A DNA stretch of 57,789 nt from positions 1 through 57,789 of the forward strand of contig JAFDVY010000007.1 in the NCBI GenBank assembly GCA_018268785.1, in the 5' to 3' direction. This document shows, in pieces, positions 1 through 57,789 of the stretch. The DNA is from Acidobacteriota bacterium. Its GTDB lineage: Bacteria > Acidobacteriota > Terriglobia > Acidiferrales > UBA7541. Each line of letters opens with the position of its first letter. Within the stretch, counting starts at the first letter, position 1. Below the pieces are notes generated by a model. It was not told where the DNA came from. It made no database searches and worked only from the letters and a program-made list of their open reading frames with translations. The position numbers were made by a program, and so were the translations under genes.

Positions 1-152
1 AACAAAGGACTTTATCCCCCTTTAGAATCAACACATACACAAAACCGGGGGAGGGGTGCCCTCCGGTTCCAGTACTCAATGTCTTGTCTGTTTTCACGGA
101 AGCTCTGGACTCCAGCGTTCCGCCACCACTCAAAACTCGCTACCGCACGCTC

Positions 153-1163
153 TTACGTGACGTTTACCTGCACGCCCGACCGGTCAATCCGCATCGGCAA
201 CAACTGCCCGCCAGCGGCAGCAACGGCGTTCTCCACGCTTTCCCGCGCATCCGGCTCAATCAGCAGCACCACGCATCCTCCGCCGCCCGCTCCGCATACC
301 TTTCCGGACAGCGCGCCCTTCTTCCGCGCATTTTCAATAATCCGGTCGATCGTCCTGGTCGAAATCGTCGGCAAATTGCGCTTCCGGAACGTCCACTCTT
401 CCCGCATCAATCTCCCGGTCTCGCGCCAGTCCGCTTTCTCCAGCGCGCCGCGCATCGCCTGCGCCACTTCGGAAATCTCTTCCAGGTTTCCAATTACTTT
501 TTTCTTCCCGTCAATGTGCGCCTTGAAAACTTCCCAGTTGTTGATTCCCGATTGCCGCGGCTTTCCCGTGTAGCAAAGTACGATCCGCTTTTCGAGTTCG
601 TGGATGTCCACTCGCAATTCCACGCGCCGCTCGCCCCCTGGAGGAAGTTCAATCGCGGCAGCGCCGCCAAACGCGGGCGGATAGTGATCCTGCGTTCCCG
701 TCGGCACTTTGATCACAATTCCTTCCGCGTCGCGGCTGATGTGAATCCAGTCCACTTTGCTTTTCCCGGCGGAAGTAAACCGGTCCAGTGCCGCACAAAT
801 CGCCACGGCCATCGCGCTCGATCCGCCGATACCCGCTCCAGCGGGAGCTTCCGAATCCGTCGTCAGCGTAAATCCGTTTTCCGGCCGGAAAAACTTCGCG
901 ATCTCTGCCAGCAGCGGCAATTTGTACCGCTTCGCTTTCACCATCGCCTCAAACGAAGAAAAACTCTCTTCGCGATGCGTATCCCGCGAAATCAATCGCA
1001 CTTTCCTGTCGCCAACCGCGTGCGTTTCAATCACGCAACTCGCATATCGCGTAATCGCTGCGTTGATCGTCAACGCGCCCGGATGAAAAAGATACAGCGG
1101 CCAGATATCCAGCGTTCCGCCTGCCAGGTCCACGCGCGTAGGTGCTTTCGATTCGATTCGCAA
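153..1163 (-). CDS. GHMP-family sugar kinase
   Basis: Likely an ATP-dependent small-molecule kinase of the GHMP superfamily, closest in look to heptose-7-phosphate kinase/galactokinase-like enzymes. Seen: N-terminal substrate motif PTRVDLAGGTLD (residues 8-19), the glycine-rich ATP motif PAGAGIGGSSAM (107-118) and the C-terminal GKVCGAGGGGC motif (near 288-297). At 336 aa it is full length for the family. The start is a TTG with AAGGA about six bases upstream. The neighbouring thymidine kinase lies upstream on the same strand about 200 bp away. The exact sugar substrate cannot be read from the sequence; a role in nucleotide-activated heptose synthesis is only one option. Confidence 0.85.
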   Translation of the reverse strand: MRIESKAPTRVDLAGGTLDIWPLYLFHPGALTINAAITRYASCVIETHAVGDRKVRLISRDTHREESFSSFEAMVKAKRYKLPLLAEIAKFFRPENGFTLTTDSEAPAGAGIGGSSAMAVAICAALDRFTSAGKSKVDWIHISRDAEGIVIKVPTGTQDHYPPAFGGAAAIELPPGGERRVELRVDIHELEKRIVLCYTGKPRQSGINNWEVFKAHIDGKKKVIGNLEEISEVAQAMRGALEKADWRETGRLMREEWTFRKRNLPTISTRTIDRIIENARKKGALSGKVCGAGGGGCVVLLIEPDARESVENAVAAAGGQLLPMRIDRSGVQVNVT

Positions 1164-1364
1164 TTCAGTTCCTTCTCGTCGGAAATCTTCCGGGCAGCCA
1201 GAACTCGCGCCCGCTTTCGAGTCGCCATCGAGAATAGCTTTTCAGGAGAGTTTGACGCCGAAAATCTGCACTCGCCGTGCCCCGCTGTTAAAGGCCCGCG
1301 GGCGAAACTCTGTGGCACAGCCATTCCTGTTTACCCTGCAAGCGGCTGTGCGCAATGGCCAGCG

Positions 1365-1997
1365 CTACTTCCCTGCGGTTCCCGCCGCGCGGCTTCTGGC
1401 AATGAGTTGCGGCCCTTCTTTTTTCGCATTGGCCAAAGCTGGATTCGTTTCAAAGCAGCGCCGGCACCGCGCTTCATACGCGCCTTGCGCGCCAACCACA
1501 ATCAATTCGTCGCTCTCGATCAATCGCTGCGTATGCACCGCGGGATTTCCGCAGCGCACGCAAATCGCCAGCAGCTTCGTAATCTCTTCCGCCATCGCCA
1601 GCAGTCGCGGCATCGGCTCAAATGGCCGTCCCAGATAATCCGTGTCGAGTCCCGCCACGATCACGCGCTTGCCCAAATTCGCCAGTTGCGTGCAAACATC
1701 CACGATTTCATCGCCCAGGAATTGCGCTTCATCGATTCCCACCACTTCCGTGCGCGGCTGCACTTTCGCCATCACTTCGGAAGCCTTGTTCACGCACTCC
1801 GACTGAATTCCCAATCCCGAGTGCGAAACGATTTCATCCGCGGCATAGCGCTCGTCAATCGCGGGCTTGAAGATCTGCACGCGCTGCCGCGCAAATTCCG
1901 CGCGACGCAGCCGGCGAATCAGCTCTTCGCTCTTGCCCGAAAACATCGGCCCGACCACCACTTCGATCCAGCCCATATTCCCCTTGACGATGTCCAC
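1365..1997 (-). CDS. tdk: Thymidine kinase (type II)
   Basis: Phosphorylates thymidine to dTMP in the pyrimidine salvage pathway, in the cytoplasm. Seen: P-loop GPMFSGKS at residues 16-23, GIDEAQF Walker B-like motif near residue 88, and paired zinc-binding cysteines (CVRCG and CRRC) in the C-terminal lasso region, the layout of the tetrameric bacterial/type II enzymes. I use the GTG at 1997, which follows GGAGG at good spacing; the ATG seven codons later (1976) gives the more usual [10 protein letters not shown]-terminus and is also possible. It is followed on the same strand by the GHMP kinase and preceded by the YjjX-like NTPase. Confidence 0.93.
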
Positions 1998-2015
1998 GCC
2001 CGAACCTCCGTAAAG

Positions 2016-2621
2016 TTATCCAGCGACTGCCGTTCTGCGATACATCTTTGCATTATAGAACGGCGCGAACGCCGCAATCACCGCAACTCGAAAAGAATCC
2101 TGCCGCAAAATCAGATTTCCGCTCAGCACTCCCCACGCGCCTTGCGCATCGCGAATTCCCACCTCTCCTGCAAACCGGTCAATCGCAACGGAAAGTTCGA
2201 CTCCGCGATTCACAACTTCTTCCGCAACCGCTTCCGCAACTTCAATGCTGCCCGAGCGGCCGAAAAATCCATGCGCGCCATCGCTCACATACGCCCAGCT
2301 TTCCAGGAAAACGCGCCGGCCGCCATTTTCTTGAATCACGTCGAGCCCGCCTTCCAGTCCGACAAAATAATTCCAGCGTTCGCGGTTTTTCGCCGCGAGG
2401 TTTGCCACCGCTTCCGCGCGTTGCCGCGCGCCTTGCATCAATTCCTCGCGGCTCACCGGCGTATGACTTACCCCGCTTTCCACTTCCACTCCAACAATTT
2501 CAATCTGTTTTTCCGGAGCGAGAATCGCTCCGAAGGAGGCGACTGCATCCTGCACCGCGCCAAGTTTCGGCTTGCGCGTGCTGCCTACGGCGATGACAAC
2601 CGTGTTCGAGGAAGTAGCCAT
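2016..2621 (-). CDS. yjjX: Inosine/xanthosine triphosphatase, YjjX/DUF84 family
   Basis: Members hydrolyse non-canonical purine nucleoside triphosphates (ITP, XTP) and so clean the nucleotide pool. Seen: N-terminal VIAVGSTRKPKLGAVQDA, the conserved GVEVESGVSHTPVSREE and ARQRAEAV segments, and YFVGLEGGLD, all hallmarks of the family. At 201 aa it is slightly longer than E. coli YjjX. It sits 18 bp upstream of thymidine kinase on the same strand, so the two nucleotide-metabolism genes are probably cotranscribed. The ATG at 2621 starts the conserved region. Confidence 0.88.
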   Translation of the reverse strand: MATSSNTVVIAVGSTRKPKLGAVQDAVASFGAILAPEKQIEIVGVEVESGVSHTPVSREELMQGARQRAEAVANLAAKNRERWNYFVGLEGGLDVIQENGGRRVFLESWAYVSDGAHGFFGRSGSIEVAEAVAEEVVNRGVELSVAIDRFAGEVGIRDAQGAWGVLSGNLILRQDSFRVAVIAAFAPFYNAKMYRRTAVAG

Positions 2622-2732
2622 CGTGTCTTGCGGGATTGTACTTGCGGGGAAAGCGAATTTACACCGTCATTATCGCAAGCCTGAGGAAAACAAGTGACTA
2701 AATTTGTGGGGAGAAAAAAAACGAGTGAAGAA

Positions 2733-2806
2733 TGGAGCGGCCTATCGGAATCGAACCGACACCTGAACCTTGGCAAGGTTCCGTACTACCACTATACTAA
2801 GGCCGC
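2733..2806 (-). tRNA. tRNA-Gly (GCC)
   Basis: The minus strand folds into a complete cloverleaf: acceptor GCGGCCT/AGGCCGC, D-arm with AGTATAGTGGTAGTA, anticodon arm CCTTGCCAAGG (anticodon GCC at 2772-2774), T-loop TTCGATT, discriminator U and an encoded CCA at the 3' end. 74 nt including CCA. Confidence 0.95.
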
Positions 2807-2912
2807 TCAACTGACACTTCATTTATAGCATGCAGCCGCGCGAAGCTACAAGAGCGGGTTCCCCAACAAGTTTCAAGCAGAAAAACATTCAGGCAGCGAG
2901 TGCTGCCTAAAG

Positions 2913-3140
2913 TCAGGAAACTTGTGCGACTCGCGCGGATCTGACCACGGGGGATTTGCGCTGGCGGTCGGCAAAACGCGTCGCTTTGTCCTTATCGGTA
3001 TAAACCCGGCCGAAGCGTTCGCCGTCGGCATAGTGGACGGTGACGAGCCAGTGATGATGCTTCCTTCTTTTGTCGGTATTAAAGTTCTTTCGTTCGATTG
3101 ACGAGGACTTCTTAGCCGATTTTTTCAATTGAGGTTCCAC
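2913..3140 (-). CDS. Small basic hypothetical protein
   Basis: 75 aa from a GTG start, highly basic at both ends, with a central HHWLVTVHYADGERFGRVY segment and TDKDKATRFADRQRK. The pattern of alternating hydrophobic and charged residues in the centre resembles a small beta-rich fold, and composition is protein-like, but I recognise no family. It lies alone between tRNA-Gly and a gene-poor stretch; no operon partner is evident. Confidence 0.5.
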   Translation of the reverse strand: MEPQLKKSAKKSSSIERKNFNTDKRRKHHHWLVTVHYADGERFGRVYTDKDKATRFADRQRKSPVVRSARVAQVS

Positions 3141-3178
3141 CTTCTTACTTGGGCAGCACTATGGCAAAAAAAGGGATG

Positions 3179-3212
3179 CTCGCGCAAGTACCGACTGAGC
3201 TACTAACGCGCC
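3179..3212 (-). pseudogene. tRNA-like fragment (5' half)
   Basis: On the minus strand this reads like the acceptor/D-arm start of a tRNA (GCGCGTTAGTAGCTCAGTCGGTA), but no GAGC D-stem partner, anticodon arm or T-arm follows; instead a run of seven T comes soon after. It could be a relic left by an integration event in the gene-poor stretch 3141-3487. The rest of that stretch holds nothing else I can name. Confidence 0.3.
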
Positions 3213-3487
3213 TTAAAACCGTTTAACCGGATTTCTCATCCATTGGATGCGCTCTATTAGCCTTTGGCTACGCGTTACTGATTGGGACAGCCCGAACGGT
3301 TTTGCCAACAGCCAGGGGACAGGCCAAATTAGACTGCTATTTGGCGGCTATTTGCGATATTTCGTGACCGGCCTGCCCAAGCAAACGCCCAAATTTTTGC
3401 ACGTTTTTTATGAAACATTTCGCTCGCTCGTTCGTCTTTATAGGTGTGAGGAACGCAGAGCAGATGTGGCGGAATGGAAACAAGCTT

Positions 3488-3748
3488 ATGAACGTACACA
3501 AACTACCGCCGATATTGGAAGATCTCAGGAATCACACTCCTGAGCAGATTGCAGAACTGCGTCTTTTGCTGGCAACAGATGCGCCCTCGCGGCCTGATCC
3601 GCGCCGGCCTGGCTTCTTTGAAGTGGAAGGCCCGCAGAGCGTTTACTACGTTTTCCGCTATCCGAACGGCTCGAAAGTGCTGCTGCTTGGTGTGTGGGAA
3701 CGCGACCATGTGGCAGAGATGGTCGCCTGCTCCTGCCCCGCCGCGTAA
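3488..3748 (+). CDS. Conserved hypothetical protein, 86 aa
   Basis: A compact cytoplasmic protein with a helical N-terminal part (HTPEQIAELRLLLA) and a beta-rich C-terminal part (GFFEVEGPQSVYYVFRYPNGSKVLLLGVWER). No catalytic motif; two cysteines at the C-terminus (ACSCPAA). The frame is open further upstream to 3410, but the ATG at 3488 begins the compositionally normal part. It converges on msrB with an 18-bp gap. Function unknown. Confidence 0.7.
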   Translation: MNVHKLPPILEDLRNHTPEQIAELRLLLATDAPSRPDPRRPGFFEVEGPQSVYYVFRYPNGSKVLLLGVWERDHVAEMVACSCPAA

Positions 3749-3766
3749 ACCTGGCGGTTTGCCGGG

Positions 3767-4171
3767 CTATTTCTTTCTGTCCTCTTCCAATTTCAACGCA
3801 GCGGAATTAATGCAATAGCGGAGGCCTGTCGGATTGGGGCCGTCGTCAAAAACGTGTCCGAGATGGGCGTCGCACTTGCTGCACTTTGCCTCAACCCGTC
3901 TCATCCCGTGACTGAGGTCGGATTCTTCTTCGACAGCCTGTTTGTCTGCAGGGGCATAGAAACTGGGCCAGCCGGAGCCTGAGTGATATTTTGTTTCAGA
4001 ACGAAACAACGGTTGGCCACAGCAGACGCATTTATAGGTTCCCGGCGTCTCGGTGTCTTCATATTCGCCGGTAAAAGGGGGCTCGGTTCCCTTTTGGCGG
4101 GTCACATAGTATTGATTCTGCGTGAGTTGCTTACGCCAGGCGGCATCATCCTTCTGTAGCTTATCGGTCAT
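3767..4171 (-). CDS. msrB: Peptide methionine-R-sulfoxide reductase
   Basis: Reduces methionine-R-sulfoxide in oxidised proteins using thioredoxin. Seen over 134 aa: the two zinc-binding CxxC pairs (CVCC and CSKC), the family signature [27 protein letters not shown] with the catalytic cysteine in RYCIN, and a C-terminal lysine-rich tail. There is no signal peptide, so it is cytoplasmic. Length matches free-standing MsrB proteins. Confidence 0.96.
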
Positions 4172-4289
4172 AATTTTGTCTACTCTTCTGGGGCTTTTTG
4201 GTGCCCCTCGTGCAGTTATCTGATACAGCGCACCCCTTTGACGTTACATTTTTGCCCGAGGATACTGGGTAAGAGTTCAGGAAAGACCA

Positions 4290-4673
4290 GTGGAAGACAA
4301 GCCTCCCATCGTCGCAACCGAACCGCCGGAAAAGAAGTATGCGGAACAGCGCAGGAGCCGACGTGCCAAGATAACGCGGCCAGTGCGGGTACGTCCATCG
4401 GAACCGAAAGACGACCATTTTGACGACATCCCGACCAGCGTAAACGCGTCGAAAGAGGGGATCTACTTTTTAACGCGGAATTCGAAATACTATGCCGGCA
4501 TGCGTGTGTTTGTGACATTCCCGTTTACGTCGGCGCACGACCCCATGAGCTGCGAATATGTGGCGCGAGTGGTTCGCGTGGAGAATCTGCCGAACAGCAA
4601 CAAGTTTGGCGTTGCGGTGGAATTGCTTGGCACGATGAATATGAAAAACAGCGGACCGCCAGGGCCCCGCTAA
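4290..4673 (+). CDS. PilZ domain protein
   Basis: PilZ domains bind cyclic di-GMP. Seen: the arginine motif RRSRRAKITRPVRVR (residues about 21-35) and the second-strand motif SVNASKEGIYF, matching RxxxR and (D/N)xSxxG, then a beta-rich segment ending VAVELLG. 127 aa, single domain, so an adaptor-type receptor. The GTG start at 4290 follows AGGA at eight bases. Downstream is the his leader; there is no sign that the two are functionally linked. Confidence 0.85.
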   Translation: MEDKPPIVATEPPEKKYAEQRRSRRAKITRPVRVRPSEPKDDHFDDIPTSVNASKEGIYFLTRNSKYYAGMRVFVTFPFTSAHDPMSCEYVARVVRVENLPNSNKFGVAVELLGTMNMKNSGPPGPR

Positions 4674-4702
4674 GCGATTGCTTGAATTTCGATTCTTCCT
4701 GG

Positions 4703-4731
4703 TTGACAGAAATTCCCGCATTCTTTACTCT
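4703..4731 (+). promoter_or_regulatory. Sigma70-like promoter of the his operon
   Basis: TTGACA (4703-4708), a 17-bp spacer and TACTCT (4726-4731). The expected transcription start near 4737-4740 coincides with the leader-peptide ATG, so the leader peptide would be translated from a leaderless or almost leaderless message. Confidence 0.7.
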
Positions 4732-4739
4732 GCTTCTAC

Positions 4740-4811
4740 ATGATTCGTACGCACCACACGCACGGGCATCATCATCACGGCGAGACGCCGCGTGCTGTGG
4801 AGTGTGCATAG
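4740..4811 (+). CDS. hisL: His operon leader peptide
   Basis: A 23-codon open frame starting ATG at 4740 and ending TAG at 4811. Seven histidine codons fall in a nine-residue window, reading HHTHGHHHH from residue 5. It lies between the promoter and a rho-independent terminator just ahead of hisI. This is the arrangement of his attenuators: ribosome stalling at His codons under histidine shortage would favour an antiterminator. No Shine-Dalgarno precedes the ATG, consistent with leaderless translation. The antiterminator pairing itself was not resolved; GGAGTGTGC in the distal leader can pair with GCACTC just before the terminator. Confidence 0.85.
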   Translation: MIRTHHTHGHHHHGETPRAVECA

Positions 4812-4838
4812 ACTTACGACAGACAAAAGCACTCTTAG

Positions 4839-4877
4839 CCCGCTGGCGATGCGAAGCCCAGCGGGATTTTTGTTTTT
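4839..4877 (+). terminator. His attenuator terminator
   Basis: Perfect 8-bp stem CCCGCTGG (4839-4846) / CCAGCGGG (4858-4865), 11-nt loop, followed by ATTTTTGTTTTT. It ends 23 bp before the hisI start and directly follows the His-rich leader peptide. Confidence 0.88.
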
Positions 4878-4900
4878 AGGGCGAGAAATTTGGAGGAAAC

Positions 4901-5290
4901 GTGGAACTGGCGTTTGCGAAGATGGGCGGATTGATTCCAGCCATAATCCAAGATTATCGAACGGGCGACGTGCTGATGCTTGGATTTATGAACGAGACCG
5001 CGCTGGCGGAGACGCAGCGAGGCGGCGAAGTGGTTTTCTTCAGCCGATCGAGAAACAAACTCTGGAAGAAGGGCGAATCGAGCGGACATGTGCTGAAGTT
5101 GCGCGAGCTGCGGATTGACTGCGACGCGGACGCGATTCTGGCAAAGGTCGAGCCTGTTGGGCCAGGTGTTTGTCATGAGGGTTACCGGAGCTGCTTTTTT
5201 CGAGCGCTGGATGAGAAGAGCGAGGCACGAGTGACGGAGCGGAAGACATTCGCGCCAGAACGGGTTTATGGAGCGGAGGGAAAGCAATGA
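4901..5290 (+). CDS. hisI: Phosphoribosyl-AMP cyclohydrolase
   Basis: Third step of histidine synthesis, opening the adenine ring of phosphoribosyl-AMP. Seen: [36 protein letters not shown] and [10 protein letters not shown], which supply the conserved metal-binding aspartates and cysteines. At 129 aa it contains only the cyclohydrolase; there is no C-terminal HisE (phosphoribosyl-ATP pyrophosphatase) domain. GTG start with GGAGG four bases upstream. The stop overlaps the hisG start by ATGA. First structural gene of the operon. Confidence 0.96.
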
Positions 5291-6165
5291 GCGGGGAGAA
5301 GTTGAAACTGGGAATTCCGAAGGGGAGTCTGCAGGACGCGACGATTGATTTGTTTGCGCGGGCGGGTTGGAAAATCACGCTGGGATCGCGGAGTTATGTG
5401 CCGGCGATCGACGATGCGGAAATTGAATGTTTGATGGTACGCGCGCAGGAGATGGCGCGGTATGTGGAGACAGGCGCGCTGGATGCGGGAATTACCGGAC
5501 ACGATTGGGTGGTGGAGACAGGCGCAGACGTGGAAGAGCTGGCAGAACTTGTGTATGCGAAACAGCGGCTGGCGCGAGTGCGCTGGGTTTTGGCGGTACC
5601 GGAAGATTCGAAGATTCGCGATGCCCGGGATTTGGAAGGCAAAGTGATTGCGACAGAAGTGGTGCGGATCACGGAGAAATATCTGGAGAAATTTGGAGTG
5701 AAGGCGCGAGTGGAGTTTTCGTGGGGCGCTACGGAAGTGAAGGTGCCGCAACTGGCGGATGCGATTGTGGAAGTGACGGAAACGGGATCGTCATTGCGAG
5801 CGAACCGATTGCGAGTGCTGGATACGGTGCTGGAATCGGCGACGGTGTTCATCATGAACCGGAAAGCGGCGGCGGAGGCGGCGAAACGCGAGAAGGTGGA
5901 AAACCTGATCTTGATGCTGCAAGGGGCGATTGCGGCGGCGAGCAGAGTGGGATTGCTGTTGAATGTGCGCCGAGACGATTTGGAGACGGTACTGGGCGTG
6001 CTGCCAGCGTTGAAGAAGCCGACGATTTCCGCGTTGAGCGATCCAGACTGGGTGGCGATAAATACGATTATTGAAGAAGCGGTGGTACGGCAGATCTTGC
6101 CGAAGTTGAAAGCGGCGAAGGCGCAAGGGATTGTGGAATATCCGCTGAACAAGATCGTGCTCTGA
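5287..6165 (+). CDS. hisG: ATP phosphoribosyltransferase, long form
   Basis: Committed, feedback-controlled step of histidine synthesis: ATP plus PRPP to phosphoribosyl-ATP. Seen: [19 protein letters not shown] at the N-terminus, [13 protein letters not shown], and the phosphate-binding segment VSTRNRFA-like region replaced here by [16 protein letters not shown]. At 292 aa, with a C-terminal ACT-like part ending [13 protein letters not shown], it is the long, self-regulated form that does not need HisZ. Overlaps hisI by four bases and hisD by one. Confidence 0.96.
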
Positions 6166-7415
6166 TGAAAATTATTAAATTGACGGCGGCGAGCGAGAAG
6201 AAATTGTTCAAGGCGCGAAAGTTGCGCGACGCTGAGGCGGAACGCATTGCGACTGAGATTGTAGCGGACGTGCGGAAACGCGGGGACAAGGCGCTGTTTG
6301 CGTGGACCGAGAAGCTGGATGGGACCGATCTGAAGAAAGACGGCGTGTGGATTGGCGAGAAAGAAATTTCGGCGGCCGGACGTACGGCTGGCAAAGAGTT
6401 GACGAAGGCGGTTGAGCACGCGGTACGGAATGTTCGGCGCGTGGCAAAGCAGCAGTTACCGAAGGCTTGGAGTATCGAAACGGATGACGGAGTGCGGATT
6501 TCCCAGCGAGTGGAACCTATCGAGAGTATCGGCTGCTATATTCCGGGCGGAAGTTTTGCGCTGGTTTCGACGCTGATTATGACTGCGGTTCCGGCGCAGG
6601 TAGCGGGAGTGAAGGATATTGCAGTGGTTTGTCCGCGACCGAATGCGGCGCTGCTTGCGGCGGCGAACATTCTTGGCGTGAAAAAAATTGCGCGGATTGG
6701 CGGGGCGCAGGCGATCGGAGCGCTGGCGTATGGAACGAAGAATGTTCCGCGCGTGGAGAAGATTTTTGGGCCGGGGAACCAGTTTGTTACGGCGGCAAAA
6801 CAGATTGTGTCGAACGATTGCGCGATTGATTTGCCGGCAGGACCGACGGAAGCGATTGTTTACGCGAATCGCGGGAATGCGCGGTGGATTGCGGCAGATT
6901 TGCTGGCACAAGCGGAGCATGCGAAAGATGCGGGAAGTTTCTTTGTGACAACTTCTGGGAATCTGGCGCGGGAGGTGAAGCGCGAAGTTGGATGGTTGCT
7001 CGATGAACTGCCGGCGAGTCCAGCTCGTGTTTCCACGCTGACGAGTGGCGCGATTGTTGTGGCACCGAATGCAAGTGCAGCATTTGAGTTCATCAACCGG
7101 TTTGCGCCGGAACATTTGAGTTTGCCGGAGAACGCGAATGAACTACTACCGAGGGTTCGCGCGGCGGGGACTGTTTTTGCGGGGCCACTGGGCGCGCAAC
7201 CGCTGGGCGACTACATGAGCGGGAGCAATCACGTGTTACCGACGGGAGGATGGGCACGACGGCGCGGGGGCCTCTCGACAGGCGATTTTGTGAAATGCAT
7301 CAGCGTGCAGACGATAAGCGCAAGAGGATTTGCGAAGCTTGCAGACGACGTGGTGACGCTTGCGAAGGCGGAAGGGCTGCATGCGCATGCGAAAGCGATC
7401 GAGGTGCGGCGATGA
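6165..7415 (+). CDS. hisD: Histidinol dehydrogenase
   Basis: Last two steps of the pathway, L-histidinol to L-histidine with two NAD. Seen over 416 aa: ESIGCYIPGGSFALVSTLIM, GGAQAIGALAYGT, FGPGNQFVTAAKQ, DLPAGPTEAIVYA, FAPEHLSLPENA and the C-terminal GSNHVLPTGGWARRRGGLSTGDFVK, all conserved in the family and including the zinc-ligand Glu/His region. Starts on the last base of the hisG stop (TGATG) and overlaps hisC by ATGA. Confidence 0.96.
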   Translation: MKIIKLTAASEKKLFKARKLRDAEAERIATEIVADVRKRGDKALFAWTEKLDGTDLKKDGVWIGEKEISAAGRTAGKELTKAVEHAVRNVRRVAKQQLPKAWSIETDDGVRISQRVEPIESIGCYIPGGSFALVSTLIMTAVPAQVAGVKDIAVVCPRPNAALLAAANILGVKKIARIGGAQAIGALAYGTKNVPRVEKIFGPGNQFVTAAKQIVSNDCAIDLPAGPTEAIVYANRGNARWIAADLLAQAEHAKDAGSFFVTTSGNLAREVKREVGWLLDELPASPARVSTLTSGAIVVAPNASAAFEFINRFAPEHLSLPENANELLPRVRAAGTVFAGPLGAQPLGDYMSGSNHVLPTGGWARRRGGLSTGDFVKCISVQTISARGFAKLADDVVTLAKAEGLHAHAKAIEVRR

Positions 7416-8473
7416 AGGTGAATCTGCCGGTACGGCGCGCGATTCTGGAGCGGAAGACTTACGAACCTCCCGCAGAGGGACGCGCAGGAAAGATCCGGCT
7501 CGATTTCAACGAGAACACGGCGGGGTGTTCTCCCGCAGTGCTGCGGGCGCTGGCAAAGCTGACTGCGAAGCAGCTTGCGATGTATCCGGAGGTTTTGAAA
7601 AGCACGGCCAGATTGGCGCGCTATTTTGGGGTGAAGGCGGAAGAGTTGCTGCTGACGAACGGCGGAGACGACGCACTGCGCGTTTTCTTTGACGCGTTTG
7701 TGGATGCGGGCTCGACTGTATTGATTTGCGAGCCGACGTTTCCGATGTATCGGTACTACGCGGAGATTTATGGCGCGCGGATTGACGTTTGCCGGTATGA
7801 CGCGGCGATGCGGTTTCCGATTGCAGATGTGTTGAAAAGGTTGAAGCAGAAGCCGCGCGTATTTTTTCTGGCAAATCCGAATAATCCTACGGGGACGCTG
7901 GTTCCCTTGCCCGAGTTGAAAAAAATATTGGAAGCGGCGCCGCGGACGGCGGTGGTGTTTGACGAGGCTTACGCGGAGTTTTCCAGGCTGACTACGATTC
8001 CGTGGATTGCGAAATATCCGAATTTGTTTGTGGCGCGGACGTTTTCGAAGGCGGCGGGACTGGCGAGTTTGCGGCTGGGCGGCGTGATTGCTCGGGCGGA
8101 TTCGCTGGACCTGGTGCGGCGGGCGATGCCGCCGTATCCCATCAATCTGGCGGCGCTGGCTGGCGCGGTCGCCGCAGTTGGCGACAAGAAGACGATACGT
8201 GGCTTTGTGCGGGGGATTTTGACGACGCGGCGGTGGTTTGCGAGCGAACTGAGCAAGATGGGCATTTTAACCTTTCCGAGCGCGGGAAATTTCCTGCTGG
8301 CGAATTTTGGGCCGAACGGACCGGAGCTTTTTGCAAAGCTTGAGAGGAAAGGGATTTTGTTGCGCGAGCGGACGAAAGCGATCGGGCCGGGATTTGTGCG
8401 GATTGGAATCGGGACGCGCGAAGAGATGGAAACGCTGCTGCGGGAGATTCGAAAATTGGGAGAGAGACGCTGA
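7412..8473 (+). CDS. hisC: Histidinol-phosphate aminotransferase
   Basis: PLP-dependent transamination of imidazole acetol-phosphate with glutamate. Seen: LDFNENTAG substrate segment, [28 protein letters not shown] and the PLP lysine in [14 protein letters not shown]. The frame is open 54 codons further upstream, but that part is translated hisD in another frame; the ATG at 7412, overlapping the hisD stop by ATGA, matches the operon's pattern and gives a normal 353 aa. Fold type I, class II aminotransferase. Confidence 0.95.
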
Positions 8474-9063
8474 TGGCACGCAGGGCGACGATTCATCGCA
8501 AGACGGCGGAGACGGACATTCGACTGGCCATCAATCTGGATGGACGCGGGAAAGCGAAGATTGCGACGGGGATTCGTTTTTTCGACCACATGCTGGATCT
8601 GGTGGCGCGGCATGGCGCATTTGATTTGGCGATTGAAGCGAAGGGCGACCTCGATGTGGACCAACATCACACGGTTGAGGATGTTGGGATCACGCTTGGC
8701 GAGGCAGTGGCGCAGGCGCTGGGAAACAAAAAGGGAATTTTGCGCGCGGGATATTTTCTGATGCCGATGGACGAGACACTTGCCGCGGTGGCGGTGGATT
8801 TGAGCGGGCGGCCGTATTGCGTGGTGAACGCGAAGATCAAAGCGGAGTACGTGGGCGGGTTTCAGGTGGAGCTGCTGGAAGATTTTTTTGGCGGATTTGC
8901 GGCGGCGGCGAAGGCGAATGTGCATTTGCGGTGCTTGTACGGGCGGTCTTCGCATCATCAGGTGGAGGCGCTATTCAAGGCATTTGCGCGAGCGCTGCGA
9001 TTTGCCGTAGCGCGGGACAAGCGGCTGAAGAATGTTTTGCCGAGCACGAAAGAACTTCTATGA
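8473..9063 (+). CDS. hisB: Imidazoleglycerol-phosphate dehydratase
   Basis: Dehydrates imidazole glycerol-phosphate. Seen: [14 protein letters not shown], the two histidine-rich manganese-site motifs [10 protein letters not shown] and [12 protein letters not shown], and PYCVVNA. At 196 aa it is the monofunctional dehydratase; no histidinol-phosphatase domain is fused, so that activity must be encoded elsewhere. ATG at 8473 overlaps the last base of the hisC stop. Confidence 0.96.
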
Positions 9064-9665
9064 GAGTCGCGATTGTCGATTATGGCGCGGGAAATGTTCC
9101 TTCTGTGGAGCGCGCACTGAAAAAACTTGGCGCACAACCTGAGCGCGTAAGCACGGCGGAAGGATTGGCGACTGCTGGGGCGATTATTTTGCCGGGCGTG
9201 GGGCATTATGCGGCGCTGATTCGCGCGCTGGAAGAACGCGAGCTTCGCGAACCGCTGGTGGATGCGATTTTGCGCGGCAAACCGTTTCTGGGGATTTGCC
9301 TGGGGTTGCAGGCGCTCTATCAATCGAGCGAAGAGGCTCCAGAGCTGGCGGGGCTGGGGATTCTTCGCGGAAAGATTTGCGCGCTGCCGGAAAGCGTAAA
9401 GCTGCCGCACATGGGTTGGAACCGGCTGAAAATCCGGCGGACTTCGCGGCTGCTCGATGGATTGAGCGAAGGCGACTATTTTTATTTTGCACATACGTTC
9501 GCTGCGGACGCGGCGAACAGCGAGACGCTGGCCGTCTGCGAGTATGGAGCGGAATTTGGAGCGGTACTGGAGATGGACCGGATTTGCGCGGTGCAATTCC
9601 ATCCGGAGAAGAGCGGCGCGGCGGGAGCGAAGCTGCTGGGAAACTTTTTGAGGATCGCGGCATGA
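9060..9665 (+). CDS. hisH: Imidazole glycerol phosphate synthase, glutaminase subunit
   Basis: Class I glutamine amidotransferase that supplies ammonia to HisF. Seen: [17 protein letters not shown]-terminus, oxyanion/nucleophile segment [11 protein letters not shown] with the catalytic cysteine, KLPHMGWN, and the His/Glu pair in VQFHPEKSG. The open frame extends upstream through hisB, but the ATG at 9060, overlapping the hisB stop as ATGA, gives the canonical 201 aa. Partner hisF follows immediately. Confidence 0.96.
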
Positions 9666-10426
9666 GCCTGGCGCGGCGGATTATTCCCTGTCTCGACGTG
9701 GACGGCACGCGGGTGGTGAAAGGCGTGAATTTTGCGGGTTTGCGCGACGCGGGCGATCCGGCGGAACTTGCGGCGCGATACAACGCCGAGGGCGCGGATG
9801 AGTTGGTGGTGCTGGACATTGCGGCTTCGCGCGACCGGCGACCGACTTTTCTGGAGACGATTCGGCGTGTGGCAGAACAGTTGGCAATTCCGTTGACGGC
9901 AGGCGGCGGGATCCGGACGCTGGAAGATGCACGGTCAGTGGTGGAAGCCGGCGCGGACAAAGTGACGGTGAACACCGCGGCGGTGCTGCGGCCGGAGTTG
10001 ATTTCGGAATTGTCGAAAGAGTTTGGGGCGCAGGCAGTGGTGCTGGCGATCGATGCGAAGCGCGAACAGGAACATTGGGACGTTCGGGTGCGCGGGGGGC
10101 ATGATTCGGCGCAATTGGATGCACTGGAGTGGGCGAAGCGCGGCGTGGAAGCGGGTGCGGGAGAGATTTTGCTGACTTCGATGGATAAAGATGGGACGCA
10201 GAGCGGGTTCGACGTTGCGCTGACGGCGGCGATTTCCGGGAGCGTGAGCGTGCCGGTGATTGCTTCGGGCGGGGCGAAATTGCCGAAACATTTTGCAGAG
10301 ATTTTCGGCGCAGGCCAGGCGGATGCGGCGCTGGCAGCTTCGATCTTTCATGATGGGGTGCAAGCCATTCGCGAGCTCAAACAGTTCTTGCAGAAAAATA
10401 ATGTTGAGGTGCGGCTTTCGTGCTGA
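9662..10426 (+). CDS. hisF: Imidazole glycerol phosphate synthase, cyclase subunit
   Basis: TIM-barrel cyclase that joins ammonia and PRFAR to make IGP and AICAR. Seen: ARRIIPCLDVDGTRVVKGVNF with the catalytic Asp in CLDVD, TAGGGIRTLEDAR phosphate loop, LAIDAKR carrying the second catalytic Asp, and IASGGAKLPKHF. 254 aa, canonical length, using the ATG at 9662 that overlaps the hisH stop as ATGA. A longer open frame upstream overlaps hisH and is not used. Confidence 0.96.
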   Translation: MSLARRIIPCLDVDGTRVVKGVNFAGLRDAGDPAELAARYNAEGADELVVLDIAASRDRRPTFLETIRRVAEQLAIPLTAGGGIRTLEDARSVVEAGADKVTVNTAAVLRPELISELSKEFGAQAVVLAIDAKREQEHWDVRVRGGHDSAQLDALEWAKRGVEAGAGEILLTSMDKDGTQSGFDVALTAAISGSVSVPVIASGGAKLPKHFAEIFGAGQADAALAASIFHDGVQAIRELKQFLQKNNVEVRLSC

Positions 10427-11109
10427 TTCCGTGCATTGATTTACAGAATGGGCAGGCAGTGCAGTTAGTGCACGGACGCAAACGCGAACTGGCGGTTGCG
10501 GATGTTTTTGGATTGTTGGAGCGATTCAAGGAGTATGCGTGGCTGCATGTGATTGATCTGGACGCGGCAATGCGCAAGGGCGATAACAATGCGCTGGCAG
10601 AAGAGCTCTGCAAGCGCGCGAAGTCGAAATACAAAATGAAGGTTCGAGTGGGCGGGGGAATCCGGACCGTTGCGCGGGCGCAGCGGCTCGTGAAGCTTGG
10701 TGCGGCGCAGGTGATTGTGGGGAGCGCGGCGTTCACAGATGGAAAAATCGATTCGCGATTCTTGCGCGGGCTTGCGAAAACTATCTCGAAGAAGAGAGTC
10801 GTTATTGCGCTGGACACCTGGCGCGGGAAAATTACGGTGCAGGGATGGCGTAAGACTCTTTCGCTGCAACCGCAGGATGTGATGGCCAGGCTTGCTCCGT
10901 TTTGTGAGGCGTTTCTTTGTACGGATGTGGACCGTGAAGGGACGATGGGCGGGGCGAATATGAAGTGGTTCGAATCGTTGCGCGAGGCAACGAAGCATCC
11001 CGTGGTCGCGGCAGGTGGAATCAAGACTCGGCGAGAGATCCAGGCGCTGGAAAAACTCGGAATGGATGCGGCGGTAGGGATGGCAGTTTATAAGAACCGG
11101 TTGCGCTAG
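10420..11109 (+). CDS. hisA: ProFAR isomerase
   Basis: TIM-barrel isomerase converting ProFAR to PRFAR. Seen: LIPCIDLQNGQAVQLVHGRK with the catalytic Asp in CIDL, VRVGGGIRT, and CTDVDREGTMGGAN carrying the second catalytic Asp. 229 aa, a little shorter than average. GTG start at 10420 overlaps hisF by seven bases. It is the last his gene; hisE and a histidinol phosphatase are not in the window. No clear terminator follows. Confidence 0.92.
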   Translation: MLIPCIDLQNGQAVQLVHGRKRELAVADVFGLLERFKEYAWLHVIDLDAAMRKGDNNALAEELCKRAKSKYKMKVRVGGGIRTVARAQRLVKLGAAQVIVGSAAFTDGKIDSRFLRGLAKTISKKRVVIALDTWRGKITVQGWRKTLSLQPQDVMARLAPFCEAFLCTDVDREGTMGGANMKWFESLREATKHPVVAAGGIKTRREIQALEKLGMDAAVGMAVYKNRLR

Positions 11110-11154
11110 TCCGGAAACCGAGAAACCTGCAAAAGTGATGTAGGATTCCGAGTC

Positions 11155-12105
11155 ATGAGAATCCTACGTATTGGTTTTTTCTTCATTTTGACCGCTACGG
11201 CAGTTGCGGCCTCCGCTCAAAGCTCAGAAACACTTCCCTTCACACTGAAACCGCTGGGACACGGCGTTTATGCGGCGATTGACGATGCGAAGGGCGATGC
11301 TGGAGCGAACGCCGGATTTGTGATTGGCGATAACGGCGTGCTGGTGGTGGATACTTTTGAGAATGAAAGAGCCGCGCGCGCATTGCTGAGCGAAATTCGC
11401 AAGCTGACTCCGTTGCCGATTCGCTTCGTGGTGAACACGCACTATCACCTGGACCATGTTGCGGGGAACAGGATTTTTCAGGATGCGGGAGCGGTGGTGA
11501 TTGCCCATCGAAATGTGGGAGCGTGGATTCACACGGAGAACCTGAAATTTTTCGGCAAGAACATCAAGCCCGAGCAGAAGGCGGAAGTGGAAGCGCTTGG
11601 GGCGCCGGATATTTTTTATGACGACGCGTTGACGCTGCGGCTTGGTTCGCGGGAAATCGCCGTTACGCATTTACTGGGACATACGGGCGGCGACAGCGTG
11701 GTGAGGATCGAGGACGCGAAGGTCACGTTTTGGGGGGATTTGTTCTGGAGGAAGACGCTGCCGAACTTGATTGATGCGACGACGGCGGACTGGAGCAAGA
11801 CGCTAAGCACGGATGGGCCGTGGCTGAAACGATTTGAAGGCACGGAAGTGCCCGGGCATGGGGATGTGGGAACGATTGAGGACGTCCGCGAATTTGGCGG
11901 CTACTTGAACGATTTGCGCGAGATCGTAAAAACCGTGGAAGAGCAAAAGAAGAGCGGGGACGAACTTGTTGCGGCGGTTTTGCCGGAGATTGCGAAAAAA
12001 TACGGGAAGTGGGAATTTTTCGAATATTTTGCGAAGCCGAATATCAAGGATATGGATGCGGAGTTGAGAGGGACGAAGAGGAAGCCGGGAGACCCGCAGC
12101 GATAG
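11155..12105 (+). CDS. Secreted metallo-beta-lactamase-fold hydrolase
   Basis: Zinc hydrolase of the MBL superfamily, exported by an N-terminal signal peptide (hydrophobic residues 5-17, cleavage likely after ASA, residue 21). Seen: the HxHxDH motif as NTHYHLDHVAG, further ligands in HLLGHTGGDSV, WGDLFW and EVPGHGDVG. The layout resembles the cyclase/quinoprotein-relay group more than true beta-lactamases. It follows hisA by 45 bp on the same strand and might be read through, but the function has no evident link to histidine. Confidence 0.8.
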   Translation: MRILRIGFFFILTATAVAASAQSSETLPFTLKPLGHGVYAAIDDAKGDAGANAGFVIGDNGVLVVDTFENERAARALLSEIRKLTPLPIRFVVNTHYHLDHVAGNRIFQDAGAVVIAHRNVGAWIHTENLKFFGKNIKPEQKAEVEALGAPDIFYDDALTLRLGSREIAVTHLLGHTGGDSVVRIEDAKVTFWGDLFWRKTLPNLIDATTADWSKTLSTDGPWLKRFEGTEVPGHGDVGTIEDVREFGGYLNDLREIVKTVEEQKKSGDELVAAVLPEIAKKYGKWEFFEYFAKPNIKDMDAELRGTKRKPGDPQR

Positions 12106-12120
12106 AGAGTTCGCCACTCA

Positions 12121-12150
12121 AGATGCCGGGCTAAAGCCACGGCGTTACAT
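12121..12150 (-). repeat. TGTAG-type palindromic repeat (REP-like), copy 1
   Basis: Minus-strand TGTAACGCCGTGGCTTTAGCCCGGC. It matches the other copies at 29763, 31100, 31376, 35502, 35544, 51951 and 52229 except for GTAA instead of GTAG. It sits between convergent genes. Confidence 0.55.
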
Positions 12151-12180
12151 TTCAGAACGGGGCCGATCCCGCGGCGGAGG

Positions 12181-13959
12181 TTAGCGCAGGTAGGCGTCGG
12201 TGACGTATTGCTGGACCATGCGCTGGGTGTTGAAGAAGGAACCGTTGATGGCGATGGCGTGGAGCATAACTTCGAGAAATTTTTGGCGATCGTTGTAGTA
12301 GAGCGGCAGAATCACATCTCCGAGCTTGTGATAGAGCGATTCCGCTTCGCCTGCATTGTCGGTGGAAACATCCGTGCCGCGATGCAGTTCGCCGATGGAC
12401 CAGCCGGTGACGCCTTCGATGTGGCCTTCGACCCACCAGCCATCGAGAATACTGAGGCTTGGAACGCCGTTGAGAGCGGCTTTCATGCCGCTTGTGCCTG
12501 AAGCTTCGAGCGGGAATTGCGGCGTGTTGAGCCAGAGGTCGACGCCAGCGGTGATTTTTCCGCCGAGTTCCATGTTGTAGTTGTCGAGGAAAACGATTTG
12601 GACGTTTTTCTTCAACGCTTTCTTGGCTTTGAAAATTTTCTTGATAATTTCCTTGCCGCTGCCGTCATTCGGATGGGCTTTACCAGCAAAAACAATCTGA
12701 AATTTGCCGGCGTTCTTGACGATTTCGCGGAGGCGGTCGAGATCGGAGAGGATGAGGTCGGCGCGTTTGTAACTCGTGGCGCGGCGGGCAAAGCCGATGG
12801 TGAAGACTTCGGGGTCGAGCTTGAGGCCGGTTTTCAGACGAACGGTTTCGAACAGTTCGTGCTTGGAAATGAGATGGGCGGCCCAGACTTCTTCCACGGG
12901 CAAGCCGAGCGCGCTGCGCAGGCTGTAATTGTCTTCGCGCCAGGACGGAATGTAGCGATCGAAGAGCTGCTGAAATGCGGGGGCAGCCCACGTGGCAGCG
13001 TGAACGCCGTTGGTGATGGCTTCGATGAGAAACTCTGGGAACATGCGGCGAGAAACTTCGCCGTGCTTTTTGGCGACGCCATTGACGAAATTGCTGAGAC
13101 CAAGGGCGAGTTGGGTCATATTGACGGAAGCACCGCGGCGGGCAGCGTCATGCAAATCGGGAAAATTCGATTCGGCCTGTAGAACGCGCTTGAGAAGCTC
13201 GGCGGATGACGCATCCTTCAAGTTGAAGAATCCGGTCTGTTCGGGAAAAGCGCGCGTGAGAAATTCCATGGGAAAGCGGTCGTGACCGGCGGGGACCGGG
13301 GTGTGCGTGGTGAAGACGCATTTGCGACGAACTTTTTCAATGTCTTCACCGATGACAGATTCGCGGCCGGCTTTTTCGGCTTCTTCGCCGAGGAGTTCGA
13401 GAGTGAGCAGCGCGGCGTGGCCCTCGTTCATGTGGTAGCGCGAGATGTCTTCATAGCCGAGTGCGCGGAGCATGCGAACTCCGCCGATGCCGAGCAAGAC
13501 TTCCTGACAGAGACGGTAGTAAGAGTCGCCGCCGTAAAGGCTGCCGGTAAGATTGCGGTCGCGCTCTTCGTTGGAGGGCAGGTCCGCGTCGAGAAAATAG
13601 ATGGGAACAATGTGACCGCGCGCGCCAACGGCGTCGTAACGCCAGCAGCGAAGTTCAACGCGGCGATTTTCCAGCGGAACGGAAACGCGGGCGGGTTCTT
13701 CCTTGAGAAAATCTTCCACACGCCACTCGGCAGGTTCTTCGGTTTGGACTCCATCTTCGGAAAGAATCTGTGTGAAGAAACCCTTGCGATAGAGAAGCGA
13801 GATCGCGACCATGGGGAGTTTGAGGTCGGCGGCGGCACGAATCGTATCGCCCGCAAGTACGCCGAGACCGCCCGAGTAAGAGGGCATGGCATTTTCCAGC
13901 GCGATTTCCATCGAAAAATAGGCAACCAGGCGTTTTTGCGTCGTCAATTTATCCGCCAT
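12181..13959 (-). CDS. glgP: Alpha-glucan phosphorylase (short type)
   Basis: Phosphorolysis of alpha-1,4-glucans to glucose-1-phosphate; PLP enzyme of family GT35. Seen: [27 protein letters not shown] at the N-terminus, [35 protein letters not shown], and the PLP-lysine region [14 protein letters not shown], then ILDGWWVEG. About 592 aa, the shorter bacterial/archaeal form rather than the 800-aa type. The open frame extends to 14013, but the ATG at 13959 has GGAG at good distance. Divergent from the acyltransferase fusion gene across about 217 bp in which I see no convincing promoter. Confidence 0.92.
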
Positions 13960-14176
13960 TCGAGATTTGCTCCGATTGGGCGCGGAGCCGCAAGCACAGT
14001 CCTTCCAGAACACCCCATAGTAAGAGAACTATTTTCCGTTTTTCGGCGCGCGCAAGCAAGCAGGCATGTGCGTGGGCGTTAGCTTTTGCAAAAGTATTAC
14101 GATATTAGAAGCTTCACAGGGATAGGATTGCGGCTACGCTCTAGGTATCGGTTTCCCTCAAAACGGAGACAAATAC

Positions 14177-17100
14177 ATGCCCGAAGGGGCACCCAACTGG
14201 CGGCGCGGATTCTGGAGCTTGATTGTCACGCAGTTTCAGGGCGCGTTTAATGAGAACGGGCTCAAGTATTTTGCCATCTACCTGATTCTTTCCCTGCATC
14301 TCGGAACCAACCAAGAAGACCACCTGATTTTTTGGATCGGCGTTTTGTTTGCCGCGCCATTCATCTTGTTCTCGATGGTGGGCGGATACCTGGCGGACCG
14401 GTTCAGCAAGCGTTCCGTCACAATCGGAACAAAATATTTTGAGATTGCGGTGATTGCGTTTGCGGCCGTGGCTTTATTGCGTTTTCATTCCAATCCAACG
14501 GCCACGATTCCTTTGCTGCTGGCGGCGGTTTTTCTGGCGAGTTGCCAGGCAGCGATCTTTGGCCCTTCAAAGTATGGAATGTTGCCGGAATTGCTGCCGG
14601 ATGCAAAGCTCTCGTGGGGCAACGGCGTAATCGAGCTAGGAACATTTCTAGCAATTATTTTGGGTACCGTAGTGGGATCGCGGTTACCGGAATTCTTTGC
14701 GGGCAAAGAGGTTAACGGCGCCTACTTCTTTCTTATCTTTGGAATCGCAGGACTTGGCACCGCGCACTTGATTACCAGGCTCCCTGCCGCAGATCCGAAG
14801 AAAAAATTCCGCGTCAACGCTTTCCTGGATTTGTTTGTGCACCTACGCAATGCGCGGGCGGACAGAGCACTGTGGCTCGCAATCGTGGGGAACACTTATT
14901 TCTGGTTCCTGGGGGCGTTGCTGCAATTCAATGTTGTTTTGTATGGGGAGCGGCTGCTCCACGTACCTGGCAGCGAGAGCGCAAAGTTGCAAGCGGCGAT
15001 CGCGATTGGCATCGGTGTTGGGAGCTATGTGGCGGGCGCACTTTCCGGGGGAAAAATCGAGTACGGGTTGGTGCCGCTCGGCGGACTGGGAATGACCCTT
15101 TTCGGATTCCTGCTCTCGCTGCCGCAACTTTCGTTCTACCAAATTCTAGGATTGCTCGCCGCGCTGGGATTTTCCGGCGGATTTTTCATCGTGCCGATTA
15201 GCGCGCTGATTCAGCACAGGCCTGACGAAAAGGACAAAGGCGGGGTGATTGCGTCGGCGAATTTGCTTTCGTTCGTGGGTGTAGCAGCGGCCGCCGCAGT
15301 ACCCACGCTTTTCTCGCAATACCTGCATCTCGGGCCGCGCGCCGTATTTTTGTGGGCGTCCATCGGAACTTTGGCCGCGGCTGTCTATTTGATTTTTCTG
15401 TTACCGGATTCGCTGCTGCGGCTGTTGCTTTGGTTTGCGACGCACACGCTGTACCGAATTCATGTGAAGGGCGGGGAAAATGTTCCGTCACGAGGCGGGG
15501 CGATGCTCTGCCCGAATCATTCTTCGATGGTGGATGGCGTGCTGCTGATTGCGAGCACGGACCGGCCGATTCGATTTTTGATGTTCAAGGGATCGTACGA
15601 GCACTGGCTGGTGAAGCCATTTGCGAAAATCATGGGCGTGATTCCGATTGCGTCGAATCAAGGGCCGCGCGAATTGATCCATTCGCTGCGAGCGGCGACG
15701 GAAGCGCTGAAGAACGGCGAACTGCTCTGCATATTCCCCGAAGGGCAGATGACACGCATCGGGCAGATGCTTCCCTTCCGGCGCGGGCTGGAACGCATCA
15801 TGAAAGGCGTCGAGGCACCAATCATTCCGGTCTACATCGACGGAGTTTGGGGATCGATTTTCAGTTTTGCAGGCGGGAAATTTCTCTGGAAGTTTCCGCG
15901 CAAGATTCCTTATCCGGTGCAGGTGACCTTCGGCTCGCCGATTCCTTCGACAACACAAGCACAGGAAGTACGCCGGCAGGTGCAGGAGCTCGGTGTGGAA
16001 GCGTTTGCGGACCGCAGAGGACGGTTGCAGACAATTTCGCGCGCGTTTGTCCACACGGCGCGGCGCTACCCGTTCCGGTTCGCGATGGCGGATGGCAGAA
16101 CGCCGCGGGTGAGCTATTTTTCGGCGCTAACGAAGACGATTTTTCTTGCGCGGAGGTTGCGAAAGCATTGGAAGAATCAGCCGATGGTGGGGCTGTTTTT
16201 GCCGCCTTCGATTCCGGGCGCGCTGGTCAACTATGCCGCGATGCTGGCGGGCAAAGTTCCGGTGAATCTGAATTACACGGTTTCGCGCGAGACTTTGGAA
16301 TCGTGCGCAAGACAATGCGAATTGAAGACGGTGGTGACGTCAAAACTATTCCTGGAAAAAGTGAAAGTCGAGCCGCCGGGCGAAGTGATTTACGCGGAAG
16401 AGTTGGCGGCGAATCCTAAATTTGCGGAAAAGGTGGCGGCGCTCTTTGCCGCGCTGTTTCTGCCCACAGGTGCCCTACAGAAATTCTGCGGCGCGGAGCG
16501 AAAGACGAAGCTCGATGACACAGCCACGGTGATTTTTTCCAGCGGATCGACCGGCGAGCCAAAGGGCGTGGTGCTTTCGCATTACAACATTGCGTCCAAC
16601 GTGGCGCAGTTGCTGCAGGTCTTCGCGCTTCACAAGGGAGACCGCATCCTGGGCATACTTCCCTTTTTCCATTCGTTTGGATTTACGGGCACGCTCTGTT
16701 TGCCTGCGGCTTCCGGTATTGGGGCCGTGTTTCATCCGAGCCCGCTCGACTCGCGGGCGATTGGCTCGCTGGTGAGCGAATATTCTGTGACGATGCTGCT
16801 GGCGACGCCGACATTCTTGAATGCGTACGCGAGGCGATGCACGCCGGAAGATTTCGGCAGTCTGCGAATTGTGATGGCAGGAGCCGAAAAATTGCCGGAG
16901 CGGATTTCGATTGCGTTCGAGGATCGATTTGGAATTCGACCCCTCGAAGGTTACGGAACGACGGAGTGCTCGCCGGTTGTGGCCGTGAATACCTACGATT
17001 TTCGCGCGGCGCAATTCCGGCAAGTCGGCGCGAAGCGAGGAACGATTGGGCATCCGCTGCCGGGCATTGCGATTCGCATTGTCGATCCGGAAGCCGGCGC

Positions 17101-17605
17101 ACTGCGCGGAATCGGCGAACCAGGGCTGCTGCTCGTGCGCGGGCCGAACATCATGCAGGGCTATCTGAAACGTCCGGAAAAGACCGCGGACGTGCTGAAA
17201 GACGGCTGGTACAACACAGGCGACATCGCGACCGTGGATGAAGACGGATTTTTGCGAATCACGGACCGACTGAGCCGCTTCAGCAAAATCGGCGGCGAAA
17301 TGGTGCCGCACATCAAGATTGAAGAAAAGCTGCAAGAGCTTGCGGAGGCGACAGAGCAGGTCTTCGCCGTGACAGCCGTGCCCGACGAGAAGAAGGGCGA
17401 GAGGTTGATCGTCCTTACGACGGTTTCGGAAGACGAACTGGCCAAGATTCTTGAACAATTTGCGAACGCGGAATTGCCGGCGCTATGGAAACCGCGGCCG
17501 GACAATTTCTTGCGCATCGAAACGCTGCCCTATTTGGGCACGGGGAAATTGGATTTGCGCCGCCTGCGCGAGCTTGCACAGGAACTGGCCGGGGCGAATA
17601 AGTGA
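14177..17605 (+). CDS. aas: Trifunctional lysophospholipid transporter / PlsC acyltransferase / acyl-ACP synthetase
   Basis: A 1142-aa fusion of three phospholipid-repair activities. Residues 1 to about 410 are an MFS transporter of the LplT type (FNENGLKYFAIYL, GGYLADRFSKRS, many membrane segments). Residues about 425-620 are a PlsC-like acyltransferase with NHSSMVDG (HxxxxD, near 446) and FPEGQMTRIG (near 519). Residues about 640-1140 are an AMP-forming ligase with SSGSTGEPKGVVLS (near 787), YGTTECSP and WYNTGDIATVDEDGFL. Together they would flip lysophospholipid inward and reacylate it. GGAG precedes the ATG. The next gene overlaps its stop. Confidence 0.9.
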   Translation: MPEGAPNWRRGFWSLIVTQFQGAFNENGLKYFAIYLILSLHLGTNQEDHLIFWIGVLFAAPFILFSMVGGYLADRFSKRSVTIGTKYFEIAVIAFAAVALLRFHSNPTATIPLLLAAVFLASCQAAIFGPSKYGMLPELLPDAKLSWGNGVIELGTFLAIILGTVVGSRLPEFFAGKEVNGAYFFLIFGIAGLGTAHLITRLPAADPKKKFRVNAFLDLFVHLRNARADRALWLAIVGNTYFWFLGALLQFNVVLYGERLLHVPGSESAKLQAAIAIGIGVGSYVAGALSGGKIEYGLVPLGGLGMTLFGFLLSLPQLSFYQILGLLAALGFSGGFFIVPISALIQHRPDEKDKGGVIASANLLSFVGVAAAAAVPTLFSQYLHLGPRAVFLWASIGTLAAAVYLIFLLPDSLLRLLLWFATHTLYRIHVKGGENVPSRGGAMLCPNHSSMVDGVLLIASTDRPIRFLMFKGSYEHWLVKPFAKIMGVIPIASNQGPRELIHSLRAATEALKNGELLCIFPEGQMTRIGQMLPFRRGLERIMKGVEAPIIPVYIDGVWGSIFSFAGGKFLWKFPRKIPYPVQVTFGSPIPSTTQAQEVRRQVQELGVEAFADRRGRLQTISRAFVHTARRYPFRFAMADGRTPRVSYFSALTKTIFLARRLRKHWKNQPMVGLFLPPSIPGALVNYAAMLAGKVPVNLNYTVSRETLESCARQCELKTVVTSKLFLEKVKVEPPGEVIYAEELAANPKFAEKVAALFAALFLPTGALQKFCGAERKTKLDDTATVIFSSGSTGEPKGVVLSHYNIASNVAQLLQVFALHKGDRILGILPFFHSFGFTGTLCLPAASGIGAVFHPSPLDSRAIGSLVSEYSVTMLLATPTFLNAYARRCTPEDFGSLRIVMAGAEKLPERISIAFEDRFGIRPLEGYGTTECSPVVAVNTYDFRAAQFRQVGAKRGTIGHPLPGIAIRIVDPEAGALRGIGEPGLLLVRGPNIMQGYLKRPEKTADVLKDGWYNTGDIATVDEDGFLRITDRLSRFSKIGGEMVPHIKIEEKLQELAEATEQVFAVTAVPDEKKGERLIVLTTVSEDELAKILEQFANAELPALWKPRPDNFLRIETLPYLGTGKLDLRRLRELAQELAGANK

Positions 17606-18288
17606 TTTATTCAGCGCGAATGCGGCCGATTCGGAGAACGATCCTCACGGCAATCGCACTTGTCATTTGGTTTTATACACAACGCCTGATCGGCGCGCGC
17701 TCTGTGCCGGCACAGGGAATCGGCGATGGGTTGCATCAGTTGACGGCACCGTGGAATGGATACTTCCTCTCGCACGCCGCAGCGGCCAATGCGCTTCTGA
17801 TTGTCAGCTCGGCATTCATCGATTTGCTTGCACTTTTCTTGTTGCTCCGTTGGCTGTTTGGTCCGAGCGTGCGTCCATTCCTCGGACTCTTCGTTCTGAT
17901 GGTTATGCGACAGATTGTTCAGGCGTTTTGCGCATTGCCTCCGCCCCCGAACCTGATCTGGCACTACCCTGGATTTCCCTCCCTCCTGGTGACGTACTCC
18001 GTTGCGGGGGACTTCTTTTTCTCAGGGCACACGGCCATTGCCGTGTTCGCTGCAACCGAGATTGCACGGCTAAAGAAGGCATGGCTCACGACATTTGCGA
18101 TTCTCGTTGCCCTATTTGAAATCGTTGCGGTACTGGTCCTGCGCGCACACTACACAATGGATATTTTCACGGGAATAATCGCCGCACTGTGGGTAGCTGC
18201 GATCATTGACCGCATTTCCAAGCCGATTGACAGTTTTGTGCGGTCGCGCGAGCAAACTACGTCGGAAGAAGCTTCAAGCACGTTCTAG
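17602..18288 (+). CDS. PAP2/sphingomyelin-synthase-like membrane phosphatase or transferase
   Basis: Integral membrane protein of 228 aa with about six membrane segments. Seen: GDFFFSGHTAI and HYTMDIFTGIIAAL, which match the histidine motifs of the PAP2_C (sphingomyelin-synthase-like) branch rather than the KxxxxxRP type of ordinary PAP2 enzymes. The GTG start overlaps the stop of the phospholipid acyltransferase fusion by four bases; an ATG at 17620 is an alternative. Translational coupling suggests a role in membrane lipid remodelling. Substrate unknown. Confidence 0.75.
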   Translation: MIYSARMRPIRRTILTAIALVIWFYTQRLIGARSVPAQGIGDGLHQLTAPWNGYFLSHAAAANALLIVSSAFIDLLALFLLLRWLFGPSVRPFLGLFVLMVMRQIVQAFCALPPPPNLIWHYPGFPSLLVTYSVAGDFFFSGHTAIAVFAATEIARLKKAWLTTFAILVALFEIVAVLVLRAHYTMDIFTGIIAALWVAAIIDRISKPIDSFVRSREQTTSEEASSTF

Positions 18289-18475
18289 TACTGTACCTAA
18301 CAAGATTGTTCCCATATCGCCCTAGGCCTGCTGGTTTCGTCAGCCCTTAGGTTTCCCGCTGCCTGCCACAAGAGATTCTATGTTCGGTGAAAATCCAGCT
18401 GCAAAGTAGTTGCATCTGATATCGGACTAGATTAGTCTTCTTTACGGATTGCAACTCATTTGCAAGGAGATTCGC

Positions 18476-19360
18476 TTGACTCGGGTTCTACTCGGACTGG
18501 TGTTTATCGCTGCCATGCTTTCTATCTATCCCTGCCGCCCACTAGAGGCGCAGGAAAACCCCTACTTTGTGACCTATGACCACAATCTTGAAGAGCCTGG
18601 GAGTCTGGAGATCGAATACTTTTCTACTTTTGGAACGCAAAGAGGGGGTAACGATTTTCACGCGTTCTGGACGGAGTTCGAATACGGCGTAAATGGCTGG
18701 TGGACGACGGAGCTTTACCTCGACGGGCAGACGACGTTTCACGACAGCACGATCTTCACCGGAATCAAATGGGAGAACCGGTTTCGCCCTCTCAAGCGCG
18801 AACACTGGATCAACCCTGTGCTTTACGTTGAATTCGCACACAAAAGCGACGGCGATAAAACCATCAAAGAGGGCGAGGGGCACGATGTCGAGGCGGATTT
18901 TCTTACTCCCAATTCCGAGCTTCGCAAGGGAATCAAGAACGAAGTTGAGCTTAAGCTAATTCTCTCGAGCAATTTCAAGGGCTGGAATTTTTCGCAAAAT
19001 ACACTTGCCGCGAAAAATCTGGCGAACGAACCGTGGGAATTCGGTTATGCACTGGCCGCCAGCCGTCCGCTTGCCTTGAAAGCTTCCGCGACGCGCTGCA
19101 GATTCTGCCGCCAAAACTTCATCGTTGGCGCGGAACTGTATGGCGGTTTGGGAGACCGGCACAACTTCGGCTTGAACGATACCTCTCACTACCTGGCGGC
19201 GGTCGGGGGCTGGAACCTCCCGAGCGGCTGGACATTCCGGCTCTCGCCTGGCTTCGGGCTGAACGACAACAGCCATAAATTCCTGCTGCGCTGGGGAGTA
19301 TCCCGGGAAATCAGCGGGTTCGATCAACTGCTCCGGCGGATGTTCAGGGGAAAATCGTGA
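18476..19360 (+). CDS. Predicted outer-membrane beta-barrel protein
   Basis: A signal peptide (TRVLLGLVFIAAMLSIYP, cleavage near residue 24-28, LEA) is followed by about 265 residues of alternating aromatic and polar residues ending in a short basic tail. Several stretches read as amphipathic strands (SLEIEYFSTFG, WTTELYLDGQTTF, FIVGAELYGGLG, WTFRLSPGFG). I choose the TTG at 18476, which has AAGGAG six to seven bases upstream, over an earlier TTG at 18449. It overlaps the cytochrome gene by GTGA, so the two are coupled. No family recognised with certainty. Confidence 0.7.
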   Translation: MTRVLLGLVFIAAMLSIYPCRPLEAQENPYFVTYDHNLEEPGSLEIEYFSTFGTQRGGNDFHAFWTEFEYGVNGWWTTELYLDGQTTFHDSTIFTGIKWENRFRPLKREHWINPVLYVEFAHKSDGDKTIKEGEGHDVEADFLTPNSELRKGIKNEVELKLILSSNFKGWNFSQNTLAAKNLANEPWEFGYALAASRPLALKASATRCRFCRQNFIVGAELYGGLGDRHNFGLNDTSHYLAAVGGWNLPSGWTFRLSPGFGLNDNSHKFLLRWGVSREISGFDQLLRRMFRGKS

Positions 19361-19797
19361 AGCCCTCAAGTCTGAGGTTTTTTCTCGCTGCCGCCTCGTT
19401 TGCCACGCTGGTTGCAGCATGGAATACCCGATCGGTCGCTTCCGCCGCCAACAGCGGTCTGCCGCAGTGGTTTCGCTCCGATGTGTACGCAGAATTGGGG
19501 AAGGCGCCGGACAAAGATAAGCACCGGGCGAATCCGCTGGAAAACGATCCTCAAGCGGTGGCTGCGGGACAAATCCTCTTTCAAGACCGCTGTTCAGAAT
19601 GTCATGGAGAGGATGCGAAAGGCGCGAGAAAGGGGCCAAGCTTGCGAGCGCCGGAAATACAAAAAGCAACTCCAGGGGCGCTTTTCTGGGTTCTGACCAA
19701 CGGCGTCGTCAGGAGAAAAATGCCGTCCTGGTCCAAATTGCCGGAACCTCAGCGATGGCAGCTCGTTCGTTACTTGAAGTCGCTGGGAACAGATTGA
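19357..19797 (+). CDS. Class I c-type cytochrome, periplasmic
   Basis: Mono-haem cytochrome of 146 aa. N-terminal signal/anchor (FFLAAASFATLVAAW, residues 8-22), haem-binding CSECH near residue 79-83 and a candidate distal Met ligand in RKMPSWSKL. The mature part is about 110 residues. GTG start overlapping the stop of the outer-membrane protein, so both are exported and produced together. Partner redox enzymes are not in the window. Confidence 0.85.
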   Translation: MKPSSLRFFLAAASFATLVAAWNTRSVASAANSGLPQWFRSDVYAELGKAPDKDKHRANPLENDPQAVAAGQILFQDRCSECHGEDAKGARKGPSLRAPEIQKATPGALFWVLTNGVVRRKMPSWSKLPEPQRWQLVRYLKSLGTD

Positions 19798-19886
19798 GAA
19801 GCGTTTGCTGGGGCGGGATTGTACGAGTGGCAAATCAGCGAACGGGCGTGTAAATCGACCAAGGTAAAATGTTTATGCGGAACTAT

Positions 19887-19961
19887 TGGTGAACCGGGGA
19901 GGACTCGAACCTCCAACCCGTTGATTAAGAGTCAACTGCTCTACCATTGAGCTACCGGTCC
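19887..19961 (-). tRNA. tRNA-Lys (CTT)
   Basis: Minus-strand cloverleaf with acceptor GGACCGG/CCGGTTC, D-arm AGCTCAATGGTAGAGCA, anticodon arm GTTGACTCTTAATCAAC (anticodon CTT at 19927-19929), T-loop TTCGAGT and encoded CCA. 75 nt. Confidence 0.95.
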
Positions 19962-20027
19962 ACAGCACAACCCTACTATTTTACACGGCGCTCAAAATTT
20001 TGTCGAACGCTCAAAATCGTCGAAAAT

Positions 20028-20873
20028 CTAATGCAAGAGGTCTTCGAGCTTCACGCGCGCGTCTGTTTTTTCGTCGCGATATTTCACAATCACGGCCGCA
20101 TAGAGCGAAAGCCCATGTTTTTTGCCGAACGGATGTGTGATGGCGCGAGAACCGGGCACCACAATCGCGCCTTCGGGAATCACCAGCGGCGCGTCATCCT
20201 TTGCTGCATATACGTCATCGCGCACCAAATCGTAAACCGGTGTGGAACGATTTAAGATCGTCCCCGACCCAAGCACGGCGCGCTTTTTTACGATCGTTCC
20301 TTCGTATACGCCGGCGTTCCCGCCGACCATCACTTCATCCTCAACGATCACTGGGAGCGCTCCCACCGGTTCCAACACTCCGCCCAATTGCGCCGCCGCA
20401 GAAATGTGACAGCTCTTCCCGACTTGCGCGCAACTCCCCACCAGCGCGTGCGAATCCACCATCGTTCCTTCGTCAACATACGCTCCAACGTTGATAAACA
20501 TTGGCGGCATGCACACCACGCCGCGCCCGACGAAACTTCCATCGCGGATACTCGAGCCTCCCGGGACAATGCGGACGCCGGACTCTTTCGAAATTGTCTT
20601 GAGCGGGTAACTCGATTTATCGATGAAAGGCTGCCGCGCCGGATAGGAACCGCTCTCCACGAGAGTTCCCAGCCGGAATCCGAACAGGATTCCCTTCTTT
20701 ACCCAGGCATTTACGCGCCAGCGGTTCGGCGCCTTCGCGTCCGGCTGCGCAGCACGCGCCTCGCCGGAATTCAGCGCATCCTTGAAGATCTGAAACAGCC
20801 GGTGATGTTCCTCTTCATACCTCGCCGGCGGGTGATCGAACAGTTCTTCAATTTGCTGCGCTAGTTGCGGCAA
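20028..20873 (-). CDS. dapD: Tetrahydrodipicolinate N-succinyltransferase
   Basis: Lysine/diaminopimelate pathway, adding succinyl to tetrahydrodipicolinate. Left-handed parallel beta-helix enzyme: hexapeptide-like repeats in VGAYVDEGTMVDSHALVGSC and VEDEVMVGGNAGVYEGTIV; also RVNAWVKKGILFGFRL. The stop is clear. No ATG is available near the natural N-terminus; I use the TTG at 20873, just downstream of a GGAAAGGGTGG tract, giving 281 aa against about 274 in E. coli. It overlaps the dapA 3' end by 26 bases. The frame remains open to 20948 but that part reads as an antisense-like basic string. Confidence 0.9.
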   Translation of the reverse strand: MPQLAQQIEELFDHPPARYEEEHHRLFQIFKDALNSGEARAAQPDAKAPNRWRVNAWVKKGILFGFRLGTLVESGSYPARQPFIDKSSYPLKTISKESGVRIVPGGSSIRDGSFVGRGVVCMPPMFINVGAYVDEGTMVDSHALVGSCAQVGKSCHISAAAQLGGVLEPVGALPVIVEDEVMVGGNAGVYEGTIVKKRAVLGSGTILNRSTPVYDLVRDDVYAAKDDAPLVIPEGAIVVPGSRAITHPFGKKHGLSLYAAVIVKYRDEKTDARVKLEDLLH

Positions 20874-21762
20874 CGGCCACCCTTTCCAGAACTTCAACTG
20901 TTTCCAGAACTTCTCGGATCTTTTTCCAATTTTCCGCCTTCGGCGCAACCAACGGCAGTCGCCACACCGGTTCGAGCAATCCCATCAAACTCATCGCCGC
21001 CTTCACCGGAATCGGATTCGACTCCACAAAGTTAATTTCCATCAGCGGCAGGTACTTTCTGTGAATCGCACGCGCTCCCGCGAAATCTCCCGCCAAACCG
21101 CACTCGCAAAGCCGCGCCATCTCGCGCGGCACTTCATTCGCCGCAACGGAAATCACGCCCTTGCCACCCAGTGAAAACAGTGGGAGCGCCACGGAATCGT
21201 CTCCCGCCAGCACGGAAAAATTATCGGGCACCGCGTTCAGCACCGCAGCCATCTGTCCGATATTTCCCGAAGCTTCTTTTACGCCAACGATATTCTCAAT
21301 CTTCGCGAGCCGCGCAACGGTTGCCGGCTCCAGATTTGTCGCGCACCGCCCAGGCACATTGTAAAGAACAATGGGCAACCGCGTCGCGCCTGCAATCGCG
21401 CGATAGTGCTGATACAAACCTTCCTGAGTCGGCTTGTTGTAATAAGGCGTCACGGAGAGCAATCCATCCGCGCCGAGCGCTTCGAGTTCGCGCGCCAGAT
21501 CCATCACGTCTGCCGTATTGTAGCCCCCAGCGCCCGCAAGCACGGGCACGCGCCCTTTTGCTTCTTCCAGCGTGATCTCCACCACGCGCAAGTGTTCCTT
21601 GTGGGTCAGAGTGGGATTTTCTCCCGTGGTTCCGCAGGGCACGAGAAAGTGCACCCCAGCCCGGATCTGCCGCTGCACCAGCTTTCGCAGGACTTCTTCA
21701 TCCACCGAAAAATCGTTTTGGAACGGCGTCACAATTGCTGTCCCGCATCCTTCAAACCGCAT
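20848..21762 (-). CDS. dapA: 4-hydroxy-tetrahydrodipicolinate synthase
   Basis: Condenses pyruvate and aspartate semialdehyde; first lysine-specific step. TIM-barrel lyase, 304 aa. Seen: GTAIVTPFQNDFSVDE, PCGTTGENPTLTHKEH, VTPYYNKPTQEGLYQHY with the active-site tyrosine, VLYNVPGRC, and the Schiff-base lysine in IVGVKEASGN. Third gene of the dapE-B-A-D cluster; 23 bp after dapB. Confidence 0.95.
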   Translation of the reverse strand: MRFEGCGTAIVTPFQNDFSVDEEVLRKLVQRQIRAGVHFLVPCGTTGENPTLTHKEHLRVVEITLEEAKGRVPVLAGAGGYNTADVMDLARELEALGADGLLSVTPYYNKPTQEGLYQHYRAIAGATRLPIVLYNVPGRCATNLEPATVARLAKIENIVGVKEASGNIGQMAAVLNAVPDNFSVLAGDDSVALPLFSLGGKGVISVAANEVPREMARLCECGLAGDFAGARAIHRKYLPLMEINFVESNPIPVKAAMSLMGLLEPVWRLPLVAPKAENWKKIREVLETVEVLERVAVAATSAAN

Positions 21763-21785
21763 GTTGTCCTCCCGCCTGCGTGCCG

Positions 21786-22487
21786 TCAGGCAAGTTCACT
21801 GAGAATTTCGCGAAATTCGTACACGCCTTTTTTTCCAATCACCCAATTCGCGGCGCGCAATGCTCCGCGGGCAAACCCTTCCCTGCTCCGCGCCGTGTGA
21901 CGAATCGTGATTGTGTCCTCCGCGGAATCGAATCCAATCTCATGCGTCCCCGGCGCCGATCCAGCGCGATTCGCGCTCAAACTGATTTCTCGCGCGAATC
22001 CACTGCCCTTCATCGTTTCCGCAAGCGCTAGCAGCGTTCCCGAAGGCGAATCCTTTTTCGCCGCGTGATGAATCTCCCATCCCCACGCGCCATAGCTCTC
22101 TTCCCGCGCAAATCGCCGCGCTGCTTCCGCAACGACCTCTCGAAAAAGATTTACGCCCACGGAAAAATTTGAGCCCCAAACCAGCCCGCCCCCATTCGTG
22201 TTAAGCCGTCGCTTGAGCGCGTCCAATTCCGCGAACCAGCCCGTCGTGCCGCAAACTGTCGCAACGCCAAACGCAGCCAGCCTCTGCAAGTTGGCCACAG
22301 CCGCCTCTGGATGCGTAAACTCCACGGCGACATCCACTCCTTGCAGGGATTCGGCAGTCAGAGCGCGCGCACTTGAATTGTCTATTCCGGAAAATGTTGC
22401 GCGCACCGCAAATCCATACTCAGGCGCCAGGCGTGCAATCATCTGGCCCATCTTTCCGTACCCGACAATCGCCAATCCCCGCGTCAT
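21786..22487 (-). CDS. dapB: 4-hydroxy-tetrahydrodipicolinate reductase
   Basis: NAD(P)H-dependent reductase after DapA. Seen: Rossmann start LAIVGYGKMGQMIARLA, VAVEFTHPEA, CGTTGWFAE, SNFSVGVNLF and the catalytic EIHHAAKKDSPSGTLLALAE. 233 aa, on the short side of the family (240-270), mainly because the segment after the Rossmann start is compact. Start ATG overlaps the dapE stop as ATGA. Confidence 0.93.
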   Translation of the reverse strand: MTRGLAIVGYGKMGQMIARLAPEYGFAVRATFSGIDNSSARALTAESLQGVDVAVEFTHPEAAVANLQRLAAFGVATVCGTTGWFAELDALKRRLNTNGGGLVWGSNFSVGVNLFREVVAEAARRFAREESYGAWGWEIHHAAKKDSPSGTLLALAETMKGSGFAREISLSANRAGSAPGTHEIGFDSAEDTITIRHTARSREGFARGALRAANWVIGKKGVYEFREILSELA

Positions 22488-23497
22488 ACAGCTCCCGCCA
22501 ACAACTTCTTCACCATCCCCTCATAAATCCCCACCGCTTGGAGCAGCTCCTTTTTCGAAATGCGTTCTTCCTTCGTGTGCGCCACATGGATGCTTCCTGG
22601 CCCAATCAATAGCGGCCTTCCCCACACTCCCGCAAAATTGGGAATGTCTGTCGTGAACGCCGCCACCATCGTCTGCAATCCGTCAAGCGCCTCCATCCTC
22701 AGCGGTTCAGTGCAAAGCGCTTCGCGCACTTCGAGCCGGCCATTCACCGCGCGGACCAACGCGTCGCGCACGACACTCGAATCGCCCACGAGCCGGAACA
22801 TCAATTCCGCCTGCGCGTGATCCGCAATCACGTTCGGCGCGCGTCCGCCCGCAATCGTTCCAATGTTCAGAGTGGATTTGCCCAACAGTTCATCGCTCGG
22901 CAGTGGAATCTTCCGCACGTCTTCCAAAACTTCGAGCAGTTTCTCGATTGCCGATTCACCCAACTCCGGGTAAGCCGAGTGGGCCAATTTTCCGTGCGCT
23001 ATCAACTCAAACCGCAGCGCTCCTTTCGACCCGAGCGCCAGCAAATTCTCCGTAGGCTCCCCGTTGATCAAGAATTCCGAGCCCCGATTCACCTTCGCCG
23101 CGGCCAGCGAACCCAGACTGTCTTTCTCTTCACCCACAACAAACAGCAATCCGAAATTCCTCACTCCCGATTCCAGCAACCGTTCCGCAGCGGCCACCAT
23201 AGCCGCAATGATTCCCTTCGCGTCGCACGACCCGCGCCCCCAGACAAATTCCTCATCCTCGCGCGAAGCAAAAAACGGCGGCACGGTATCGATGTGTGTG
23301 GACATCGTCACCACCGGCGTTCCCCACGTTGCCAGTACATTGAACCGCTGCGGCGCCACGTTCATGCGCTCCGCCACTCCACCCGTTCGTCCGGCGAGAG
23401 CCGCCAAGTAGCCGTACAAATACTCTCCGGCAGCAGCCTCGGCTCCGGTCGTGGACTCAATGTCCACAAGCGCACGCGTCAATTGCACGGCATCCAT
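22484..23497 (-). CDS. dapE: M20-family deacylase, probable succinyl-diaminopimelate desuccinylase
   Basis: Dinuclear zinc amidohydrolase. Seen: STHIDTVPP (metal His and Asp), GRGSCDAKGIIAAM (bridging Asp), VVGEEKDSLGS (catalytic and ligand Glu), INGEPTEN and the C-terminal IHVAHTKEERI. 337 aa. Position at the head of dapB-dapA-dapD supports DapE over acetylornithine deacetylase or other M20 peptidases, which the sequence alone does not exclude. No clear Shine-Dalgarno before the ATG at 23497. A lysine-riboswitch-like leader lies upstream. Confidence 0.82.
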   Translation of the reverse strand: MDAVQLTRALVDIESTTGAEAAAGEYLYGYLAALAGRTGGVAERMNVAPQRFNVLATWGTPVVTMSTHIDTVPPFFASREDEEFVWGRGSCDAKGIIAAMVAAAERLLESGVRNFGLLFVVGEEKDSLGSLAAAKVNRGSEFLINGEPTENLLALGSKGALRFELIAHGKLAHSAYPELGESAIEKLLEVLEDVRKIPLPSDELLGKSTLNIGTIAGGRAPNVIADHAQAELMFRLVGDSSVVRDALVRAVNGRLEVREALCTEPLRMEALDGLQTMVAAFTTDIPNFAGVWGRPLLIGPGSIHVAHTKEERISKKELLQAVGIYEGMVKKLLAGAV

Positions 23498-23617
23498 GCT
23501 CGATTTTTCTTTCTGGAGGAATTGCTACGAAGGAAGGGACCGCGCAGAAACTCTGCGGAGAGAGCCGACCCTCGATAGCGCTCCATCCGTCAGCCTTTCG
23601 GCCAATTTGCAAATCGC

Positions 23618-23796
23618 TTCTTGGGAAGCAATCGGATGACAGTGAATGGGCTTTCGCCTCGTTCCCCAATCTCTGCCGTTTCAGCTACGGCCGAAATTTC
23701 GGCGGAGAAAACAACTTTGTCCCTTTCGCGCAGGCATCCGAAGCGAATCGGAACCGCTTGCCCGGCTACTTATGACCTCCGCACCTCTACCAAGAA
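23618..23796 (-). promoter_or_regulatory. Lysine riboswitch (L-box)
   Basis: The minus strand carries in order the conserved L-box segments AGAGGTGCGGAGG (ending at 23776), ATAAGTAGCCGGG, GCGAAAGGGACAA, CTCCGCCGAAATTT and CACTGTCAT (23645-23636). A closing P1 helix is TTCTTGG (23796-23790) with CCAAGAA (23624-23618). The 3' P1 strand can instead fold into GCTTC-CCAA-GAAGC, a plausible switch. It fills most of the 379-bp gap before dapE. Lysine riboswitches repress lysine biosynthesis genes when lysine is bound, which fits the dap operon. Confidence 0.82.
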
Positions 23797-23803
23797 CCCT
23801 TTA

Positions 23804-23832
23804 AGCCTACTGAACCAATGGCGGGAATGCAA
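23804..23832 (-). promoter_or_regulatory. Possible promoter of the lysine operon
   Basis: Minus-strand TTGCAT (23832-23827), 17-bp spacer, TAGGCT (23809-23804). Both boxes are imperfect, but the expected start would fall immediately before the riboswitch P1 strand. Confidence 0.4.
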
Positions 23833-23876
23833 CAATCTTGCTCTAGTTCATCCTGCAAAAATCAAATTCTATAAAA

Positions 23877-24842
23877 TCACTTCTTGCTGGCACGCAGCGT
23901 CGCCGTCAATCCACGCGCCACTTCCCTTGCCCGTGCAATATCCGCTGGATCGAACGAAATCGCCGCGACTCTCTGATGCCCGCCGCCGCCAAACTTCTCC
24001 GCAAGCGAAGCCAAATTCTGATCCGCCGTCGCCTGGTTCCAGGGATTCGTCCCCAGTGAAACCTTCGCCCGCGTCGCCGAAGCGCTCACGCTGATCGAAT
24101 ACACACATTCGCGATGCAGCAGGTACGGGATAAATTTGTTGTAACCCTCAAGATCCAGGTCGCTCACGTCAAAGAAAATCACGCCATCCTTCGCTTCGCA
24201 GCGCTGGCGCAAAATCTCAATCGAACGCTGGTGCCGTTCCAGCAGCGGCCCCAAATGCTTCGCCACAATGGGCAACTGAATCACTTCTTTCAAGGGCTTG
24301 TATGCAAGTTCACGAATGATCTGCGCCGGCACGCCATCTTCCGGCGCCGCTTCAATCACCAGCGCCAGTTGCGTCGCCGGCTCTTTCAACTCCGTCGCCG
24401 ACTCGGGCGTAGGAAACTGCGCGCCGTCAATAATGTCGCCCCAATGAATCAGGTCCGACAGCGGCGCCGTATCGAATCCGAATTTCTCCCGGGAAGTGTC
24501 GGCAATCAATTTTGTGCAGGATTTGTAGTCAGGCTTGTAAAAAAAATATTTGCCCGGCGCCTTCTTGAATTGCTCCGCATCCGCCGGCGTCAAAAACGCG
24601 CTTTGATGGTGGTCGAACCACCAGGTGACCTTCGGCGAGTTCGAATACTTGAAGTCGACGATCACGTTTTCATCGCCGTCAAACAGCCCCGGCTCCCACG
24701 GCTGTTTCGCGCGGTGGGTCATCCCCGTAAACCCGAATTCCGCCTTGGGATCGATTTTTTCCAAATAAAAACGGTAAAACAGTGCGGCCGAAGCGGTCCC
24801 GTCAAAGCAGCGGTCGTGGAAACAGAGCCTGACTCGGGTCAT
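23877..24842 (-). CDS. DHH/DHHA1-family phosphoesterase
   Basis: Likely a manganese-dependent phosphoesterase acting on small nucleotides or oligonucleotides. Seen: N-terminal FHDRCFDGTASAALF (the DHDxDG-like motif I), VIVDFKY, WWFDHHQS (the DHH motif, residues about 75-82), HWGDIIDGAQF, and C-terminal FGGGGHQRVAA typical of DHHA1. 321 aa, cytoplasmic. Could be a nanoRNase/pAp-phosphatase-like enzyme; substrate not determinable. Single gene; its end is 80 bp upstream of the riboswitch. Confidence 0.82.
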   Translation of the reverse strand: MTRVRLCFHDRCFDGTASAALFYRFYLEKIDPKAEFGFTGMTHRAKQPWEPGLFDGDENVIVDFKYSNSPKVTWWFDHHQSAFLTPADAEQFKKAPGKYFFYKPDYKSCTKLIADTSREKFGFDTAPLSDLIHWGDIIDGAQFPTPESATELKEPATQLALVIEAAPEDGVPAQIIRELAYKPLKEVIQLPIVAKHLGPLLERHQRSIEILRQRCEAKDGVIFFDVSDLDLEGYNKFIPYLLHRECVYSISVSASATRAKVSLGTNPWNQATADQNLASLAEKFGGGGHQRVAAISFDPADIARAREVARGLTATLRASKK

Positions 24843-24949
24843 ATTCGAGCGAAAAGAGCCTTTCCCGCCGTACGGTCCACTCCACCGCCGGCTACAAAGC
24901 TCTTAACGATGCGGTGCCCTCCAAAGAAAGTCAAGACCCAAGAAGAGCA

Positions 24950-24982
24950 AACAAAATGGCCGGTCGTGATCCACGACCGGCC
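24950..24982 (-). terminator. Rho-independent terminator of the DUF4870 gene
   Basis: Perfect 11-bp stem GGCCGGTCGTG/CACGACCGGCC with a 3-nt loop (24958-24982), followed on the minus strand by ATTTTGTTT. It lies 43 bp after the DUF4870 stop. Confidence 0.8.
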
Positions 24983-25024
24983 CCAATTCCAAATGAAATG
25001 TGTTCTTCAAGCTGTGGACTGCAT

Positions 25025-25465
25025 CTACTTCGCAAGGCTGTCGGCAATGCCGGCCGCGATCGGCACTCGGAACTGTTCATGCTGATATGCTTTCACCATG
25101 AGTAAGATCCACATCACCAATGTGACCAGCAGGAGCAGAATGGAGAGTATTCCGATTATGCCCCATGCCAACAAACCGCCAGACCATCCCATGAAAAAGA
25201 TTATCAATCGAAGTACAAAGAGCGCGCCGAACACAACAATGGATTGTGCCGCGTGAAATTTAACAAACGGGCGCTTGTCAATTAGCAGAAAGACTAGCCC
25301 CGTCAGCCATCCCAAGACGTAGCACAATAGTCCCGCAACGTTTTCTTGTAATCCCTCTGTCGGTGCCGTTGTTGCCGCAGGGGCTACCGCTCCCTGACCT
25401 GCGCCGCACTTCGGACAGAATGCCGCCCCGCCAACATCCACACCACACGCCTTGCAAAATGCCAT
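25025..25465 (-). CDS. Zinc-ribbon DUF4870 membrane protein
   Basis: 146 aa. N-terminal zinc ribbon FCKACGVDVGGAAFCPKCG (residues 3-21), an Ala/Pro/Thr linker, then a DUF4870 membrane domain with three hydrophobic segments (GLLCYVLGWLTGLVFLLID, FHAAQSIVVFGALFVLRLI, IIGILSILLLLVTLVMWI). The ATG at 25465 is chosen because GGGGAGG precedes it by six bases; the frame runs open further upstream without coding character. Function unknown; membrane-associated. Confidence 0.85.
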   Translation of the reverse strand: MAFCKACGVDVGGAAFCPKCGAGQGAVAPAATTAPTEGLQENVAGLLCYVLGWLTGLVFLLIDKRPFVKFHAAQSIVVFGALFVLRLIIFFMGWSGGLLAWGIIGILSILLLLVTLVMWILLMVKAYQHEQFRVPIAAGIADSLAK

Positions 25466-25582
25466 CGCGGACCTCCCCGGAGAATTTATGCGCGAGAGGG
25501 TAGCAAACGCCCTGCCCTTGCGCAACGCATTTCGCAGCACAACGCGGTTTTATCTTCGAGGAAAGATATCAGTTGAGAATAG

Positions 25583-26425
25583 CTACAAATTGGCTACTCG
25601 CGAAAACACATTCGTCTTTCGCGCCCGCACGGTGAACTTAATTCCAAAATATTGCGCCTGCGCCAGCGTCTTCTCGAAGTCCAGTTCATCCACATAAATT
25701 CGCTTCGGAATGCGCCGCGCCAGAATGCTCACTTCCAGCGCCTCGCGCTTGAAGGGATACGGCGCCATAGTAAGTACATTGTCGCCTTCGCTTCGCAAAT
25801 CCAGGTCAACTTCGTTTCCCAGCGTGTCTTGGGGCACGGCGTCAATCGTGCAGTCCTCTTGCGGATTCAAACACAAATGCAGCGACAACCGGTCCAGGGC
25901 TTCGAGCCGTTCGAAGTTCGCCTTGAGCGCGCCCTCAACCACCCAATTCTTGGTCGCTTCCGCCGCACGCAAGTCCACTTTCAACCGCAGTTGTTGCAGC
26001 CGCAGGCGTTGCACAAAGTCCGCCACCAGCGTCGTCTCCGTGGACTTCACATACTTCGCCGAGTACCCCGGTATCGTCGCCCGCGCCCGGTCGTAGAGCC
26101 CTGTGCAGTGCATGCTCACCAGCAGCGCCGCGTAGTGATCCGCTTTCACCAGCCGCTCAATTCCCTTCTGATAAAGCGCAATATGCTCTTCCGTGGGAAT
26201 GGACATAAACGTGTGCGGCTGCCGCGTCTTCGCATCGAGCGTCGGCCGCACTTCCCATTCGCTCCAGCCGTTGTCGTGTTCCGCTACCGCAAGGCAAAAC
26301 GATTCAAACGGCTCCGGCCGCGGAAACTCCTCATTGCCCCATTCTTTTGCGAAAAAACCAGCCAGGAAGGCATGGTCCGTCTGCCGGATAAGCAACAACT
26401 GATCGCCTTGTTCCCGAATGATCAA
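25583..26425 (-). CDS. DUF3891 family protein
   Basis: 280 aa, soluble, from a TTG start. Recognisable N-terminal block QTDHAFLAGFFAKEWG, CLAVAEHDNGWSEWE and SMHCTGLYDRA, with conserved histidines and aspartates (QTDH, EHDNGW, MHCTG) that could bind metal, as in HD-like helical folds. Family function is unknown. It sits 59 bp downstream of the CoA-transferase gene on the same strand. Confidence 0.8.
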   Translation of the reverse strand: MIIREQGDQLLLIRQTDHAFLAGFFAKEWGNEEFPRPEPFESFCLAVAEHDNGWSEWEVRPTLDAKTRQPHTFMSIPTEEHIALYQKGIERLVKADHYAALLVSMHCTGLYDRARATIPGYSAKYVKSTETTLVADFVQRLRLQQLRLKVDLRAAEATKNWVVEGALKANFERLEALDRLSLHLCLNPQEDCTIDAVPQDTLGNEVDLDLRSEGDNVLTMAPYPFKREALEVSILARRIPKRIYVDELDFEKTLAQAQYFGIKFTVRARKTNVFSRVANL

Positions 26426-26484
26426 GCTATGTTCCCGCGCGATAATACAGTCTTCAGCCCGTACTTTTCTGCAAAACCTTCAAA

Positions 26485-27714
26485 TTAAATTACTTCGGCC
26501 TTGGCGAGCCGTTCCAGCTCGGCGGCGGGGTAGCCAAGCCAGTTTCCAAAGACCTCGCTATTATGCTCCCCCAACTCTGGCCCAATCCAGCGCATTTCGC
26601 CGGGCGTCTCGCTCATCCGCGGAGCCATTTTGGGGAGCTTTACGTTGTCTCCCCCACCCAAATCCGCATCCTCAAACACGCCGCGCGCCTGATACTGAGC
26701 GTCACCCAGCATCTCCGCTGCCGAATAGATCGGCCCCGAGGGCACATCCGCCGCACTGAGCACCGTCAATGCCTCCGAAGAGGCCTGCGTCATTGTCCAA
26801 GCGGTGATCGCTTCATCAATCTCATCAATGTGCCTGGACCGCCCCTCATTGCTCGCCAATCGCGCCTCTCCCGCCAAATCCTCGCGGCCAATCGCCCGCA
26901 TGAACCGCCGGAAAATGCTGTCCCCGTTCGCCCCAATCACGATGTATGCCCCGTCCGCGCAAGGATACGTCCCGCTTGGGACAATTCCCGTGAGCCGCAT
27001 GCCTTCCCGTTCCCGCTTTACTCCCGCCTTGTCGTACTCGGGAATCATTCCTTCCATCAGATTCAGCACCGTTTCGTACAGCGCCACGTCAATCAGTTGC
27101 CCGCTTCCTCCCCGCGCGTCGCGATGATAAAGCGCCATCAAAATCCCCAAAGCCGCATGTAGCCCCGCGACTGAGTCTCCCAAGCTTAGATTCGGGCGCA
27201 CCGGGGGGCGATCCGGCTCTCCCGTCACGTAGCGCAATCCGCCAAACGCCTCCGCCACTGCCGCAAATCCCGGTCGCTGCGCGTAAGGTCCTGTCTGCCC
27301 ATAACCCGAAATCCGCGCCAGGATCAGCCCAGGATTCTCCTTCTTCAACTCTTCAAATCCCAAACCCCACTTCTCCAAAGTCCCTGGCCGGAAATTTTCA
27401 GTCACTACGTCCACGCGCTTGGCCAATTCCCGCGCAATCTTCTGCCCCTCCGCCACGCGCAAATTCAACGTTATGCATTTCTTGTTTCTCGAAATCTGTC
27501 GCCACCAAAGCGATGTTCCCTCATGCACAACCCTCCAGGTCCGCAGCGGATCCCCGGTCCCCGGAGGTTCCACCTTGATGACTTCCGCCCCAAACCATGC
27601 CAAAAATGCCGTAGCAAACGGCCCCGCAATCAATTGCCCCAGTTCCAGCACCTTGACGCCAGCGAGCGGTCCGGCTGCGCGTACTTTATCCAACTTTTTC
27701 TCTGAATCACTCAT
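26485..27714 (-). CDS. CaiB/BaiF family III CoA-transferase
   Basis: Transfers CoA between acyl-CoAs and free acids. Seen: GVKVLELGQLIAGPFATAFLAWFGAEVIKVEPPGTGD at the N-terminus, VDVVTENFRPGTLEKWGLGFEEL, RISGYGQTGPYAQRPGF with the following acidic region, and GGSGQLIDVALYE. 409 aa, full length. Substrate is not evident; formyl-, succinyl- and bile-acid-type enzymes share these motifs. Followed by the DUF3891 gene. Confidence 0.9.
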   Translation of the reverse strand: MSDSEKKLDKVRAAGPLAGVKVLELGQLIAGPFATAFLAWFGAEVIKVEPPGTGDPLRTWRVVHEGTSLWWRQISRNKKCITLNLRVAEGQKIARELAKRVDVVTENFRPGTLEKWGLGFEELKKENPGLILARISGYGQTGPYAQRPGFAAVAEAFGGLRYVTGEPDRPPVRPNLSLGDSVAGLHAALGILMALYHRDARGGSGQLIDVALYETVLNLMEGMIPEYDKAGVKREREGMRLTGIVPSGTYPCADGAYIVIGANGDSIFRRFMRAIGREDLAGEARLASNEGRSRHIDEIDEAITAWTMTQASSEALTVLSAADVPSGPIYSAAEMLGDAQYQARGVFEDADLGGGDNVKLPKMAPRMSETPGEMRWIGPELGEHNSEVFGNWLGYPAAELERLAKAEVI

Positions 27715-27827
27715 CGCAGCGCAAATTCTATCCGAATCCGCGCACAGGAACTACGATTCGCACTGACCTTTGCAATTTGGGATGTTTTCGTAACTGCTGA
27801 CTGAGGACTGAAGACTGTCAACTACTT

Positions 27828-29537
27828 CTAAGGCTCATACCAGAACTGAATCGCCACCTGCACATGCGCCGGCACCGGTCTCCCACCCCTGGTCGCCGGC
27901 AAATACTCGTACTGTTTCACGGTTTCAATCGCCTTTTCATACAGCGGTTTTGGCCCGGAAAGCGGCGTTGCCGATTTCACATGCCCCGTCTCATCGACTA
28001 TCGCATCCAGGGTCACATTGCCGCTGACAAACCTTCGCAAGGCTTCCGGCGGCGAAAGAGACTTGATCGCCTTGACCAATTTCGGCGGCACGAAAACGCC
28101 ACTATCTGACGCAACTGGCTGCGACACCGTATTCTCATGCACGGTCGCAGTGTGCTTCGGATCTCTTTTCTCCACTGGCGGATTTGGATTGCTCTTGCGC
28201 CCTGGCATGGTCTCCATCGGCGCAGATTCACGTACCTTTGCTTCTTCCGTCGTGTCTGTTGAAGGAGTCGTATGCACCGGTGGTTGTTCGCTGGTGCTGC
28301 CGGTCGCGTTAGCACCGGTTACAGGCACATCCGCCTTTCCCGTTTCAGGCGTCGTAGCAACAACTGGCTTGGCGTTCGCGCTCCCCGTGTTCACAGGGAA
28401 TGCCGAATGAGAATTGTCTGCTGTCTTCTTCTTAGCCAGCTCCGAGAGCCATCCCATCCTGTACGTCATAATTCCCGCTGCCACCAGTAACAAGACAATC
28501 GCCACCAATGCGCCAATCGGCCCGCTCAGACTCCTTCTCGCTCCTCGGCTAAACAATTTGGGGCTCGGCTGCTGCACTACTCCCGGGAACTGTTCGAAAT
28601 CCAGGCTTGGCCTCGGCAACAGATGATCTTCCTGCGCCGCTGTGATTGCCGCGGAATCGGCGGCGAAATCGGATGTCCGCGCGGACTCGCCCTCCGATTT
28701 CGGCAACTGCATACGAATCGGATATACAGGCTCCTGCATTGCGGTCGCAGTGGGAGGGGATGTTGACTCTGGTGACGAAGCAGGATTCGGCGTTCCGCTC
28801 GGCATCACGGGGGCCTGCTCGTGCGGACTCATCAGCTCTATTTTTCCGGACGAAATCGTAGCGGCCGCAGGTTTTTCTTCTTCCTGCTCATGCTCATCGG
28901 CAGAGGGCTTTGAGGCCAAAAGCGATTTCAGCGTTGCCAAATCATTTGCCGAGGGCTGCTGCATGCCAGCCAGGTGTTCCGGCTGTTCCTGTCGTTCCGA
29001 TGCCGCTTGTGCCTGGGCGCTTAGCTGCGCTTTCAAGGCCTCCACTTCTTTTCGCAAGCGTTCCACTTCCGCCGCTTCCGGAGGCGCCACCACCTGATTC
29101 GCATCCTCTTCCGTGACTTCAGATTCGGCGACTGTCGCGGCGTCGCTGCCTTCCGATACGTCCATCTTCAGCGGCGTCTCAATATCCGGAAATTCGTGCC
29201 CCCAGAAATCCGGCGCGGGCTCCGTAAACTCCAGTTCCACATAACAATCTGTCGGCCGGTGACTCCGCTTCCTCAAAACTTGCGTGACGATTTCTTTCCC
29301 CGTCTCTTTGTTCGTCAGGAAAACCAACTGTCCCACGGCAACCGCGGCGGAAAGTTGAATCACGCAGCCGTTCTCAAACACCAGTACCGTTTCCGTTGTC
29401 TCTGTAAACAGTTCTCTTTTTTCGGAGGTATCGCCAGGACGCGCACCCATTGCGACCACTGGCAACTCAAGATCCAGCGGTTGCTTCATCAGTCCTAACC
29501 GTCGTTCTGCGCCTGGTTCAGAGGACACGGGGCCCAT
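27828..29537 (-). CDS. TonB-family protein with N-terminal PilZ-like domain
   Basis: About 569 aa. Residues about 30-110 form a beta-rich PilZ-like domain (VLVFENGCVIQLSAAVAVGQLVFL, YVELEFTEPAPDFWG). Then an acidic linker, a coiled coil (EVERLRKEVEALKAQLSAQ, near 150-170), a long low-complexity Pro/Ser/Thr region, one membrane segment (GALVAIVLLLVAAGIMTY, near 340-360), a second Thr/Pro-rich linker and a C-terminal TonB domain (VSGNVTLDAIVDETGHVKSATPLSG ... PLYEKAIETVKQYEYLPA). The membrane segment is central, not N-terminal as in TonB. I use the ATG at 29537. Confidence 0.82.
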   Translation of the reverse strand: MGPVSSEPGAERRLGLMKQPLDLELPVVAMGARPGDTSEKRELFTETTETVLVFENGCVIQLSAAVAVGQLVFLTNKETGKEIVTQVLRKRSHRPTDCYVELEFTEPAPDFWGHEFPDIETPLKMDVSEGSDAATVAESEVTEEDANQVVAPPEAAEVERLRKEVEALKAQLSAQAQAASERQEQPEHLAGMQQPSANDLATLKSLLASKPSADEHEQEEEKPAAATISSGKIELMSPHEQAPVMPSGTPNPASSPESTSPPTATAMQEPVYPIRMQLPKSEGESARTSDFAADSAAITAAQEDHLLPRPSLDFEQFPGVVQQPSPKLFSRGARRSLSGPIGALVAIVLLLVAAGIMTYRMGWLSELAKKKTADNSHSAFPVNTGSANAKPVVATTPETGKADVPVTGANATGSTSEQPPVHTTPSTDTTEEAKVRESAPMETMPGRKSNPNPPVEKRDPKHTATVHENTVSQPVASDSGVFVPPKLVKAIKSLSPPEALRRFVSGNVTLDAIVDETGHVKSATPLSGPKPLYEKAIETVKQYEYLPATRGGRPVPAHVQVAIQFWYEP

Positions 29538-29546
29538 GCCGCTCAA

Positions 29547-29888
29547 GCTCCCTCAGCAAACTCTCAGTGCGTTGCCCGGCGTCATGCGTTTGCATTTCCC
29601 ACAATCACAAATGCAAACGTATTTTTCCCTGCTTCAAGCCGGGTCTACAAGCCTTACCATCTTGCCACGCCGTCGATTTTCTCCGCTATAGTACCCAAGA
29701 CGCTGCCGCTTATTTCACACTGGCCATTCGGGCACCTCGGCACGGCGCTTCTGCTCAATAAATGTAGCGCCGCGGCTTCAGCCCGGCACGTAAGCTACAT
29801 CCGCAAATCGTCCCGCTCGCCTTGCATTTATGATTGAAGTCCCTTCTCAGTTGACAGCCGCAGCTTCTCGCTAAACAATTCCAAGTCC
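29547..29888. other. Divergent intergenic region with perfect inverted repeat
   Basis: 342 bp between the TonB-family gene (minus) and the hydroxyacid oxidase (plus). It holds a perfect 11-bp inverted repeat CGTTTGCATTT (29587-29597) / AAATGCAAACG (29609-29619) with an 11-nt spacer, 50 bp upstream of the TonB-gene start, and one TGTAG repeat at 29763. No sure promoter seen. Confidence 0.6.
29763..29788 (+). repeat. TGTAG-type palindromic repeat, copy 2
   Basis: TGTAGCGCCGCGGCTTCAGC followed by CCGGCA; GTAG head plus an imperfect GC-rich hairpin, as in the other copies. Confidence 0.6.
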
Positions 29889-31082
29889 ATGACCGCTCTC
29901 TCCAGAACTCTTTCGCCTCGCACTGTCAATATCGACGACCTTCGCGCAATCGCCAAGCGCCGCCTTCCTCGCGTCGTTTTCGATTACCTCGACGGCGGCG
30001 CTGATGGCGAAATCACCCTCCGGGAAAATTGCCGCGTCTTTGACGACATCACGTTTCGCCCCCGCTGGGCCGTGGCTGTCCCGCAGTGCGACGTCCGCAC
30101 GCGTGTCCTGTCCTTCGATCTTTCCTTTCCCGCCATTCTCGCTCCTGTCGGCTATTCGCGCATGATGTATCCCGGCAAGACGGGAGGTGAATGTGCAGCC
30201 GCCGCGGCGGCCGGAGACGCTGGCACCATCTACACACTCTCCACCATCTCAGGCCATCGCCTGGAAGACGTCCGCGCATCCACAAAAGGCCCCGCCTGGT
30301 ATCAGTTGTATTTGGTCGGCGGCCGCAGCGTCGCCGAACACGCCATCGACCGTGCAAAAAAAGCCGGATTCAACGCTCTCGTTGTCACCATTGACACGCC
30401 CGTCGCCGGTTTTCGCGAACGCGATCCGCGCAACGGCATGAAAGAACTTCTCGGCGGCTCACTCTTTTCAAAAATTCCTTATGTCTCGCAGTTTTTCGCT
30501 CGCCCAAGCTGGTTTGCTTCTTTTATCCTCGATGGTGGCACGCCCGAGCTTGAAAATATCGTCGTTCCCGGCAAAGGCCCAATGCCTCTCATTGACATTG
30601 GTGCTGCGCTCGCTTCGGCGGTCGTCACGTGGGATGACTTCAAGTGGCTGCGCGAAATCTGGCCGGGGCCGATCATCGCCAAAGGCGTTCTCTCCGCCGA
30701 CGATGCGCGTCGTGCCGTCGATGTCGGAGCCGAAGCCATCGTCGTTTCGAATCACGGCGGCCGCCAACTCGACACCGTATCTTCGACTCTCCGCGTCTTG
30801 CCCGAAATTGTCGCCGCCGTTGGCGGTCAAACCGAAATTTTGCTTGACGGTGGCATCCGCCGCGGCTCGGACATCGTCAAAGCCATCTGCCTCGGTGCGC
30901 GCGGAGTCCTAATTGGGCGCGCTTACGCATACGGCTTGGGTGCCGCAGGAAAACCCGGCGCAGCCAAAGCCATCCAAATCCTGCGCGACGGGGTAGACCG
31001 CACCCTAAGACTCCTCGGCTGTGCCTCCATCAAAGACCTCAACTCGTCCTACGTTTCTGTCCCCGACTCTTGGCGCCGGTAG
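29889..31082 (+). CDS. FMN-dependent alpha-hydroxy-acid oxidase/dehydrogenase
   Basis: Oxidises 2-hydroxyacids such as L-lactate. 397 aa TIM barrel. Seen: N-terminal FDYLDGGADGEITLREN, ILAPVGYSRMMYPGKTGG, TLSTISGH, WYQLYLVGG, VVTIDTPVAGFRERD, IIAKGVLSADDARRAVDVGAEAIVVSNHGGRQLD (catalytic His and Arg) and LLDGGIRRGSDIVKA. Close in layout to LldD and to lactate monooxygenase; which acceptor it uses cannot be told. No lactate permease or LutR-type regulator is adjacent. Confidence 0.9.
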   Translation: MTALSRTLSPRTVNIDDLRAIAKRRLPRVVFDYLDGGADGEITLRENCRVFDDITFRPRWAVAVPQCDVRTRVLSFDLSFPAILAPVGYSRMMYPGKTGGECAAAAAAGDAGTIYTLSTISGHRLEDVRASTKGPAWYQLYLVGGRSVAEHAIDRAKKAGFNALVVTIDTPVAGFRERDPRNGMKELLGGSLFSKIPYVSQFFARPSWFASFILDGGTPELENIVVPGKGPMPLIDIGAALASAVVTWDDFKWLREIWPGPIIAKGVLSADDARRAVDVGAEAIVVSNHGGRQLDTVSSTLRVLPEIVAAVGGQTEILLDGGIRRGSDIVKAICLGARGVLIGRAYAYGLGAAGKPGAAKAIQILRDGVDRTLRLLGCASIKDLNSSYVSVPDSWRR

Positions 31083-31099
31083 CGCCGTTGTTCCATCTT

Positions 31100-31125
31100 T
31101 GTAGGGGCGTGACTTTAGCCGCTAC
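31100..31125 (+). repeat. TGTAG-type palindromic repeat, copy 3
   Basis: TGTAGGGGCGTGACTTTAGC then CGCTAC. Shorter copy in which the GTAG head and a terminal CTAC are complementary. Confidence 0.5.
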
Positions 31126-31375
31126 TTTTTTTAGCTCGCATCAGGAAGCACTCGGCAAAAGCAACCGAGTACTTCCCGGCCTTACATTGTGCTCACCGAC
31201 AATTCCCAGCGCTTCCTTCAATCGCGCTCCGCGCATATTCTTCAACAACCGTTTCCAATGAACCATGCCATAGACAATCTTCAAACCGTTGTTCGCCAAA
31301 TCAACCTCGCCCGCCCAGGTCCGCCGGCGAATCTTTCTGAATGAAGGCAAATCCTCGCCCTGGTGTATTCGCTTG

Positions 31376-31401
31376 TGTAGCGCCGGCTTTCTGAAGCCGG
31401 C
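31376..31401 (+). repeat. TGTAG-type palindromic repeat, copy 4
   Basis: TGTAG followed by CGCCGGCTTTCTGAAGCCGGC, a near-perfect GCCGGCTT/AAGCCGGC hairpin. Confidence 0.65.
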
Positions 31402-31566
31402 ATCTGACGATCACAAATCTACGAGTCAGGCCACCGTCGGTGACGGACCAGCAAAGTAAGAAAGGAGAAGATACCGAACTAAGGATGTCAATCGGAAGCG
31501 CAAACTCCAAATCACAAACCTCGAAAGAGAAGCCGCGGAAAGTAGTAAACTATTTTTGCAACCGGT

Positions 31567-31653
31567 GCGGGAGTGGCGGAACTGGCAGACGCGCAAGACT
31601 TAGGATCTTGTGGGGTAACACCCGTGGAGGTTCAAGTCCTCTCTCCCGCACCA
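31567..31653 (+). tRNA. tRNA-Leu (TAG)
   Basis: Class II tRNA with acceptor GCGGGAG/CTCCCGC, D-arm GGCGGAACTGGCAGACGC, anticodon arm CAAGACTTAGGATCTTG (anticodon TAG), long variable arm TGGGGTAACACCCGT, T-loop TTCAAGT and encoded CCA. 87 nt. Confidence 0.95.
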
Positions 31654-31804
31654 TTTGTTTTGTTGGCCGCAATTTGAGCTTCGAGCCTTCTCGCCACGGC
31701 GACCCATCACTGGCCAATACTCAATTCCTTCACTTCTAAGCTCAGGCAGCAAACGGGGGTATCATCCCCTTATCTGAAAGTGATCTTCGCACCTGAGCGA
31801 GCCG

Positions 31805-32491
31805 ATGAACTCATCGTCAGCCCGGCGCATGGGCAGTGTTCGCCAAGCCTTATCGTGGCGCGGTCCGGTTATCGTTACCCTCCTCGCGGTCCGCGAGATA
31901 ATGCGACCCCTTCTCTATTGGCACGTGTGGCATATCTTTGAAACCGATATTTCTCATCAGATTCCCCAGCCGTACGGAAAGGAAGAGGCGGAGGTGAAAT
32001 TCTATACCGCAGATGAGGGGCTGGAAGCCCTTTGTCAGCAAATCTCAGCGATGGGTGAATTAGAACCAACGGAAGTTAGTCGTCGCTTTGCGAAGGGCTG
32101 GTTGATTGCGGTCGCCTTCTTGAAAGCGCAGCCCGTCGGCTACATGTGGTTGGTACTTTCTGGCGGCATGGAGTTGGCATTTGACACCTATTGGATCATT
32201 CGGTCAGGGGAGGCCCTTAGATACGGTTCTTTTGTTCTCCCGGCGTTTCGGGGCAAGGGGATTCACAGTATTCTGAACCATGCCGTGGCGTGCTATCTGC
32301 GCGAGCACAACTTCCATGTGACTCTCGCTTCCGTGAGCGTTCTGAATCCGCAGTCAATGAGTCTTGCAAGGCACAACAAGAGAGCGATTGCCATGACAGT
32401 GTTTATCGCTCGAATTCGCGGAGTGAATTGGACCATCCGAAAATCGTTTGGTGCGCCGCTACAATCGAGATTCAGCTGGCGAACAGAATGA
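31805..32491 (+). CDS. GNAT-like acetyltransferase (putative)
   Basis: 228 aa. The central to C-terminal part contains PVGYMWLVLSG, YGSFVLPAFRGKGIHSILNHAVACYLRE, matching the acetyl-CoA-binding motif A (V-x-P-x-x-R-G-K-G) of GNAT enzymes, followed by a strand/helix pair and LARHNKRAI. The first 35 residues are basic/hydrophobic and may be an over-extended start. It stands alone between tRNA-Leu and a convergent membrane protein. Substrate unknown. Confidence 0.65.
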   Translation: MNSSSARRMGSVRQALSWRGPVIVTLLAVREIMRPLLYWHVWHIFETDISHQIPQPYGKEEAEVKFYTADEGLEALCQQISAMGELEPTEVSRRFAKGWLIAVAFLKAQPVGYMWLVLSGGMELAFDTYWIIRSGEALRYGSFVLPAFRGKGIHSILNHAVACYLREHNFHVTLASVSVLNPQSMSLARHNKRAIAMTVFIARIRGVNWTIRKSFGAPLQSRFSWRTE

Positions 32492-32537
32492 ACTGTCTTG
32501 CCCCGGCGAACAGAGCGGGCGGAGAGGTTCCCGCCTC

Positions 32538-33284
32538 TTAGCTTTGAAGATTTTGTCCGGCAGCAAGCTGCTTTCCAAACACGCCTTCGACTCTTTTTGA
32601 GAGTCGCACCCGCAATGCCCAAAACACGAGCAAAATCAGCGGAAGAATCGTCAAAACCATGTAGATGCCCATCGTGAAAAAGGATGATGGCAAATATTTT
32701 GCGATTCTCAGCGAGGAAAGCAATCGCAACGGCCGGTTCCCTCCACCAAAGAAGAATGACCCTGCCGCAATGAACAGCCCAAAGCACATTCTCCACAAAT
32801 GACGTCCAACTCGTTTCGCGCCTGATACTCCACCGTTTAACAGCATGCGCAAATCGCCGGCTGCCGCAAGCAAGAGCACACTCCCCAAAAAGAGATGCAT
32901 GCCTGTGGGTACTCCAAATTTTTCTCCTGTACCGCCGCGAAATGCGTCAATTCCGTTCTTCCAGGTGAGAATTCCAAGCACCAGGGGAATGACAAGTGCC
33001 GCCCAATCGAACCGGCTCGTCTCCCCATCCTTTCGCCTCGCGGTGAGCCAAGCCGTCATAATCAGATAGAACGTCATTATTCCGCCGCCGATATTGTTCG
33101 GATCGTGCTTCAAGATGGCTAACCACGTAGCGCACGTGCCCATCGTCAGCATTGCGCCGACAAATACCCTTCCGGCAAAAATGTGGGAAAGGGATCCCTT
33201 CCGGAAAATTATCGCAGCGGTGCCGGACAGCAGCCCCACCATTCCTCCGGCAATGTGAAGGGAAAGCAAAATGGAATGAAACAT
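32538..33284 (-). CDS. DUF2306-like integral membrane protein
   Basis: 248 aa with about seven membrane helices. N-terminal LLSLHIAGGMVGLLSGTAAIIFRKGSLSHIFAGRVFV shows the conserved helix-with-histidine pattern of DUF2306-type proteins. GGAGG precedes the ATG. It lies 21 bp after the ABC permease and is the last gene of a five- or six-gene minus-strand cluster headed by the promoter at 36686-36714. Function unknown. Confidence 0.75.
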   Translation of the reverse strand: MFHSILLSLHIAGGMVGLLSGTAAIIFRKGSLSHIFAGRVFVGAMLTMGTCATWLAILKHDPNNIGGGIMTFYLIMTAWLTARRKDGETSRFDWAALVIPLVLGILTWKNGIDAFRGGTGEKFGVPTGMHLFLGSVLLLAAAGDLRMLLNGGVSGAKRVGRHLWRMCFGLFIAAGSFFFGGGNRPLRLLSSLRIAKYLPSSFFTMGIYMVLTILPLILLVFWALRVRLSKRVEGVFGKQLAAGQNLQS

Positions 33285-33305
33285 TTTTCAACCTCCGCAA
33301 GTGAA

Positions 33306-34220
33306 TCAATTCGGCTCGCGGTTCCGCCGAATCCTTACGGCCAGCGCCAAAAAAATCACCGCAGCAATCCAACCGAGCCAGAGCCCTGGATCGCTCAAAA
33401 ATCTCAGCGGCGTAAGATGGGTCGACGGCATCATTCCCGACCCCTGCTCCGCTTCCATCCCGCCTCCGACGCGAAACCCAATCCAAGTGGCGAAATGCGT
33501 TGTGCCAAATACCAGTTTTTCCAGCATTCCTACGCAGAACGGCGGCAAGAATGCCCACACAAACGCGGCTCGCCGCGCCCACGCGGAAATCAGCAGCATC
33601 CAGCAATACAGCGGCGCGTACCAAAGAATGTGTACTGTCACTATGTGGTAGAGCAGCCCAAACGCGTTGGGCACAAGCGATAACTGCGTCCAGAGGGGCG
33701 CGGCGCTCAATCCGTTTGCCGCCAGCGCCATGCTGCTCAGCACCAGCATCACGAAACCGGTCACCATCAGAGTGATGTAGGCCACCGCTGGCAAAATCAC
33801 AAAAGGTATGGCCGCTTTGGAAAGTACTGTCGTCGTGTCGGAAACCGGCAGCGACTTCCAGAACAAAATGCTGCGATCCTTGCGTTCTCCCTGAAACGCG
33901 TCCACGCAATAAAAGACTTCCACGATCATCGCGACCAGCATGATCGCTACGCCAGCAAATTCGTAAGGCGTAGCCAGCGCTTTCATTTTCGATGGATCGG
34001 CCAGGGCAGCGCGCATCTGATGAGGCAGCCGGTGCAGCGTAAGCAAAAACCCCAACAAATAGACGCCTGCCGCCGCCAATGGCCCGATATAAATCGCGCG
34101 ATGCTCCCAAAGCTCCCGCCGCACGCACCAATAAAACGTTTCCGTCCAGGGTATCGTTTTCGTCGCCGCGCGCATTTCTCCGGCAAGACTTTGCTGTGCG
34201 ACGTTCGCTTCGGAATTCAT
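33306..34220 (-). CDS. ABC-2 type transporter permease
   Basis: 304 aa, six predicted membrane helices. Seen: ELWEHRAIYIGPLAAAGVYLLGFLL, VAIMLVAMIVEVFYCVDAFQGERKDRSILFWKSLPVSDTTTVLSKAAI, the last being the coupling region typical of YtrC/ABC-2 permeases. Its ATG overlaps the stop of the ATPase gene. Together they form an exporter or membrane-stress-type transporter under the GntR regulator. Confidence 0.83.
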   Translation of the reverse strand: MNSEANVAQQSLAGEMRAATKTIPWTETFYWCVRRELWEHRAIYIGPLAAAGVYLLGFLLTLHRLPHQMRAALADPSKMKALATPYEFAGVAIMLVAMIVEVFYCVDAFQGERKDRSILFWKSLPVSDTTTVLSKAAIPFVILPAVAYITLMVTGFVMLVLSSMALAANGLSAAPLWTQLSLVPNAFGLLYHIVTVHILWYAPLYCWMLLISAWARRAAFVWAFLPPFCVGMLEKLVFGTTHFATWIGFRVGGGMEAEQGSGMMPSTHLTPLRFLSDPGLWLGWIAAVIFLALAVRIRRNREPN

Positions 34221-35086
34221 CGCGAGCCTCCTGCCGTGGTCTGCCCGCCGATCACGGCAACAAATAGATCCGCGATGCTCGGCGTTCGCACTTCGCCCAG
34301 CGCCGATAGCTGCTGCCGGTCCGCCCCCTCAAACATGAAAATGCTGCGCGCAAAAACCTGCCGTTCGTGGATCGGCCGCAAAGCTCGCGCCGCTTCCAGC
34401 TTGTCCGGATTTGCCAGCACTTCCGCGTACCGTATCTCAAAATCTTCCATGCTGCAGTTCAGGACAATTCGCCCGCGATCAATGAACATCAAATCCGTCA
34501 GCACATCCTGAATCTCTTCCACCTGGTGCGTCGTCACCACAATCGTCCGGCTGCCGTCGAAATAATCGTTCAGCAGCGAATCGTAAAATTGCTTGCGATA
34601 CAAAATATCCAAACCGAGCGTCGGCTCATCCAGCACGAGCAATTTCGCGTCGATCGCCATCACCAGCGCCAAGTGAAGCTGCGCGACCATTCCCTTCGAC
34701 AGTTCCTTCACTCTGTTGGTTTTCTTGATGTTCGTCTTCGCCAAAAATCCTTCGGCCTTCGCGCGATCGAATCGCGGATGAACCCCGGCCACGTAGTCCA
34801 GCGTTTGCGAAACGCGAATCCAGCGCGGCAGCACCGCCACATCTGAAATAAAACAGGCATCCGTCATCAGTTCTTCGCGGCTCGACCAGGGATCGCGCCC
34901 CAGCACTCTTAGCTCGCCTTCATAAGGAGTGAGACCAAGGATCGCATTCAGCGCAGTCGTCTTTCCCGCGCCATTCGGACCGATGAGCCCCAGGATGCGG
35001 CCTTCTTCCACCTTCAGATTGATCCCGTCTACCGCGACAGTCGTTCCAAAGGTTTTGCGGAGCCCGCGTGCTTCGATGCATGCCAT
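34217..35086 (-). CDS. ABC transporter ATP-binding protein (YtrB-like)
   Basis: 289 aa. Walker A GLIGPNGAGKTT (residues about 33-44), degenerate signature ELSKGMVAQLHLAL in place of LSGGQ, Walker B LLVLDEPTLGLD, and the H-loop in TTHQVEE. The start at 35086 begins the conserved domain two bases after the GntR stop; an upstream in-frame extension overlaps the regulator. The degenerate signature is usual for YtrB-type ATPases paired with YtrA regulators. Confidence 0.92.
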   Translation of the reverse strand: MACIEARGLRKTFGTTVAVDGINLKVEEGRILGLIGPNGAGKTTALNAILGLTPYEGELRVLGRDPWSSREELMTDACFISDVAVLPRWIRVSQTLDYVAGVHPRFDRAKAEGFLAKTNIKKTNRVKELSKGMVAQLHLALVMAIDAKLLVLDEPTLGLDILYRKQFYDSLLNDYFDGSRTIVVTTHQVEEIQDVLTDLMFIDRGRIVLNCSMEDFEIRYAEVLANPDKLEAARALRPIHERQVFARSIFMFEGADRQQLSALGEVRTPSIADLFVAVIGGQTTAGGSR

Positions 35087-35088
35087 GT

Positions 35089-35472
35089 TCAGCGCTCCTC
35101 TTCTTTCTTCCGCTCTTTGTCTCCCGCTCCGTTCAAGAGTTCTTCCGGTTTCAATCCCAGCCTCTGCATGATCGCTTGAATCCGCGGCCATTCTTCTTTC
35201 AGAAAATTGCTGCGCTCGCTGGTCAGCAAGCGCTCTTTCGCCCCCGCCCTCACAAACATGCCCAGCCCGCGTTTGCTCTCCACCAGATCTTCATCCACCA
35301 GTTCCTGATAGCCCTTCTGTACCGTGAGCGGATTCACGCGGTAATCCGCAGCCACCGTTCTCACCGATGGCAGCGGATCACCCTCTTGCAACACACCCTC
35401 CAGAATCATCGCCACCACTCGATCGCGAAGCTGGCGATAAATCGGCTGGTTGTCGTTCCATTCGCCGTCCAT
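35089..35472 (-). CDS. GntR-family regulator, YtrA subfamily
   Basis: 127 aa, a winged-helix domain (PIYRQLRDRVVAMILEGVLQEGDPLPSVRTVAADYRVNPLTVQKGYQELVDEDLVESKRGLGMFV) plus a short C-terminal dimerisation helix, the compact YtrA form without a ligand domain. Directly upstream of the ABC ATPase gene. YtrA-type regulators normally repress their own transporter operon; the palindrome in the promoter at 36681-36702 is a candidate operator. Confidence 0.92.
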   Translation of the reverse strand: MDGEWNDNQPIYRQLRDRVVAMILEGVLQEGDPLPSVRTVAADYRVNPLTVQKGYQELVDEDLVESKRGLGMFVRAGAKERLLTSERSNFLKEEWPRIQAIMQRLGLKPEELLNGAGDKERKKEEER

Positions 35473-35501
35473 CCTGGTTTCCTGTCACTTCCTTTTGGTT
35501 T

Positions 35502-35526
35502 TGTAGTGGCGGGTCTTTAGACCCGC
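35502..35526 (+). repeat. TGTAG-type palindromic repeat, copy 5 (tandem with copy 6)
   Basis: TGTAGTGGCGGGTCTTTAGA then CCCGC, a GCGGGTCT/AGACCCGC hairpin. It and copy 6 belong to a 42-bp unit repeated in direct tandem over about 35493-35577. Confidence 0.7.
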
Positions 35527-35543
35527 TCTGTTCTCTTTGGTTT

Positions 35544-35568
35544 TGTAGTGGCGGGACATTAGACCCGC
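35544..35568 (+). repeat. TGTAG-type palindromic repeat, copy 6
   Basis: TGTAGTGGCGGGACATTAGA then CCCGC, 42 bp after copy 5 and nearly identical, including the TCTGTTCTC flank. Confidence 0.7.
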
Positions 35569-35590
35569 TCTGTTCTCATCACCAGTGCGC

Positions 35591-36046
35591 TCAGCTCCAT
35601 CGTTCTCCTCGGTTCAGCACATACTGTCTGAATATGAAACGCCACGGAATCAGCGGAAGCAGAATCACGACCATGGACACGGCCCTAATCTCTTCCGCCA
35701 TCGCGGGAGTAACCTGGTGCGCTGACCACGCTGGATAGGCAAACGCGACCAGATAAATCGCCTTCCAAGCCACTTCGAATAGCAATACCGGCAACATTTT
35801 CACCGGATATCGAATGCCCAGTGCGGCAACTGCGCCAAGTCCCGCGAGCAGCGCAGTTTCTGCTCCGTGGGCAACCGCGAAGCCGTTGGTATGCCGAAGT
35901 ACGGAGGGCCAGACAAATACGCTCAATCCAGCCGCCATAATAAAGTAGGCGGCTCGCAGCATGTACAACCGGAGCAGCGAAAGTTCTCGCCTTTCCGGTC
36001 TGGCGGATACGTCAGTTCTTGAAATCGTGGTTGCAATTGTGCCCAT
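35591..36046 (-). CDS. Small integral membrane protein
   Basis: 151 aa with four membrane helices (LYMLRAAYFIMAAGLSVFVW, ALLAGLGAVAALGI, MLPVLLFEVAWKAIYLVAFAY, VSMVVILLPLIPWRFIF), basic C-terminus. No enzymatic motif. It lies between the DUF1579-like secreted protein and the GntR gene on the same strand, the tandem palindromes separating it from the regulator. Function unknown. Confidence 0.72.
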   Translation of the reverse strand: MGTIATTISRTDVSARPERRELSLLRLYMLRAAYFIMAAGLSVFVWPSVLRHTNGFAVAHGAETALLAGLGAVAALGIRYPVKMLPVLLFEVAWKAIYLVAFAYPAWSAHQVTPAMAEEIRAVSMVVILLPLIPWRFIFRQYVLNRGERWS

Positions 36047-36059
36047 CGGTTTTCCGCGC

Positions 36060-36593
36060 TTACTTCGCCCGCGTCAATTCCATGTGCGCGTGGACTGGCT
36101 TGTCGCCCGGCTCCATGTAGGTCCAGTCCTCCGTATGGTGATCGGCATCAATCATCGTGAACACCGCATGATGCATGTGTCCGTACTCCGTGCTTCCTGC
36201 GACGTCGATGAAGTCGAATTCCACCGTCTTTCCGTCCGGAGAGATTTTTCCGGCCATGCGCGGCCGGTTGCCCGCATCGCAATAATGCGTCAGCAGCAGC
36301 CGCCCGCCGTCCAGGTAAAACATCGTCACCGGATGATCCGGTCGTCCATCGCCCTGCATCTCGTGGACGAGCGCATTGCCCATGGACGTCACGCGAAACG
36401 AAACGTGCCCGCCCATGTTGTTCATGTCAGGGTGTTCGGCAACGGTTACCTTTCCTTCCCAGTTCCCCGCCAGCGTCTTCATGGCGTCAAACGATTTCTG
36501 CGCCTCGGTTTTTGGCGTTCCCGATTGCCCAAGCGACACCACCGCCAGCGCGAGGAACACACCTGTAGGTAGTACAAAACGAAGAGACTTCAT
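36060..36593 (-). CDS. Secreted DUF1579-like (lipocalin-like) protein
   Basis: 177 aa. Signal peptide (SLRFVLPTGVFLALAVVSLG, cleavage near residue 23). The mature part has KTLAGNWEGKVTV, DHPVTMFYLDGGRLLLTHYCDAGNRPRM and several His-rich strands (YGHMHHAVFTMIDADHHTEDW), consistent with a beta-barrel ligand-binding fold. Strong AAGGAG before the ATG. First gene of the cluster transcribed from the promoter at 36686-36714. Function unknown. Confidence 0.75.
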   Translation of the reverse strand: MKSLRFVLPTGVFLALAVVSLGQSGTPKTEAQKSFDAMKTLAGNWEGKVTVAEHPDMNNMGGHVSFRVTSMGNALVHEMQGDGRPDHPVTMFYLDGGRLLLTHYCDAGNRPRMAGKISPDGKTVEFDFIDVAGSTEYGHMHHAVFTMIDADHHTEDWTYMEPGDKPVHAHMELTRAK

Positions 36594-36680
36594 GTTCGTT
36601 CTCCTTAAGTTGTTTGCAGTTTGGCTGCTAGGGTCTTTGAGCGCTCGCGATCGCTTTGGAGGTCCCTGAGCCCGCCACTC

Positions 36681-36714
36681 ACTGTATTAGTACACTAACA
36701 CACTTGCCTGTCAA
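36681..36714 (-). promoter_or_regulatory. Promoter with operator-like palindrome
   Basis: Minus strand TTGACA (36714-36709), 17-bp spacer, ACTAAT (36691-36686). The imperfect palindrome GTGTTAGTGTACTAATACA (arms TTAG/CTAA around TGTA) covers the spacer end and the -10. It is the right place for a repressor, and the GntR/YtrA gene is in the downstream cluster; that link is inference. Confidence 0.6.
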
Positions 36715-36842
36715 GCTTTTTTCTTTGCTAGTCAGAGTCCCCGATTCGATGGGTCTGCGGGTGAGGAGATGCCCATGGGGAACAGCAGTTTCGTGATAGA
36801 AAATAGGGCGCAAGCCATCCCGTTCGGTGCCGAGGAGTTGTC

Positions 36843-37973
36843 ATGGAACGCAGCGTTGCTTCCCTTCTGAAGCTATACAACCCCAGCGATCCACTGGAAA
36901 AGGCTTGGACGATTCCCTCGCCGTGGTATTTCGACGCCGGCATCGCCCGCCTTGAACAAGAATCCGTTTTCGCGAATACCTGGCAAGTGGCCGGGCGCGT
37001 GGATCAACTGCAGAACAAGGGCGATTTCTTCACTGCCGACCTTGCGGGCGAACCGATTGTTGTTGCGCGCGGCGACGACGGCGTTCTTCGTGCGTTTTAC
37101 AACGTTTGCCGGCATCATGCAGCTGCGGTCGTTACGGAGGCGCAAGGCTGCGCAAAAAATTTCCGGTGTCCTTATCATGGATGGACTTACGGAAATGACG
37201 GCGCGCTGAAAGGGATGGTTGAGTTTGAAGGCGTTTGCGATTTCGATCGCGCCAAGAACGGGCTCGTTCCTATCGCTGTGGACACCTGGGAGAATTTTGT
37301 TTTCGTCAATCTGAACGGCAAGGCCCGCTCGCTGCGGGAATTTCTCGGTAAAGTTCCCGAACTGGTCGCACCTTTGCAGCTCACCGGGAAACTTAAATTT
37401 TTCGATCGCCGCGTCTACACGCTGCAATGCAACTGGAAAGTTTACGTGGACAACTATCTTGACGGCGGCTATCACGTTCCGCACGCGCACAAAGGGCTCA
37501 GCAGCGTCATCGAGTACACCAGCTACACGATCGAAAACTTCGAGCGTTCGTGTTTGCAATCAAGCCCGCTCAGTTCCGGTTCAAAATCGAAGAAAGACGT
37601 CGCCGCCACGCGCCAGGGCCGCGCGTTTTACCTTTGGATCTATCCGAATTTCATGTTGAACGCCTATGAAGGCGTGATGGACACAAATCTGGTGATACCT
37701 CTCGCCGTGGATAAATGCGCCGTCGTCTTCGACTACTATTTTTCCGATGTCAGCGCTAAAGCGGCCAGGAAAAACGCGGCCAGCGTAAAAGTCAGCGAAA
37801 AAGTGCAGGAAGAGGACGAAGCCATTTGCGATTCCGTCCAGCGCGGCCTCGGGTCGCGTGCCTACGTCGCCGGACGCCTCTCCGTCCGCCGCGAAGCCGG
37901 CGAACATCTTTTCCACCGTTTGCTTCACGCGGACATGACTAGCGCTCTTGGCCATTCCGCTTCTGCGGGCTGA
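36843..37973 (+). CDS. Rieske non-haem iron oxygenase, alpha subunit
   Basis: 376 aa. N-terminal Rieske [2Fe-2S] domain with CRHHAAAV and CPYHGWTY (ligands CxH and CxxH, near residues 90 and 110). C-terminal catalytic domain with the NWKVYVDNYLDGGYHVPHAHKGL segment giving the bridging Asp and two His of the mononuclear iron site. Resembles choline-monooxygenase/aromatic hydroxylase alpha subunits. No reductase, ferredoxin or beta subunit gene is adjacent, so it must use partners elsewhere. GAGGAG precedes the ATG. Substrate unknown. Confidence 0.9.
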   Translation: MERSVASLLKLYNPSDPLEKAWTIPSPWYFDAGIARLEQESVFANTWQVAGRVDQLQNKGDFFTADLAGEPIVVARGDDGVLRAFYNVCRHHAAAVVTEAQGCAKNFRCPYHGWTYGNDGALKGMVEFEGVCDFDRAKNGLVPIAVDTWENFVFVNLNGKARSLREFLGKVPELVAPLQLTGKLKFFDRRVYTLQCNWKVYVDNYLDGGYHVPHAHKGLSSVIEYTSYTIENFERSCLQSSPLSSGSKSKKDVAATRQGRAFYLWIYPNFMLNAYEGVMDTNLVIPLAVDKCAVVFDYYFSDVSAKAARKNAASVKVSEKVQEEDEAICDSVQRGLGSRAYVAGRLSVRREAGEHLFHRLLHADMTSALGHSASAG

Positions 37974-37985
37974 AGCGAGGAAGCT

Positions 37986-38840
37986 TCATTCAAAAATGAT
38001 GGTGCGATTGCCGTGGAGGAGAATTCGATTTTCGATGTGCCAGCGCACCGCGCGAGACAACACAACTTTTTCGAGGTCGCGGCCTTTTTCCACCAGATCT
38101 TCGAGCGCGTCTTTGTGCGAAATCCTTGCGACGCCCTGCTCAATAATCGGACCATCGTCCAGGACTTCCGTCACGTAATGCGCCGTCGCCCCGATTAATT
38201 TCACTCCGCGCTCGTAAGCCTGCAAATGCGGTTTCGCGCCAATAAACGCGGGCAGAAACGAGTGATGAATGTTGATGATCTGCTGCGGATAGCGCGAAAT
38301 GAAGTCCGGCGAAAGAATCTGCATGTAGCGGGCGAGAACGATCAGATCGATGTGGTGATGCCTGAATAGTTCCTGTTCGTGCGTTTCGGCTTCCGCCTTG
38401 TTTTCTTTGGTAACCGGAATCACGTGATATGGAATCGCGTGGAAATCCGCGTGGCGCTGCGCGTCGGGATGATTGCTGACGATCAGCGGAATTTCGCACT
38501 TCAGTTCCCCGTTGCGCTGGCGGTAGAGAAGATCGACGAGGCAGTGGTCGTATTTGGAAACCAGAATCGCCACGCGCGGGCGGTAAGAGGCAATCGCAAC
38601 ACGCCACGTCATATCGAACTTGGCGGCGATCGGATCGAATTTCTCTGTGAATTCGGAAAGTGGCAACTGGAAATCGGCAAGATCCCATTCGACGCGGGCG
38701 AAATAAAAATTGTCTTCGTTCGACTGGTGCTGCTCGAAATGGAGGATGTTTCCGTTGTTCCGGTAGAGGAACTCGGCAATCGCCGCGTCGAGTCCCTTCT
38801 GGTCGCGGCATTGCACGAGCAAGACTGCGCTGTTCTTCAA
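37986..38840 (-). CDS. purU: Formyltetrahydrofolate deformylase
   Basis: Hydrolyses 10-formyl-THF to formate and THF, balancing one-carbon pools. N-terminal ACT domain (VLLVQCRDQKGLDAAIAEFLYRNNGNI) and C-terminal formyltransferase-fold domain with YMQILSPDF, IINIHHSFLPAFIGAKPH (catalytic His) and VTEVLDDGPIIEQ (catalytic Asp). I use the TTG at 38840, which follows GGGGAGG by six bases, giving 284 aa, the usual length; a farther TTG at 38864 is less likely. Converges on the Rieske gene. Confidence 0.93.
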   Translation of the reverse strand: MKNSAVLLVQCRDQKGLDAAIAEFLYRNNGNILHFEQHQSNEDNFYFARVEWDLADFQLPLSEFTEKFDPIAAKFDMTWRVAIASYRPRVAILVSKYDHCLVDLLYRQRNGELKCEIPLIVSNHPDAQRHADFHAIPYHVIPVTKENKAEAETHEQELFRHHHIDLIVLARYMQILSPDFISRYPQQIINIHHSFLPAFIGAKPHLQAYERGVKLIGATAHYVTEVLDDGPIIEQGVARISHKDALEDLVEKGRDLEKVVLSRAVRWHIENRILLHGNRTIIFE

Positions 38841-38901
38841 GGACGGCCTCCCCAAGCGAAACAATATTCTACCGGACGCGCATGTGGGCGGAAGCGTTCA
38901 A

Positions 38902-38930
38902 TTGACGCTATTTTGCGCGTAATTTATACT
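38902..38930 (+). promoter_or_regulatory. Sigma70-like promoter of the tig operon
   Basis: TTGACG (38902-38907), 17-bp spacer, TATACT (38925-38930); expected start near 38937, 89 bp before the tig ATG. Same box spacing as the his promoter. Confidence 0.75.
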
Positions 38931-39025
38931 GTACATTCGAGTTGCAGGGAAAACGCACGCCGGTCTCACCTCGTTGGCCCTGATCCGAAACAAGTCGCAC
39001 CGAAATCGAGAAAAGAGGAAGCAGC

Positions 39026-40306
39026 ATGGCCGAGGCAACTTGCCGCCGCGAACTGGAACTGGAAATTCCCGCGGAAGAAGTATCGAAAGCAACGGAAAAA
39101 ATCGCGAAAGATTTGATGCGCGTGGCGCGCGTGCCGGGTTTCCGGCCGGGGAAAGCGCCGATCACCATTATCAAGAAGCGCTTTGCGGAGGAGATCAAAG
39201 GCGAAGTCTTGCAGACGCTTGTTCCGGAAAAAGTGGAAAAGGCAGTCGCCGAACAGAAACTGACGCCGGTTTCGCAGCCGCAAGTGGACAAACTCGACTA
39301 TGCGGACGGCCAGCCGGTGAAATTCCGCGCGGTGTTCGAAGTTCTGCCGGAATTTGAGCTGGGCGATTACAAGAATCTTGAAATCGAAATGCCGCCGATG
39401 AACGTCACAGACGAGGACGTCGAAAAAGCGCTCGGAGAAACGCGTGAACGCGCCGCGGCGTTTACGCCTGTCGAAGGGCGCGCGGTCGAGAACGGCGACT
39501 TCGTGCAATTGAAATTGATTGGCACTCCGGAAGGCGGCGGAGAACCGCTCCAAGCGGACAACGTCATGTGCCACGTTGGCGCGGAAGAAACGATGGAGCC
39601 GTTCAACGAAAACCTGCGCGGCGCGAAGATCGGCGACCACAAGGAATTTGCCGTGGAGTATCCGAAGGACTATCCAGACCCAAAGCTCGCCGGCAAGAAA
39701 TTCAACTATGCAACCGACGTGCTTGGCATCAAGTCCAAGAAACTGCCTGAATTGAATGACGAGTTTGCGAAGGACGTGAGCGACGCAACCTCGCTGGACG
39801 AACTGAAGAAAAAAGTTCGTGAGAGCCTGGAACACGAGCGTGACCACCGCCAGAAGGACCTGCAACGCGAAAAAATTATCGCGGAGCTGATCAAGCTGAA
39901 CGACTTCCCCGTTCCCGACTCACTGGTCGAACATCAGATGGACGCGCGCCTGGAACGCGTGGTGCGTTCTCTGGCGCAGCAAGGTGTCGATCCCCGCGCG
40001 GTGAATGTGGACTGGGTGACGCTGCGAAACCGCCAGGCGGAACGCGCGAAAGACGATGTGAAGGCCGAACTGATTGTGGACAAGATTGCCTCCACGGAAA
40101 ACATCGACGCAACTGACGAAGAAATCGATCACGAGCTGGAACACGCCGCAAGTCATAGTAACGAATCGGTAGATGCGCTTCGCGCTCGTTTGACAAAGCA
40201 GGGAGCGCTGGATAGGATGAAAGCCAAGCTGCGGAGTGATAAAACTCTCGACTGGCTCGCGCAGAATGCCAAGATCCGGACCGCGGCCGCAGCTGCAGGA
40301 AAGTAA
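39026..40306 (+). CDS. tig: Trigger factor
   Basis: Ribosome-bound chaperone and prolyl isomerase. N-terminal ribosome-binding domain with the signature [18 protein letters not shown] (residues about 36-53), a central FKBP-like PPIase domain ([14 protein letters not shown] to [20 protein letters not shown]) and a long helical C-terminal domain with DEEIDHELE. 426 aa, typical. GAGGAAG before the ATG. Followed by clpP and clpX, a common order in bacteria. Confidence 0.96.
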
Positions 40307-40347
40307 TTAGAGATCCTGCAAGCGCGTTCAGGAACAATCAAACAACA

Positions 40348-40968
40348 ATGAAAAACTACGACGATTCGATGTACCGCGCTACGACTCTCGTTCCGATGGT
40401 GGTGGAGCAGACAAGCCGGGGCGAGCGCGCCTACGACATTTATTCGAGACTTCTAAAAGAGCACATCATCTTTATTGGAACGCCCATTGACGACCACGTC
40501 GCCAACCTTGCGACGGCCCAGATGCTCTTTTTGCAGGCCGAAGATCCGGAAAAGGATATTCAGCTCTACATCAATTCGCCGGGCGGTTCGATCACCGCGG
40601 GATTTGCGATCTACGACACAATGCAGTTCGTCAAGCCGGACGTAGTGACGACTTGCGTCGGCCAGGCGGCTTCGATTGCGGCGGTCCTGCTCGTCGGCGG
40701 CGCGCCGAAGAAGCGCTTTGCGTTGCCGAACGCGCGGATTCTGATTCACCAGCCGTGGATGAGCGGACTCGGCGGTCAGGCAACGGACATTGATCTGCAC
40801 GCAAAAGAGATTTTGCGGATGCGCACGACCATCAATCACATTATTGCCAAGCACAGCGGTCAATCCGTGGAAAGAATCGAGAAGGACGTCGAGCGCGATT
40901 ACATCATGAATCCCGAACAGGCCAAGGAATACGGGATGATTGACGAGATTATCTACAAACATAAGTAA
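40348..40968 (+). CDS. clpP: ATP-dependent Clp protease proteolytic subunit
   Basis: Serine protease that forms the two-ring ClpP chamber. Catalytic Ser in [11 protein letters not shown] (residue near 111), His in RILIHQPW (near 136), Asp in [10 protein letters not shown] (near 185). [19 protein letters not shown] and [16 protein letters not shown] are also conserved. 206 aa. The usual Met after the catalytic serine is Ile here, a conservative change. 42 bp after tig. Confidence 0.96.
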
Positions 40969-41050
40969 GAAGGCGCTTTCTGTGGATTTACAGAGCAAAG
41001 GTGCACGGGTTCGTGTTCCAAACAGTTAGTAGCGCTTCAGGTTTTGCAGT

Positions 41051-41079
41051 TTGGCACAGGGGAAGTTTCGGCCTAGAAT
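41051..41079 (+). promoter_or_regulatory. Sigma70-like promoter before clpX
   Basis: TTGGCA (41051-41056), 17-bp spacer, TAGAAT (41074-41079), each one mismatch from consensus. Expected start near 41086, so clpX can be made apart from tig-clpP. Confidence 0.68.
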
Positions 41080-41128
41080 GAACAAGTAGATCCGCCGCAA
41101 TCCCAGCGGAGGCGAGGCCTTCACACCA

Positions 41129-42382
41129 GTGAAAAAATACAGCACAGACGAGCCGTTGCGCTGTTCCTTCTGCCATAAAACGCAGGAGCAGGTCGAAAAA
41201 CTGATCAGCTCGCCGTCGGACTACCCGCGCGCGTATATCTGCAACGAGTGCGTGAGCGTTTGCCAGACGATTCTGGAAGACGAAAAGCGCGAGCAGGCGA
41301 CTTCGCCAACAAAGCGGCTGCCGAAACCGCCCGAGATCAAGCAATTCCTCGATGCCTATGTGATTGGGCAGGACCGCACGAAAAAGAAATTGGCCGTCGC
41401 CGTCTACAATCACTACAAACGGATTATTTTGAACAAACAGCCGGGTGACGTGGACTTGAGCAAGTCCAACATTCTGCTGATTGGACCCACGGGAACGGGA
41501 AAAACGCTTTTGGCGCAGACTCTTTCGCGCATGCTGGATGTTCCCTTCGCTATCGTGGACGCCACGACGCTGACCGAAGCGGGCTACGTTGGCGAAGACG
41601 TGGAAAATATTATTTTGAAGCTTTTGCAGGCCGCTGACGGCGATGTGCAAAAAGCGCAGTCCGGCATCATCTATATCGATGAAATTGACAAGATCGCCAA
41701 GAAAGACGAGAACCCTTCGATTACGCGCGACGTGAGCGGCGAAGGCGTGCAGCAGGCGCTGCTGAAAATTCTGGAAGGCACCGTGGCCAACGTGCCGCCG
41801 CAGGGCGGACGAAAGCATCCGCATCAGGAATTTACCGCGGTGGATACCACAAACATCCTCTTTATATGCGGCGGAGCGTTTGTCGGCCTGGAAAAAATTA
41901 TCGAGAAGCGCGTAGGCAAACGGTCCCTGGGCTTTCACACGGAAGCTGCTCCGAGCACGGCACAGCGCCGGAACACACAGCTTCTGGAACAGGTGCAGCC
42001 GACCGATTTGATTCGTTACGGTTTGATTCCCGAATTTGTGGGCCGTCTCCCGGTTGCGGGCGTGATGAGCGACCTTGACAAAGCCGCCCTCGTGAAAATT
42101 TTGACCGAGCCAAAAAACGCGCTGCTGAAGCAGTATCAGCGGCTGTTTGAATTCGAGAATGTGCGCTTGCGGTTCACGGACGATGCGATCGAGACTGTGG
42201 CGGAGTTGGCTCTTCAGCGCAAGGTCGGCGCGCGAGGCTTGCGAATGATTCTGGAAGACCTGATGCTGGAATTGATGTATCACCTGCCTATGCAGCAGCG
42301 CAAAGTGAAGGAATTTGTGGTGACGGCGGACATGGTGCGCGGTCACGAGATTAATTGGAGTTTGCTCGAAAAAGCGGGATAA
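41129..42382 (+). CDS. clpX: ClpX ATPase, substrate-binding subunit of ClpXP
   Basis: AAA+ unfoldase that feeds ClpP. N-terminal zinc-binding domain ([14 protein letters not shown] ... ICNECVSVC, residues about 11-50), Walker [13 protein letters not shown] (near 119), Walker [12 protein letters not shown], the pore loop GYVGEDVE and the ClpP-docking loop with [11 protein letters not shown] nearby. 417 aa. GTG start; its Shine-Dalgarno (GGAGGCGAGG) lies unusually far upstream. Confidence 0.96.
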
Positions 42383-42462
42383 AGGCGCGCAAACTTTTTG
42401 CGCAAATGGGACATCGCAGCAACGAGCACCAACGAGGGTTTGGCGGGAGTTCAGGGGCCTGA

Positions 42463-44868
42463 ATGTTTAACCGTGAAAAGCAGGAAATGAAGCGCGTACC
42501 GATGATGCCGGTGCGGGACATGGTGATTTTCCCGCAGCAGATGACGCCGTTTATCGTGGGGCGCGAAGCGAGCGTGCGCGCGCTGGAAGAAGCTCTCGCG
42601 GGCGACAAGAAGATTTTTCTTTCGACTCAGCATGACGCTTCCGTGGACGACCCGAAGCCGGAAGAGATTTATGCCGTCGGAACGCTTGCCAACATCGTGC
42701 AGAGCGTAAAGCTGCCGGATGGAAACATCAAAGTTCTGGTGGAAGGTGTCGAGCGCGCGCGGGCGGTTTCCGTGGCGACCGAAGAAGGGTTTTTCCGGGC
42801 GACTGTGCGGCTGCTTGGCGCAAAGATCGACCCTTCGCCACAGGTGCAGCAGGTGGTCGAAAAGACGACCAACCTGTACGAGCAGTTCATCAAGCTTTCG
42901 CAGAGCCTGAATTACGACACGATGATTGCAGCAGCCCGCGTGGACGATCCGGCGCGGCTTTCGGACACGATTGCGGCGAATTTGCAGCTTCCCGTAGATG
43001 AAAAACAGGATTTGCTGGAAACAATCGACCCGCTCGAACGGCTGAACCGCATCGGCGACATTCTCGAAATCGAACTCGAGAAGTTAAACGTGGACCGCAA
43101 CATCAATACGCGCGTGAAACGCCAGATGGAGCGGGCGCAAAAAGAGTATTACCTGAACGAAAAGCTGAAAGCGATCCAAAAAGAACTCGGACGCGGCGAA
43201 AAAAGCGAGCTGGACGAGCTGAAGAAAAAAATCGATGCGGCGGGAATGCCCAAAGACGTCCACGAGAAAGCCACGACAGAACTGAAGCGGCTTGAATTGA
43301 TGCCTCCGATGTCCGCGGAATCCACGGTCAGCAGGAACTATCTGGATTGGCTGCTGGCTGTGCCCTGGAAGAAGCGTTCGAAAGAGATTCGCGACATCAA
43401 GGCCGCCGAAGATATTTTGAACAAGGAACACTACGGTCTCGAGAAAGTGAAAGACCGCATTCTGGAGTTCCTTGCCGTGCGGCAACTGGTAAAGAATCCG
43501 AAAGGCTCGATTCTCTGCTTCGTCGGGCCTCCAGGCGTTGGCAAAACCTCCCTTGCGATGTCCATTGGCCACGCGACCGGCAGAAAGTTTGTCCGCGTGT
43601 CGCTTGGCGGTGTGCGCGACGAAGCGGAAATTCGCGGACACCGGCGCACGTACATCGGCGCCCTTCCCGGCCAGATTATTCAGATGATGAAGAAGGCCGG
43701 CACGACCAATCCAATTTTTGTGCTGGACGAAGTGGACAAGATGTCCACGGACTTCCGCGGAGACCCGTCCGCGGCGCTGATGGAAGTGCTCGATCCGGAG
43801 TTGAATCACGCGTTCACGGATCATTATCTGGACGTGGAATACGATCTCTCGAAGGTGATGTTCGTCTGCACGGCGAACGTGCTGCACACCATTCCCCAGC
43901 CTTTGCAGGACCGCATGGAAATCCTGCGGCTTCCCGGATATACGGAAAAAGAGAAACTCGAAATTGCCAAGCGGTTCCTGGTAAAGCGTGCGCTGGAAGC
44001 GACAGGCTTGAAAGAAGAGAACCTGAGCTTTACGGATGAGGGCCTGCTGCACATCATCCGGCATTACACGCACGAAGCCGGCGTGCGAAATCTCGAACGC
44101 GAAATTCAGAATATCGCGCGAAAGATGGCGCGCAAAGTCGTTGCGGAAAAGGAAGCCAAAGCGGAAATTACCGCCGCCAACGTAAACGACTTCCTGGGAA
44201 TCTTGAAGTACCGCGAATTCTGGCTGGAAAAGCACAACGAAATCGGTTTGACCACCGGCCTTGCGTGGACGGAAGTGGGCGGCTCGGTGCTGGTGACCGA
44301 AGCGGCGATCATGGAAGGCAAAGGCCGGCTCACCCCAACGGGCAAGCTCGGCGAAGTCATGCAGGAATCGGCGCAGGCTGCGCTCAGCTACATTCGTTCG
44401 AAGTCGGGACAACTGGGCTTGCCGAAAGATTTTTATCGCAACATTGATATTCACCTGCACGTGCCGGAAGGTGCCATTCCGAAAGACGGCCCATCCGCCG
44501 GTATCACGATCTGCACCTCCATCGTAAGCGCGCTGACGAAGAATCCAGTTCGGTGCGACGTGGCGATGACGGGAGAAATCACCCTGCGCGGCAAGGTTCT
44601 GCCCATCGGCGGCCTGAAAGAAAAGTTGCTGGCTGCCCACCGAATGGGCTTGCGTACAGTGGTGATTCCGAAGGACAATGAGAAGGACCTGGCGGACATC
44701 CCCCAGGAGATCCTCTCCAGTCTCACAGTTCATTTAGTAGAGACAATGGATGAAGTGCTGCAAGTTGCGCTGGAACGGCCGGTTGTTCCCGCAGAGCACG
44801 CCGAGGTTGCGCCCGTAGCAGAGCCGTTTGTGGCCGGCGCCGAGAAAGACGCGAGTTTGACCAACTAA
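42463..44868 (+). CDS. lon: Lon protease
   Basis: ATP-dependent protease, 801 aa. N-terminal substrate domain ([21 protein letters not shown]), coiled-coil linker ([23 protein letters not shown] segment near 220-240), AAA+ domain with Walker [16 protein letters not shown] and Walker [11 protein letters not shown], and C-terminal serine protease domain with the catalytic Ser in PKDGPSAGI and Lys in [20 protein letters not shown]. Bacterial LonA type. Eighty bp after clpX. Confidence 0.97.
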
Positions 44869-44878
44869 AAGCAGCGAA

Positions 44879-44915
44879 GTGCAGGAGTGGTCTGTAATTT
44901 GGGGGACCGCTGCAC
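44879..44915 (+). terminator. Hairpin after lon
   Basis: GTGCA and GTGGTC pair with GACCGC and TGCAC across an 11-nt loop, with a GGA bulge. Only GAAGTTT follows, so it would be a weak terminator or processing hairpin. Confidence 0.35.
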
Positions 44916-45057
44916 GAAGTTTAAAGCACGTCGCTGAGTGCGGTTGGGCTTAGTTCAGTTTGCCCCTCCTGGCCGGTCCTTCCCTGGGCAGCCAGCGCGG
45001 TGCATCATCCCGTGCAATCCAAATCTGAACAATTCAAGAAAACAAAGTTAAGGACAT

Positions 45058-46350
45058 ATGCCGAAAGAAACAGCAGAAAATAATAATCAAATCAGTATCA
45101 GCCTGGCTGAACTCAAGGAAAAGAACATCACCGACCTGGCGAAAATCGCCAAGGAGCTGAATGTTCCCGGTGCGAGCGGCATGCGGAAGCAGGAGCTCAT
45201 TTTCCAGATCCTGCGCGCGCAAACGGAAAAGAGCGGCCTGATTTTCTCGGAAGGAGTGCTCGAATGTTTGCCGGACGGTTTCGGCTTCCTGCGCGCTCCC
45301 GAATACAACTATTTGCCCGGACCCGACGATATCTACGTTTCGCCGTCGCAGATCCGCAAGTTCGATTTGCGCACTGGCGATACCGTTTCGGGACAGGTGC
45401 GGCCCCCTAAGGATGGGGAACGCTACTTTGCACTAATCAAAGTCGAAGCGGTCAATTTTGAAGACCCGGAAGTTGCGCGCAACAAGATTTTCTTCGACAA
45501 CCTGACGCCGCTCTATCCGCAAGGCCGTTTGAAGATGGAAACGACCAAGGAAAACATGACAGGCCGCGTCCTGGACCTGCTTTGCCCCATCGGCAAAGGG
45601 CAGCGCGGATTGATCGTGGCCCCGCCGCGAACCGGCAAAACGATGATGCTGCAATCCATCGCCAATTCGATCACAACGAACCATCCGGAAGTGGCGCTCA
45701 TCGTGCTCCTGATCGACGAGCGGCCGGAAGAAGTTACGGACATGCAGCGAACGGTGAAGGGCGAAGTCATCAGCTCGACGTTCGACGAAGCGCCGCAACG
45801 GCATATTCAAGTGGCGGAAATGGTTCTGGAAAAAGCGAAGCGGCTGGTGGAACACAAGCGCGATGTCGTCGTGCTGCTGGACTCGGTGACCCGTCTGGCG
45901 CGCGCCTACAACGCCGTAACGCCGCCCTCGGGCAAAGTGCTCTCGGGCGGTATCGATGCGAACGCATTGCAGAGGCCGCGCCGGTTCTTTGCGGCGGCAC
46001 GCCACGTGGAAGAAGGCGGCTCCCTGACGATTATCGCAACGGCCCTCGTGGATACGGGCAGCCGCATGGACGACGTGATCTTCGAAGAATTCAAGGGCAC
46101 CGGCAACATGGAAATCAACCTGGACCGCCGCCTTTCGGATAAGCGCGTGTTCCCTGCGATTGATATTCAGCGCTCAGGTACGCGTAAGGACGAATTGCTG
46201 CTGCCTGCCGATGAATTGAGCCGTGTGTGGGTCCTGCGCAAAGTGCTGAGTCCCCTTTCGACCGTGGAAGCCATGGAACTGCTCTTGAGCCGGCTGACCA
46301 AGTCGAAGTCCAACATGGAATTTCTGGCGTCGATGTCCGCGCCAACTTAA
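45058..46350 (+). CDS. rho: Transcription termination factor Rho
   Basis: Hexameric RNA helicase, 430 aa. N-terminal Rho_N helices ([22 protein letters not shown]), cold-shock RNA-binding domain ([37 protein letters not shown]), Walker [11 protein letters not shown], Walker [18 protein letters not shown]-loop and R-loop regions ([25 protein letters not shown]). No large insertion. The 189-bp leader after lon has no promoter I can call; AAGGAC precedes the ATG. Confidence 0.97.
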
Positions 46351-46446
46351 TGGAAAAGAAGTAGCGGCGCCCCTTAACGGAACGCTCCCCTCTCGAGCCC
46401 CGAACCCCACGCCGGTCCGCGAATCCCGCGGAACGGAGGTGGACGC

Positions 46447-47652
46447 GTGTACGAACGGTTCATCGCAAGACAACCCATTCTGGATGCAAGGCTCAAGCTC
46501 TTTGGCTATGAGCTCCTGTTTCGCGCCAGAGAAGACAATCGCGCGGGAGCAGATCCAAAAGCAACTTCACAATTGATCGTTTCCAGCACAATGGTATTCG
46601 ACTGGAATACATTGCTGGACGGAGTGTGCGCGCACATCAATTTTGGCGCGGAAGAGATTACGAATGGCGCCGGTCTGCTGCTGCCAAGCGCGAAGACTGT
46701 CGTGGATGTGCCTCCAACTCTCGAATTCACCGACGAAATAATTCAAGGGCTGAAGAATCTGCGAACGGCGGGATACCGCATCGCGCTGGACGGGTACGCG
46801 CGCGAATCGGCCGTGGAGCGAGTGCTTCGATACATGAATTTCGTGAAAGTGGACTTTACGGGAACAGCGGAAGCGGATCACGCGGCGATCAAGAAACTGG
46901 CGGCGGATTGGCAAATTAAGCTGATTGGGAAAAAACTGGAAACGTGGAAGGACTACGAGAAGGCGAAGTTGATGGGATGCGCGTATTTTCAGGGACATTT
47001 TTTCCTTGAGCCGCAACTCTTGAAGCGCAGGGAGATCTCGGGAAGCGCGGCGCATTGCATGCAGCTGCTGCAACTGGTTCATCAAAGGCCGATGGACCAG
47101 AGCAAGATTGAAGATGTGCTGAAGCAGGAGCCGGCACTTTTGTACAAGCTGCTTCGGTTTTTGAATTCTCCGGTGATGGCAAGGCCGGTCGAGGTGAAAT
47201 CCGTGCACAGCGCGATTTCACTCCTGGGTGATGACGAATTCCGGCGATGGGCCTCGCTGGTCGCCGTGGTTGTTCCTGCGACAGACAAGCCAAATGAATT
47301 GATTCGAACGGCGTTGACCCGTGCGTTTTTCTGCGAGGCTCTGGCCAGGGCGAAAACGAGAAGAGCGACTACGTTCGAGTATTTCACGGTCGGCCTGTTT
47401 TCCGTGATGAGCGCGATTCTGGACCGGCCACTGGCGGATATCACCGCGGAACTGGCCGTAAGCGAAAAAGTGCGGGATGCGCTGGAAGGCAAGCGCAACG
47501 AGATGCGCTATGCGCTGGACGCGGCTGTGGCGTTCGAATCGGGCAAATGGGACGCCTTCGCAGCGGCGATGGAGGGACTGGAAATGGCGGAAGATGGCGC
47601 TCCGGAGCTGTTGAAAAATGCGGAATTGCTCGTGGCGGGGCTGCAGGTTTGA
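46447..47652 (+). CDS. EAL-like/HDOD signalling protein, paralogue 1
   Basis: 401 aa. Residues about 1-190 are a degenerate EAL domain (FIARQPILDARLKLFGYELLFR, YFQGHFFLEP) and about 200-390 an HDOD domain (EPALLYKLLRFLNSPVM, SVHSAISLLGDDEFRRW). Relative to active c-di-GMP phosphodiesterases the DDFG segment reads ALDGYARES, so the second metal-binding Asp is lost and catalysis is unlikely. GTG start after GGAGG. A near relative follows 39 bp later. Probably a scaffold in c-di-GMP or motility signalling. Confidence 0.87.
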   Translation: MYERFIARQPILDARLKLFGYELLFRAREDNRAGADPKATSQLIVSSTMVFDWNTLLDGVCAHINFGAEEITNGAGLLLPSAKTVVDVPPTLEFTDEIIQGLKNLRTAGYRIALDGYARESAVERVLRYMNFVKVDFTGTAEADHAAIKKLAADWQIKLIGKKLETWKDYEKAKLMGCAYFQGHFFLEPQLLKRREISGSAAHCMQLLQLVHQRPMDQSKIEDVLKQEPALLYKLLRFLNSPVMARPVEVKSVHSAISLLGDDEFRRWASLVAVVVPATDKPNELIRTALTRAFFCEALARAKTRRATTFEYFTVGLFSVMSAILDRPLADITAELAVSEKVRDALEGKRNEMRYALDAAVAFESGKWDAFAAAMEGLEMAEDGAPELLKNAELLVAGLQV

Positions 47653-47691
47653 CGGACAACGCATGCCGAATTGCCCGGAAATGAAAAGATA

Positions 47692-48894
47692 ATGGGAGAG
47701 AAGTTCATAGCGCGCCAGCCGATTTTCGACGAGCACTTGCGCGTATTTGCGTATGAACTGTTGTTTCGCGGGAGCGGCGAAAACCGCTTCGAGCCCAATC
47801 CGCTGGCGTCCCGAAGCGTCATCGTTGACAGCACAATGGTCTTCAACCTGGAGCGGCTGGTGGGACCTGCGAAGGCTTTCGTGAACATGGACGAGCAAGC
47901 GTTGCTGACGGAAGCGCCAATGCTCCTGGACCCTCGCCGAGTCGTGCTGGAGGTGCTGGAAAGCGTGACTCCGAACGATGAAGTGATTGAAGCGTGCCGC
48001 GAATTGCAACGAAAGGGCTACGAGCTGGCTCTGGATGATTTTGTTGGCGGCGACAAGTGGCATCCGCTCATGCCGATGGTGAAATTCCTGAAAGTCGACT
48101 ACCGCGGATGCGGGGAATTGGCACAAAGAGCGATTGCGGAACAATACCGGCCGAGAGGAATCGCGTTGCTCGCGGAAAAGGTGGAGACCGAAGCGGAAGT
48201 CGAACGAAGCCGGAGGCTCGGCTACAGCTACTTCCAGGGATTTTTCTTTTGCAAGCCGGCCATGATCGCGGATCAGGACATACCAGCGGAGAAGACGGTA
48301 TGTATGCGATTGCTGAAAGAAGCTGCGGCACAAGAAATGAATGTGGAAACCGTCGAACGATTGCTGCGGCAAGATCCGTCGCTGACCTACAAATTGCTGC
48401 GGTATCTGAATTCCCCGCTGCTTGGCAGAACCGGCGAAATCCGCGATATTCCCCGGGCAGTGAGATTGCTCGGAGAGAAAGAGTTTCGAAGGTGGGTATC
48501 CCTGGTTGCGGTGGTTGCGCTGGCCTCGGGCAAGCCAATTGAGCTGGCACGCACCGCGGTCCTGCGCGGATATTTCTGCGAAGAGATGGCGGAGGCGAAC
48601 GGGCGCGCCGCCGAGGGACCCGAGCTGTTCCTGATGGGGCTGCTGTCCGTTGCGGACGCTTTGCTCGACAGGCCTATGGAGCGCGTATTGGATGAACTGC
48701 CGTTATCGCCGGAAATTGCTGCGACGTTGCGCGGGGGCGAAAGCGAATTTCGCGGGGCGTATGACGTGATGGTGGCGTATGAACGGGGAACGTGGAATGC
48801 CGTGAGCAAGTCGGCCAAGCGGATGGGAATCGATGAATCCTTGTTGCCGGACTGTTACATGAGAGCGACGGAAAAGGCGGCAATTCTCGTGTGA
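47692..48894 (+). CDS. EAL-like/HDOD signalling protein, paralogue 2
   Basis: 400 aa, same architecture as the preceding gene: FIARQPIFDEHLRVFAYELLFRG, then AFVNMDEQALLTEAPML, YELALDDFVGGDKW, VKFLKVDY, YFQGFFFCKP, and an HDOD domain (DPSLTYKLLRYLNSPLLGRTGEIRDIPRAVRLLGEKEFRRW). Unlike paralogue 1 it keeps the DDF acidic pair. The pair arose by tandem duplication. I use the ATG at 47692; a TTG at 47671 is an alternative. A strong terminator follows. Confidence 0.87.
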   Translation: MGEKFIARQPIFDEHLRVFAYELLFRGSGENRFEPNPLASRSVIVDSTMVFNLERLVGPAKAFVNMDEQALLTEAPMLLDPRRVVLEVLESVTPNDEVIEACRELQRKGYELALDDFVGGDKWHPLMPMVKFLKVDYRGCGELAQRAIAEQYRPRGIALLAEKVETEAEVERSRRLGYSYFQGFFFCKPAMIADQDIPAEKTVCMRLLKEAAAQEMNVETVERLLRQDPSLTYKLLRYLNSPLLGRTGEIRDIPRAVRLLGEKEFRRWVSLVAVVALASGKPIELARTAVLRGYFCEEMAEANGRAAEGPELFLMGLLSVADALLDRPMERVLDELPLSPEIAATLRGGESEFRGAYDVMVAYERGTWNAVSKSAKRMGIDESLLPDCYMRATEKAAILV

Positions 48895-48920
48895 AGTTGA
48901 AGCATGGAATGAAATGAAAT

Positions 48921-48974
48921 AACGCGGCAGGCGTATTCGGGATTCATACCGAACCGCCTGCCGCGTTGATTTTT
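48921..48974 (+). terminator. Strong rho-independent terminator
   Basis: Perfect 13-bp stem AACGCGGCAGGCG (48921-48933) / CGCCTGCCGCGTT (48955-48967), an inner TTCGG/CCGAA pairing, then GATTTTT. It ends the EAL/HDOD pair before the convergent TROVE gene. Confidence 0.88.
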
Positions 48975-49008
48975 GCGCGGAACTCGCGCGACTTCAATCG
49001 AACGTAAC

Positions 49009-49093
49009 CCGGGGCTTTCTCCGAGAGCTAGGCCACCCTTTTCGGTGAGCCATGCCGCTGGGATCGGAATCCCGGCGTTCCAAGAAGACCCGG
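49009..49093. other. Unassigned structured region between convergent genes
   Basis: CCGGG (49009-49013) can pair with CCCGG (49089-49093) enclosing two good hairpins: 49031-49051 (GGC/GCC plus CACC/GGTG) and 49054-49076 (GCC/GGC plus GGGAT/ATCCC with CGGA loop). Strand and role unknown. Confidence 0.4.
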
Positions 49094-49134
49094 AGAATTT
49101 TCAGCAACAGAAGAATCAAGTGAAACCACACTGG

Positions 49135-50490
49135 CTACTCTTCCTTTGCCTGCAGTGCGTCCGATTCGATCGCGGCGATGTAATCCACGATGCGATCGGA
49201 CCAGCCGTCAATGTGCGTCCAGCCGTTGCCGTAGCTGAGCCCGTGCTGATAAGGCGCAACGTTCACGACATAGGCCTTCGGCGTCCACGCGGCTGCGATT
49301 CCGTCGTGAGACTGTTCGTCCGTGATCACGATCACGCGGTCGAGCTTTTCCCATCCGCGCTTCTCTCGAAGCTCGATAAGCGCACGCTTCAGGTACGTCG
49401 AAGAGTGCGGCTGCGAACCGGTGATGGCGTCACGCAGGGCGAATCCACGGCGCGCGGGCAGCGTCACGCAATTTTCCGAAAAAGTGGCGATTTCAAATTC
49501 ATCCGCCACTTCGCGGAGAAGGATGGCGAGTCCCGCGGCTGCGTCGATGCGCGTGGTCTCGCTCTTGCGAGCAAGAGCCGCGTCCATCGATCCGGAAACG
49601 TCAATGAGCAGTCCCGTCGAGCCGGGAAGTTTCTCGAAACCGGCAATGCCCTTGAGCATGGCCTTCTCGATGGCTTCCTCGAGCTTGGGCGCATAGCGCG
49701 CCGCCGTCACAAAACGGAACGGAAGCGCGCGGGCAATTCCCTTTTCAAGGCGCGAGGCGATGAGCTTCGGCTCCACGCCCGATGCAAGCATCAGGCGGAG
49801 ATTGCGAAGCACAGCCATTCCGCCAAGCTTTCCTTCGCTGAGCAGGCGCTCCCAGGTCTCGCGCTTGTCCTTCCCTGCGGACAGAGCAACCTCCCAGGTA
49901 TCGGGAGATTCGAGCGTGTTCTCTGCGAGACGCTTCCAAAGAGCGGCCTGTTCGGCGTTGATGGGCTTGGCGTGGCTGAGAAAGAGCACGTCGCGAAGCT
50001 TTACGATTCCGTCGCGGTTATACTTCGCGAGCTGGTAGGCGTCAAACTTCGTGAACGCCTGCGCGAGCCCGCGCTTTACCCCGGCGGAAAGCGGCTGCTT
50101 GCGGGGAGTCCAGTAGAGCGCAACGAACTCGGAGAGTTCGTCGGCGCGCTGGATGACGGCCCCGAGCGTTTCGGCTACAAGGCGTCCCGCACCTTTGCGG
50201 CGGGCGAGCTCGCGGACAAGGAAGAGCGGCGCGTGGCGCAGCTGCATCTTGTCGCGTGCTTCGCGCGCGAGTGCGGCCACGTCCTCGGACTTGTTCTTCG
50301 TCACGAGATCGGCGATGCGCTCCGCGATCTTGCTTCCCTTCTCATAGAAGGTGTCTTCCCAGAGCAGGCAGGTCATCACCGTTCGCCGAAGTTCCAGCCG
50401 CGGATTGACCCTCTGCGCTACCGCTCCTTCATGAGTTGTTGCGCGAATTCCGCTCGGGAACAGGCGCTTCCATACATTGAGTTTTGCCAT
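49135..50490 (-). CDS. rsr: Ro60-like TROVE/VWA RNA-binding protein
   Basis: 451 aa. Residues 1 to about 280 are a TROVE domain, the HEAT-like ring that binds Y RNA and misfolded RNA ends (ELRRTVMTCLLWEDTFYEKG, HAPLFLVRELAR, LRDVLFLSHAKP, RLLSEGKLGGMAVLRNLRLML). Residues about 290-445 are a VWA domain with the metal site DVSGSMD (near 297) and VIVITDEQSHDG. Bacterial Rsr proteins use Y RNAs to gate access to exonucleases such as PNPase in stress RNA decay. GGAGGAAGGAGG lies just before the ATG. Five Y-like RNAs lie upstream on the same strand. Neither rtcB nor rtcA is in the window. Confidence 0.95.
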   Translation of the reverse strand: MAKLNVWKRLFPSGIRATTHEGAVAQRVNPRLELRRTVMTCLLWEDTFYEKGSKIAERIADLVTKNKSEDVAALAREARDKMQLRHAPLFLVRELARRKGAGRLVAETLGAVIQRADELSEFVALYWTPRKQPLSAGVKRGLAQAFTKFDAYQLAKYNRDGIVKLRDVLFLSHAKPINAEQAALWKRLAENTLESPDTWEVALSAGKDKRETWERLLSEGKLGGMAVLRNLRLMLASGVEPKLIASRLEKGIARALPFRFVTAARYAPKLEEAIEKAMLKGIAGFEKLPGSTGLLIDVSGSMDAALARKSETTRIDAAAGLAILLREVADEFEIATFSENCVTLPARRGFALRDAITGSQPHSSTYLKRALIELREKRGWEKLDRVIVITDEQSHDGIAAAWTPKAYVVNVAPYQHGLSYGNGWTHIDGWSDRIVDYIAAIESDALQAKEE

Positions 50491-50519
50491 CGTGCTACTC
50501 CTCCTTCCTCCGAGCGCTC

Positions 50520-50547
50520 TGCGCTCCGGAATCCATGCCGGAGCGCA
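50520..50547 (-). other. Perfect hairpin in the rsr leader
   Basis: Ten-bp inverted repeat TGCGCTCCGG (50520-50529) / CCGGAGCGCA (50538-50547) with an 8-nt loop, 30 bp before the rsr start. No U-tract follows on the minus strand; it could pause or protect the transcript between the two coding parts. Confidence 0.5.
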
Positions 50548-50559
50548 AAGCTCCGGTAG

Positions 50560-51009
50560 TTAGTCGAGAAACGCCAAATAGCGCATGGCCATTGATCGGT
50601 TCTCGGTATTCATCAAAACGCGGTGCCATCCATCCAGAACGATGGTTTTGTGGTCCGGGTGCCAGACTTCGCCCCGGACATAGGCCGCCGCGTCGCGTTG
50701 CATCATGCGAAAGTTGCCGCGTTTCCGTTCCTGTTCTGGCAGCGTGTTGAATTGCTTCGCTGTCAACCCAGTGGGATACGCCGCTGAGACATACACAGTC
50801 TCGCCGCCGCCCCGGTAGCATTCTTCCGCGATGTGCGGTTTCCCGCCGTTGCCACGGCTGAGAAACTCGTTTCGCAGAACGTGCATTGAGTTTGCGACTA
50901 CTTCAGGCGCGGGGAGAAAAAACCATTCTCCCTGCCGGATGTAGGCCGCATTGCGTCTCCGGAAACTTTCTTTCCGGTTCAGCCCAAGCGACGACTCACG
51001 CACTCTCAC
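50560..51009 (-). CDS. Hypothetical protein, C-terminal part (frameshifted with upstream ORF)
   Basis: 149 aa from a GTG at 51009. Seen: RRRNAAYIRQGEWFFLPAPE, NEFLSRGNGGKPHIAEECY, VYVSAAYPTGLTAKQF, and DHKTIVLDGWHRVLMNTENRS. Reading this frame upstream of the GTG gives ALKPEEVRVRESS without a stop through the end of the preceding ORF, so it looks like the second half of one protein that starts in another frame at 51398. An AGAGGAAG tract just before the GTG could also allow separate initiation. Located 69 bp upstream of rsr on the same strand. Function unknown; probably part of the TROVE/Y-RNA module. Confidence 0.75.
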   Translation of the reverse strand: MRVRESSLGLNRKESFRRRNAAYIRQGEWFFLPAPEVVANSMHVLRNEFLSRGNGGKPHIAEECYRGGGETVYVSAAYPTGLTAKQFNTLPEQERKRGNFRMMQRDAAAYVRGEVWHPDHKTIVLDGWHRVLMNTENRSMAMRYLAFLD

Positions 51010-51020
51010 TTCCTCTGGCT

Positions 51021-51398
51021 TTAAAGCGATCTTTGCTCCCGCAACGGGCTGACCGGTTCGCTTTCAGGAATCGCCGCTACAAACCAATGCCGCTCATCGT
51101 GGCCGCACAAGAACTTTTGTTTCGCCAGAAGTTGTCCCTGCTCGCCGAATTGACGGCTGAGCAAGAGCAAATGCTTTTCCCGAGGTTCAAGATGCTGAAC
51201 CAGAATCTCCTGCGGCTTGCCAAGAGCGGTCCGAATCTCGAAGAACTCTCCGAGCTTGTCGCGACGGATGTCGAGCACAATACTCGGCTGTTCCACGCTG
51301 GAATTTCTAAAACTCCAGCGTTGTACCACCGGCACGCCGTCAAGAAATTTGACTCGCGCACCAATTCGGGAAAAGTGACGTACTAGATCACTGCCCAC
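51021..51398 (-). CDS. Hypothetical protein, N-terminal part (frameshifted)
   Basis: 125 aa from a GTG at 51398 that follows AAAGGA at seven bases; the frame is open to 51539 but lacks coding character there. Seen: SDLVRHFSRIGARVKF, IVLDIRRDKLGEFFEI, LVQHLEPREKHLLLLSR and KFLCGHDERHWFVAAIPES. The last ten residues before the TAA look out of frame; a one-base shift near 51050 (CAGCCCGTTGCGGG) continues into the next ORF. Either a genuine frameshift mutation, a programmed -1 shift or a sequence error. Function unknown. Confidence 0.72.
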   Translation of the reverse strand: MGSDLVRHFSRIGARVKFLDGVPVVQRWSFRNSSVEQPSIVLDIRRDKLGEFFEIRTALGKPQEILVQHLEPREKHLLLLSRQFGEQGQLLAKQKFLCGHDERHWFVAAIPESEPVSPLREQRSL

Positions 51399-51439
51399 TG
51401 CTTTTTCCTTTCTAAGGCCGCAAGAGCGGCCGGAATGTG

Positions 51440-51517
51440 TTAAGGCTCCAACCTCAATCGAGGAGCCGCGAAATTGCTTTCTACCCACGAAGTGCAAAAC
51501 TTCTTGTGCTCGTTCAT
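51440..51517 (-). CDS. Possible 25-aa small ORF
   Basis: ATG at 51517 preceded by AAAGGAG with six-base spacing; 25 codons (MNEHKKFCTSWVESN and on) ending TAA at 51440. It lies between the last Y-like RNA and the frameshifted gene. GGCCGC-TCTT-GCGGCC forms a perfect hairpin just after it (51415-51430). Could be a leader peptide or chance. Confidence 0.3.
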   Translation of the reverse strand: MNEHKKFCTSWVESNFAAPRLRLEP

Positions 51518-51545
51518 GCTGCTCCTTTCCTACCTGCAAATTTGC

Positions 51546-51680
51546 TGGACGGGAACAAACGGCCAGGGAACGTAGGCGCTCTACCCACTGAGCTATTGGC
51601 CCTTTTCAGGAACCAAGTGAGAATCGAACTCACGTCCTCCCGCTCCTGAGGCGAAGTAACCCTGTCCTACACCACGTCCA
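51546..51680 (-). ncRNA. Y-like RNA 1 with tRNA-like module (YrlA type)
   Basis: 135 nt. Outer stem TGGACG/CGTCCA; TGGTGTA; helix GGACAGGG (51667-51660) with CCCTGGCC (51568-51561), one mismatch; TTACTTCG; 3' linker GTTTGTTCC. The module holds a T-arm GTGAG-TTCGATT-CTCAC (51633-51617), a 7-bp acceptor-like stem TTGGTTC/GGGCCAA capped by CTGAAAA, then TA and a D-arm GCTC-AGTGGGTA-GAGC (51593-51578). T-arm precedes D-arm, so this is a circularly permuted tRNA shape opened at the anticodon stem. Last and most complete of the five RNAs. Confidence 0.85.
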
Positions 51681-51797
51681 ACTCCTTACTCGGCACACAT
51701 CTCTGCCGGGGAAACTCTTGCGAGGCAGGTGACTTCATCGCCGGCCGCCCCAGCGCGAGCCGCCATCCAGTTGCGATTCGCGCCGGACAAATTCGAT

Positions 51798-51881
51798 CCG
51801 GGAGGAAAATCGAATCGAGCAGCGGAGCAACAGCCCCGCGTCGTTTCACAGACGAAGTAACTCGGCTCTGCACCATCCCGG
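51798..51881 (-). ncRNA. Y-like RNA 2, hairpin module
   Basis: 84 nt. Outer stem CCGGGA/TCCCGG; TGGTGCA; helix GAGCCGAG with CTCGATTC (7 of 8 pair, one wobble); TTACTTCG; 3' linker GATTTTCC. In place of the tRNA-like part is a simple hairpin GCGGGGC-TGTT-GCTCCGC. Begins 8 nt after RNA 3. The following 117 nt to RNA 1 contain no complete unit. Confidence 0.75.
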
Positions 51882-51889
51882 AATATTTC

Positions 51890-52061
51890 TCCAGCGGGAA
51901 CGAACGGTTCGCGTAAGAGTGCTTTGAGCTATCGCCTTTGCAGAAAAATCGCCGGTCTAAAGACCGGCCACTACAAAGGCGAGCGAGAATCGAACTCGCA
52001 TGCCTCCCGGCTTTTCACCGGTTCGCTCTCCCGAAGTAACGCGCGCCTGTACCACGCTGGA
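51890..52061 (-). ncRNA. Y-like RNA 3, tRNA-like module interrupted by a REP-like repeat
   Basis: 172 nt. Outer stem TCCAGCG/CGCTGGA; TGGTACA; helix GGCGCGCG with CGCGAACC (6 of 8); TTACTTCG; linker GTTCGTTCC. T-arm GCGAG-TTCGATT-CTCGC (51999-51983) and a perfect 9-bp acceptor-like stem TCGCCTTTG (51982-51974) / CAAAGGCGA (51940-51932). The acceptor loop contains a whole TGTAG palindrome (51975-51951). After TAGCTC the D-arm partner GAGC is missing, so the D-arm has decayed. May be inactive as a tRNA mimic while keeping the Ro-binding stem. Confidence 0.75.
51951..51975 (-). repeat. TGTAG-type palindromic repeat, copy 7 (inside Y-like RNA 3)
   Basis: TGTAGTGGCCGGTCTTTAGA then CCGGC, perfect GCCGGTCT/AGACCGGC hairpin. 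It occupies the loop between the two acceptor-stem strands of Y-like RNA 3. Confidence 0.75.
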
Positions 52062-52069
52062 ACTTTTTT

Positions 52070-52201
52070 GTGGCGGGAATCGGCGGCACAAGTAATTTTT
52101 TGACCCGATGCTCTGTCCAATAAGCTACGGCGGGTTTCGCCGGCAGGAATCGAACCTGCTGCCTTCGGGTTCCGATGTAACTCATGCCTTCACCACGCCA
52201 C
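52070..52201 (-). ncRNA. Y-like RNA 4 with tRNA-like module (YrlA type)
   Basis: 132 nt. Outer stem GTGGCG/CGCCAC; TGGTGAA; helix GGCATGAG (52188-52181) with CTTGTGCC, all eight positions paired or wobble; TTACATCG; linker GCCGATTCC. Module: anticodon-stem equivalent ACCCGA/TCGGGT, variable loop AGGCA, T-arm GCAGG-TTCGATT-CCTGC (52159-52143), acceptor CGGCG-AAACC-CGCCG, TA, D-arm GCTT-ATTGGACA-GAGC (52125-52110). The 5' part TGGTGAAGGCATGAGTTAC strongly recalls the 5' strand of animal Y RNAs (UGGUCCGAAGGUAGUGAGUUAU). Separated from RNA 3 by 8 nt. Confidence 0.87.
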
Positions 52202-52228
52202 AAATTTGTATTCTTGCCTCCTCGAGAG

Positions 52229-52254
52229 TGCCGGGCTGAAACCACGGCTCTACA
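52229..52254 (-). repeat. TGTAG-type palindromic repeat, copy 8
   Basis: Minus-strand TGTAGAGCCGTGGTTTCAGC then CCGGCA, in the 137-nt gap between Y-like RNAs 5 and 4. Confidence 0.6.
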
Positions 52255-52338
52255 TTTCGGAATAGACCGCCTGCGCACACCCGTAGTACTACTCCGTAAT
52301 CTCGACTTCTTTTCGCCAATGGCTGCCGCAAGAAAATT

Positions 52339-52431
52339 CCGGGAGGAACTAGCGTTCACGGCTCTCGGGGCTCCCGCCCCGAGCCCTCACGGGTCAAGTG
52401 GAAGAAGTATCCGTGAACTACGCCATCCCGG
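52339..52431 (-). ncRNA. Y-like RNA 5, hairpin module
   Basis: 93 nt, first of the array. Outer stem CCGGGA/TCCCGG (the same as RNA 2); TGGCGTA; helix GTTCACGG with CCGTGAAC, eight perfect pairs; ATACTTCT; linker GCTAGTTCC. The module ends in a strong hairpin CTCGGGGC-GGGA-GCCCCGAG and lacks T- and D-arms. Same stem plan as the other four, so it should bind the TROVE protein but not act as a tRNA mimic. Confidence 0.75.
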
Positions 52432-52492
52432 GATGAAATCCCGCGACAGAACACGTTGAAAAGAAACGATTTATACGGAGTTTCTTACGATC

Positions 52493-52580
52493 GCGTGAGC
52501 CAGCAAAGTGCGCGACCGACTGGTCCGTGTACCGCTTCGGTTGTCTTATTGTCGTCGCTCTGCATCTTTGCCTTTCACGC
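52493..52580 (-). ncRNA. Long structured leader element
   Basis: An 88-nt imperfect hairpin on the minus strand: GCGTGA/TCACGC, GCAAAG/CTTTGC, TGC/GCA, GCGAC/GTCGC and GAC/GTC stack with small internal loops. It lies between the candidate promoter and Y-like RNA 5. It lacks UGGYRNA and UUACUUCG, so I do not count it as a Y RNA. Otherwise the 352 bp from 52432 to 52783 hold no gene. Confidence 0.45.
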
Positions 52581-52623
52581 TCAGTGAGGATCCCGCAAAA
52601 CGGAAAACAACTGAGGTAACGCC

Positions 52624-52652
52624 AAAGTAAATGGAAACGAAAAAACTGTCAA
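52624..52652 (-). promoter_or_regulatory. Candidate promoter of the Y RNA array
   Basis: Minus-strand TTGACA (52652-52647), 17-bp spacer, TACTTT (52629-52624), the same design as the his promoter (TTGACA-17-TACTCT). Expected start near 52617, ahead of the structured leader and the five RNAs. Confidence 0.55.
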
Positions 52653-52783
52653 GCACAATTTTTCGGTGAGTGGAAGAATTTTTCTGATACTGGCCAACTG
52701 CTTGAAAACTCAGCGTTTTGCATCCGGCATTTTTGGGCGCGTCTCGCTCGAAAAGCGGCAGTCCGGCTGCCGCAATCCACAAG

Positions 52784-54601
52784 TCACTTCTTCTCTTCGG
52801 CGATCCAGGATTTGATGTTGGATTCGAGAATGTTGAGCGGGATAGCGCCGTTTTCGAGTACAGCGTCGTGGAATTTGCGTTTATTGAATTTAGGGCCGAG
52901 TTCCTTTTCGGCAAGTGTGCGAAGTTCACGGATTTTGAGCTGGCCGATTTTGTAAGCGAGCGCCTGCCCGGGCCAGACGATATAGCGATCCACTTCGACA
53001 ATGATGTCCTGGTCGGTCTTTCCCGTGTTGTCCTTGAAGAACTGAATGGCCTGATCGCGCGACCAACCCATCGTATGCATTCCGGTGTCCACCACAAGGC
53101 GGACGGCGCGCCACATGTCATACGTAAGCTGGCCAAACTTGGAGTACGGATCTTTGTAAAGGCCGAGGTCTTCTCCGAGGCTTTCCGAGTACAGCCCCCA
53201 GCCTTCGACGAAAGCGGAATAGCCGATGTGGCGGCGAAATTCCGGAACGTCCTCAAGTTCCTGCCCGAGAGAAATCTGCAAGTGATGGCCGGGCACCGAC
53301 TCATGCAGCGAGAGCGCTTCCATTTCCCACTTTGGACGCGCTTTCAAGTTGTACGTATTCACAAAATAGTAGCCGGGGCGGCCAGCGGCGGGCGCTCCAG
53401 GCTGGTAGTAAGCGGTGGTCTGCGACGGCGCCTTGAAATCGGGAATCGGAATGACGCCATATTGATTGCGCGGAAGTTTTCCAAATTCCTTGACGAGTTC
53501 CGGATCGACGGACTTGGCGATGATTTTGTACCCGTTGACCAGGTCTTCTTTCTTGTCGTAATAAAAACGCGGATCATTGCGAAGAAATTCCGTGAAATCG
53601 TGGAAGCTGCCCTGGAAACCGATGGAAGCAATGAGTTTTTCCATTTCGGCGCGGATACGCTTCACTTCGGCAAGCCCGATTTCGTGGATTTGCTGCGGTG
53701 TCAGATTAGTCGTGGTGTGCCAGCGAACGTGATAAGCGTACGCCGCAGCGCCGTTTGGAATGTCTGTCCCAGCGATGGAACCGCGACACGCGGGCAGATA
53801 GGTTTTTTCTATGAAATCGTGAAGGCGATGAATGGCGGGAACAAGCGCGGAAGAATAGATTGCCACGGCACGTTGCGTTAGCCGTTTGCGATCTGCTTCC
53901 GCAATCGATACCGGAAAATCGGTAAATGCATCGAGCAGCGGACTCTTGAGTGGATCTTCTGGCGCGAGATCCGCGATCTGCTGCGGAACGTCCCGCAAGG
54001 TGATCTTCGGTTGCGTGTAGCCGCGCTTCAAGCCTTCCTCAAGGAGCGCTATTTCTTGATCAAAAGCCTTCGGCAGAGCAGCAAGCCGCGCGAGAATGTC
54101 TTCGTAGTCGACAACAGTCGCGTGCGGTGCGCTGGCCAGCGTTTCGGGAGCCCCCTGCTGGATGCCTTCGCGCTGGTTGATGCGGAGAAAATTGTTTCCG
54201 GGAATCACGTTGCGGAACGGCATGGGATCATCGCCGAATTGCAGCCCCTCTTCGGCGGTTTGCAAGATGTCGAGGTACAGGTCGTAATTCAACTGTTCGG
54301 ATTTGGCGAGAGCATCCCGATCGAACTTCTTCAGTGTGACGAGACTTTCTCTCAGGTGCTTCTGGCGCGCTGCAATTCCTTCCGTCGAATCATCGGCCCA
54401 TTTGCGGTTCTGGCCCGGGTAGCCCACACCGGTCGCGAACTCCGGATACTCTTCCATCCAGCGTTTCCAATCGGCGTCGAGATAGGCGCGGAAGTTTTTC
54501 TTCGCTTCGAGCTGGGAAGGCGCCGATTGCGCGAACGTTGTTGGTAGAGCCACGAAGACCCCTCCTGCAGCTGCGAGCAGCAAAGCCAGGATTTTGCGCA
54601 T
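52784..54601 (-). CDS. Secreted DUF885 metallopeptidase-like protein
   Basis: 605 aa with a signal peptide (ILALLLAAAGGVFVALPTTFA, cleavage near residue 25). DUF885 proteins resemble thermolysin-like/M3-type helical zinc peptidases. Seen: ALSLHESVPGHHLQISLG (HExxxGH zinc-type motif, near residue 440), YSAFVEGWGLYSE, DTGMHTMGWSRDQAI. Full length for the family. The ATG overlaps the cmk stop (TAATG), so it is coupled to an otherwise unrelated gene. Exported, probably periplasmic. Confidence 0.88.
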   Translation of the reverse strand: MRKILALLLAAAGGVFVALPTTFAQSAPSQLEAKKNFRAYLDADWKRWMEEYPEFATGVGYPGQNRKWADDSTEGIAARQKHLRESLVTLKKFDRDALAKSEQLNYDLYLDILQTAEEGLQFGDDPMPFRNVIPGNNFLRINQREGIQQGAPETLASAPHATVVDYEDILARLAALPKAFDQEIALLEEGLKRGYTQPKITLRDVPQQIADLAPEDPLKSPLLDAFTDFPVSIAEADRKRLTQRAVAIYSSALVPAIHRLHDFIEKTYLPACRGSIAGTDIPNGAAAYAYHVRWHTTTNLTPQQIHEIGLAEVKRIRAEMEKLIASIGFQGSFHDFTEFLRNDPRFYYDKKEDLVNGYKIIAKSVDPELVKEFGKLPRNQYGVIPIPDFKAPSQTTAYYQPGAPAAGRPGYYFVNTYNLKARPKWEMEALSLHESVPGHHLQISLGQELEDVPEFRRHIGYSAFVEGWGLYSESLGEDLGLYKDPYSKFGQLTYDMWRAVRLVVDTGMHTMGWSRDQAIQFFKDNTGKTDQDIIVEVDRYIVWPGQALAYKIGQLKIRELRTLAEKELGPKFNKRKFHDAVLENGAIPLNILESNIKSWIAEEKK

Positions 54602-55326
54602 TACACTTCCCTCCCTGCGGCTTTTGCCAATTCCTTCTCCCGTTCGCGAGTGAGCATGACGATGAGCCGTGCTGTTTCCTCGATGTCCATTGCGGTGTTG
54701 TCCACGAGAACGGCGTCCTTGGCTCGAATGAGCGGCGAAACTTTGCGTTCGCGGTCGCGCTTGTCGCGCTCGTGAACTTCGTCGAGAACCTGCGCGAGCG
54801 TGAAGTGCTCGCCTTTCTCTTCGTGTTCTTTCCAGCGGCGTTCCGCGCGGACTTCCGGCGAGGCTTCAAGGAAGATTTTCAGCTCGGCGTTGGGAAAAAC
54901 AACTGTGCCGATGTCACGGCCTTCCATGACCACTCCGCCGCCAGCGCCGGCTTTTCGCTGCTCGCCAACGAGGAGCTCGCGGACTTTTGCGATGGTGGCG
55001 ATTTGCGATGCAGCCTGGGCGACTTCGGGAGTACGAATGGCTTGCGTAACGTCGATGCCATCGAGCAAGACCTGATTTTTCACGCCCTCAGCGACGAGAT
55101 TGGGCGGCGTGGGTTTGAGTTCGATGTGCGTATCGGCCGCGAGCGCTTCGAGTTCGGAATGTGAAGAGAGCGCGAGGCCATTATTTTGCAGGGCTTTGAG
55201 TGCGAGCGCGCGATACATGGCGCCGCTATCGAGATAGAGATAGCCGAGAATTTGCGCGATGCGCTGGGCGACGCTGCTTTTGCCGGAGCCAGCGGGACCG
55301 TCAATGGCGATAGTGAGTTTTGGCAC
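54601..55326 (-). CDS. cmk: Cytidylate kinase
   Basis: Phosphorylates CMP and dCMP. 241 aa. Walker A IDGPAGSGKSSVAQRIA at residues about 7-22, YLDSGAMYRALAL, NMP-binding domain with GVKNQVLLDGIDVTQAIRTPEVA, and VMEGRDIGTVVFPNAELKIFLEAS. The GTG at 55326 begins the conserved PKLTIAIDGPAGSGK; the frame is open farther into fabI but that part is not conserved. Eighteen bp after fabI. Confidence 0.93.
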   Translation of the reverse strand: MPKLTIAIDGPAGSGKSSVAQRIAQILGYLYLDSGAMYRALALKALQNNGLALSSHSELEALAADTHIELKPTPPNLVAEGVKNQVLLDGIDVTQAIRTPEVAQAASQIATIAKVRELLVGEQRKAGAGGGVVMEGRDIGTVVFPNAELKIFLEASPEVRAERRWKEHEEKGEHFTLAQVLDEVHERDKRDRERKVSPLIRAKDAVLVDNTAMDIEETARLIVMLTREREKELAKAAGREV

Positions 55327-55343
55327 GAGCCTGAAATTGTATT

Positions 55344-56108
55344 TCAGAAACCCATGATGTTGTAGCCGCAATCTACGTAAATCGTTTCGCCGGTGATGCC
55401 GGAGCCGCCGGAGGAAAGAAGGAACGCCGCGGTGGCGCCGACTTCGCCTGCCTCGACGTTGCGGCGAAGCGGAGCGCGCTCCGCGTGGCCCTTGAGCATA
55501 TCGCCAAGGCCGGAGATACCGCGTGCGGCGAGCGTCTTGAGCGGACCGGCGGAAATCGCGTTGACGCGAATATTCTTCGGGCCAAGATCGCTGGCAAGGT
55601 AGCGGACTGTGGCTTCGAGCGCGGCTTTTGCGACGCCCATGACGTTATATTTGGGAACGACTTTTTCCGCGCCGAAGTAGCTGAGGGTGATAACGCCTCC
55701 GCCTTCGGTCATCAGAGGAGCCGCGGCGCGCGTGGCGGCGACGAGCGAGTAGACGCTGATGTCGTGCGCGATGCGAAAGCCTTCGCGCGACGTGTTGACG
55801 AATTCGCCTTTGAGATCGTCGGCGAGAGCGTAGGCGACGCTATGGACAAGGCCTTGCAACGTGCCGTAACGCGATTTCAGTTGATCGAACAGCGCGGCAA
55901 TTTGCGCGTCGCTGGCTACGTCGCACATGAACCCCACGGAGCCGGGGAGCTCGGTGATGAGGTCCCTGGCTTCCTGCTCGAGGCGCTCGTTTTGATAGGT
56001 GATGGCGAGCTGCCAGCCGTCGGCGTGGAGTTTTTGCGCGATGGCCCAAGCGATACTGCGCTTATTGGCTAGGCCGAAGATTACCGCGGTTTTTTGTACG
56101 TCACTCAT
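55344..56108 (-). CDS. fabI: Enoyl-[acyl-carrier-protein] reductase (NADH)
   Basis: Last reduction of the fatty-acid elongation cycle. SDR fold, 254 aa. Seen: VIFGLANKRSIAWAIAQKL nucleotide-binding motif, MCDVASDAQI, LVHSVAYA, the catalytic Tyr-x6-Lys in YFGAEKVVPKYNVMGVAKAALE, and SAGPLKTLAARGI. FabI type, so triclosan-sensitive in principle. No FabK/FabL features. Upstream of cmk on the same strand. Confidence 0.95.
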   Translation of the reverse strand: MSDVQKTAVIFGLANKRSIAWAIAQKLHADGWQLAITYQNERLEQEARDLITELPGSVGFMCDVASDAQIAALFDQLKSRYGTLQGLVHSVAYALADDLKGEFVNTSREGFRIAHDISVYSLVAATRAAAPLMTEGGGVITLSYFGAEKVVPKYNVMGVAKAALEATVRYLASDLGPKNIRVNAISAGPLKTLAARGISGLGDMLKGHAERAPLRRNVEAGEVGATAAFLLSSGGSGITGETIYVDCGYNIMGF

Positions 56109-56246
56109 GCGTCGTATCTCCCTGATTCAGCGCAGCGATTCTCTTTGCATTCACAAGCCTGCGCAAGTGTTTAGGTTGAGGTCCTTCGTCTCAGTGCAAG
56201 AGCACCGGAACTCAGGATGACAAGCAAGAATCAAAACAACACCCAG

Positions 56247-57789
56247 CTAAATTCGATGAAAAGCGCGTTCGATTTCCTTTACGGAATACCGCAAAACGAC
56301 TGGGCGGCCGTGCGGGCAGCTCATGGGGCAGTCGGTTTTTGCGAGCGCATCCAGCAGCCATTCCATTTTCGTATTGTCCAGCGGCATGTTGATTTTGATC
56401 GCCGCGTGGCAGGCGGTGGATGCGGCGATTTTTGCTTGAAGCGTTTCGATGGAGATGGCGGCGTTTTCGCGGTCGAGGCCGTCGAGAATTTCAGTTAGAA
56501 GTTTTTCCGCGTCGGTGGTTTGCACTCCGGCAGGGACGGATTGGATGGCGACGCTGCGCGGGCCCATGGGCTCGACTTCAAAACCGTTGGCGGACATCTC
56601 TTCCGCGATTTTCTCGAAGATGACGAGCTGGCGCGGAGAAAGTTCGAGAATGAGCGGCATGAGCATGCGCTGCGATTCGACTTTTCCGGCGCGGCGCGCG
56701 GCGAGGTGCTGCTCGAAGAGGACGCGTTCATGGGCGACGTGCTGATCGACGATCCAAAGACCTTCGCCATTGACGGCAACAATGAAACTCGAACTGACCT
56801 GGCCGAGCGGTTTTAAATCGCGGATTTGGTCGGGGTGAGGAAGAGTCGCGGGCGCGGAAGATCCGTTTGCCGGAAAATTTGCGGCCCAGTTGGTGGAAGG
56901 CTCTGCAGGCGCAGGAATCACGGCTGATTCCGCAGCGAGCGCAGGAAGTTGGCCAAAGCCTCCGGAAGATCCGAACGCAAAGCGCTGCGCGACTGGTTGC
57001 AGCGACGCATTGGAAAGATCAAAGCCGCCGCCATCGGAACCTGCGCCGGTGTAATTTGAACCGGCGCCAATTTCTTCCATTGTGGGAATCTGCGCGTGAG
57101 GAATTCCTGACTCTATTGGCGCAGGTGCGATTCCGCCAGACAAAGAATTGCCGTTTGCAAATCCAGTCGAAGAAGTCTGCGACGCGCCAAAACTGGCTGC
57201 AGGCGCAACTCCTGCGGCGGCGGCGAAACTGGCAACGGAACGCGCGGCCATGAGCGCCTGGCGAATCGTGTCGCGCGTGAAATCGTGGACGAATTGCGAG
57301 CGGCGGAAGCGGACTTCGATTTTTTTCGGATGCACGTTGACGTCGACTTCGTCGTACGGCATCTCGAGGAAGAGCAGTGTGGCCGGTGAGATCGCGTGAG
57401 GATGAATGTTGCGATACGCCTCGTGAATGGCGTGGAGAATGAGTTTGTCGCGGACGAGGCGCTTGTTGACGAAGATGTAGATGCCGCTGGAATTGGTGCG
57501 CTGGACTTCGGGGCGCGACGTGAAACCGCTGATGGTGAGTGTGGCCTTTTCCTCTTCGGGTTCGAGGGCGGGTTCGGTGATTGCGGCGCGGAATGGAGCG
57601 GAAGCTGGCGGGATTTCGACGAGTTCGTCGAGCGCCTGGCGGCCAAAGAGTTGGTAGACGCGGTCGGCGAGTTTTTCCGCGGTCGGGCAATCGATGATGG
57701 ATTGCGTGGGCGTGGTGAGGACGAACTGCTTGTCGGGATTGGCGAGAGCGTAGTGCGTTACGAGGGAGGCGATGTGGCCGAGTTCGGTG
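56247..57789 (-). CDS. mutL: DNA mismatch repair protein MutL (5' end outside window)
   Basis: The minus-strand frame is open from the window edge to 56247, covering about 513 residues. It begins inside the GHKL ATPase/transducer part (TELGHIASLVTHYALANPDKQF, SGIYIFVNKRLVRD, LEMPYDEVDVNVHPKKIEVRF), has a proline/alanine/glycine-rich linker of about 150 residues, then the C-terminal dimerisation domain with DQHVAHERVLFE, ACHAAIKINMPLD and CPHGRPVVL. DQHAxxERxxxE-type motifs mark MutL proteins with nicking endonuclease activity, as expected in bacteria without MutH. The N-terminus is not in the window. Confidence 0.93.
   Translation of the reverse strand, partial: TELGHIASLVTHYALANPDKQFVLTTPTQSIIDCPTAEKLADRVYQLFGRQALDELVEIPPASAPFRAAITEPALEPEEEKATLTISGFTSRPEVQRTNSSGIYIFVNKRLVRDKLILHAIHEAYRNIHPHAISPATLLFLEMPYDEVDVNVHPKKIEVRFRRSQFVHDFTRDTIRQALMAARSVASFAAAAGVAPAASFGASQTSSTGFANGNSLSGGIAPAPIESGIPHAQIPTMEEIGAGSNYTGAGSDGGGFDLSNASLQPVAQRFAFGSSGGFGQLPALAAESAVIPAPAEPSTNWAANFPANGSSAPATLPHPDQIRDLKPLGQVSSSFIVAVNGEGLWIVDQHVAHERVLFEQHLAARRAGKVESQRMLMPLILELSPRQLVIFEKIAEEMSANGFEVEPMGPRSVAIQSVPAGVQTTDAEKLLTEILDGLDRENAAISIETLQAKIAASTACHAAIKINMPLDNTKMEWLLDALAKTDCPMSCPHGRPVVLRYSVKEIERAFHRI

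What the first reader, a model, noticed from the sequence alone, without database searches (positions are those of the whole stretch)
49135..52652. Ro60/TROVE locus with an array of five Y-like RNAs
The sequence directly shows five minus-strand units (52431, 52201, 52061, 51881, 51680 as 5' ends) that share one plan: 6-bp outer stem, UGGYRNA, 8-nt helix strand, UUACUUCG (or close), variable module, returning 8-nt strand, 8-9 nt ending UUCC, closing stem. Stem sequences differ between units while pairing is kept, i.e. compensatory variation within one locus. Downstream on the same strand is a full-length TROVE/VWA protein. Established: TROVE proteins (Ro60, Rsr) bind Y RNAs, often encoded nearby. 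Most described bacterial loci have one or two Y RNAs; a five-member family with two module types is unusual.
Basis: partly seen in the sequence, partly recalled or inferred. Interest (0 to 1): 0.93.

Follow-up and report, generated by a model that had tools for sequence, protein, structure and literature searches.

The report
Y RNA array of tRNA mimics
Beside a bacterial relative of the human Ro60 autoantigen gene lies a row of five predicted small RNAs that share one handle but carry different ends, most of them tRNA-like and one predicted to fold as a whole tRNA with its arms in a different order, anticodon arm included; they would likely let the protein team up with different tRNA-recognising partners.

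Summary
Five minus-strand units (52431-52339, 52203-52068, 52062-51889, 51882-51797, 51682-51544) share one two-helix handle, and a TROVE gene lies downstream (49135-50490). Such arrays precede TROVE genes across Acidobacteriota: 211 units in 64 loci by descriptor, none on the opposite strand. 46 of 64 loci have three or more units, so five is not unusual here. U1, U2, U4 and U5 have counterparts in the same order in related genomes; U3 comes and goes. Most modules resemble pieces of tRNA. U2 and, more divergently, U3 are of the known YrlA kind: circularly permuted T, acceptor and D arms. U5 also carries an anticodon-type arm (5-bp stem, 7-nt loop CUCAGGA) and a 5-nt variable loop, so it is predicted to be a complete permuted tRNA with the handle inserted in or beside its anticodon stem. 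U4 carries an anticodon-type hairpin alone. Over 211 units such 7-nt loops occur 46 times against 2.4 in shuffles, with U33 in 42 and R37 in 44. Six of 11 phage loci read carry similar arrays. Single-sequence folding does not favour the arm. I found no anticodon arm described in Y RNAs, but the key papers were not held. Function is untested.

The parts
52624..52652 (-). sigma-70-like promoter of the array: TTGACA, 17 nt, TACTTT
   Evidence: read; an equivalent element aligns in L002, L004, L008 and L029, not in L003; activity not tested
52485..52565 (-). possible 26-codon leader ORF in the conserved leader
   Evidence: same length in 5 of 6 gp2 loci, shifted frame in L004; coding not shown
52339..52431 (-). 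Y RNA U1, hairpin module; its counterparts in relatives carry a T-arm-like hairpin (GGGTTCGAATCC in L002), not seen here
   Evidence: R1 37.0 bits
52068..52203 (-). Y RNA U2, YrlA-like permuted tRNA module (T, capped acceptor, D), no anticodon loop
   Evidence: Rfam YrlA 37.3 bits, below cut-off; R1 72.5 bits; strict descriptor
51889..52062 (-). Y RNA U3, divergent YrlA-like module with extended acceptor arm; not in L002, L004 or L029
   Evidence: R1 58.1 bits; did not pass the strict descriptor
51797..51882 (-). Y RNA U4: handle, anticodon-type hairpin and a G+C-rich hairpin
   Evidence: R1 33.4 bits
51841..51855 (-). U4 anticodon-type hairpin TCGT-CTGTGAA-ACGA
   Evidence: pair probability only about 0.1 by single-sequence folding
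51544..51682 (-). Y RNA U5: handle plus predicted complete circularly permuted four-arm tRNA module
   Evidence: R1 121.4 bits (training member)
51639..51655 (-). U5 anticodon-type arm TTCGC-CTCAGGA-GCGGG
51617..51633 (-). U5 T arm GTGAG-TTCGATT-CTCAC, after 5-nt variable loop AGGAC
51596..51616 (-). U5 acceptor stem (7 bp) closed by the loop CTGAAAA instead of open ends
51578..51595 (-). U5 TA plus D arm GCTC-AGTGGGTA-GAGC
50560..51539 (-). two ORFs (172 aa and 149 aa) where relatives L002, L003, L008 and L029 have one intact protein; no Pfam or NCBIfam family for that protein
49135..50490 (-). TROVE protein, Ro60-type, 451 aa, with a weakly matching VWA part

Best explanation
This is an array of five predicted Y RNA genes upstream of a Ro60-type gene, whose RNAs likely all bind that protein through one shared stem and would each present it with a different module, most of them tRNA-like. 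Shown by sequence comparison: the shared two-helix handle with compensatory changes; the permuted T-acceptor-D module in U2 and U5 and, more divergent, in U3; the 7-nt anticodon-type loop in U4 and U5; and the recurrence of these module types in relatives and in phages. Inferred: the Rsr-like ring binds the outer stem (with its bulged U) as in known Y RNAs, the modules recruit tRNA-recognising proteins, and so one ring serves several partners. The T/acceptor/D modules would tether PNPase or tRNA-modifying enzymes as reported for YrlA. The anticodon-arm modules would engage proteins that read the anticodon loop, such as anticodon nucleases (as decoy or sensor) or anticodon-loop modification enzymes.
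For: Five units found, with background controls. In 55 units of the first scan, four of five outer-stem positions show three or more standard pair types and 274 of 275 cells pair, though the descriptor asks for pairing. In 21 aligned U5-type units RNAalifold, given no structure, returns handle, anticodon hairpin, T arm, capped acceptor and D arm; 25 of 38 pairs have changes on both sides. 97.7% of cells pair against 79.2% shuffled; covariation 0.520 against 0.169 shuffled and at most 0.111 when slid. Anchored anticodon-type hairpins with 7-nt loops: 46 of 211 units against 2.4 in shuffles, other loop lengths 1 to 7 each against about 2.3; Y32 45, U33 42, R37 44, A/C38 46 of 46. In the 19 strict four-arm units the variable loop is 5 nt in 17 and 4 nt in 2. 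In short units the hairpin has P>=0.5 in 5 of the 7 in which it was located, of 8 folded. A model built without phage sequence scores its best six phage units at 105-113 bits, and its part 29-66 weakly hits ordinary tRNA genes. In the own genome its 4 matches at E<=1e-3 all lie in the array (strict filters). PNPase and RtcB are encoded elsewhere in the genome. Four units keep their order in related genomes.
Against: No expression or binding data. Single-sequence folding gives the anticodon hairpin P>=0.5 in only 2 of 21 U5-type units, and the four-arm fold lies 3.2-16.3 kcal/mol above the MFE; for the window's U5 it is 9.2, with P 0.01 for the anticodon stem, 0.17 for the T arm and 0.02 for the D arm. 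Host tRNAs reach P>=0.5 in 27 of 45, so the energy model is a weak judge, but the Y hairpin does worse. For U4 P is about 0.1. RNAalifold does not draw the hairpin in the 41 short units. In the U5 type the anticodon stem covaries at one pair only (2 cells). ARAGORN of 19 re-permuted modules tRNA, but also 14 of 19 with anticodon and variable region shuffled and 4 of 4 units without a recognised arm, so that call is weak support. Loops match real host tRNA loops only slightly beyond the loop consensus (15 of 46 against 9.5 permuted, P 0.02; distinct loops 5 of 29 against 4.2, P 0.41). 165 of 211 units do not show the anchored hairpin. The protein fails NCBIfam's Rsr equivalog model (14 of 900 bits).
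Confidence: 0.6

Rival explanations
1. Ordinary YrlA-type Y RNAs that tether an Rsr-like ring to PNPase for structured-RNA decay (RYPER-like); the anticodon-like hairpin is only a spacer and the extra members are redundant copies.
For: U2 and U5 score on Rfam YrlA, below cut-off; PNPase is present in the genome; PNPase tethering is the established mechanism (passages of PMC8394870 and PMC4726728); single-sequence folding does not favour the anticodon hairpin in the U5 type.
Against: A spacer does not explain 7-nt loops 19 times over the shuffled number with U33, R37 and A/C38, nor the one-to-one order of different modules in related genomes.
Confidence: 0.27
2. Degraded or rearranged tRNA genes, or tRNA-derived repeats, that happen to lie beside the TROVE gene.
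For: ARAGORN calls single units tRNA in L003, L007 and L029; two phage records annotate units as tRNA.
Against: The arms are in permuted order: 0 of 19 modules are called tRNA unpermuted. Every unit has the handle; the descriptor finds none on opposite strands; covariation speaks against decay.
Confidence: 0.03
3. A structured 5' leader that regulates the downstream genes in cis (for example by binding the TROVE protein) rather than free small RNAs.
For: One promoter-like element precedes the array in 5 of 6 gp2 loci and there is a conserved leader with a possible short ORF; units and genes share the strand.
Against: The units are self-contained, and units lie both before and after a separate small ORF in L036 and L040, which suits processed or separate RNAs better. 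The two ideas are not exclusive.
Confidence: 0.1

Closest known systems
YrlA / bacterial Y RNA (Rfam RF02553; structure 6CU1)
   Same: Stem from paired ends; circularly permuted tRNA-like T, acceptor and D arms; gene beside a TROVE gene (PMC8394870 and PMC11472068, passages).
   Different: No unit in the window or in 12 other loci reaches the Rfam cut-off (best 50.0 of 69 in the 7 loci also searched below cut-off). U5 keeps an anticodon-type arm and U4 has one alone; the Rfam consensus shows none. 3 to 8 units in 46 of 64 loci.
Rsr-YrlBA-RtcBA RNA repair operon of Salmonella (PMC7790460, passages)
   Same: TROVE protein with Y RNAs; link to tRNA damage; RtcA lies next to the array in L034 and RtcB next to TROVE in L041.
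   Different: None of the four ORFs scanned at the window's locus is RtcA or RtcB and the genome's RtcB match is on another contig. RtcA and RtcR were not searched genome-wide.
Phage TROVE loci (Caulobacter, Brevundimonas, Xanthomonas phages)
   Same: Same handle, 4-7 units each by descriptor at cut-off 13.5 in 6 loci (31 units, some near-identical between phages); 4 of 31 pass the strict four-arm rule with an anticodon arm.
   Different: Phage-borne; by eye some modules resemble class II tRNAs with a long variable arm.
Vertebrate Y RNAs (hY1-hY5)
   Same: Lower stem with a bulged base bound by Ro60 (PMC4726728, passages).
   Different: The same review says bacterial Y RNAs are not homologous with the vertebrate ones.

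Membership tests
Bacterial Y RNA (YrlA, RF02553) | Rfam gathering score 69 bits | tested here: not met
   37.3 and 30.0 bits for U2 and U5; no gathering hit to YrlA in 12 related loci
Bacterial Y RNA (YrlA, RF02553) | ends paired in a stem, permuted T-acceptor-D module | tested here: met
   U2 and U5 by strict descriptor; U3 by model R1 and by eye; U1 and U4 lack the module
Bacterial Y RNA (YrlA, RF02553) | gene near a Ro60/TROVE gene | tested here: met
Bacterial Y RNA (YrlA, RF02553) | bound by Ro60 and to PNPase | not testable with these tools
   needs biochemistry
TROVE family (PF05731) | Pfam cut-off 23 bits | tested here: met
   58.3 bits
Rsr equivalog (NF041674) | NCBIfam cut-off 900 bits | tested here: not met
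   14 bits; a TROVE protein outside that equivalog
tRNA gene | cloverleaf in normal order | tested here: not met
   no tRNA called in the array; 0 of 19 unpermuted modules called
tRNA-like anticodon arm | 7-nt loop with Y32, U33, R37 | tested here: met
   46 of 211 units against 2.4 in shuffles; Y32 45, U33 42, R37 44 of 46
tRNA-like anticodon arm | 5-bp stem stable by energy model | tested here: inconclusive
   P>=0.5 in 2 of 21 U5-type units and 5 of 7 short units, against 27 of 45 host tRNAs

The most novel reading that the evidence does not exclude
Ro60 in these bacteria and phages is a platform for a panel of tRNA-part baits: anticodon arm alone, T arm alone, three-arm permuted tRNA and whole permuted tRNA. 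The anticodon-arm members present varied anticodon loops, often UGU at 33-35, as decoys or sensors for anticodon nucleases or as substrates of anticodon-loop enzymes, making the array a surveillance and protection system for tRNA.
Probability: 0.2. Interest if true: 0.9.

Novelty: new variant of a known kind. Interest (0 to 1): 0.72.

Why it matters
Bacterial Y RNAs are described, in what I could read, as mimicking three tRNA arms. Here a class keeps what looks like the fourth, the anticodon arm, and another class consists of little else. That would give a concrete, testable reason why Ro60 systems sit beside tRNA repair genes, why phages carry them, and why one Ro60 protein needs several Y RNAs. 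It also explains some tRNA annotations in phage genomes.

Tried and rejected
Tandem-repeat origin: only one short repeat, inside the TROVE gene. A sixth unit downstream of TROVE (48930-49160): tRNA-like by eye, but no model hit and not seen in relatives; dropped. Conserved leader ORF: same length in 5 of 6 loci but frame lost in L004; left open. ARAGORN on re-permuted modules as proof of the anticodon arm: rejected as a strong test after its controls. Helix between the strands around the module as a mark of the YrlA type: not discriminating, since a liberal search finds 3-6 bp in 20 of 20 units without the arm and 3-5 bp in 18 of 19 with it. The idea that each anticodon loop copies one particular host tRNA: only weak support. 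UGU (33-35) as a queuosine or colicin E5 signal: enriched in short units (12 of 17 against 5 of 45 host tRNAs), but the units are related by descent and the link to those enzymes is recalled, not tested. The 277-aa neighbour as a dedicated partner: 6847 homologues of unknown function; not pursued.

Sampling: of 69 genomes with TROVE in the second family search 54 were read upstream (48 earlier). L005 (short contig), L010/L033 (decayed TROVE) and L041 were scanned with no unit and are not in the 64-locus set; the three zero loci inside the set are two contig ends (L083, L087) and L099. L009 was left out of the set because it appears to be the same contig as L115. L006 and L007 in the set are from records titled Clostridiales and Pelotomaculum. 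In the ARAGORN control 4 units without the arm could be re-permuted, 16 were too short. Of 88 phage records with TROVE 11 were read; crAss-like (3), Rhizobium (1) and Microcystis (1) phages gave no descriptor unit. Model R1 was run on 10 of the 11 (not L127) and finds 4 units in the Rhizobium and 1 in the Microcystis phage (the latter downstream of TROVE), weak hits in one crAss-like phage and none in the other two. In one search 31 of 55 cores were aligned. A3 holds 41 of 43 short units. In one search 8 of 41 short units were folded, one of which did not match the hairpin pattern. Module classes rest on simple sequence rules. The 21 units of A2 were picked because they looked of the U5 type.
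Full report
WHAT IS THERE. The window is contig C294 of an acidobacterial genome (4.24 Mb, 94% complete; the nearest named relatives are records titled Acidobacteria, several of them gp2). On the minus strand five units run from 52431 to 51544, then two ORFs, then a 451-aa TROVE protein whose VWA part matches only below Pfam's cut-offs. Each unit has an outer stem, TGGYRNA, an inner helix of 8-9 bp, UUACUUC (or close), a module, the inner return strand, 8-9 nt ending in CC, and the closing stem. All five were found by a descriptor and by a covariance model.

CHANCE. The descriptor gave 211 units on the gene strand of 64 TROVE loci, none on the other strand (358,590 bases) and 2 in 577,890 simulated bases. 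In the first set of 55 units four of five outer-stem positions use three or more standard pair types while 274 of 275 cells pair. The descriptor asks for pairing, so the fair controls are the opposite strand and the simulation.

HOW COMMON. Units per locus: 0 in 3, 1 in 8, 2 in 7, 3 in 12, 4 in 21, 5 in 11, 6 in 1 and 8 in 1 of 64 loci. TROVE relatives are patchy: 9 of 95 genomes of the order and 9 of 396 drawn from the phylum, the own genome counted in both, and 69 of 398 in one other family. In five same-genus loci compared with the window, units U1, U2, U4 and U5 align one to one and in order; U3 is present in the window and L003, degenerate in L008, and absent in L002, L004 and L029. In L008 other units are worn too: by descriptor only U2 and U4 pass, while model R1 also finds U3 and U5 there but not U1. 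Different modules are thus kept at fixed places, which argues for different jobs.

MODULES AND TRNA PARTS. By simple rules the 211 units fall into 43 short ones, 60 with T loop and D arm, 57 with a T loop only and 51 others. By a strict rule 39 units (37 loci) have a 5-bp T arm, a capped acceptor stem and a D arm in the permuted order T-acceptor-D. This permutation is known for YrlA (PMC11472068, passages). New to me is the fourth arm: 19 of these 39 also have, directly before the T arm, a 5-bp stem (4 or 5 pairs) with a 7-nt loop and a variable loop of 5 (17 of 19) or 4 nt; U33 in 18, R37 in 19 and A/C38 in 18 of 19, residues the rule did not ask for. The window's U5 is one of them, with loop CTCAGGA. 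The predicted tRNA is then complete and the handle is inserted in or beside its anticodon stem, between about positions 26 and 29; the strand after the D arm begins ACCT in 11 of 19, which could pair with the GGG of the anticodon stem, so the exact joint is open. In YrlA-like units such as U2 the handle takes the place of the anticodon loop. In the window U1 has no tRNA-like part left and U4 only the hairpin.

TESTS OF THE ANTICODON ARM. Searching all hairpins just after the motif, 64 of 211 units have a 7-nt loop against 10.6 in shuffles; the other lengths from 3 to 10 occur 7 to 16 times against 9.8 to 14.2. Anchored at the motif with a 4-bp stem: 46 units against 2.4; 17 of 43 short, 22 of 60 tRNA-type, 5 of 51 others (U4 among them) and 2 of 57 T-only units; Y32 45, U33 42, R37 44 and A/C38 46 of 46; 34 of 61 loci with units have at least one with U33. 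The stem varies in step in short units (TCGA/TCGA, TCGT/ACGA, TCCT/AGGA, TCAA/TTGA). The alignment of 21 U5-type units gives the whole structure by RNAalifold with strong covariation overall, though in the anticodon stem only one pair covaries. Loops equal to a loop of one of the 45 tRNAs found in this genome: 15 of 46, against 0.12 for random 7-mers and 9.5 when columns are permuted. Against: single-sequence energies prefer other folds in most U5-type units, the window's included, the hairpin is not drawn by RNAalifold in the 41 short units, and ARAGORN accepts shuffled arms too.

PHAGES. 88 phage records hold a TROVE relative. Of 11 read, six (three Brevundimonas, two Caulobacter, one Xanthomonas) carry 4-7 units each upstream of TROVE at cut-off 13.5, none on the other strand; 4 of these 31 units pass the strict four-arm rule. 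Model R1, made without them, scores its best six phage units at 105-113 bits. Two phage units sit under annotated tRNA genes: tRNA-Ser in Kikimora and tRNA-Gln in CcrColossus.

MECHANISM. Reported for relatives (passages of PMC8394870, PMC4726728 and PMC7790460): Rsr binds the Y stem, Y RNA tethers PNPase, YrlA is modified by tRNA enzymes, and the Salmonella operon is induced when tRNA fragments accumulate; there YrlA fragments were not seen, and Hughes et al. offer as one possibility that YrlA inhibits the anticodon nuclease. My inference: one ring, several adaptors, most showing another part of a tRNA. The anticodon-arm units make the decoy or sensor idea directly testable. Neighbours fit a tRNA-repair setting in some relatives: RtcA beside the array in L034 and RtcB beside TROVE in L041. 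In the window's genome RtcB and PNPase are on other contigs.

NOVELTY. Y RNAs beside TROVE genes are a known kind; from memory, the abstract of Chen et al. 2014 already reports likely Y RNAs in more than 250 bacterial and phage species, at least one per species tRNA-like. PMC8394870 describes the domain as D, T and acceptor arms (passage). Searches for Y RNA with anticodon and Ro60 (17 papers), permuted tRNA with Y RNA (none), TROVE, anticodon nuclease, phage and Ro60, any three (9 papers), and tRNA mimic, anticodon nuclease and decoy, any two (25 papers, 15 listed) showed no paper on an anticodon arm in Y RNAs, judged by titles, abstract starts and the passages I read. The primary papers were not held, so the claim of newness is limited to this open library.

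Noticed in passing
L041 (G209:C7:674500-684500): TROVE and RtcB genes lie inside an array of 25 tRNA genes, all on one strand; R1 finds one Y RNA at 6056-6193, 88 bits, just upstream of TROVE. A possible tRNA replacement and repair island.
   Followed up: partly
window 50560-51539 (-): A protein that is intact in L003 (279 aa), L008 (315), L029 (277) and L002 (331) is split here into two ORFs by a frame change (real or assembly error). The L029 protein has 6847 homologues and no Pfam or NCBIfam family.
   Followed up: partly
window 52485-52565 (-): Possible 26-codon leader ORF before the array, same length in 5 of 6 gp2 loci.
   Followed up: partly
L036 6294-6629; similar ORFs in L035 and L037-L040: A ~110-aa cysteine-containing protein (CRTC...IMTGFRESE) lies beside or between Y units in another acidobacterial family; the L036 copy has no family match over cut-off.
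   Followed up: no
L034 5509-6534 (-): RtcA (PF01137, E 2.6e-73) directly upstream of the Y array.
   Followed up: no
L121 2766-2901 and L124 2122-2290: Y RNA units annotated in part as tRNA-Ser and tRNA-Gln in phage records; ARAGORN makes the same kind of call in L003, L007 and L029.
   Followed up: yes
L121 6341-6686: A permuted tmRNA (RF04321, 57.7 bits) in Brevundimonas phage Kikimora.
   Followed up: no
L010 / G015:C63: Decayed TROVE gene (fragments, a stop) with one remaining Y RNA hit at 54.3 bits.
   Followed up: no
L009 / L115: The record titled Rhodanobacteraceae appears to be the same contig as G809:C22 (same length and units), which the genome set places in an acidobacterial family; likely a mislabel.
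   Followed up: no
window 23568-23797 (-): Lysine riboswitch (RF00168, 63.2 bits).
   Followed up: no
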